Assembly: GCA_903844785.1 (NCBI GenBank)
Contig: CAIMVB010000033.1
Location: 1 to 30,510, forward strand
Source: an uncultured Rhodospirillales bacterium
GTDB taxonomy: Bacteria; Pseudomonadota; Alphaproteobacteria; Acetobacterales; Acetobacteraceae
Direction of reading: 5' to 3'
Length of the DNA stretch: 30,510 nt
Part shown: one piece after another, positions 1 to 30,510 of the stretch
How the letters are laid out: each line of letters starts with the position of its first letter
How positions within the stretch are numbered: position 1 is the stretch's first letter
Program-made: the position numbers and the translations under genes
The notes under the pieces: generated by a model
What the model was told of the DNA's origin: nothing
Seen by the model: only the letters and a program-made list of their open reading frames with translations
Database searches by the model: none

Positions 1-2
1 GG

Positions 3-119
3 CGCGGGCCACCACGCCACCTTTCCTATAGGATATGGATCGAATGGCCGAAGGTGAAGCCCGTGTTACACTCCGAACCACAATCTTTTCTGACTGCCCC
101 GCCGGGAGCCAGCCATTAG
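3..119 (+). other. Open reading frame tail at window edge, uncertain
   Basis: Frame 3 on the plus strand is open from the window edge to a TAG at 117-119 and would encode about 38 residues. The translation resembles no family I know, and no start lies inside the window. It could be the C-terminal end of an upstream plus-strand gene or chance. The rest of 1-261 holds only the phasin terminator. Confidence 0.15.
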
Positions 120-147
120 CCCCTGGCTGCACCCCACCACGCCGCGC

Positions 148-184
148 AAAAAAATAGCGTGATCCATATCAATGGATCACGCTA
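148..184 (-). terminator. Intrinsic terminator of the phasin gene
   Basis: A perfect 13-bp inverted repeat (155-167 with 172-184, loop 168-171) is followed, in the minus-strand sense, by seven U residues (the A-run 148-154). This is a textbook Rho-independent terminator. It lies about 78 nt beyond the phasin stop codon at 262. Direction is set by the U-run, which is only on the minus-strand side. Confidence 0.88.
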
Positions 185-261
185 GGTGCCGGCTACCCCC
201 CGGTTGGGAGGAGGGGGAAGGAGGGTAACGCAGCCAAAAGCGGGGCGAACCCCGCCCAAAA

Positions 262-762
262 TCAAGCCGCGAGCGGCTTCGCCAGCTTTTCCATCGCAAC
301 CGTCATGCGCGCATTGACGGGCGCAAAGGCGCTTTCGGCGAGCTTGAAGGACGCTTCATGAAGCTTGGTGCCCTCGGCAACCACCTTCTCCATCGCGGCC
401 TTGGCGAACTTCGCCTGCAGTTCAGCGGCTTCATTCACGCTCTTTACACCGGCAAGCGCCTTGGCGCCTTCCAGGGCTTGGTCGGTCAGGCCCTGCGCCA
501 GCGCCATATACTGGCGAGCGAGGTCCTGAGAGCCCGAGGCCCAGGTCTGGGCGGCCTTGGTGAAGGCCTCCACATTGCCGCGGCCGAAGTCAGCAGCTTC
601 TTCCGCCGCCTTGAAGATGCTCTCGGCACCCTTGGTCATTTGTTCCATGTTCGTCTCCATTGCGATGCGAGCCTGCGCCGCACCATCGGTCATCACTTTT
701 TGAGCTTGCGCCGCGGCTTCTTCCGCAACCTTGCTCACAACCTGGCTCTTGCTTTGCGCCAT
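262..762 (-). CDS. Phasin family protein (PHB granule-associated)
   Basis: The protein has 166 residues, is Ala/Glu/Lys-rich and predicted to be almost entirely amphipathic helix, with no signal peptide or membrane span. Heptad-like stretches around residues 30-120 and the repeated Ala-rich helices match the Phasin_2 type, which coats polyhydroxyalkanoate granules in the cytoplasm. I chose the ATG at 762, where the protein begins MAQSKSQVV, because AAAGG at 771-775 lies 8 nt upstream. The longer frame to 861 adds a basic, low-complexity N-terminus unlike phasins. It is monocistronic, with its own terminator at 148-184 and TGC-rich palindromes upstream (839-852, 895-915) that suggest PhaR-type control. 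bdhA at the other end of the window fits PHB metabolism. The family call is firm; granule binding is known for the family and not visible in the sequence. Confidence 0.88.
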   Translation of the reverse strand: MAQSKSQVVSKVAEEAAAQAQKVMTDGAAQARIAMETNMEQMTKGAESIFKAAEEAADFGRGNVEAFTKAAQTWASGSQDLARQYMALAQGLTDQALEGAKALAGVKSVNEAAELQAKFAKAAMEKVVAEGTKLHEASFKLAESAFAPVNARMTVAMEKLAKPLAA

Positions 763-838
763 GATCTCAACCTTTTCTTTGCCTTTCCGGGGCACAGCGA
801 CCCGGACTTTGCGTGCCGGCCGGGAGAGCCGAGAGGAT

Positions 839-852
839 TTGCTGCGCTGCAA
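839..852. promoter_or_regulatory. Candidate PhaR-type operator 1 upstream of phasin
   Basis: TTGCTGCGCTGCAA is an imperfect palindrome: TTGC and GCAA arms around GCGC, with one mismatched pair. It lies 77 nt upstream of the phasin start. TGC-rich dyads of this kind are bound by the PHB-responsive repressor PhaR in alphaproteobacteria. Assignment to PhaR is inference. Confidence 0.4.
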
Positions 853-894
853 CATGAGCATCTTCTACGCTTGGCGCCGGACGCATTGCAAGCA

Positions 895-915
895 TTTTTT
901 TGCACTGCACAAAAA
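895..915. promoter_or_regulatory. Candidate PhaR-type operator 2 upstream of phasin
   Basis: A TGCA-C-TGCA core (901-909) sits between a T-run and an A-run, giving a near-symmetric element about 133 nt upstream of the phasin start codon and roughly 60 nt from operator 1. Its core (TGC, one base, CTGCA) is shared with the other site. The rest of 763-1212 is promoter DNA for the two divergent genes; I could not place either transcription start with confidence. Confidence 0.4.
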
Positions 916-1212
916 TATTTGATGCCCGGCAATTGGACCGACCCAAAGGGTTTTCGGGTTGAACCTGAAAAACTTTCGTTAACTAACTGACTGGAATGGG
1001 AATTCACCCATTTTTTGCTAGACCCGCCGCTATGCGTGACTTATAAACTTCATCAGGGGATCCAAAGGCTTGGCGCTACAAAGCTTCAGGCCGTTGGGGC
1101 ATTTTCCGGCCAATAGGAATCGCCTGTGGGACCGAAAAATGTGCTAAAACAAAGATATAGAGGCATCTCATCGCGCATCGGCGCGCCGGGGCGGCTCTAG
1201 GGGGTTTGCGGT

Positions 1213-2373
1213 ATGAGGATTCGTCGCCAAGGCCTGGGGGGCCTTGCCGGTCGATTCGCCGGGGTAATCTGCGGGCTCGCGCTCGCGGTGTTGCCATGGC
1301 GTGGGGCCGAAGCACAAATCGGCAGTGCGCGTTATTCAGCCATCGTCATGGAAGCCCGCACCGGGAATGTGCTGATAGAAGCCGGCGCGGACCAACCGCG
1401 CTACCCAGCCTCGCTCACTAAAATGATGACACTCTATATGGTTTTTGAGGCGCTTCGCGATGGGCAAACGCAACTCAATAGCCGCGTGGTAATGAGCGAA
1501 GCAGCAGCCTCTCGCCCGCCATCCAAGTTAGGTATCCCACCTGGCAGCGGGCTTACAGTGGAACAGGCGATTCTCGCCCTGGTCACCAAAAGCGCCAATG
1601 ATGTGGCGGCGGCCCTTGGTGAGCATGTCGGGGGGTCCGAAGAACGCTTCGCGCAAATGATGACCATGCGTGCGCGCTCTCTCGGCATGACGCAAACGCG
1701 GTTTCGTAACGCCTCTGGCCTGCCGGATCTGGAACAGGTGACCACGGCGCGGGATATGGCAACCTTGGGCAGGCGGCTCTTTCTCGATTTCCCCAATCGC
1801 TATCATTATTTCGGCACGGTGCATTTTGCCTGGGGCCGGGCGCAAATCCGCAACCATAACCGCATGCTCGGCGATTATGACGGCGCGGATGGCATCAAGA
1901 CCGGCTTCATTAATGCTTCCGGCTTCAATATCGTAACTTCCGCGCAGCGCGATGGCGTGCGCCTTGTGGGGGCGACTTTTGGTGGCTCCTCCTGGGTGGA
2001 ACGCGACCGGCACATGGGGGCGCTGCTGGACCAAGGCTTCGCCCGGATGGGGGTGGCGCCGCGCGCGCCTTCATCGGTGATGGCCGCGGCCAATGCGCCG
2101 CGCCGCACGCCACCTGCCGCCCGCCCTGTTCAGCAGGGCAATACGCGCTTGGCGCAGGCGGCGCCGCCACAGCGGCGGACACAGCAGCAAGTAGCCGCCA
2201 CGCCCAATCGTCAACCAGCCGCGCAAGTGGCCTATCGCCAGCCTAGCGCCCCGCCCCGGCCAGCGGCGCGCCCGGCGCAGCGGGTGGAACAGGGTAGTGC
2301 CGCGAATAATACGCAGCGCCCACAAGCCTCAGCAACACGGCAACAAAACTCATCAAACGCTACGCCGCGTTGA
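1213..2373 (+). CDS. D-alanyl-D-alanine carboxypeptidase (peptidase S11, PBP5/6-like)
   Basis: This 386-residue enzyme trims the terminal D-Ala from peptidoglycan pentapeptides in the periplasm. All three penicilloyl-serine motifs are present: SLTK (Ser67, Lys70), SAN (127-129) and KTG (229-231). A signal peptide covers about residues 1-34, with probable cleavage after AEA. The catalytic domain ends near residue 285. It is followed by about 100 residues rich in Pro, Gln, Ala and Arg and predicted disordered, in place of the usual PBP5 C-terminal domain and membrane anchor; I see no SPOR motif. The start is supported by AGGGGG at 1199-1204. The gene stands alone, divergent from phasin and convergent with the WecA-like gene. 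Family is certain; the exact DacA/DacC/DacF subtype is not. Confidence 0.95.
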   Translation: MRIRRQGLGGLAGRFAGVICGLALAVLPWRGAEAQIGSARYSAIVMEARTGNVLIEAGADQPRYPASLTKMMTLYMVFEALRDGQTQLNSRVVMSEAAASRPPSKLGIPPGSGLTVEQAILALVTKSANDVAAALGEHVGGSEERFAQMMTMRARSLGMTQTRFRNASGLPDLEQVTTARDMATLGRRLFLDFPNRYHYFGTVHFAWGRAQIRNHNRMLGDYDGADGIKTGFINASGFNIVTSAQRDGVRLVGATFGGSSWVERDRHMGALLDQGFARMGVAPRAPSSVMAAANAPRRTPPAARPVQQGNTRLAQAAPPQRRTQQQVAATPNRQPAAQVAYRQPSAPPRPAARPAQRVEQGSAANNTQRPQASATRQQNSSNATPR

Positions 2374-2378
2374 GGCAT

Positions 2379-2410
2379 TGGCGGGAAGGCTGAATTCAGC
2401 TTTCCCGCCA
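2379..2410. terminator. Inverted repeat between convergent genes, probable bidirectional terminator
   Basis: A 16-bp stem (2379-2394 with 2395-2410; only 2388/2401 is a G-T pair) is centred between the carboxypeptidase stop (2371-2373) and the stop of the minus-strand transferase (2396-2398). The right arm encodes the transferase's last residues. Neither side has a U-run, so termination strength is uncertain. Confidence 0.5.
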
Positions 2411-3454
2411 GGAAAGCCCGGCGCGCATCATGCGCGCGCGCACATAGGCAAGCCAGATCACTTGCAGGCCAAGCGCGGGCAGTAAAACAAGCGGCTTCAG
2501 GCCAGGGTCCAGGCGCAAAAAAGCCCAGGCGAGCAGCCCATGGGCCAGCACAAAACCCCAATGCACAGCGGCCACTTGCCGCACGCCAAGACCCGTCCGC
2601 TGCGCCATCTGGTACAAATGGGTGCGATGCGCCGCAGTGATGTTAAGCCCCATCGCCGCACGGCGGATCAGCGTAAAGGCCGCATCGAAAAAGAGGCCAA
2701 ATAACAGCAGCGGCACCAGCATGAAGGTCACTTCGGCCGCGTCGAACCGCGCCGCCGCGACGGCCAGGATCGCCACCATGAAGCCCAGGAATTGGCTGCC
2801 GACATCGCCCATGAAAATCCGCGCCGGGTGCAGGTTGAAGGGCAGAAAGCCCAAAAGCCCGGCGGCCAGCATCAGGGATGCCAGATAGACAAACCACCCA
2901 CCCTGATGCCCAGCAATGGCACAAAGGATCAGCATGGCAACGAAGACGCTGCCGCCCACCAGCCCATCCAACCCATCCATGAAATTCACGGCGTTGGTGC
3001 AGCCAAGGATCCAAAACAGCGTCAGTAGCGGCCCCAGCGCGCCAAGTTGGATTACCCCCAAGCCCGGCACGGCCAGGCGCTGCAATTCCAGCCCACTTCC
3101 AATGGCAACCAGCGCCGCCACAGCCTGGGCAGCCAGTTTCACCGCAAAGCGCAAATCCCGCGCATCATCCCATAGCGAGACCGCCGCAATCGCCAGCGCC
3201 GCGCCGATCACGCCCAGGAATTGCGGCCCCGGCAGGCGCGCGAATTCCGCCTGCCAATACAAAACCCCCATGCCAAGGGTGAAGGCCACCACAATACCAA
3301 GCCCGCCGCCCCGCGGCGTGGGCCGGCTATGGCTGGACCGCGCATTGGGGTGATCCAGGATCGGGTAGGCGATCATCAACCGCACCACCAGCGCCGAGAC
3401 CAGCGCAAGCCCAAGGGCGGCAGCCAAATGGATCAGGAAGGCATGAAGGGTCAT
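2396..3454 (-). CDS. WecA/MraY-like polyprenyl-phosphate glycosyl-phosphate transferase (glycosyltransferase family 4)
   Basis: This 352-residue polytopic membrane enzyme has about ten hydrophobic segments. The family transfers a sugar-1-phosphate from a UDP-sugar to undecaprenyl phosphate, the first step in O-antigen, capsule or related glycan synthesis on the inner face of the cytoplasmic membrane. Signatures are the PNARSSHSRPTPRGGG loop (36-51), the DD pair (96-97), NFMDGLDG (157-164), MGDVGS with Asp217, and the HRTH cytoplasmic loop (276-279). I used the ATG at 3454; the longer frame opens with TTG at 3493 and adds 13 unlikely residues. It is third in a minus-strand block after a hydroxyacid dehydrogenase. 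No glycosyltransferase cluster is visible nearby, so the glycan it initiates cannot be told. True MraY normally sits in the mur/fts cluster, so a WecA/WbpL-like role is preferred. Confidence 0.9.
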   Translation of the reverse strand: MTLHAFLIHLAAALGLALVSALVVRLMIAYPILDHPNARSSHSRPTPRGGGLGIVVAFTLGMGVLYWQAEFARLPGPQFLGVIGAALAIAAVSLWDDARDLRFAVKLAAQAVAALVAIGSGLELQRLAVPGLGVIQLGALGPLLTLFWILGCTNAVNFMDGLDGLVGGSVFVAMLILCAIAGHQGGWFVYLASLMLAAGLLGFLPFNLHPARIFMGDVGSQFLGFMVAILAVAAARFDAAEVTFMLVPLLLFGLFFDAAFTLIRRAAMGLNITAAHRTHLYQMAQRTGLGVRQVAAVHWGFVLAHGLLAWAFLRLDPGLKPLVLLPALGLQVIWLAYVRARMMRAGLSWRES

Positions 3455-3505
3455 TTCGCGCGCCGCTATCGCCCGGCGCAGCGCCGGGCGCAACCTGACA
3501 GCGAC

Positions 3506-4480
3506 CTAGCGCCTTTGCAAAATTTCCGGATTGACCATCATGGACGGGTCGGGCGCGCCATCCAAAGCCGCCAGGATATTCCGCGCCGCCGCTTCCGCCA
3601 TGCGGGCCGTGCCTTCTTCCGTGCTGGCTGCCGAATGCGGGCTGATGATGACATTGGGCATGCCGAATAAGGGATTGCCCGGCGTTGCCGGTTCCACTTC
3701 CAGCACATCGGTGCCGAAACCCATCAGCCGGCCCGATTGCAGCGCCGCCACCACCGCTTCCTGCTTCACAATCGGCCCGCGCGCCGTATTCACCAGAATG
3801 GCGCCGGGTTTCAGCGCGGCAAAGGCCGCTTCATCCATCAAATGCCGGGTTTCGGGCATCAGGGGGCAATGCAGCGTCACCACATCCGCTTCCGCCAGCG
3901 CCTTTTTGAAATCCCGCGCCGGGATATGCCCGTCAGAGGCGATACGCGCCGGGTGATAAAGCGGGTCATGCACCATGACCTTCATATGAAAGGCCCGTGC
4001 ATAGGCCGCAACGCGTGACCCAATCCGGCCATAGCCCACTACCAGCGCGGTTTTGCCGGCCAAATCCACCATGCGCGGCCCATCCTTGGGCCACCAACCA
4101 CCCTGCTTGATGTGGGCATCTGAATCCACCGCGCGCCGGGCAACCCCCAGCATCAGCATCATGGCGTGTTCGGCGACCGAAAGATCATTGGTGCCATTCA
4201 CCACCATGACCGCAATGCCGCGTTCGGTGCAGGCGGGGATATCCACCGTGTCAAAGCCAACCCCAATCCGGGATACCGCGCGCAGCCTTGGCGCGGCGGC
4301 GAGTGCGGCCGTATCCACCCGTTCAAGCCAAGCAACCAGGCCATCCGCATTGGCCAAGGCCGCATGCAAGGCGGGCGCGGGTGGGTCGAACATTTCAATG
4401 GTTTCAACATCTGGCCGCGCCGCCAGCACCGCCGCACCCGCAGGGTGCAAAGGCCGGCCAAGGACAATGCGATAGGGCAT
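3506..4480 (-). CDS. D-2-hydroxyacid dehydrogenase, NAD(P)-dependent
   Basis: The 324-residue protein has the two-domain fold of the D-isomer-specific 2-hydroxyacid dehydrogenases. The nucleotide-binding loop is GYGRIG (149-154). The catalytic set is Arg234 in NTARGP, Glu263 in the EVEP motif, and His282 in SPHSAAS. It lacks a C-terminal ACT domain, so it is shorter than regulatory SerA and nearer to hydroxypyruvate/glyoxylate reductases and related catabolic enzymes. Its ATG shares one base with the stop of the upstream Bug receptor (TGATG at 4478-4482), which implies translational coupling. This suggests the dehydrogenase acts on, or downstream of, the acid the receptor binds. The substrate cannot be read from sequence. 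Confidence 0.9.
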   Translation of the reverse strand: MPYRIVLGRPLHPAGAAVLAARPDVETIEMFDPPAPALHAALANADGLVAWLERVDTAALAAAPRLRAVSRIGVGFDTVDIPACTERGIAVMVVNGTNDLSVAEHAMMLMLGVARRAVDSDAHIKQGGWWPKDGPRMVDLAGKTALVVGYGRIGSRVAAYARAFHMKVMVHDPLYHPARIASDGHIPARDFKKALAEADVVTLHCPLMPETRHLMDEAAFAALKPGAILVNTARGPIVKQEAVVAALQSGRLMGFGTDVLEVEPATPGNPLFGMPNVIISPHSAASTEEGTARMAEAAARNILAALDGAPDPSMMVNPEILQRR

Positions 4481-5448
4481 CAGTTCAGCTTCTCGATCTT
4501 GTTGACCTCAACCACTTCGCGCCAGCGGGCGATTTCGGACCGCACATGGGCGGCGAAACGCTCGGGCGGGCCGCCTTCGGGGCGCACACCAAGATCGGCG
4601 AATTTGCGCCGCACTTCCGCGTCGGCCAGCGCTTCATTGAGCAGGCGGCTGAGGCCAGCCACTACAGCATCGGGCGTGCCGCGCGGGGCCATGAAGCCGA
4701 ACCAGGGTTCGACAACAATATCCGGGATGCCGGCTTCGGCGAAGGTGGGCACATCTGGCAAGGATGGGTCACGTTCCCGCCCTGTGACCGCCAGCGCGCG
4801 GATTTGCCCGGCGCGGATGGCCTGCACCTTGGTTGGGATGTTTTCCATCATCACCTGCACCTGGCCAGCAAGTAGCGCCTGCAAGGCCGGCGCGCCGCCG
4901 CGGAAAGGCACATGCACCAGCGTGAGGCCAAGCCGGCCATTCAGCAATTCCGGGATCAGATGGTTGGAAGACCCAAAGCCTGAGGAGCCGTAATTCACCT
5001 TGCCCGGATTGGCCTTCACCCAGGCGATGAATTCCTGAAGATTGCGCGCCGGCACATCATTATTCACCGCCACCGCATTCATGACACTGCCGGACCAGAA
5101 AACCGGGATCAGGTCCCGTTCAATGTCATAAGGCATACGGGCATAAATGGCCGGGTTGATGGCGCAATTGCCGATGGTACAGGCGCCAAGCGTATAGCCA
5201 TCTGGCGCGCTTTTCGCCGCCGCATCCATGCCGATATTGCCATTGGCGCCGGAGCGGTTTTCGATCACCCAAGGATGCGCGGTGCTGCGGCTGACGCGAT
5301 CCGCCAGGATGCGCCCAACCAAATCGGTGGACCCGCCCGGCGGGAAGGGCAGAATGATGCGCACTGGGCGGTCTGGGACCCAGCCCTGCGCCATGGCAAG
5401 CCCAGGCAGGCAAAGGGCGAAAATACTAAGCGCAATCCGGCGTAGCAT
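4480..5448 (-). CDS. Bug/TctC family tripartite tricarboxylate transporter substrate-binding protein
   Basis: The 322-residue periplasmic binding protein has a signal peptide of about 20 residues (cleavage after AMA). The mature start, WVPDRPVRIILPFPPGGSTD, is the hallmark of Bug receptors: the beta strand and the PFPPGGSTD loop that grips a ligand carboxylate. A second family feature is the YGSSGFGSSNH stretch in the middle. AGGAGG at 5456-5461, 7 nt upstream, fixes the start. Bug proteins bind small carboxylates or amides for TctAB membrane subunits, but no tctA or tctB gene is in the window, so it is an orphan receptor here. It is first in a block with a coupled 2-hydroxyacid dehydrogenase. 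Ligand unknown. Confidence 0.95.
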   Translation of the reverse strand: MLRRIALSIFALCLPGLAMAQGWVPDRPVRIILPFPPGGSTDLVGRILADRVSRSTAHPWVIENRSGANGNIGMDAAAKSAPDGYTLGACTIGNCAINPAIYARMPYDIERDLIPVFWSGSVMNAVAVNNDVPARNLQEFIAWVKANPGKVNYGSSGFGSSNHLIPELLNGRLGLTLVHVPFRGGAPALQALLAGQVQVMMENIPTKVQAIRAGQIRALAVTGRERDPSLPDVPTFAEAGIPDIVVEPWFGFMAPRGTPDAVVAGLSRLLNEALADAEVRRKFADLGVRPEGGPPERFAAHVRSEIARWREVVEVNKIEKLN

Positions 5449-5521
5449 GGGGGTTCCTCCTGATTCTTTGGGGTCAGGCTGCCCGTGAACGCGGCCCTTC
5501 GCAAGCCAGCCCGAAAGATGC

Positions 5522-5551
5522 TTGCCTACAAAGCGCTTCAGGCATTATGAT
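5522..5551 (+). promoter_or_regulatory. Candidate sigma-70 promoter of the leuA leader
   Basis: A -35-like TTGCCT (5522-5527) and a good -10 TATGAT (5546-5551) are separated by 18 bp. A start about 7 nt after the -10 falls on or next to the A of the leader ATG at 5558, so the transcript would be leaderless. The -10 box is five of six to consensus and the -35 is weak. Confidence 0.5.
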
Positions 5552-5557
5552 GCGCCT

Positions 5558-5659
5558 ATGCGTGAGGTTTCGCGTCGCACCGGCCTGTCCTTTGGGGTTT
5601 CCGCCCCGGCTGTCGCTTGCGCGCTACTTGGGCTTCGACTTATCCGCCCCTGGGCGTGA
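5558..5659 (+). CDS. Leucine-codon leader peptide upstream of leuA (putative LeuL)
   Basis: A 33-codon ORF, ATG 5558-5560 to TGA 5657-5659, ends 83 nt before leuA. Near its end are four leucine codons within six: CTA CTT (5624-5629), CTT (5633-5635), CTT (5639-5641), in the peptide stretch ALLGLRLIRPWA. Its last codons and stop lie inside the left arm and start of a stable hairpin (5647-5693). That arrangement, with control codons a ribosome's width upstream of a hairpin before a biosynthetic gene, is how attenuation leaders are built. There is no visible Shine-Dalgarno; the candidate promoter would start the mRNA at the ATG, as known for trpL of Sinorhizobium meliloti. A competing 60-codon ORF (5547-5729) in another frame begins inside the -10 box and is rejected. 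Existence of the ORF is direct; its regulatory role is inference. Confidence 0.6.
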   Translation: MREVSRRTGLSFGVSAPAVACALLGLRLIRPWA

Positions 5660-5693
5660 AAGCCTGCCGCGCGCGGCAAGCATCGCTCAGGGG
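5647..5693 (+). promoter_or_regulatory. leuA leader hairpin
   Basis: A 10-bp stem (5647-5656 with 5684-5693, one G-U) encloses the 14-nt palindrome 5665-5678. The left arm overlaps the leader peptide's last codons. No U-run follows, so it is not an intrinsic terminator. Its right arm bases 5686-5691 (CTCAGG) can also pair with CCTGAG at 5725-5730, at the leuA Shine-Dalgarno. Confidence 0.55.
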
Positions 5694-5726
5694 AAGCCCT
5701 TCATGCCACGCAACCCATTGAACGCC

Positions 5727-5740
5727 TGAGGAAAGCCTCA
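5727..5740 (+). promoter_or_regulatory. leuA ribosome binding site within a small hairpin
   Basis: GAGGAAAG (5728-5735) is the likely Shine-Dalgarno for the ATG at 5743. It lies in a 5-bp hairpin, TGAGG (5727-5731) with CCTCA (5736-5740) around an AAAG loop. It could also pair upstream with 5686-5691, giving a way to switch leuA translation. Confidence 0.5.
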
Positions 5741-5742
5741 TC

Positions 5743-7323
5743 ATGGCCATTAACCACCCCTCTTTCGGCAAGCTGGCCGATAACCGCATCATCATGTTCG
5801 ACACCACGCTGCGCGATGGTGAACAATCCCCTGGTTTTTCCATGAACCTCCAGGAAAAGCTCCGCATGGCGGAAGCGCTGGCGGAATTGGGGATTGATGT
5901 GATGGAAGCGGGCTTCCCCATCGCCTCGCCGGGGGATTTTGAAAGCGTGCAGTCCATCGCTGAGCGCTTTTCCAAGGACGGCCCGGTGATTTGCGGCCTG
6001 TCGCGCACCGCGCCCGCCGATATCCTGCGCGCCGCGGAAGCGGTGAAGCCGGCGGCACGCAAGCGCATCCATACCTTTGTCTCGACCAGCCCCTTGCATA
6101 TGCGGGTAAAACTGCGGCTTGAACCGGAACAGGTGCTGGAACTGGTTACCAGCAGTGTGGGTCTCGCCCGCCAGCATACGGATGATGTGGAATGGTCGGC
6201 GGAAGATGGCACGCGGACGGACCCGGATTTCCTCTGCCGCTGTGTGGAAGCCGCCATCAAGGCCGGCGCCACCACCATCAATATCCCGGACACGGTCGGT
6301 TACGCCCTGCCGGAAGACATGACCCGCATCTTCACCATGGTGCGCGAACGTGTGCCGGGCGCGGATCAGGTGATCCTGTCGGCCCATAATCACAATGACC
6401 TTGGCCTGGCGGTCGCCAATACGCTGGCCGCCATTCGCGCCGGGGTGCGCCAGATTGAAGCCACCATCAATGGCATTGGCGAACGCGCAGGCAATGCTTC
6501 GATCGAAGAAGTCGTGATGGCGCTGCGGACCCGGGCGGATGCGATCCCGGTTTCGAATGGGATTGTGACGCAAAATATCCTGAAGACCAGCCGCTTGCTG
6601 GCGACCATCACGGGCTTTGATGTGCAGCCCAATAAGGCGATTGTCGGCCGCAATGCCTTCGCCCATGAAAGCGGCATCCATCAGGATGGCGTGCTGAAGG
6701 ATAAATCCACCTATGAGATCATGACACCGGAAAGCGTGGGCTGGTCCACATCATCCCTTGTCATGGGCAAGCATTCCGGCCGTGCCGCCTTCCGCGATAA
6801 GTTGAAGGCCATGGGCTATGAGATTGGTGACAACCAATTGAACGACGCCTTCCGCCGCTTCAAGGACCTCGCGGACCGCAAGAAGGTGGTCTACGACGAA
6901 GATATTGTGGCGCTGGTTGATGATGAAGTGGTCCGCCAGAATGATAGGCTGAAGCTGCTGGCACTGACGGTTGCGACGGGGATGAATACCCGCCCGACTG
7001 CCTCCATCGCCTTGGAAGTGGATGGCGAAAGGCGTGAAGGGGTCGCCGCCGGGGATGGCGCGGTGGATGCCACCTTCAATGCGCTCCGGCAGGCTTTCCC
7101 GCATGAGGTGAATTTGAAGCTCTATGCCGTGCAATCGGTCACGGGGGGCACGGATGCCCAGGCGCGCGTCACGGTAAGGCTCGAAGAAGCGGGCAAGCTG
7201 GTGGATGGCCAGGGGGCGGATACGGATACCATCGTCGCCTCCGCCCGGGCCTATGTCCATGCGCTGAACAAGCTTCTGGTCAAGCGCGAACGCACGGAAC
7301 CGCCCGCCGTTCTGCGCGCCTGA
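5743..7323 (+). CDS. leuA: 2-isopropylmalate synthase
   Basis: LeuA condenses acetyl-CoA with 2-oxoisovalerate to 2-isopropylmalate, the first committed step of leucine synthesis. The 526-residue length matches the long bacterial LeuA. The TIM-barrel domain (about 15-285) opens with FDTTLRDGEQSPG, holding an acid for the divalent metal and the catalytic Arg. The metal-binding HNH pair is His215/His217 in SAHNHNDLG, and NGIGERAGN follows. The C-terminal leucine-sensing regulatory domain (about 390-510) is complete, so feedback inhibition is expected. It stands alone, 83 nt after the leader ORF; leuB and leuCD are not in the window. A hairpin (7328-7370) follows the stop immediately. Confidence 0.97.
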   Translation: MAINHPSFGKLADNRIIMFDTTLRDGEQSPGFSMNLQEKLRMAEALAELGIDVMEAGFPIASPGDFESVQSIAERFSKDGPVICGLSRTAPADILRAAEAVKPAARKRIHTFVSTSPLHMRVKLRLEPEQVLELVTSSVGLARQHTDDVEWSAEDGTRTDPDFLCRCVEAAIKAGATTINIPDTVGYALPEDMTRIFTMVRERVPGADQVILSAHNHNDLGLAVANTLAAIRAGVRQIEATINGIGERAGNASIEEVVMALRTRADAIPVSNGIVTQNILKTSRLLATITGFDVQPNKAIVGRNAFAHESGIHQDGVLKDKSTYEIMTPESVGWSTSSLVMGKHSGRAAFRDKLKAMGYEIGDNQLNDAFRRFKDLADRKKVVYDEDIVALVDDEVVRQNDRLKLLALTVATGMNTRPTASIALEVDGERREGVAAGDGAVDATFNALRQAFPHEVNLKLYAVQSVTGGTDAQARVTVRLEEAGKLVDGQGADTDTIVASARAYVHALNKLLVKRERTEPPAVLRA

Positions 7324-7327
7324 GGGC

Positions 7328-8504
<1,177 letters not shown>

Positions 8505-8530
8505 GGCGGGGAGGAAGGGGTTAGCCCAGC

Positions 8531-9397
8531 GTGATCAGGCTCAGCATCCCTCTACGGCAGGCATTGGCGCGGCTTTCGCTGCCGATCATGATTGCCGTGG
8601 CCTTCGGGGTGATGCTGCTGGGCAAGGCGGATAACCTGCTGGTTGAAAGGCTCCGCACCACGCTGTCCGATGCCCTGGCGCCGATCTACGGCGCGATTTC
8701 CCAACCGGTGAATGCGGTTGAGGACGCGATTGCGGAAATCCAAAGCCTCGGGACGCTGCGCAGCGATAATGCCAGGCTGCGCGAGGAAAATGAACGGCTG
8801 CGCCGTTGGCATGCGGCGGCGTTAAGCCTTGAAGCGGAAAATACCCTGCTGCGCCGGCAACTTGGTTTTGTGCCGGAAGCGGCGCCCAATTTTCACGCGG
8901 CGCGCGTGGTGGCCGATGGCGGGGGCACCTATGCCCGCGCGGTGCTGCTTTCCATCCCGCCGCAGCATGGCATCCGCAAGGGGCAAGTGGCGCTGGATGA
9001 ACGCGGCTTCGTTGGCCGCGTGACAGAAGTGGGCGCGCGTTCGGCGCGTGTGCTACTGGCGACGGATATGAATAGTCGCGTGCCCGTCACGCTTGAAGGC
9101 AGCCGCGCGCGCGCGGTGATGGCGGGCACGAATGGCGCCCGCCCGCGCCTGGCGCATTGGCCAGAAGGGGTGATCCCGCAGGAAGGCGAAAGGGTTGTCA
9201 CCAGCGCCCAGGCCAATGCCTTCCCGGCTGGGCTGCCGGTTGGCGTGGTGCGACGCAGCGCGCAGGGCAATCTGGAAGTGGAACTCTTTGCGCGGCTTGA
9301 TAATCTTGAAATGGTGCGGCTGTTTGATTTCGGCCTTTCCGGCATTCTGCCGCCGGAAGCGGTGGCGCGCCCGGAACCGCGCGCCCCGCGCCGGTGA
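8531..9397 (+). CDS. mreC: Rod shape-determining protein MreC
   Basis: The 288-residue bitopic membrane protein has a short cytoplasmic N-terminus, one membrane span (about 15-35), and a periplasmic coiled coil (about 70-110, rich in Leu/Glu/Arg, with stretches such as DNARLREENERLRR). Two beta-barrel lobes follow, containing the GFVGRVTEVG motif typical of MreC. MreC forms filaments that link MreB to PBP2. The start is GTG at 8531, preceded by AGGAAGGGG (8512-8520); no suitable ATG lies closer. It sits 26 nt after mreB and 9 nt before mreD. Confidence 0.96.
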   Translation: MIRLSIPLRQALARLSLPIMIAVAFGVMLLGKADNLLVERLRTTLSDALAPIYGAISQPVNAVEDAIAEIQSLGTLRSDNARLREENERLRRWHAAALSLEAENTLLRRQLGFVPEAAPNFHAARVVADGGGTYARAVLLSIPPQHGIRKGQVALDERGFVGRVTEVGARSARVLLATDMNSRVPVTLEGSRARAVMAGTNGARPRLAHWPEGVIPQEGERVVTSAQANAFPAGLPVGVVRRSAQGNLEVELFARLDNLEMVRLFDFGLSGILPPEAVARPEPRAPRR

Positions 9398-9406
9398 TCC
9401 CGCGCC

Positions 9407-9970
9407 ATGTCAGCCAATGCCCCGCTCCGCGCGCCGCCCCCCGGGCGCCCGGAACCGCCGCAAGATTTGGCGCGGCGGCTTGAAGCGCTGCTCCGGCTTG
9501 TCTTTCCGCTGATCTCTACCGCGCTTGTGCTGATTTTGGCGGCAACGCCCACCGGGCTGCCGGCGCTGGCCTTTGCGCTAGCCATGCCGGCGATTGGCTT
9601 TTGGACCGTGTTTCGCCCCGCCGGCATGGCGCCGCCGATTGTCTTTCTGCTGGGGCTGTTGCTTGATCTGCTCACCATGGCACCGCTTGGCGTGCATATC
9701 ATCGCCCTCCTCGCGCTGCATGGTGTGGCGATGCGGCTCCGGTTTTGGCTGGCGCGGCAAGGCTTTGTCATGGTCTGGCTATGCTTTTGCCTGGGCGCCC
9801 TGGCCGCGACGCTGCTGGCTTGGGGTCTTACGGCGATCTTGCTGCTGGCACTGCCGCCCTGGCAGCCAATTTTCCACACGCTGCTGCTGAGCGCCGGGCT
9901 TTACCCGATGATCGCCACACTCCTCTCCCGCGCGCATGAGGCGATGCGCCGGGCGGAGAATCTGCCATGA
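9407..9970 (+). CDS. mreD: Rod shape-determining protein MreD
   Basis: The 187-residue integral membrane protein has about five hydrophobic spans after a proline/arginine-rich cytoplasmic N-terminus of about 30 residues. MreD is poorly conserved, but the GLLLDLLTMAPLG stretch corresponds to the family's conserved D-L-x(3)-P-L-G element, and the position between mreC and mrdA is canonical. Its TGA overlaps the mrdA ATG by 4 nt (ATGA at 9967-9970), implying coupled translation. It works with MreC in the elongasome. Confidence 0.93.
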   Translation: MSANAPLRAPPPGRPEPPQDLARRLEALLRLVFPLISTALVLILAATPTGLPALAFALAMPAIGFWTVFRPAGMAPPIVFLLGLLLDLLTMAPLGVHIIALLALHGVAMRLRFWLARQGFVMVWLCFCLGALAATLLAWGLTAILLLALPPWQPIFHTLLLSAGLYPMIATLLSRAHEAMRRAENLP

Positions 9971-11874
9971 AGTTCTGGCCCGGGCGCCGCGCTTCAGGCT
10001 TTGGCGCGAATACCAATATCAAGCGGGAAGAAGAACGCAGGCGGACGATTTTCACGCGCCGCGCTGCACTACTGGGCACGCTGCAATTGGGCGCACTCGG
10101 CTTTCTTGGGCATCGGCTCTATCGGTTGCAGATTGAAGAAGGCCGGCGTTACGCGACCTTGGCAGAAGAAAACCGCGTCAGTGCGCGGCTTTTCGCCCCA
10201 CCGCGCGGGCGCATCCTGGATAGGCGCGGCGATGTGGTAGCGGGCAATCGGCTGAATTGGCGGGCGCTTCTGGTCGCGGAACAAACCGCTGATGTGACCG
10301 CAACGATTGAAACCTTCTCCCGCATCGTGCCCTTGCAGGATCATGAAAAGGCGCGGATCGAACGCGACATTAGGCGCAATCGCCGCTTCGTCCCTGTGAT
10401 CCTGCGCGAATTCCTGAGTTGGGAGGAAATGGCGGCGATTGAAGTGAATGCGCCAGACCTGCCCGGCGTTTCGGTGGATATGGGCACCACGCGCATCTAT
10501 CCTGAAACCGAACATTTGGCGCATGTGCTGGGGTATGTCGGCACGCCAACTGAACAGGATGCGGGTGAGGAAGGCTTGGTCCATCTGCCCGGCATGCGCG
10601 TGGGCCGCGCTGGGCTGGAACGCTTTCATGACCGCGTGCTGCGCGGGCGCGCCGGCGCGGTGCAGGTTGAGGTGAATGCGGTTGGGCGCGTGATCCGCGA
10701 ATTAGACCGGCGCGAAGGCATCCCCGGCCAGGATGTTCAGATTTCTGTCGATACCGGGCTGCAAAAGGCCATTCGCAACAAGATTGATGAAGGCACCACG
10801 GCGGTCCTGTTGGATGCGCGCAATGGCGAAGTATTGGCCATGGCGACCAAGCCATCCTTTGATCCCAATATCTTCAATTCCGGCGTCAGCGCCGCGCAAT
10901 GGCGGCAATGGACGGCATCACGCTCCACGCCTTTGATCAACAAAGCGACAAATGGGCTTTATGCGCCGGGGTCCACCTTCAAGATGGTGGTGGCGCTGGC
11001 GGCACTGGAAGCAAAGGTTTGTCGACCCGGCGATATTGTTCATTGCCCTGGCCATTTTGATTTCGGCGATACGCGCTTCCATTGCCACAAGCAAAGCGGC
11101 CATGCCGGGATGAATATGCGCACCGCCATCGCACAAAGCTGTGATGTCTATTTCTACGAGATGGCGCGTCGCACGGGTATGGATAAAATAGCTGCCATGT
11201 CGCATCGCTTCGGCCTTGGCGTGGATTTGGACATTGAATTACCAGGCACACGCCGTGGCTTGGTGCCAACCCGTGGCTGGCGGCAAGCGCAAGGACATCC
11301 GTGGAATATTGGCGATACTATTGTGCATGGCATCGGCCAGGGTTTTTATCAGCTCACGCCATTATCCCTTGCGGTGATGACCGCACGGCTTGCCACTGGG
11401 CGCGCGGTGCAGCCGCATCTGACACGCGCCATTGCCGGCCAACCGTTGCGTGGCGGCAAGCCTGAGGATTGGCCAAGCCTTGGCATTCCGGAAGCCGATT
11501 TACGCGTGGTGCGCGAATCCATGTGGGCGGTGGTGAATGGCGGCGGCACGGCGGGCTCGGCGCGGCTGCCCGGCCAATACGGCATCATGGCTGGTAAGAC
11601 CGGCACCACGCAGGTCAGGCGCGTGTCCCGCGAACAGCGCGAAAGGGGCTTTAATGTCGCCAACCTACCGCGCGAATGGCGCCCCCATGCGCTTTTTGTG
11701 GCTTACGCCCCTTATGACAATCCGGTCTTTGCGCTTTCAGTGATTGTGGAACACGGCACCAGCGGTTCAGGCGCCGCCGCGCCCTTGGCGCGTGACATTC
11801 TGGTGGAAGCCTTCCAACGCCTGCCCATCACACCCGCGCCGCGTGACCCGCGCGTGGCGGAGCTTGGCCGATGA
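9967..11874 (+). CDS. mrdA: Penicillin-binding protein 2 (peptidoglycan D,D-transpeptidase MrdA)
   Basis: The 635-residue class B penicillin-binding protein cross-links glycan strands made by RodA during elongation. It has a cytoplasmic N-terminus rich in Arg/Glu, one span (about 33-53), a dimerisation/pedestal domain with the RGRILDRRG motif near residue 80, and a transpeptidase domain. The active-site motifs are STFK (Ser336, Lys339), SCD (391-393) and KTG (544-546). It is coupled at both ends by ATGA overlaps, with mreD and with mrdB, the usual order for an elongation PBP2/RodA pair. The start is fixed by the overlap. Confidence 0.97.
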   Translation: MKFWPGRRASGFGANTNIKREEERRRTIFTRRAALLGTLQLGALGFLGHRLYRLQIEEGRRYATLAEENRVSARLFAPPRGRILDRRGDVVAGNRLNWRALLVAEQTADVTATIETFSRIVPLQDHEKARIERDIRRNRRFVPVILREFLSWEEMAAIEVNAPDLPGVSVDMGTTRIYPETEHLAHVLGYVGTPTEQDAGEEGLVHLPGMRVGRAGLERFHDRVLRGRAGAVQVEVNAVGRVIRELDRREGIPGQDVQISVDTGLQKAIRNKIDEGTTAVLLDARNGEVLAMATKPSFDPNIFNSGVSAAQWRQWTASRSTPLINKATNGLYAPGSTFKMVVALAALEAKVCRPGDIVHCPGHFDFGDTRFHCHKQSGHAGMNMRTAIAQSCDVYFYEMARRTGMDKIAAMSHRFGLGVDLDIELPGTRRGLVPTRGWRQAQGHPWNIGDTIVHGIGQGFYQLTPLSLAVMTARLATGRAVQPHLTRAIAGQPLRGGKPEDWPSLGIPEADLRVVRESMWAVVNGGGTAGSARLPGQYGIMAGKTGTTQVRRVSREQRERGFNVANLPREWRPHALFVAYAPYDNPVFALSVIVEHGTSGSGAAAPLARDILVEAFQRLPITPAPRDPRVAELGR

Positions 11875-13016
11875 TTTTTGAACGCCGCCTGCTGACCGAA
11901 AGCCGCGGCGCTGGCTTAGTTTCAAAGCTCTGGCGCGTGCCGTGGCTTTTTGTGCTGCTGCTGGCGGGTGTAGCTGCCATTGGTTATGTTGCGCTCTGGA
12001 CAGCGGGCAGCGGCAATCCGGATGCCTATGCGCAAAAGCATGCCCTGCGCTTCGGTTTTTGCCTGGTGATCATGTTGAGCATCGCCTTCATTGATATCCG
12101 GCTAATCCTGCGCTTCGCCTGGGTGGGCTATGCGGTGGCGCTGGCATTGCTTGTGCTGGTGCTATTTCACGGCAATATCGGCAAGGGCGCGCAGCGCTGG
12201 CTGGATATTGGCCCGGTGCAATTGCAGCCATCAGAACTCATGAAAATCATGCTGGCGCTGGGGCTCGCGGCTTGGTTCCATCGCGCTTCCTGGGAACGCA
12301 TGGGCAATCCGCTGTTCCTGATCCCGCCCGCGCTGATGGTGTTGGTGCCGGTGGGCTTGATATTGAAGCAACCCAATCTGGGCACGGCGCTGATCACGGC
12401 CATGATTGGTGCTGCCGTGTTTTGGGCGGCGGGCATGCGTTGGTGGAAATTCGCGCTGATGGCAGGCGCTGCCGCCATCGCAGCACCCATCGCCTATGAG
12501 AATTTGCGCGATTATCAGCGCGCGCGCATCACCACCTTCCTTGATCCGGAAAGCGATCCGCTGGGTGCGGGCTATAACATCATACAATCCAAAATCGCGC
12601 TGGGTTCGGGCGGGTTATGGGGCAAGGGATTTCTGCAAGGCACGCAGGGGCATTTGAATTTTCTGCCGGAAAAGCAGACGGATTTCATCTTCACCCTGAT
12701 CGCCGAAGAATTCGGCTTCACCGGCGCCATCGCAACAATGTTCATGCTGCTGGCAGTGATTGTGTTCTGCTACATCGTTGCTTTCCGGTCGCGGCATCAA
12801 TTTGGCCGGCTACTCGCGATTGGGCTTGGCACCAATTTCTTCCTTTATGTCTTCGTCAATGTCGCCATGGTCACTGGCGCCATTCCGGTGGGCGGTGTGC
12901 CGTTGCCGCTGATCAGCCATGGTGGTTCGGCCATGCTGACCGTGATGATAGGCTTCGGCCTGCTGCTTTCAGCCTATGTCCATCGAGACGCTGAATTGGG
13001 GCCAATGCGTGAATAA
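11871..13016 (+). CDS. mrdB: Rod shape-determining glycosyltransferase RodA (SEDS family)
   Basis: The 381-residue SEDS protein with about ten membrane spans polymerises lipid II into glycan strands together with PBP2. Family marks are QLQPSELMK near residue 120, the large periplasmic loop with GSGGLWGKGFLQG, the conserved LPEKQTDFIFTLIAEEFGF around residue 270, and GGVPLPLISHGGS near the C-terminus. It overlaps mrdA by 4 nt. At its 3' end the stop lies inside the next gene, the metal ATPase, by 8 nt if that gene starts at 13009. Its location inside the mre operon separates it from the division homologue FtsW. Confidence 0.97.
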   Translation: MIFERRLLTESRGAGLVSKLWRVPWLFVLLLAGVAAIGYVALWTAGSGNPDAYAQKHALRFGFCLVIMLSIAFIDIRLILRFAWVGYAVALALLVLVLFHGNIGKGAQRWLDIGPVQLQPSELMKIMLALGLAAWFHRASWERMGNPLFLIPPALMVLVPVGLILKQPNLGTALITAMIGAAVFWAAGMRWWKFALMAGAAAIAAPIAYENLRDYQRARITTFLDPESDPLGAGYNIIQSKIALGSGGLWGKGFLQGTQGHLNFLPEKQTDFIFTLIAEEFGFTGAIATMFMLLAVIVFCYIVAFRSRHQFGRLLAIGLGTNFFLYVFVNVAMVTGAIPVGGVPLPLISHGGSAMLTVMIGFGLLLSAYVHRDAELGPMRE

Positions 13017-15303
13017 CCAGGCACGGCTGCTGCTGGCCTGGGTGCTGGCGGGGCTTGCTGCTGGCATTGCGCTTCAAGTTGCGGGCCATCCCGCCTATGC
13101 CGCCATAGCCTGGGCGGCGGCATCCCTGCCTGTCGCGCTGCATGTGGCAATTGGTGTGATCCGCTCCCTGCTGGGTGGGCGGCTTGGCGTGGATGTGATT
13201 GCCTTCGCTTCCATCCTTGGTGCACTTGTCCTTGATGAAGCCGCCGCCGCCGCCGTGATTGCGCTGATGGTAGCAGGCGGTGAGGCTTTGGAAGCCTGGG
13301 CGGAAGGCCGTGCCCAAGGCGCATTGACCGAACTTCTGGCGCGCGCCCCCCGCGCTGCGGCGCGCATCAGCAATGGCGAAATCACCGAAATAACCCTGGA
13401 CGCCATAGCCCCCGGCGATCTGCTGCTGGTCCGCCCAGGTGAGACCGTGCCCGCCGATGGCACGCTGGAAGATGCCGGCGCGACGCTTGATGAAAGCATG
13501 CTGACCGGGGAGCCTTTGCCCGTATCACTACAACAAGGGGCAAGGGTTCGCAGTGGCGGGGTGAATGCGGGCGGCGCCTTTCGCCTTCGGGCCAGCGCCG
13601 GGGCGGCGGGCAGCACCTATGCTGCAATCATCCGCCTGACCCAGGCCGCGGCACAATCCCGCGCGCCGCTCGTGCGCCTCGCGGATCGTTGGGCGATTGG
13701 CTTTATTTTGCTGACGGCGCTGCTGGCTGGCGCGGCCTGGGCCATCACAGGTGATCCGCGCCGCGCGCTGGCGGTGCTGGTGGTGGCCACCCCCTGCCCG
13801 CTGATCCTGGCCGCACCCATTGCGCTGGTCGCCGGCATTGGGCGTGCGGCGCGGCGCGGCATTGTGGTGAAGGGCGGCGCCGCGCTGGAACGGCTGGCCC
13901 GCATTCGCACGGTGATTTTCGACAAAACGGGCACGCTGACCCCTGGCCGGCCAAGGCTTGCGGGCATTGAAGCCGATCCCTCGCTTGGCCGGGATGCCGC
14001 GCTCCGCCTGGCCGCTGCCCTCGCGCAGGCTTCCACCCATCCGGTTTCTGTCGCGCTGGTCGCCACGGCCCGCGCGCGCGGCTTTGATTTGCCCGTGCCC
14101 GAAAGCGTTGAGGAAACCCCCGGCGGCGGGCTTTCCGGCCAGGTGGATGACAAGGCGCTGACACTCGGCAGTGAGGGCTTTTTGCTGGGCCGCGGCATGG
14201 GGCCGGAAAACGGGCTTTTCGCTGCGGCTTTGGTGAGTGCGGCGGGCTCGGTCGCGTGGTTGGCGGTGGAAGGGCGCGCGGCGGCGGCCTTCATCATGGC
14301 CGATGGGCTGCGTGAGGAAGCGCCACGTGCCGTGCGCGCACTACGCCAATTGGGCATTGAACGGATTGTGATGGTGACCGGGGATCGCGCCGCCGCCGCC
14401 ACCCCGATCGCGGCCGCCTTGCGGCTGGACGCCATGCTGGCGGATCGTGACCCCGCCGGCAAGCTCACCGCGCTCAAGGCCGAACGCGGTCCGGTCGCCA
14501 TGGTGGGCGATGGCGTCAATGACGCGCCGGTGCTGGCCGCCGCTGATGTCGGCATTGCCATGGGCGCGCATGGCACGGCGGCGGCGGCGGAAGCGGGTGA
14601 TGTTGTGCTGCGGGCAGATAGGTTGGACCGCACAGCGGAAGCCATTGCCATTGCGCGCCGCGCCCGGCGCATTGCGTTGCAGGCCATTCTGCTCGGCATG
14701 GGGCTATCACTGATCGCCATGGTGGCGGCGGCGTTGGGGTGGCTGAGCCCGCTTGCCGGCGCGCTATTGCAGGAAGGGATTGATGTCGCGGCCATCCTGT
14801 ATGCGCTCCGCGCCCTGCTGCCCGGCAATGATGGCGCCGCGGCACGACTTACACATGAGGCGGGGCTTTCGGACCGCGTTGCCGAACATGCGGGGCTGCG
14901 TAATTTGGCCGAGGCGTTGCGCGGCGCGGGTGAGACGCTCCATGAAGGCCCGGCGCAACTCACCGAATTGCGCGCGCTTGAACGGCGGCTCCGCGATGAA
15001 TTGCTGCCGCATCAGGCTGCCGAGGAAAGCGCGCTTTACCCTGAAGCCGCCGCCAGGCTCGGTGGGCAGGACCCGCTTGGGGTATTGCTGCGGATGCATA
15101 CCGAAATCGAAGGCTTGGCCGAGCGTTTTTCGGCGCTTTTGCCACTCGCTGAGACGCCGGGCGGCTTTGCTGAGGTAGCGCCCGCCATCCGGCGCACATT
15201 ATTCGCGCTTGAAGCCCTGCTGGCGCTGCATCTGACCGCTGAGGAAGAAGCCCTGGCTGGGCTGAGCGGGCCTGAGGATGGCGCGGCGCAATCCCCTCGC
15301 TAA
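13009..15303 (+). CDS. P1B-5-type metal-transporting P-type ATPase with C-terminal hemerythrin domain
   Basis: The 764-residue ATP-driven metal exporter lacks an N-terminal metal-binding domain and begins directly with membrane spans. The actuator loop carries LTGEP near residue 165. TM4 carries the metal site TPCP (261-264) instead of the CPC of Cu or Zn pumps. The phosphorylation site is DKTG (Asp305), GDGVNDAP lies near 500, and TM6 has QEGIDVAAILYALRA from Gln588. TPC plus QE..D in TM6 is the signature of P1B-5 pumps, linked to Ni/Fe (Nia of S. meliloti). Residues 620-755 form a hemerythrin-like helical bundle with His627, His668/Glu672, His697 and His741/Glu745 as probable diiron ligands, as in other P1B-5 pumps. 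The start is ambiguous: GTG 13009 (8-nt overlap with mrdB) or ATG 12976 (41-nt overlap). Metal specificity is inferred. Confidence 0.9.
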   Translation: MNNQARLLLAWVLAGLAAGIALQVAGHPAYAAIAWAAASLPVALHVAIGVIRSLLGGRLGVDVIAFASILGALVLDEAAAAAVIALMVAGGEALEAWAEGRAQGALTELLARAPRAAARISNGEITEITLDAIAPGDLLLVRPGETVPADGTLEDAGATLDESMLTGEPLPVSLQQGARVRSGGVNAGGAFRLRASAGAAGSTYAAIIRLTQAAAQSRAPLVRLADRWAIGFILLTALLAGAAWAITGDPRRALAVLVVATPCPLILAAPIALVAGIGRAARRGIVVKGGAALERLARIRTVIFDKTGTLTPGRPRLAGIEADPSLGRDAALRLAAALAQASTHPVSVALVATARARGFDLPVPESVEETPGGGLSGQVDDKALTLGSEGFLLGRGMGPENGLFAAALVSAAGSVAWLAVEGRAAAAFIMADGLREEAPRAVRALRQLGIERIVMVTGDRAAAATPIAAALRLDAMLADRDPAGKLTALKAERGPVAMVGDGVNDAPVLAAADVGIAMGAHGTAAAAEAGDVVLRADRLDRTAEAIAIARRARRIALQAILLGMGLSLIAMVAAALGWLSPLAGALLQEGIDVAAILYALRALLPGNDGAAARLTHEAGLSDRVAEHAGLRNLAEALRGAGETLHEGPAQLTELRALERRLRDELLPHQAAEESALYPEAAARLGGQDPLGVLLRMHTEIEGLAERFSALLPLAETPGGFAEVAPAIRRTLFALEALLALHLTAEEEALAGLSGPEDGAAQSPR

Positions 15304-15336
15304 ACCTGTGCGTTCTGCGCTAAAGCCCTTTTTGAC

Positions 15337-16092
15337 ATGAGCACGCAACCAACCGAATCCGAAGCGCCCAGCCGCGACGGGCTTTGGCCCATGCCGCCCG
15401 GCCCGCCGCATGAGGAGCGCCATTTCACGCAGAATGAGGTGGTGCGTGATCTGGTGATCGGCACCGCCGATGGCCTGACCGTGCCCTTCGCGCTGGCCGC
15501 CGGGCTTTCCGGCGCCATTGCCGCCAATCCGCTGATTGTGACCGCTGGCTTGGCTGAGATTGCCGCAGGCTGCATCGCCATGGGCCTTGGCGGCTATTTG
15601 GCCGCACGCACGGATGCCGAGCATTTCGCGGCAGAACGCAAGCGTGAAGAAGAAGAAACCGAAATCTACGCGGATCGCGAACGCTGGGAAGTGGCGGCGA
15701 TCCTGCATCGCTATGGCGTGCGCGGTGATGCCTTGCGTGCGGCAGTGGATAGCATCTGCGCCGATAAGCGGCGTTGGGTGGATTTCATGATGCGGTTTGA
15801 ATTGGATTTGAAGGAACCGCAGCCCGATCGCGCGGCACGGTCCGCCGTGACCATTGGCGGCGCTTATGTGGTGGGCGGGCTATTGCCGCTTTCGCCCTAT
15901 ATGCTGCTCGACAGCACGCATCAGGCCCTGGTGATTTCCGCCTGCATTACCGGCGTGGCGCTGGCAAGCTTCGGTTGGCTGAAGGCGAAAGCGACCGGCC
16001 TGCCCGCAGGGCGCGGCGCGGTGCAGACGCTACTCATTGGTGGGCTGGCGGCGGGTGTGGCCTATATGGTGGCGAAATTGGTCGGGGGGTGA
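15337..16092 (+). CDS. VIT1/CCC1 family iron/manganese transporter
   Basis: The 251-residue membrane protein has an opening span GTADGLTVPFALAAGLSGA (about 42-60), the VIT1 family signature, and further spans around 70-88, 168-190, 197-217 and 228-248. Between spans 2 and 3 lies a charged cytoplasmic helical domain rich in Glu (EREEEETE-type stretch, residues 100-140), which in plant VIT1 collects ferrous iron before export. The family moves Fe2+/Mn2+ out of the cytosol in exchange for protons. It lies 33 nt after the hemerythrin-fused P1B-5 ATPase, probably in one operon, supporting a joint role in iron or manganese detoxification. No good Shine-Dalgarno precedes ATG 15337. Confidence 0.92.
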   Translation: MSTQPTESEAPSRDGLWPMPPGPPHEERHFTQNEVVRDLVIGTADGLTVPFALAAGLSGAIAANPLIVTAGLAEIAAGCIAMGLGGYLAARTDAEHFAAERKREEEETEIYADRERWEVAAILHRYGVRGDALRAAVDSICADKRRWVDFMMRFELDLKEPQPDRAARSAVTIGGAYVVGGLLPLSPYMLLDSTHQALVISACITGVALASFGWLKAKATGLPAGRGAVQTLLIGGLAAGVAYMVAKLVGG

Positions 16093-16101
16093 TTTCCCCC
16101 G
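16083..16101. terminator. Short GC hairpin between convergent genes
   Basis: A 6-bp stem (CGGGGG 16083-16088 with CCCCCG 16096-16101) has the VIT1-family gene's stop codon in its loop. It fills the 13-nt gap to the convergent amidohydrolase. No U-run follows on either side. Confidence 0.3.
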
Positions 16102-16105
16102 TTCC

Positions 16106-17350
16106 TCAAAGCGCCCGATTGGCCCGCGCCACCACCGCTTCGAACAGCACCTGGCAGCCCGCTTCCGCTTCTTCCGGCAGAATGCTCTCAGCTTCGTTAT
16201 GTGAAAGCCCATCCTTGCAGGGCGTGAAGATCATCGCGGTTGGCACGGAACGCGCGACATAAACCGCGTCATGCCCGGCGCCTGAAATGATCTCACGCGC
16301 AGGCAGGCCAAGGCGCTTGGCGGCCTGGCGCACCAGATCAACGCAGGAAGCATCAAAGGGCTGGGCCGGGATGCGGAACAGCTCGGTCAATTCCAGCTTG
16401 CAGCCATTGGCTTCCACCAGCTTGCGCGCTTCTTCCGGGAAGCTTTCGGCCAGGCCCTGGATTTGCGCATCCGACGGGTGGCGGAATTCGACGCTGAAGC
16501 GCACTTCGCCCGGCACAACATTGCGGCTGGCGGGCAGTACTTGCAGGAAGCCGACCGTACCGCGGCCATCTTCGCCGCGCGCGCGCATCAGCGCATCCAC
16601 GCGTTCAATCACGCGCGCCGCGGCCACCAGCGCATCGCGCCGCGCGGAAGGCGGTGTGGTGCCGGCATGGCTGTCTTGCCCGATGATCACCGCATCATAC
16701 CAAACCTGCGCCTGCGCGCCGGTGACGACGCCAATCTGCTTGCCTTCGCGTTCCAGGATCGGGCCTTGTTCGATATGCAATTCGAAATAGGCATCCGCCG
16801 GAAACGGTGCCGCCTTATGCGCGCCCTTATAGCCAATCTGATCCAGCGCCTCACCCACGCTCACGCCATCCACATCGCGCAGGCTATAGGCTTTTTCCTG
16901 CGTATAGATGCCGGCCCAAACGCCACTGCCCATCAGGGAATGGCCGAAGCGGCTGCCTTCCTCATCGGTCCAATTCACCAGCTCAATCGGCGCTTCGGTG
17001 ACGATATTGAGGTCATTCAGGCTCCGCATCACCTCAAGCCCCGCAATCACGCCCAGCGCGCCATCAAATTTGCCGCCCGTGGGCTGGCTATCGAGATGGC
17101 TGCCGAGCAGCACGGGCAGGCGCTTCGGGTCGCGGCCTTCGCGGCGGGCGAACATATTGCCGATGGAATCAACGCGCACCGTCAGGCCAAGCGCTTCGCA
17201 CCAGCCGCGAAAACGATCCCGCCCGGCCTTGTCCACATCGGTCAGCGTCAGGCGCTTCACGCCACCCTTGGGCGTGGCGCCGATTTCCGCCATCGTCATC
17301 AGGCTATCCCAAAGACGCTTGCCATCAATGCGCTGATTTGTGCCGCTCAT
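16106..17350 (-). CDS. M20-family amidohydrolase (N-carbamoyl-L-amino acid hydrolase / allantoate amidohydrolase type)
   Basis: The 414-residue zinc/manganese enzyme is in the HyuC/AllC branch of peptidase family M20. It hydrolyses N-carbamoyl amino acids or allantoate-like ureides. Metal ligands are visible in GSHLDSQPTGGKFDGALG (His85, Asp96), in NWTDEEGSRFG (Glu130/131), and in ELHIEQGP (His192); a final His lies in KDGLSHNEAE near the C-terminus. AGTTPPSARRDAL marks the lid/dimerisation domain. AGCAGGAC (17351-17358) precedes the ATG. It faces the VIT1 gene and follows an orphan ModA-like receptor on the same strand, 74 nt away. Substrate among carbamoyl-amino acids, beta-ureidopropionate or allantoate cannot be told. 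Confidence 0.9.
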   Translation of the reverse strand: MSGTNQRIDGKRLWDSLMTMAEIGATPKGGVKRLTLTDVDKAGRDRFRGWCEALGLTVRVDSIGNMFARREGRDPKRLPVLLGSHLDSQPTGGKFDGALGVIAGLEVMRSLNDLNIVTEAPIELVNWTDEEGSRFGHSLMGSGVWAGIYTQEKAYSLRDVDGVSVGEALDQIGYKGAHKAAPFPADAYFELHIEQGPILEREGKQIGVVTGAQAQVWYDAVIIGQDSHAGTTPPSARRDALVAAARVIERVDALMRARGEDGRGTVGFLQVLPASRNVVPGEVRFSVEFRHPSDAQIQGLAESFPEEARKLVEANGCKLELTELFRIPAQPFDASCVDLVRQAAKRLGLPAREIISGAGHDAVYVARSVPTAMIFTPCKDGLSHNEAESILPEEAEAGCQVLFEAVVARANRAL

Positions 17351-17387
17351 GTCCTGCTGATCCCTTGGCTTGTCTCGCCCTGCCTTT

Positions 17388-17404
17388 GGCGCGCGGCGCG
17401 CGCC
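17388..17404 (-). terminator. GC palindrome after the ModA-like gene
   Basis: A perfect 7-bp repeat (17388-17394 with 17398-17404, 3-nt loop) lies 20 nt beyond the stop codon of the ModA-like gene in the minus-strand sense. It has no U-run. It may slow or end transcription before the amidohydrolase gene. Confidence 0.3.
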
Positions 17405-17424
17405 CTGTCCAGAGGCTGCCGCCC

Positions 17425-18180
17425 TTAGCCCACCGCGAAGCCAGCCGCGCGGAAGCGGGCCTGGCCTTCCGGGCCGGTCAGGGCCGCCAGCAGCGCCCCT
17501 GCGGCCGCCGCATCCGCGGCCGCCGTGGCAACCGCGCCCAGATAGGCGGTGCTGAGTTGCGCACTTTCCGGCAAAGGCCCCACCAGCATCGCGCCCGGCA
17601 CGGCGATGATTTCGCTGATCTGGGAAATGGCCAGCGCCGCGCGGCCTTCCGCCACAGCGCCAACCGCAGCACCGCCGCCGGGGAAGATCAGCACGCGCCC
17701 GCGCATGGCCTCGGCCAGGCCCAGGCGTTCAATCAGCCGCGCCGCATGGGTGCCCGCCGTGGCGCCTGTCGAGGGGTCTGAATGGGCAATGGCGGGGGCC
17801 GCCAGAATGGCGGCACGCAGCGCCGCTTCCGTGCTGATATCTGGCAAGGCCGCGCCGGCCTTCACCGCGACCCCAATCAGCATTCGGCCCAGTTCGCGCT
17901 GGCTGCCTGGCCTCAGCAGCCCGGCATCGGTCAGGGCGGCAATCTGCGTGGCGCTGTTCAGCACCAGATCGGCTGCCTCCCCTTCCCGGAGCCTGCGCGC
18001 CACGACGCCGGCATTGGCGATCTCTAGCCGCACTTCACGCCCCGTGGCGGCGGTGAAGCGTGCGGCGATATCGCGGGCGGAGGCCGCAACCGCGCCAGTA
18101 CCCAGCAGTTTTAGCGGCGGCGAATTGGCCAAAGCCGGGGCTGGCAGGGCCAGAGCAGCCAATAGCGTACGGCGTTGCAT
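17425..18180 (-). CDS. ModA-like periplasmic solute-binding protein, orphan
   Basis: The 251-residue class II periplasmic binding protein has a signal peptide (MQRRTLLAALALPAPALA, about residues 1-18). The order of elements follows ModA: GTGAVAASARDIAARF near the N-terminus, the REGEAADLVLNS element, SDPSTGATAGTHAARL in the middle and a TGPEGQARFRAAGF ending. Two places that hold the oxyanion in true ModA differ: the usual GGSG/GSS is NAG, and the ADVFISA-type strand reads ADLVLNS. There are no modB/modC permease genes nearby. Molybdate binding is therefore doubtful and the ligand unknown. I used ATG 18180; the frame extends 7 residues further to 18201 with no support. It is divergent from a class II aldolase across 65 nt. 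Confidence 0.8.
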   Translation of the reverse strand: MQRRTLLAALALPAPALANSPPLKLLGTGAVAASARDIAARFTAATGREVRLEIANAGVVARRLREGEAADLVLNSATQIAALTDAGLLRPGSQRELGRMLIGVAVKAGAALPDISTEAALRAAILAAPAIAHSDPSTGATAGTHAARLIERLGLAEAMRGRVLIFPGGGAAVGAVAEGRAALAISQISEIIAVPGAMLVGPLPESAQLSTAYLGAVATAAADAAAAGALLAALTGPEGQARFRAAGFAVG

Positions 18181-18245
18181 GTTCCAGGCCCCCATGTGCA
18201 TCTTACCGGCTGATCCTAACCCTACCCGTTCCCAGGAGAAACATC

Positions 18246-19031
18246 ATGGCCCATGCGCTTGAAGGTTCTGGCCCCGCCATTCTGCGTAATTCTGATTTGG
18301 ATGCGGAAGCGGTACGCGCCGCGCGGGTTGATCTGGCCGCCTGTTTCCGCATGGCCGCGCGGCTTGGCCTGCATGAGGGGATTTGCAACCACTTCTCCTT
18401 CGTGGTGCCGGGGCGCGATGATCTGTTTCTGGTGAACCCCTATGGCTGGGCTTTTTCGGAAATGACCGCATCGCGCCTGCTGGTCTGCGATTTCAAGGGC
18501 AATGTGATTGCCGGGGAAGGCGTGCCGGAAGCGACCGCGTTTTTCATCCATGCGCGCATGCATATGAACCAGCCGCGCGCCAAGGCGGCCTTCCATACGC
18601 ATATGCCGAACGCCACGGCCCTTGCCATGCTGGAAGGCCCACCCTTGGTCTGGGCCGGGCAAAGCGCCTTGAAATTCTATGGCCGCACCCTGGTGGATGA
18701 AGATTACAACGGCCTTGCTTTGGATGAGAGTGAGGGCGACCGGATCGCCGCTTCCATTGGCGATGCCGATATTGTCTTCATGAAAAACCATGGCGTGATG
18801 GTGGTGGGTGCCAGCATCGCGGAAGCCTGGGATGATCTTTACTATCTGGAACGCGCGGCTGAAGCGCAGCGGCTTGCCATGTCAACGGGCCGGAAGCTGA
18901 AGCCCGTGCAGCCTGAAATCGCCGCACGTACCTATGCGCAAATGCGCGAGGGGGATCGTGAAAGCGCCAAGCTGCATCTGGAAAGCATCAAGCGCATCCT
19001 GTCGCGGGAAGAACCGGAATTCATGCATTGA
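18246..19031 (+). CDS. Class II aldolase/adducin family protein
   Basis: The 261-residue zinc-dependent lyase has the fuculose-phosphate aldolase fold. Metal-binding His117 and His119 lie in FHTHMPNA and the third His (182) in MKNHGVMVVG; GVPEATAFFIHARMH supplies the nearby acidic and His residues. AGGAG (18234-18238) fixes the ATG at 18246; an upstream extension of the frame to 18060 runs through the divergent ModA-like gene and is spurious. Family members cleave or decarboxylate hydroxyacids and sugar phosphates. Its stop overlaps the start of the EamA transporter (TTGA at 19028-19031), so the two are probably expressed together. Substrate unknown. Confidence 0.9.
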   Translation: MAHALEGSGPAILRNSDLDAEAVRAARVDLAACFRMAARLGLHEGICNHFSFVVPGRDDLFLVNPYGWAFSEMTASRLLVCDFKGNVIAGEGVPEATAFFIHARMHMNQPRAKAAFHTHMPNATALAMLEGPPLVWAGQSALKFYGRTLVDEDYNGLALDESEGDRIAASIGDADIVFMKNHGVMVVGASIAEAWDDLYYLERAAEAQRLAMSTGRKLKPVQPEIAARTYAQMREGDRESAKLHLESIKRILSREEPEFMH

Positions 19032-19903
19032 ATTCTGCCGCCTACCAGCGCGGGTTATTGCTGCTGGTGATCACGACCGTCGGCTGGGGCATGAATTGGC
19101 CGGCGATGAAGGTGTTGTTGGCGGAATTGCCGCCACTCACCACGCGCGCGATTGGTGGCGGGCTGGGCTTTTGCGTGCTGCTGGGTGTCACACTGGCGCA
19201 AAAGCAAAGCCTTGCCGTGCCGCGCGCGATTTGGGGGCGGCTCACGCTGATCTCATTGCTGAATGTCACGGCCTGGATGGGGCTTGCGAGTTTTTCGCTG
19301 CTGTGGCTTGCGGCGTCCGAAGCGACGATCATTTGCTACACCATGCCGGTCTGGGCGGCGGTTTTCGCCTGGGTGGTGCTGGGGGAAAAGCCGAGCCTTG
19401 CGCGCGTGATGGCTTTGGTGCTGGCACTATCGGGCTTGGTTTATCTGGTGCTGGGCAAGGGGCTTGATCTTGGCATTGCCAAGCTGCCGGGGGTTGCCTT
19501 GGGCCTTGGTTCCGCGGTGCTTTTTGCGCTTGGCACGGTGCTGACCAAGCGCCTGCCGCTTGGCCTGCCGCCATCAAGTTCTGTCGCCTGGCAGGTAGGC
19601 ATTGGCGTCGCCCCGCTGTTCATTGCCGCGGCCATTTTCGATCCGTTGGATTTCAGCAAGGTATCGGCGCTTGGCGTCGGATTGCTGATTTATGGCGGGG
19701 TTTTCGCCTTGGGCTTTTGTTATCTTTCCTGGTTCGCGGCGTTGAAAATGCTGCCGGCATCGCTTGCCTCACTCGGTACCATTATCACGCCCGTGGTGGG
19801 CGTGGTGGGCGCCGCGCTGTTTTTGGGTGAGGCCTTTGGTCTGCGCGAAATCCTGGCTTTGGTGCTAGTGCTATCGGGCGTTGTGCTGGCTGTGCGCGGC
19901 TGA
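19028..19903 (+). CDS. EamA/DMT superfamily transporter
   Basis: The 291-residue protein has ten predicted membrane spans arranged as two EamA repeats (about 5-135 and 150-288). The end of each repeat carries the typical P-x(n)-GE element (LGEKPSLARV; LGEAFGLREI). The family exports amino acids, nucleotides or metabolites. The only start consistent with the family's length is TTG at 19028, overlapping the aldolase stop by 4 nt; the next ATGs (19091, 19106) would remove the first span. The end is 4 nt from the convergent Bug gene with no terminator visible. Direction and substrate are not deducible. Confidence 0.88.
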   Translation: MNSAAYQRGLLLLVITTVGWGMNWPAMKVLLAELPPLTTRAIGGGLGFCVLLGVTLAQKQSLAVPRAIWGRLTLISLLNVTAWMGLASFSLLWLAASEATIICYTMPVWAAVFAWVVLGEKPSLARVMALVLALSGLVYLVLGKGLDLGIAKLPGVALGLGSAVLFALGTVLTKRLPLGLPPSSSVAWQVGIGVAPLFIAAAIFDPLDFSKVSALGVGLLIYGGVFALGFCYLSWFAALKMLPASLASLGTIITPVVGVVGAALFLGEAFGLREILALVLVLSGVVLAVRG

Positions 19904-19907
19904 TCCT

Positions 19908-20882
19908 TCAGTTACGCGGCACGTTCAGCTTGCTCAAAATCGGGCGCCATTGCGTATCGGAACGGCTCAGGAAACCCGCGAAATCCTCAGGCGAACCGCC
20001 GGCCAGAAACTGCCCTTCCGTGATCAGTCTTTCACGAATCCGTTCATCCTTCAGTGCCTCATTGGCCGCGCTATTCACGCGTTGCACCATATCAGCCGGC
20101 GTGCGCGCAGGTGCCAGTAGCCCGAACCAACTCAACACATCCAGGCCAGGGGCGAATTCCGCAATGGAAGGAACATCCGGCGTGGACGTAATGCGGCGCG
20201 CGCTGGTCCAGGCGATCAATCTGCCGCGGCCATCACGATGCACGGGCTGCGCCGTACCGCCAGAAACCACCAGCACATCAAGATCACCCGCCATGAAGGC
20301 GGCAAGCTGCGCGGAATCTCCGCGATAGGTAACATCCTGCATGGTGATGCCAAGCCGTTCCATCACCATCAGCATCGCGACATTCGTCAGCGTTGTCGGC
20401 CCATTGGTGCCATAGGTCATCTGCCCCGGCCGTGCCTTTGCTGCGGCAACCCAGGCCGGCACATCCACCGCACCACCACGCATTTGCGTGATGATGCCGA
20501 AGGGAAAGGTGGTAGCCAGCATCACTGGCGCGAAATCTTCCAGCTTGTAGGGAAGATTGGGCACAATCACCGGATTGATCGTGAGCGTGGTGCCGGCCGC
20601 CATCAGCAGCGTATGGCCATCTGGCCGCGCGCGGGCCACAAATTCCGCACCGATAATGGTATTGGCGCCCGCGCGATTTTCAACTTGCACGGGCTGGCCC
20701 AGCAAAGCTGTCATGCGTTCTGCCAAAAGGCGGCTCACGATATCCGTGCTGCCACCAGGTGCGAAAGGCACGATGATGGTGATGGGGCGGGCGGCGGCGC
20801 TGCCTTGCGCCAAAGCCGGGCTCGCCAAACCAAGCCCGGCCATGCCAGCTAGCAAGGGGCGTCGCGCGATGTGATGGACCAT
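19908..20882 (-). CDS. Bug/TctC family substrate-binding protein
   Basis: The 324-residue periplasmic receptor has a signal peptide of about 25 residues with a leading RR (cleavage after ALA) and the mature start RPITIIVPFAPGGSTDIVSR carrying the Bug-family loop. YGTNGPTTLTN and the LSWFGLLAPARTPADMV stretch near residue 240 are family features. GGGAGG (20893-20898) supports ATG 20882. Like the receptor at 4480-5448 it has no TctA/TctB partner here. The two Bug proteins are clearly paralogous but far diverged, so different ligands are likely. It lies downstream of panC in the same direction, 83 nt away. Confidence 0.94.
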   Translation of the reverse strand: MVHHIARRPLLAGMAGLGLASPALAQGSAAARPITIIVPFAPGGSTDIVSRLLAERMTALLGQPVQVENRAGANTIIGAEFVARARPDGHTLLMAAGTTLTINPVIVPNLPYKLEDFAPVMLATTFPFGIITQMRGGAVDVPAWVAAAKARPGQMTYGTNGPTTLTNVAMLMVMERLGITMQDVTYRGDSAQLAAFMAGDLDVLVVSGGTAQPVHRDGRGRLIAWTSARRITSTPDVPSIAEFAPGLDVLSWFGLLAPARTPADMVQRVNSAANEALKDERIRERLITEGQFLAGGSPEDFAGFLSRSDTQWRPILSKLNVPRN

Positions 20883-20965
20883 GAATCAAATTCCTCCCGA
20901 AGCCGCGCCGCTTAGGCAGCGCGACTATTTGCAAGCAGGGCTTTTCGCCTTTTTGCCCGCAGCGG

Positions 20966-21814
20966 CTAAGCCGGCACGGGCATGTTATCAAGCAAGCGCA
21001 CGCTACCGAGCTTGGCTGCAGCCAGCAAGCGCATGGGTGCCGCAAGATCAGGGGTTGCGATGGGTTCCATACTCTCAGCCACTACAAGCGCCAGATAATC
21101 CGGCGCGAAGCCCGCAGCGACCAGCCGCGCCTGCCCCGCGGCTAAAATAGCGGGCACCGCACCACCTGCGGAAATGTCACGCGCCACTTCCTGCATCACC
21201 TGATAAAGGATCGGCGCAGTGGCGCGTTCTTCAGCGCGCAAGAAACGATTGCGCGACGACATGGCAAGGCCATCCGCTTCGCGCATCGTGGGGACGGCTT
21301 CGATATGGATCGGGATGTCCAAATCGCGCGCCATGCGGCTGACAACTTGCAATTGCTGCCAATCCTTCTCACCAAAGGCAGCGATATCGGCGCTGGTTTG
21401 CAGGAATAGCTTGGCGCAAACAGTGGCCACACCACGGAAATGCCCAGGCCGCGCATCGCCTTCAAAACCCTTGGACGGGCCGGCGACGTCAATCACGCTG
21501 GCGTTGCCGGGCGGATACATGGCTTCCACCGGCGGCAGCCAGACCAAATCACAGCCGGCGGCGCTAAGCTTCGCAAGATCACCATCCTCATCACGCGGGT
21601 AGCGCGCCAGATCATCATTGGCGTTGAATTGTAGCGGGTTGACGAAGATGGAAGCCACCACCGCATCCGCCCCGGTGGTGCGTGCCGCAGTGAGCAAGGA
21701 AAGATGCCCATCATGCAGCGCGCCCATGGTGGGCACCAGGCCAAGGCGGCGGCCAGAGGCGCGCAGCGCGGCGCAGGCGGCGCGCAGAGAAGGCAGGTAT
21801 CGGCAAATCTTCAT
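20966..21814 (-). CDS. panC: Pantothenate synthetase
   Basis: PanC joins pantoate and beta-alanine with ATP to make pantothenate, the coenzyme A precursor. The protein has 282 residues, the family's usual length. The nucleotide-binding HIGH-like motif is in PTMGALHDGHLSLL (His34, His37), followed by FVNPLQF, FGEKDWQQL (about 147-155) and MREADGLAMSSRN containing the KMSKS-like SSRN. The ATG at 21814 was chosen over the longer frame (to 22135) because the extension has no PanC homology and runs through the divergent methyltransferase gene. No strong Shine-Dalgarno is seen. panB is not in the window. It is divergent from the RlmI-like gene with about 60 nt between starts. Confidence 0.96.
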   Translation of the reverse strand: MKICRYLPSLRAACAALRASGRRLGLVPTMGALHDGHLSLLTAARTTGADAVVASIFVNPLQFNANDDLARYPRDEDGDLAKLSAAGCDLVWLPPVEAMYPPGNASVIDVAGPSKGFEGDARPGHFRGVATVCAKLFLQTSADIAAFGEKDWQQLQVVSRMARDLDIPIHIEAVPTMREADGLAMSSRNRFLRAEERATAPILYQVMQEVARDISAGGAVPAILAAGQARLVAAGFAPDYLALVVAESMEPIATPDLAAPMRLLAAAKLGSVRLLDNMPVPA

Positions 21815-21875
21815 GGCGCGCTCAATGCCGCTTTGCGCATTGCGGGACAAGCCGCAAACCGCCATGGTCCGGCGC

Positions 21876-23066
21876 ATGAATGCCATCACCCACCCCTTGA
21901 TCCGCTTGCTCCCTGGCCGAGACCGCCGCGTGAAGGCGGGCCACCCTTGGGCCTTTTCCAATGAAATCGCCATGACGCCGGCGGCCAAGGCGCTGCCTCC
22001 CGGTAGTGTTGTGCGGCTGGAAGGTGATGATGGCGTCAAGCATGGCGTCTGGCATTTCAACCCACATTCGCTGATTGCCGCGCGCCGGCTGGACCGCAGC
22101 CCGGATGCCGCTTGCGATCTGGCGTGGTTCACCAAGCGGCTGCGCGAAGCGCTGGAGTTGCGCGAAAAATTGTTTGACCGCCCGCATTATCGGCTAATTC
22201 ATGCCGAAGCGGATGGCCTGCCGGGCTTGGTAATTGATCGCTACGGCGATGCGGTGACCATCCAGGCCAATAGCGCCGGCATGGAAGCCGCCACGCCCTT
22301 GATCTTGGAGTCACTGCAAACACTGATCGCACCCAGCATGGTGATTGCGCGCAATGACAGCGCGGTGCGCGCCCTGGAAGGCCTGCCCGAAGAAACCAAG
22401 CTGCTGCATGGCGAAGCCGGCATGATCTCTGTGGAGGAAAGCGGGCTTTCCTTCGCAGTTGATCCCTTGGGCGGACAAAAGACCGGCTGGTTTTTTGACC
22501 AACGCGAACATCGCGCACGCGTGGCAAAGCTCGCCAAGGGGGCGACGGTTCTGGATGCCTTTTGCCATACCGGCGGCTTTGGGATTTCCGCCGCCGTGGC
22601 GGGTGCCGCGCATGTCACGCTGCTAGACCGCAGCGAAGCCGCACTTGCGCTCGCGCTTGAAGCGGCCAAGCGCAACAACGTCGCGGATCGCGTGGAAACC
22701 CAAAAGGCCGAGGCTTTGGAAGCGCTGGAACGCATGGTGGGGGCCGGTAAGCGCTTTGGCGTGGTGATCACAGACCCACCCGCCTTCGCCAAAGCGCGAA
22801 AGGATCAGCCCGCAGCTTTGCGCGCCTATGGCAAGCTGGCGCGGCTTGGCGCCACCCTTGTGGAAAAGGGTGGATTTTTCTTCATCGCATCCTGCAGCCA
22901 TCATGTGGCGCCGGGCGAATTCGCCGATGCCGTGGCTTGGGGCGTGCAGCGCGCGGGGCGGGAAGCGCGTATTCTGCATATGGGCGGCGCAGGGCCGGAT
23001 CATCCGCTGCACCCCATGCTGCCGGAAAGCGCTTACCTCAAAGGCATGTTGATGCAGTTGCGATGA
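21876..23066 (+). CDS. Class I SAM-dependent rRNA methyltransferase, RlmI-like
   Basis: The 396-residue length equals E. coli RlmI. An N-terminal PUA domain begins LLPGRDRRVKAGHPWAFSNE, followed by an EEHVP-like linker region and a Rossmann methyltransferase domain. SAM motif I is VLDAFCHTGGFGISAA near residue 225, and motif IV is ITDPPAFAKARKDQ near 300. The family makes m5C in 23S rRNA, and CSHH near residue 345 may supply the catalytic Cys. The start could be 21864 (MVRRM) or 21876; either is compatible. A frame extension to 21618 is antisense to panC. The stop overlaps the next gene by 4 nt (ATGA). Confidence 0.9.
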   Translation: MNAITHPLIRLLPGRDRRVKAGHPWAFSNEIAMTPAAKALPPGSVVRLEGDDGVKHGVWHFNPHSLIAARRLDRSPDAACDLAWFTKRLREALELREKLFDRPHYRLIHAEADGLPGLVIDRYGDAVTIQANSAGMEAATPLILESLQTLIAPSMVIARNDSAVRALEGLPEETKLLHGEAGMISVEESGLSFAVDPLGGQKTGWFFDQREHRARVAKLAKGATVLDAFCHTGGFGISAAVAGAAHVTLLDRSEAALALALEAAKRNNVADRVETQKAEALEALERMVGAGKRFGVVITDPPAFAKARKDQPAALRAYGKLARLGATLVEKGGFFFIASCSHHVAPGEFADAVAWGVQRAGREARILHMGGAGPDHPLHPMLPESAYLKGMLMQLR

Positions 23067-23452
23067 AGCGCGCAGAACAGCTTTTTCGGGCCTATCGCGC
23101 TTCCTGTTATTTTGCGGGGGCGCATGCGGCGCGCATCGGGAGCCGCGCGCCGGGGTTGGATGCGCAGCTTAGAGGCTGGCGCGTGCCGGAAGGTGTTTTC
23201 ATTGCCGCCGGCAATCCCTTCAGTCGGCGCAAGCCAGAAGGCTGGAATGCGCGGTGCCATCGGGCGTTACGAAAGCACTTGCGCCGCCTGCCTTACGTGG
23301 AAGGCAAGGGCGGCGCGGGGCGCTGGTGGGAAGCGCATTGCTTCATTGGCATGGATGCCAGGCGCGGCGCGGTGCTGGCACGGCGCTTTCGGCAAATGGC
23401 GATGGTGGCGCTGCGGCGCGGTGGTAGGGCTCGACTGATATGGATTTTTTGA
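23063..23452 (+). CDS. DUF3293 domain-containing protein
   Basis: The protein has 129 residues and is highly basic, with no signal peptide or membrane span. It matches the small DUF3293 family: an N-terminal YRAS(C)Y element, RIGSRAPGLDAQL, an 'ITAWNP'-like stretch here reading FIAAGNPFS (about 50-58), and a C-terminal FRQMAMVALRRGGRARLIW. The function of the family is not known. ATG 23063 overlaps the RlmI-like stop by 4 nt, and its end overlaps the MFS gene by 13 nt, so all three are probably translated from one message. The link with rRNA methylation is positional only. Confidence 0.8.
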   Translation: MKRAEQLFRAYRASCYFAGAHAARIGSRAPGLDAQLRGWRVPEGVFIAAGNPFSRRKPEGWNARCHRALRKHLRRLPYVEGKGGAGRWWEAHCFIGMDARRGAVLARRFRQMAMVALRRGGRARLIWIF

Positions 23453-24609
23453 AATCCGCCGCCGCCTTTTTGATTGCGGTTTTCATCCTACGCGCGGCGC
23501 TGGGCGCCATGTTCCAGGCGCCGGGCGCGGCGGGGCCGGCCTTGGTGGAAGCCTTCGCGCTGGATTGGGCGGGCTTTGGCACGCTGGTGGGGCTTTTCTG
23601 GTTGCCAGGGCTTTTCCTGGCCTATCCGCTTGGGCTTGTGGCGCGACGCTTGGGCGACAGGCGCGGCGTGCTGCTGGGCCTGGTGCTGCTGATCCTGGGT
23701 GCGGTGGCCTCAGCCGGCGCGGATCAGGTGGCGCTGCTGGTGGCGGGGCGGTTGCTCATGGGGCTGGGCACGCTGCTGGTGATTTTATTGCTCACGAAAA
23801 TGGTGCAGGACCGCTTCCTGGGCCGAGATCTTTTCCCCGCCATGGCGGTTTATGTGCTGGGCTGGCCCTTGGGCATTGCCGCGGCGCAGGCCGCGCTGCC
23901 CGGCTTTGTGCCCGATTTCGGCTGGCAATTTCCCTATCAGGTCGCGGCCTTTGCCGGCGGCATTGCGTTCATTGCGGTGGCACTCGCGCGCGGGCCGGAG
24001 CCTCGTGCACTGCCGCCCAGTAGTGCCACCGGCAGCGCACTGACGCGCGATGAATTTCGCCGCATGTGCCTGGCCGGCGCCTGCTGGGCCTTGGTGAATG
24101 GCGCCTATATGGTGCTGGTGAGTTTCGCACCGCCCATGCTGATGGCGCGCGGGCTTGGCCTGGCGGAGGCGAATTTCTCGATTTCCTTAATCTCCTGGAG
24201 CAATATCTTGGCTGTGCCGGCGGGTGCCTGGCTTGCGCGCCGCGCGGGGGTTGCGGGCCCCATGACGATCAGCGCGACGCTACTGGCGATGCTGACAGGG
24301 CTTGCCTTGCCGATCGCGGACGCTTCCTTCGCGCCGCTTTTCGGCCTGCTGCATGGCTTGTTTTACGCGCTGCCGATTACGGTTTTCTCCGCCCTCGCCG
24401 CTGAGGCAGTGGCGCCGGAACGCCGCGCGCGGGGCCTAGGTGTTTATTTCGTCTGGTTCTATGCCGGCTGCACGGGATGCCCGGCCTTTGCCGGGTGGCT
24501 GCGGGATGTGACTGGCAGCGCGACAGCGCCATGCTTCTTCGCCGTGGCTGCGCTGGCGGCGGCGCTTGGGGTGTATGTGTGGTTCCGGCGGGATTTGGCG
24601 CGTAGCTAA
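23440..24609 (+). CDS. MFS transporter
   Basis: The 389-residue protein has about twelve hydrophobic spans in two halves separated by a polar loop near residues 185-210. The loop between spans 2 and 3 reads YPLGLVARRLGDRRG, a clear version of the major facilitator G-x(3)-D-R/K-x-G-R-R motif. The second half has the equivalent AWLARRAGVAG. The overall form resembles CynX/NimT or related anion/drug carriers, but the substrate is not deducible. It overlaps the DUF3293 gene by 13 nt and ends 3 nt from the convergent Tam gene. Confidence 0.9.
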   Translation: MDFLKSAAAFLIAVFILRAALGAMFQAPGAAGPALVEAFALDWAGFGTLVGLFWLPGLFLAYPLGLVARRLGDRRGVLLGLVLLILGAVASAGADQVALLVAGRLLMGLGTLLVILLLTKMVQDRFLGRDLFPAMAVYVLGWPLGIAAAQAALPGFVPDFGWQFPYQVAAFAGGIAFIAVALARGPEPRALPPSSATGSALTRDEFRRMCLAGACWALVNGAYMVLVSFAPPMLMARGLGLAEANFSISLISWSNILAVPAGAWLARRAGVAGPMTISATLLAMLTGLALPIADASFAPLFGLLHGLFYALPITVFSALAAEAVAPERRARGLGVYFVWFYAGCTGCPAFAGWLRDVTGSATAPCFFAVAALAAALGVYVWFRRDLARS

Positions 24610-24612
24610 CCC

Positions 24613-25383
24613 CTACTTCCGCGCCAGCAAAAACAACCGCCGAAACGGCAGCAACACCGCCCCATCCGGCCCGGGCGGATAGGCCGCCTGCATCGCCTCA
24701 GCATAGGCCGAGAGGAACCCCTTGCTCCCTTCCGGGCCCAGCGCATCCATGAAGGGCCGCAGGCTGGTGCCCATGGCCCAGCGCAGCACCGGGTCTTCAC
24801 CGCGCAGCACATGGATATATTCCGTCACCCACATCTCAAGCGCCGAAACGCGCGGTGAGAGGAGCGCGTAATATTGCTCCGGCGTCAGGATCGCGGGCGC
24901 GCTTTTCACTCGGGCCAATACCTCCGTCCAAGGCCCTTCCCGCGCGATGCGGTCCTGCTCGGCGCGCAAGGGCGCGGCATGCATGGATGGCATTTGCACT
25001 GCCAGCACGCCGCCAGGTGCCAGGCATTCCAGCAATCGCGGGAACAGAGCCTCATGCCCGCCCAGCCATTGCAGCGCGGCATTGCTGAAAATCACATCCG
25101 CCGGCGCTTTGGGCGCCCAGGCGTTGATATCAGCTTGCGCCGTTTCAAACCCGGCAGCGGTGGCCTTGGCGAGCATTGCCGCACTGCCATCCACGCCCAT
25201 CACGCGCGCACCGGGAAAACGCGCAGCCAATACCGGCAGCGCATTGCCCGCACCGCAGCCCAAATCCACCACAAACTTAGGCGCCGCATGGGGAATGCGC
25301 GCAATCAAATCCAGCGCCGGGCGCAGCCTTTCATCGCCGAATTGCAGATAGGTCGCCGCATCCCAGATATCCTTGGCCGTCAC
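24613..25383 (-). CDS. tam: Trans-aconitate 2-methyltransferase
   Basis: The 256-residue SAM-dependent enzyme methylates trans-aconitate, which forms spontaneously from cis-aconitate and inhibits aconitase. The N-terminal DIWDAATYLQFGDERLRPA is the Tam signature. SAM motif I is VVDLGCGAGN (about 38-47), the acidic motif II is VMGVDGSAAML, and a motif IV-like DVIFSNAALQW follows. PGGVLAVQMPSMHA holds motif VI. The start is GTG, forming a 4-nt GTGA overlap with the stop of the patatin gene (25380-25383), so it is translationally coupled and last in the bdhA operon. Confidence 0.92.
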   Translation of the reverse strand: MTAKDIWDAATYLQFGDERLRPALDLIARIPHAAPKFVVDLGCGAGNALPVLAARFPGARVMGVDGSAAMLAKATAAGFETAQADINAWAPKAPADVIFSNAALQWLGGHEALFPRLLECLAPGGVLAVQMPSMHAAPLRAEQDRIAREGPWTEVLARVKSAPAILTPEQYYALLSPRVSALEMWVTEYIHVLRGEDPVLRWAMGTSLRPFMDALGPEGSKGFLSAYAEAMQAAYPPGPDGAVLLPFRRLFLLARK

Positions 25384-26480
25384 AGGAAACGTTCCCGGAT
25401 ATCCACGCTGCTTTCGCGCCCGAGCTTGTCAAAATGCTCGGTCAACCACTTCTCCGCCGCATCACGCCCGAATTGGCGCAGCATGCAGAGGAATTCCCAA
25501 TCACCGTTAAATTTGGTGGAAAGCTTGAAGGACCGTAGCCTGTCCTCATCCTCGATCAAATGGAGGAATAAGCGCCGATAGCGCGGCTGTTCCAGCCGCC
25601 CCGCATCCAGCAAGCGCTGCACGAAATCAATCGCGCGCATTTCCGCCATCAGGCTGCCATTGAAAGTGATTTCATTCAGCCGATTGACAATATCTGAAGC
25701 GCTGGTTGGCATTTCTTCGCGCACCTGCGGGTTCAATTGGATCAGCATGATATCAGGCGGCCCGCCCTGTTCATACAGCGGCCATAGCGCGGGATTGCCG
25801 AGGTAGCCGCCATCCCAATACGGCTCGCCATCAATCTCCACCGCTTTGAAGACTTGCGGCAGGCAAGCGGAAGCCAGCAGCGCATCGGGCGTGATTTCGC
25901 GCCGCGTGAAAACGCGCGGCTTGCCCGTGCGCACGCTGGTCGCCGAGACGAATAATCTTGGCGCCTTGGCTTCCTGCCGCAACCGATCGAAATCAATGCT
26001 CTGATTCAGCGCATCGCGCAGCGGGTTGTAATTGATCGGAAAGGGATTGAGCTGATAGGGCGAAAGCACGCGCGATAGCGTGTCAAAAGTGCGATACGCG
26101 ATGGACCAAGTCAGGTCATGGCCCCACATCGCCTTTTCCCAAGGCAGTGCCTGCAAAGGGCTGACGGCCAAGTTCGCGGCCATGCTGCGCCAGAAACGAT
26201 CCAACGCGGTAATCGCGCCCGCCGGGCCACCTTCAATCAGGCCCTGCACCACCATCGCGCCATTGATCGCACCTGCTGATGTGCCGGAAAGACCATCGAA
26301 TTCGATACGCTCATCTTCCAGCAGGCGCTCCATCGCGCCCCAGGTGAAGGCGCCATGCGTGCCGCCGCCCTGCAACGCAAGACTTAAGCGCTTCTTCGCG
26401 ACGGGCTTCGCGACAGCGGGCGATGACAATTCATCTGCCTGGGCCTGAGGCCCCTTCCCCGCCGTGGTATTGGCATCCAT
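25380..26480 (-). CDS. Patatin-like phospholipase family protein with DUF3734 C-terminus
   Basis: The 366-residue serine hydrolase has a Ser-Asp dyad. The oxyanion loop is LQGGGTHGAF (36-45), the nucleophile is Ser68 in GTSAG, and the acid is Asp223 in DGGYLGNP. The last ~100 residues (from RLNEITFNGSLMAE to the end) match DUF3734, which accompanies this bacterial patatin subgroup. There is no signal peptide, and about 30 polar residues precede the domain, so the enzyme is probably cytoplasmic. I chose ATG 26480, which shares one base with the bdhA stop (TGATG), over GTG at 26495. Placement directly after 3-hydroxybutyrate dehydrogenase suggests a role in lipid or PHB turnover, which is inference. 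Confidence 0.92.
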   Translation of the reverse strand: MDANTTAGKGPQAQADELSSPAVAKPVAKKRLSLALQGGGTHGAFTWGAMERLLEDERIEFDGLSGTSAGAINGAMVVQGLIEGGPAGAITALDRFWRSMAANLAVSPLQALPWEKAMWGHDLTWSIAYRTFDTLSRVLSPYQLNPFPINYNPLRDALNQSIDFDRLRQEAKAPRLFVSATSVRTGKPRVFTRREITPDALLASACLPQVFKAVEIDGEPYWDGGYLGNPALWPLYEQGGPPDIMLIQLNPQVREEMPTSASDIVNRLNEITFNGSLMAEMRAIDFVQRLLDAGRLEQPRYRRLFLHLIEDEDRLRSFKLSTKFNGDWEFLCMLRQFGRDAAEKWLTEHFDKLGRESSVDIRERFL

Positions 26481-27274
26481 CACGCAGCCAACCACCCGCC
26501 ATCAATGGAAAGTGCCGCGCCATTCACCGCGCCCGAACCTGGGCCGCACAAATAAAGCGCCATGCGGGCAATATCCTCAACTTCAATCCAGCGGCGGGAT
26601 GGTTGCTTCACCAGCAAATGATCACGCAGCGCCGCTTCTTCGGAAATGCCAAACTTATCCGCCAGCGGCTTCACCTGCGCTTCGGCCAAGGGGGTTCTTA
26701 CAAAACCAGGGCAGATCGCATTGCAGGTGATGGGCGTCTCGGCAATTTCCAAAGCCACCACCTTGGTCATCCCCACCACACCATGCTTGGCGGCTACATA
26801 AGCAACCTTATAGGGGCTGGCGACCAGCCCATGCGCGGAAGCGATATTGATAATCCGCCCCCAGCCGCGCTTTTTCATCCCCGGCAAAGCGGCACGAATG
26901 GCGTGGAAATTGGACGACATATTAATGGCGATGATCGCATCCCATTTTTCTTCCGGGAAATCCTCGACCGGACTCACGAATTGGATGCCGGCATTATTCA
27001 CCAGGATATCAACGCCACCCAAGGCCGCTTCGGCTTCCGCCACCATGGCGCGCACGCCCGCGGGCTTCGATAGATCGGCGTTCGAATAAGGCGCATCACC
27101 GCCGCCCATCGCGGCCCCCACCTTGGCGCGCGCGGCAGCGATATCCTCGGGCTTACCCATGCCATTCAACATCACCCGGGCGCCGGCTTCGGCCAGCAGC
27201 AGCGCTATCCCAAGCCCAATGCCAGAGGTAGAGCCAGTGACGAGCGCATTGCGCCCCGCAAGCGTGGATTCCAT
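26480..27274 (-). CDS. bdhA: 3-hydroxybutyrate dehydrogenase (SDR family)
   Basis: BdhA oxidises D-3-hydroxybutyrate to acetoacetate with NAD+, the last step in breaking down stored PHB. The 264-residue length is typical. The cofactor loop is TGSTSGIGLGIA (13-24), NNAG is at 93-96, and the catalytic Ser146, Tyr159 and Lys163 are in INIASAHGLVASPYKVAYVAAKHG, the form specific to 3-hydroxybutyrate dehydrogenases. CPGFVRTPLAEAQV follows. It is first gene of a coupled minus-strand operon with patatin and tam. A perfect 12-bp palindrome lies 18 nt upstream of the start (27293-27304). Its partner in storage metabolism, a phasin, is at 262-762. Confidence 0.94.
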   Translation of the reverse strand: MESTLAGRNALVTGSTSGIGLGIALLLAEAGARVMLNGMGKPEDIAAARAKVGAAMGGGDAPYSNADLSKPAGVRAMVAEAEAALGGVDILVNNAGIQFVSPVEDFPEEKWDAIIAINMSSNFHAIRAALPGMKKRGWGRIINIASAHGLVASPYKVAYVAAKHGVVGMTKVVALEIAETPITCNAICPGFVRTPLAEAQVKPLADKFGISEEAALRDHLLVKQPSRRWIEVEDIARMALYLCGPGSGAVNGAALSIDGGWLAA

Positions 27275-27292
27275 GGCTTTGTGTCCATTCAG

Positions 27293-27304
27293 ATTGACGT
27301 CAAT
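27293..27304. promoter_or_regulatory. Palindromic candidate operator upstream of bdhA
   Basis: ATTGACGTCAAT is a perfect 12-bp palindrome just before the bdhA start on the minus strand, inside the 107-nt intergenic gap. Position and symmetry suggest a repressor or activator site for the bdhA operon. The cognate regulator is unknown and none is encoded nearby. Confidence 0.4.
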
Positions 27305-27381
27305 TAGCGTAGATTTTCCGTGAGGGAAACCGCGCGCCCATACTCAGGGAAATCGCCTTCACGCAAGCCCTGGCCTGCGCC

Positions 27382-28806
27382 TCAGGGCAGGTATTTCAGC
27401 CAGCCCAATAGGCGCCGCACCATGGGGGAAGCGAGTTTTGGCGCGTAAAAATCCCCGGCGGCGCGTTTCGCGGCCTCCTGCAGTGTCGGATAGGGCAAAA
27501 CCGCCCCCGCCAAAGCCGAAAGCGGCAGGCGACGACCGATCATCAGCGCCAGCATCCCGGCCATATCCCCAGCGCGCGGCCCGACCACCGAAGCCCCCAA
27601 AAGCCGCCCGCGCGGAGTGGTGATCAGCTTGATCAGCCCCTCTGCCCGGTCTTCCGCCACCAAGCGGTCATTTTCACCAAGGCTACGGCGCAGCACTTGG
27701 ATCGCCCCATGGGTGGCGCGCGCCTCCACCTCGGTCAGGCCAATCTGGGCCAATTCGGGATCGGTATAGGTCACGCGCGGCAGCGCCGCGTAATCCAGCT
27801 TTGCAGGCAGGCGAAACAGCATGGACCGCGCAATAATGCCGGCATGCTGAGACGCCACATGGGTAAAGGCACGCGGGCCAAGCCCTTCAGGGTCAGCAAT
27901 ATCCCCCGCCACCCAGATGCGCCGATTGCCCCGCGCTCGCAGCGCCCGATTTGTTGCAATCCCGCGCGCCGAACCCACAAGCCCGGCCGCTTCCAACCCC
28001 AGCCCATCAACCCGCGCCGCACGGCCCGCAGCCACCAGCAGATGGCTGGCCTTGATGGTGGTGCCATCGGTCAGCCGCGCCAGCAGCCCACCAGGTGCGG
28101 GCGCTAACTCAGCCACGCCAAGCCCTTCGCGCAATTCCACCCCTTCGGCGGCCAACGCCGCGCGCAGCACATCGACACATTCAGGGTCTTCACGCGACGC
28201 AATCTGCGCCTGCTCCACCAACGTCACCCGCGCGCCCAGCCTGCGATGGGCCAAGGCCATCTCCAACCCAATCGGGCCCCCACCCAGCACCAATAGATGT
28301 TGGGGGCAGGTCAGCAGGTCGAAAATCGTCTCATGCGTCAGGAAAGGCACCAGCCCAAGGCCAGGGATTGGCGGCAACACGGCATGCGATCCGGCCGCAA
28401 TCACGGCACGGCGAAACACCAGGCGCCGCCCGCCAACATCCAAACTATCACGCCCGGTGAAACGCCCTGTGGCACGCAGCACCTCCACCCCCATGGCGCG
28501 AAAGCGTTCTTCAGAATCATGGGGTGCGATCTTGGCAATCGCCGATCGCACATGCGCCTGCACCAAGGCCCAATCAATCTCAGGCGGCGGCACCACTACG
28601 CCATAGCGTGGCGCGCGCCGCGCTTCGGCAGCGAGATGCGCAACCGCCAGCAAAGCCTTGGAAGGCACGCAACCCGTATTGAGGCAATCGCCCCCCATGG
28701 CGCCGCGTTCGATCAAGGTGGTGCGAAAGCCAAGGCTCGCTGCAATCGCGGCTACCGAAAGCCCCGCGGCGCCAGCGCCGATGATGGCGATATCTGTATC
28801 AGGCAT
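27382..28806 (-). CDS. FAD-dependent pyridine nucleotide-disulfide oxidoreductase (MerA/YkgC-like)
   Basis: The 474-residue flavoprotein reductase has FAD-binding IIGAGAAGLS (8-17) and the redox disulfide Cys41/Cys46 in GGDCLNTGCVPSK. The NAD(P)-binding LGGGPIGLEMALAHRRLG lies near 175-192, the second FAD motif is WVAGDIADPEG, and a C-terminal dimerisation domain follows with YTDPELAQIGLTE. It lacks the HMA domain and terminal Cys pair of true mercuric reductase. The usual catalytic His-Pro-Thr of lipoamide dehydrogenases is replaced by Tyr-Pro-Thr (LPYPTLQE). ATG 28806 was chosen, 44 nt after the VTT-domain gene; the frame extension to 28881 overlaps that gene. This pairing with a TVP38 protein recurs in bacteria; the electron acceptor is unknown. 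Confidence 0.9.
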   Translation of the reverse strand: MPDTDIAIIGAGAAGLSVAAIAASLGFRTTLIERGAMGGDCLNTGCVPSKALLAVAHLAAEARRAPRYGVVVPPPEIDWALVQAHVRSAIAKIAPHDSEERFRAMGVEVLRATGRFTGRDSLDVGGRRLVFRRAVIAAGSHAVLPPIPGLGLVPFLTHETIFDLLTCPQHLLVLGGGPIGLEMALAHRRLGARVTLVEQAQIASREDPECVDVLRAALAAEGVELREGLGVAELAPAPGGLLARLTDGTTIKASHLLVAAGRAARVDGLGLEAAGLVGSARGIATNRALRARGNRRIWVAGDIADPEGLGPRAFTHVASQHAGIIARSMLFRLPAKLDYAALPRVTYTDPELAQIGLTEVEARATHGAIQVLRRSLGENDRLVAEDRAEGLIKLITTPRGRLLGASVVGPRAGDMAGMLALMIGRRLPLSALAGAVLPYPTLQEAAKRAAGDFYAPKLASPMVRRLLGWLKYLP

Positions 28807-28850
28807 GGCTGAGCCCGAACCCCTTATCGAAACATAGCAAGCAGCGCCGC

Positions 28851-29555
28851 CTAACCATGGGCGCCGCGCCTGCGCCACCAAACGCCAAAAAGGGAAAGCG
28901 CCGCAAGACCCAGAAGCGGCAGCAGCACGGCAGGCGAGAAAATCACACCAAGATCAGGCGTGCCACCACTGGCAAAAACCTGATCCAACCCCGCCCCAAT
29001 GCCGGCAAAAACAGCCGTGCCAGGGATAATGCCCAAGAAGGTCGCCGCCAGGTAAGGCGCAAAACGCATCCCAAGCAAAGCCGGCGCCAAATTCAACAGC
29101 CAAAACGGAAACACCGGCACCAGGCGCAAACTCAACAAATAAAAGAACCCATCGCGCGCCAGGCCCGCGCGCAAAGGGGCAAGAAAGCCCTCGGCCCGCC
29201 CCGCCACCAAGGGCGCAAAGGCCGAACGCGCCAGCAGAAAAAGCAGCGCGGCGCCAATACTCGCGCCAATCACCGCAAGCGTGCCGCCCCAAATGATGCC
29301 AAATAATAGCCCGCCGGCCAGGGTCATCACCACGCCACCGGGCAGGGACAAGGCCACCAATAACGTATAGGCCAGCACATAGATCAGCGCCGCCGCCAAA
29401 GGATGCGCCGCTACCTCGGCGCCCAGGGCGGCGCGATGCGCCGCCAGCGCGTCAAGGCTCAGGCTGCGATGCAGCCCAAAACCCCAAGCGAGACCAAACA
29501 GGATCAGTAACGCCAAAGGCGCCAAAAAGCGGCGCCATGTCGCAGCCAGTTTCAA
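28851..29555 (-). CDS. TVP38/TMEM64 (VTT domain) family membrane protein
   Basis: The 234-residue membrane protein has about five to six spans. The VTT/SNARE-associated domain (about 70-190) is visible in LSLPGGVVMTLAGGLLFG, in RLVPVFPFWLLNLAPALLGM (the conserved R-x-x-P-x-x-P-F-x-x-x-N element) and in FLGIIPGTAVFAGIG. Relatives include DedA and eukaryotic lipid scramblases TMEM41/VMP1. Its ATG overlaps the serA stop by 4 nt (ATGA, 29552-29555). It is followed by the disulfide reductase. Function is likely in membrane lipid or ion homeostasis, by family only. Confidence 0.92.
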   Translation of the reverse strand: MKLAATWRRFLAPLALLILFGLAWGFGLHRSLSLDALAAHRAALGAEVAAHPLAAALIYVLAYTLLVALSLPGGVVMTLAGGLLFGIIWGGTLAVIGASIGAALLFLLARSAFAPLVAGRAEGFLAPLRAGLARDGFFYLLSLRLVPVFPFWLLNLAPALLGMRFAPYLAATFLGIIPGTAVFAGIGAGLDQVFASGGTPDLGVIFSPAVLLPLLGLAALSLFGVWWRRRGAHG

Positions 29556-30510
29556 TGGCGTTCGTAGATCAACCGCGCGCGGATCGTGCCGGGCAATTCA
29601 CGCAATTCGCCAAGAATTTCCTCGGCGTCCTTCCGTGCTTCGGCACTGTCAATCACCAGATAGCCGATATCGCCGGCGGTCTGGAGGTATTGCGCGGAAA
29701 TATTCAAACCGCGCCGGCCAAAGATTTCATTGATGCGCGAAAGCATGCCCGGCGTATCCCGATGCGCATGGGTCCAACGCGCGCCTGATGGCCGCGCGGG
29801 CAATTGCACCTGCGGGAAATTGACCGCGCCAAAGGTCGCGGCTGTATCCGAAAAATCAATCAGCTTGCGTGCTACTTCCTGCCCGATGCGCGATTGCGCT
29901 TCCCCAGTGCTGCCACCGATATGCGGGGTCAGAATCGCGGTTGGGATGCCCTGCAAGGGCGATACAAAGGCTTCGCCATTCCGCGATGGCTCGACCGGGA
30001 AAACATCCACCGCGGCGCCCAACACATGGCCATCCTGCAAGGCGCGCGCGAGCGCTTCCAGATCCACCACCGTGCCGCGCGCATTATTCACGAAAACCGC
30101 GCCTGGCTTCATGGCGCGAATGGCGGCTTCGCCAATCATGCCCACGGTCTCAGCGGTTTCGGGCACATGCACCGTGACAGCATCGGATTCCGCCAGCAGG
30201 GCATGCAGGCTTGGCATGGGCTGGGCATTGCCATGCGGCAGCTTGGTGGTGTGATCATAATAGATCACGCGCATGCCAAAGGCTTCCGCCAGCACCGAAA
30301 GCTGCGCGCCGATATTGCCATAGCCGATAATGCCAAGCGTCTTGCCGCGTACTTCCCAGCTATTCGCCGCCGATTTGTCCCATTCCCCGCGATGCGCGGC
30401 GTTGGACTTCGGAAACACGCCGCGCATCATCCTGATGATTTCGCCAAGCGTCAGTTCCGCGACCGACCGCGTATTGGAAAACGGCGCATTGAATACCGGA
30501 ATGCCGCGCA
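29552..30510 (-). CDS. serA: D-3-phosphoglycerate dehydrogenase, C-terminal part (5' end outside window)
   Basis: SerA oxidises 3-phosphoglycerate to 3-phosphohydroxypyruvate, the first step of serine synthesis. The frame stays open to the window edge (from 30508), so the start lies beyond 30510. The visible part begins RGIPVFNAPFSNTRSVAELT, as in the middle of E. coli-type SerA. GYGNIG binds NAD; catalytic Arg is in NNARGTVVD, Glu in FPVEP, and His in LTPHIGGST. The C-terminus is an ACT domain (PGMLSRINEIFGRRGLNISA onward), which binds serine for feedback inhibition. This is the short ~410-residue, E. coli-like form and not the long two-domain ASB/ACT form. It is translationally coupled to the VTT gene. 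Confidence 0.95.
   Translation of the reverse strand, partial: RGIPVFNAPFSNTRSVAELTLGEIIRMMRGVFPKSNAAHRGEWDKSAANSWEVRGKTLGIIGYGNIGAQLSVLAEAFGMRVIYYDHTTKLPHGNAQPMPSLHALLAESDAVTVHVPETAETVGMIGEAAIRAMKPGAVFVNNARGTVVDLEALARALQDGHVLGAAVDVFPVEPSRNGEAFVSPLQGIPTAILTPHIGGSTGEAQSRIGQEVARKLIDFSDTAATFGAVNFPQVQLPARPSGARWTHAHRDTPGMLSRINEIFGRRGLNISAQYLQTAGDIGYLVIDSAEARKDAEEILGELRELPGTIRARLIYERH

Follow-up and report, generated by a model that had tools for sequence, protein, structure and literature searches.

The leuA gene in the window (the whole 30,510-nucleotide stretch of DNA that was analysed) is preceded by a short ORF, here called leuL. The best explanation is that leuL is a leucine leader peptide gene and that ribosome stalling in the leader would cause translational attenuation of leuA, and we give this reading a probability of about 60%. 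As far as sequence comparison can tell, it holds that a conserved leucine leader stands before leuA, that it is widespread in the class, and that its leucine codons would at the same time pair with the ribosome-binding region of leuA. Leucine would thereby control leuA through leuL. In addition, it is well supported by promoter geometry that the leuL transcript of the Acetobacteraceae is probably leaderless or nearly so (0-4 nt 5′UTR).

Results

The features of the locus are listed in Table 1. The leuL ORF starts with the ATG at 5558-5560, includes 33 sense codons and ends with the TGA at 5657-5659. Four of the six codons at 5624-5641 encode leucine, and leuL thus has what is expected of a leader sensed by the ribosome, namely clustered leucine codons in a short, frame-conserved ORF before a leucine biosynthesis gene. 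The two promoter hexamers are separated by 18 bp, and 6 nt lie between TATGAT and the ATG, so that the transcription start is predicted at or adjoining 5558. A sigma-70-type scan of 361 bp on both strands found this promoter and no other, compared with a mean of 0.1 in shuffled sequences. The 33-codon ORF, the four leucine codons in six and the promoter with its 18-bp spacer had all been put forward in the original prediction, and all are present in the sequence as described there. That prediction also let the ORF end at the base of a hairpin at 5647-5693. The hairpin (P1) was recovered; however, the last leuL codons form its 5′ arm, and the TGA lies just inside its loop.

Table 1. Positions of the features around leuL and leuA in the window
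Feature	Position	Strand	Basis
-35 hexamer TTGCCT	5522..5527	+	Direct sequence; sigma-70-type promoter scan; TTG kept in relatives
-10 hexamer TATGAT	5546..5551	+	Sequence; promoter scan; relatives
leuL, putative leucine leader ORF (33 codons and TGA)	5558..5659	+	Sequence; frame kept in relatives
Regulatory codons CTA CTT GGG CTT CGA CTT	5624..5641	+	Sequence; conservation of CTT-CGA-CTT
P0, 5627-5633 with 5724-5730 and 5634-5638 with 5718-5722	5627..5730	+	Duplex prediction
P1b, GGGCTT 5630-5635 with AAGCCC 5694-5699	5630..5699	+	Folds of the window's clade; extends P1
Hairpin P1, 5647-5656 with 5684-5693	5647..5693	+	Fold and covariation
P4, TGAGG-AAAG-CCTCA, 5727-5731 with 5736-5740, holding the leuA Shine-Dalgarno	5727..5740	+	Clade comparison
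Shine-Dalgarno GAGGA of leuA	5728..5732	+	Sequence
leuA, 2-isopropylmalate synthase	5743..7323	+	NCBIfam NF002087, NF002086 and TIGR00973, all above cut-offs

The next gene after leuA in the window is mreB. Judged by the nearest named loci, among the best 80 of 197 relatives, the window comes from a Roseomonas-like genome of the Acetobacteraceae. Rfam 15 gave no match at the gathering score across the window. When matches up to E 10 were admitted in the region 5400-5800, there were five weak ones, all on the opposite strand and all to small RNA families of eukaryotes or archaea.

For the comparison with near relatives, we collected 110 loci, namely the best 80 of 197 relatives in named genome records and 30 relatives from whole-genome sets, with some contigs in both. 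Three loci lacked usable sequence upstream of leuA (L017, L018, and L103) and were left out. The remaining 107 leuA upstream regions gave 75 non-redundant ones at 93% identity. This family set was used for the duplex, second-hairpin, and T-run analyses, and 62 of its loci were used for Shine-Dalgarno accessibility. It includes five loci from other families; in the frame and promoter counts these are moved, so that those counts refer to 70 loci placed in the Acetobacteraceae or close kin and to 87 loci class-wide.

The leader block was located by the pattern CTY-nnn-nnC-CCY-TRR, in which the last leucine codon may be CTT or CTC. It was found at the expected place in 107/107 upstream regions, and no region was lost. 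Rubritepida flocculans (L025) is one cultured relative with the element. Its usual form is CTT-CGA-CTT-Ann-CGC-CCC followed by TGG or TGA, and then comes a strand complementary to the last part of the block. The original prediction would have failed if related leuA genes lacked a leucine-rich ORF at this place, and among near relatives such an ORF was present without exception. Class-wide the conservation is incomplete, and 61 of the 148 LeuA genomes showed no element (see below).

The reading frame is also conserved. An in-frame ATG 24-180 nt upstream is joined to the leucine codons without a stop in 67/70 relatives, while the other two frames are joined in just 18 and 6 of the 70. The same holds class-wide, with 72/87 for the leucine frame and 10 and 15 for the others. 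On these counts an overlapping 60-residue ORF at 5547-5729 was rejected. Furthermore, the last leucine codon is CTT in 70/70 relatives of the Acetobacteraceae type, and the codon before it is CGA in 69/70 of them and in 51/87 loci class-wide. For comparison, CGA serves none of the 66 arginines and CTT 10 of the 76 leucines in leuA and mreB of the window. The frame counts and the conservation of CTT and CGA together exclude a chance ORF. The leader stop comes six codons after the last leucine in 60/75 loci (via TGG GCG, as in the window) and four codons after it in 15/75. Proline is the third codon past the last leucine in 70/70 and 87/87 loci; this count is not independent, because the locating pattern asks for proline. 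The base after the last leucine codon (5642 in the window) is A in 61/70 and 79/87 loci, while the codon that it opens stands for different residues (T, S, I, R, N, M, and others). This suggests that the RNA is constrained beyond the needs of the peptide.

Next to the start of leuL, a TANNNT box lies 5-10 nt ahead of the in-frame ATG in 61/67 relatives of the Acetobacteraceae type. At displacements of 20, 30, 40, and 50 nt, the same 67 members had 1, 5, 0, and 1 such boxes. A TTG follows at 16-19 nt upstream of the box in 58 of the 61 relatives that have it. Before the leader ATG, there was no Shine-Dalgarno match of at least 5 in any of these 61 loci, and a match of 4 in 10 of them; at the leuA starts of the family, by comparison, the match was at least 4 in 55/67 and at least 5 in 17/67. 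The leaderless geometry that had been claimed for the window is therefore a property of the family, and by sequence prediction both the window and its family combine a promoter that places the start at the ATG with the lack of a Shine-Dalgarno sequence. The distance between the box and the ATG is 6-8 nt in 35/61 and 9-10 nt in 26/61 loci, and the latter suggests that some transcripts may carry a 5′UTR of 2-4 nt. In Gluconobacter oxydans, which belongs to the same family, a reported start-site mapping worked with a distance of 3-11 nt from the -10 box to the start site, and 62 mRNAs with a 5′UTR of at most 3 nt were classed as leaderless (PMC5756330).

In the rest of the class, such a box was found in 5/72 loci, which is background (6, 5, 4, and 9 in the displaced controls). 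Thus, the leader is widespread, and the leaderless start is a family feature in our sample. It might be argued that the leader is genuine but not leaderless, with its main promoter further upstream. The background level elsewhere in the class speaks for this, because it means that the leader can work without a leaderless start. Nevertheless, the box in 61 of 67 family members, the TTG in nearly all of these and the missing Shine-Dalgarno match of at least 5 before the leader ATG make an upstream main promoter quite improbable.

Distribution of the leader

A covariance model built from the leucine codons and P1 was searched in 289 genomes of the class, and it matched in 87 of them at E 0.01 (90 matches). 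Outside the window there were 89 matches, and 84 of them had a LeuA-like frame downstream on the same strand, with its alignment starting 12-405 nt past the match. The other five (L170, L187, L201, L203, and L205) had no LeuA behind them and were treated as chance. Among the 84 LeuA-like frames, 77 have 55-71% identity and seven have 23-31%. These seven divergent loci with the leader element upstream are L113, L119, L131, L135, L138, L180, and L194. Three of them were scanned (L113, L131, and L135), and all three exceed the curated cut-off for 2-isopropylmalate synthases of the yeast type. The yeast type is the usual LeuA type in Actinobacteria. Since the element also precedes divergent LeuA, of yeast type in the three scanned cases, it seems to follow the leucine pathway and not one gene lineage. 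A query with the yeast-type LeuA family, aimed at actinobacterial loci, returned only loci of the window's own genome. From the 84 class-wide LeuA loci, L169 and L194 lost the pattern; 79 loci entered the shuffle ranking, 77 the permutation, second-hairpin, and T-run analyses, and 67 the analysis of Shine-Dalgarno accessibility.

Counted from the gene, this LeuA is present (E 1e-120) in 148 of the 289 genomes, and the element lies at most 500 nt upstream in 78 of them, which represent 49 of 79 families. An unfiltered search of the remaining 70 genomes found the element in another nine (E 0.001, leuA strand), giving a total of 87/148. In the other 61, no element reached E 0.001 in the unfiltered search; for one of them, L240, the reason is that the contig stops at this point. 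Within a phylum set of 299 genomes, whose number from other classes is not stated, 55 genomes had a match at E 0.001, and all of them were members of this class. The window's own genome has one strong site for the model. The next best of its six hits (G000 C20:4554-4611, E 0.03) was rejected as a second copy, and it falls inside a coding frame, which we take to be that of a tRNA thiouridylase.

RNA structure

The support for structure between leuL and leuA is comparative, as 5558-5745 on its own does not fold in an unusual way (z -1.30, and 21 of 200 shuffled sequences were as stable or more so). P1 was aligned in 50 of the 58 listed segments. Across these 50 sequences 97.0% of 500 cells are paired, 11 cells are changed on both sides, and none of 500 shuffles was as high on either measure. 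P1b occurs in the minimum-energy folds of 12 of the 13 members of the window's clade and in the clade's alifold consensus. Meanwhile, the four core pairs of P4 are intact in 44/44 cells of 11 distinct clade sequences, with eight cells changed on both sides, and none of 500 shuffles was as high on both measures. It should be noted that the double-sided changes in P4 concern two varying pairs in four sequences and may represent few independent events.

P0 would join the leucine codons to the leuA ribosome-binding region, and its duplex in the window is predicted at -16.1 kcal/mol. When P0 was forced on 5615-5760, the fold reached -46.8 kcal/mol, compared with -54.7 kcal/mol for the best fold, so that P0 falls 8 kcal/mol short and is not the favoured structure in the window. 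The best fold there uses P1b and P4 instead.

Among the relatives, however, the complementarity behind P0 is supported. Class-wide (77 loci), the leucine run pairs with its own leuA ribosome-binding region at -16.22 kcal/mol versus -13.21 (sd 0.34) with those of other genomes of similar GC content, and in the family set (75 loci) the values are -13.57 versus -12.32 kcal/mol (sd 0.24). In each set, none of 2000 GC-binned permutations showed an own-region preference as strong. The own pairing was better than the GC-matched mean in 59/75 loci class-wide and in 45/74 of the family set, while a control segment 30 nt upstream in the leader showed no own-region preference (41/75 and 32/74). In the family set, this GC-rich control segment pairs more strongly in absolute terms (-17.47) than the leucine run, and only the specificity differs. 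Against dinucleotide shuffles, the rank was at most 0.05 in 30/79 loci class-wide and 17/75 of the family set, and the own region was better than its reversed form in 55/79 and 41/75, respectively. With just 41/75 against the reversed region and 17/75 against shuffles, the signal in the family set is the weaker one. The paired positions of the family set peak 14 to 11 nt upstream of the leuA start, where the Shine-Dalgarno sequence sits.

In addition, we found that blocking the leucine run raised the predicted mean accessibility of the Shine-Dalgarno sequence from 0.148 to 0.305 in 62 family loci and from 0.211 to 0.453 in 67 class-wide loci. There was no such rise with a ribosome placed 35 nt upstream instead (0.140 and 0.252). 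Counted by locus, blocking the run increased accessibility by more than 0.1 in 31/62 and 42/67 and decreased it in 1 and 5; with the upstream ribosome it went up in 3 and 13 and down in 4 and 5. In the window itself, accessibility is about 0.20 in the free state and in all five ribosome-covered states, and stalling is not predicted to release the site. Another choice of segment and Shine-Dalgarno gave 0.05 free and 0.01 stalled, and L001 and L003 behaved alike. The pairing of the leucine run with the Shine-Dalgarno region is thus supported class-wide; in the window it is weak and not part of the favoured fold.

Discussion

That the leucine run is specifically complementary to the ribosome-binding region of its own leuA speaks for translational attenuation rather than for a terminator switch. 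We propose the following course. In the Acetobacteraceae, the promoter would put the 5′ end at the leuL ATG or a few bases before it, and the ribosome would therefore load without a Shine-Dalgarno sequence. When leucyl-tRNA is short, it would stall at the cluster CTT/CGA/CTT; when leucine is sufficient, it would run on, stop in P1 and leave. Comparison across the class shows that the leucine-codon run is at the same time antisense to the ribosome-binding region of leuA. A stalled ribosome would free the leuA start, and finished translation would let P0 and P1 close it. In the clade of the window, the leader and P1 are kept and P0 is weak, and P4 is added over the Shine-Dalgarno sequence, so that the last step may differ there. 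In this clade, Rho may be used, or P4 may be too weak in the cell to matter.

In classical transcription attenuation, P1 would be the antiterminator and a second hairpin, in which sequence further downstream pairs with the 3′ arm of P1, the terminator; alternatively, P1 itself would be a terminator masked by the stalled ribosome. A stop codon adjoining the arm of P1 is the classic geometry for this, and the family set has a weak second-hairpin signal (mean z -0.77; rank at most 0.05 in 13/75). However, the signal is absent class-wide (z +0.24; 2/77), and 150 of the 152 loci, the window included, have no T-run right behind P1. At least 5 T in the 8 bases right after P1 were found in 2/77 loci class-wide and 0/75 of the family set. 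The exceptions are L185, a locus of the same family from an AT-rich genome with eight T after P1, and L112; in both, P1 looks like an intrinsic terminator. Apart from these two relatives, exclusive hairpins with a terminator and its U-run were not found. Since T-runs are rare and there is no second-hairpin signal class-wide, we rejected a switch between P1 and such a hairpin (P2) as the general mechanism, and transcription attenuation in either form seems rather unlikely for the window. Rho-dependent attenuation would do without these structures. Once the leader ribosome is gone, the untranslated stretch 5660-5742 would be open to Rho, which a stalled ribosome or P1 would prevent. This fits a conserved leader stop without a terminator and would also work where P4 holds the Shine-Dalgarno sequence, which is the case in the window; moreover, Rho has been suggested for actinobacterial cys leaders by the authors of that work (PMC1262725). 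Nevertheless, it leaves the specific complementarity of the leucine codons to the leuA ribosome-binding region unexplained, and we consider it unlikely.

The conserved C-terminus L-R/L-L-x-x-P (followed by the stop or by WA and the stop) also brings to mind a nascent-chain arrest peptide, which would stall by its sequence and not by tRNA charging. The very frequent arginine before the last leucine would suit such a peptide, and so would the invariant proline, with the reservation that the pattern requires it. However, the proline codon sits in the arm of P1, the arginine codon is CGA with one CGG, and arginine is often replaced by leucine outside the family. A near-uniform CGA, together with an A after the last leucine codon in front of varying residues, indicates a constraint on bases and codons, and an arrest peptide is very improbable. 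Translational attenuation by stalling at leucine codons remains the reading that we prefer.

A literature search that did not extend to the central comparative study of attenuators in proteobacteria (Vitreschak and others 2004) found no alphaproteobacterial leuA leader, and one may have been published. Two broader surveys do not name leuA in the parts covered (PMC2965389, PMC10219788). Other leaders are on record, such as an ilv leader described in Caulobacter (PMC4117421), an ilvB leader mentioned for Alphaproteobacteria (PMC1273637) and leucine leaders before leuA in Corynebacterium (PMC4046766, PMC5784534, PMC3890552).

The original prediction knew of no leaderless leader for leuA. This does not stand, because LeuL1 before leuA of Streptomyces lividans is reported to be leaderless and to have no typical Rho-independent terminator, and the paper states that similar cases were described among leuA leaders elsewhere in the Actinobacteria (PMC8079986). 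LeuL1 resembles leuL in being a leucine-rich leader ORF before leuA with a leaderless transcript and no typical terminator, and its peptide, MRFGLLLLSCRGEGL, is similar to alphaproteobacterial endings such as LLLLSCP in L078 and L115; however, it is actinobacterial and has 15 residues, compared with 33 in leuL of the window (PMC8079986). What would be new is thus the alphaproteobacterial leuA leader and its probably leaderless form in the Acetobacteraceae, while leaderless leuA leaders as such are already reported from Streptomyces (PMC8079986).

In the actinobacterial LEU element, a run of leucine codons in the leader is likewise described as pairing with the Shine-Dalgarno box of leuA (PMC1262725). 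However, that element is described with a conserved pseudoknot, and the involvement of a regulatory protein seemed likely to its authors (PMC1262725); in the window, by contrast, the base stem is weak. Leader mutations at actinobacterial leuA are reported not to fit classical attenuation, and the authors did not settle how the LEU element works (PMC1262725). peTrpL/rnTrpL of Sinorhizobium meliloti is also a leaderless alphaproteobacterial leader, with translation reported from Ribo-seq, but it senses tryptophan and stems from the tryptophan attenuator, whereas leuL carries leucine codons and has no terminator (PMC10117765). LeuL of Campylobacter jejuni is a leucine leader of 28 residues before leuABCD with rare leucine codons near its C-terminus, and its start is reported from initiation-site profiling; it differs in having been found via ORFs with a ribosome-binding site and in an RNA reported to end shortly after the stop (PMC3847290, PMC11955535).

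It is conceivable, and we offer it tentatively, that Alphaproteobacteria and Actinobacteria have one leucine-sensing leader in common, whose leucine codons are antisense to the ribosome-binding site of leuA. This leader would have remained with the leucine pathway while the LeuA type behind it was swapped between bacterial and yeast, and it would have become leaderless in the Acetobacteraceae. The present comparison adds a widespread alphaproteobacterial leuA leader, without an Rfam match in the window and probably leaderless in one family, and it offers a way to approach the LEU element of Actinobacteria by comparison (PMC1262725). In addition, loci with and without the leaderless geometry form a natural series for asking why some leader peptides have no Shine-Dalgarno sequence. 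The choice of the codons CTT and CGA may be read both as a ribosome brake and as an antisense strand.

A further complementarity was seen near the start of the leader. GGTT at 5566-5569 and GCGT at 5572-5575 are complementary to ACGCAACC at 5708-5715. The block at 5708-5715 does not vary among 12 clade members, and the leader block 5566-5575 is near-invariant, with one G to A change in L002, L007, and L008. The two blocks pair in four of the five ribosome-covered folds of 5558-5760.
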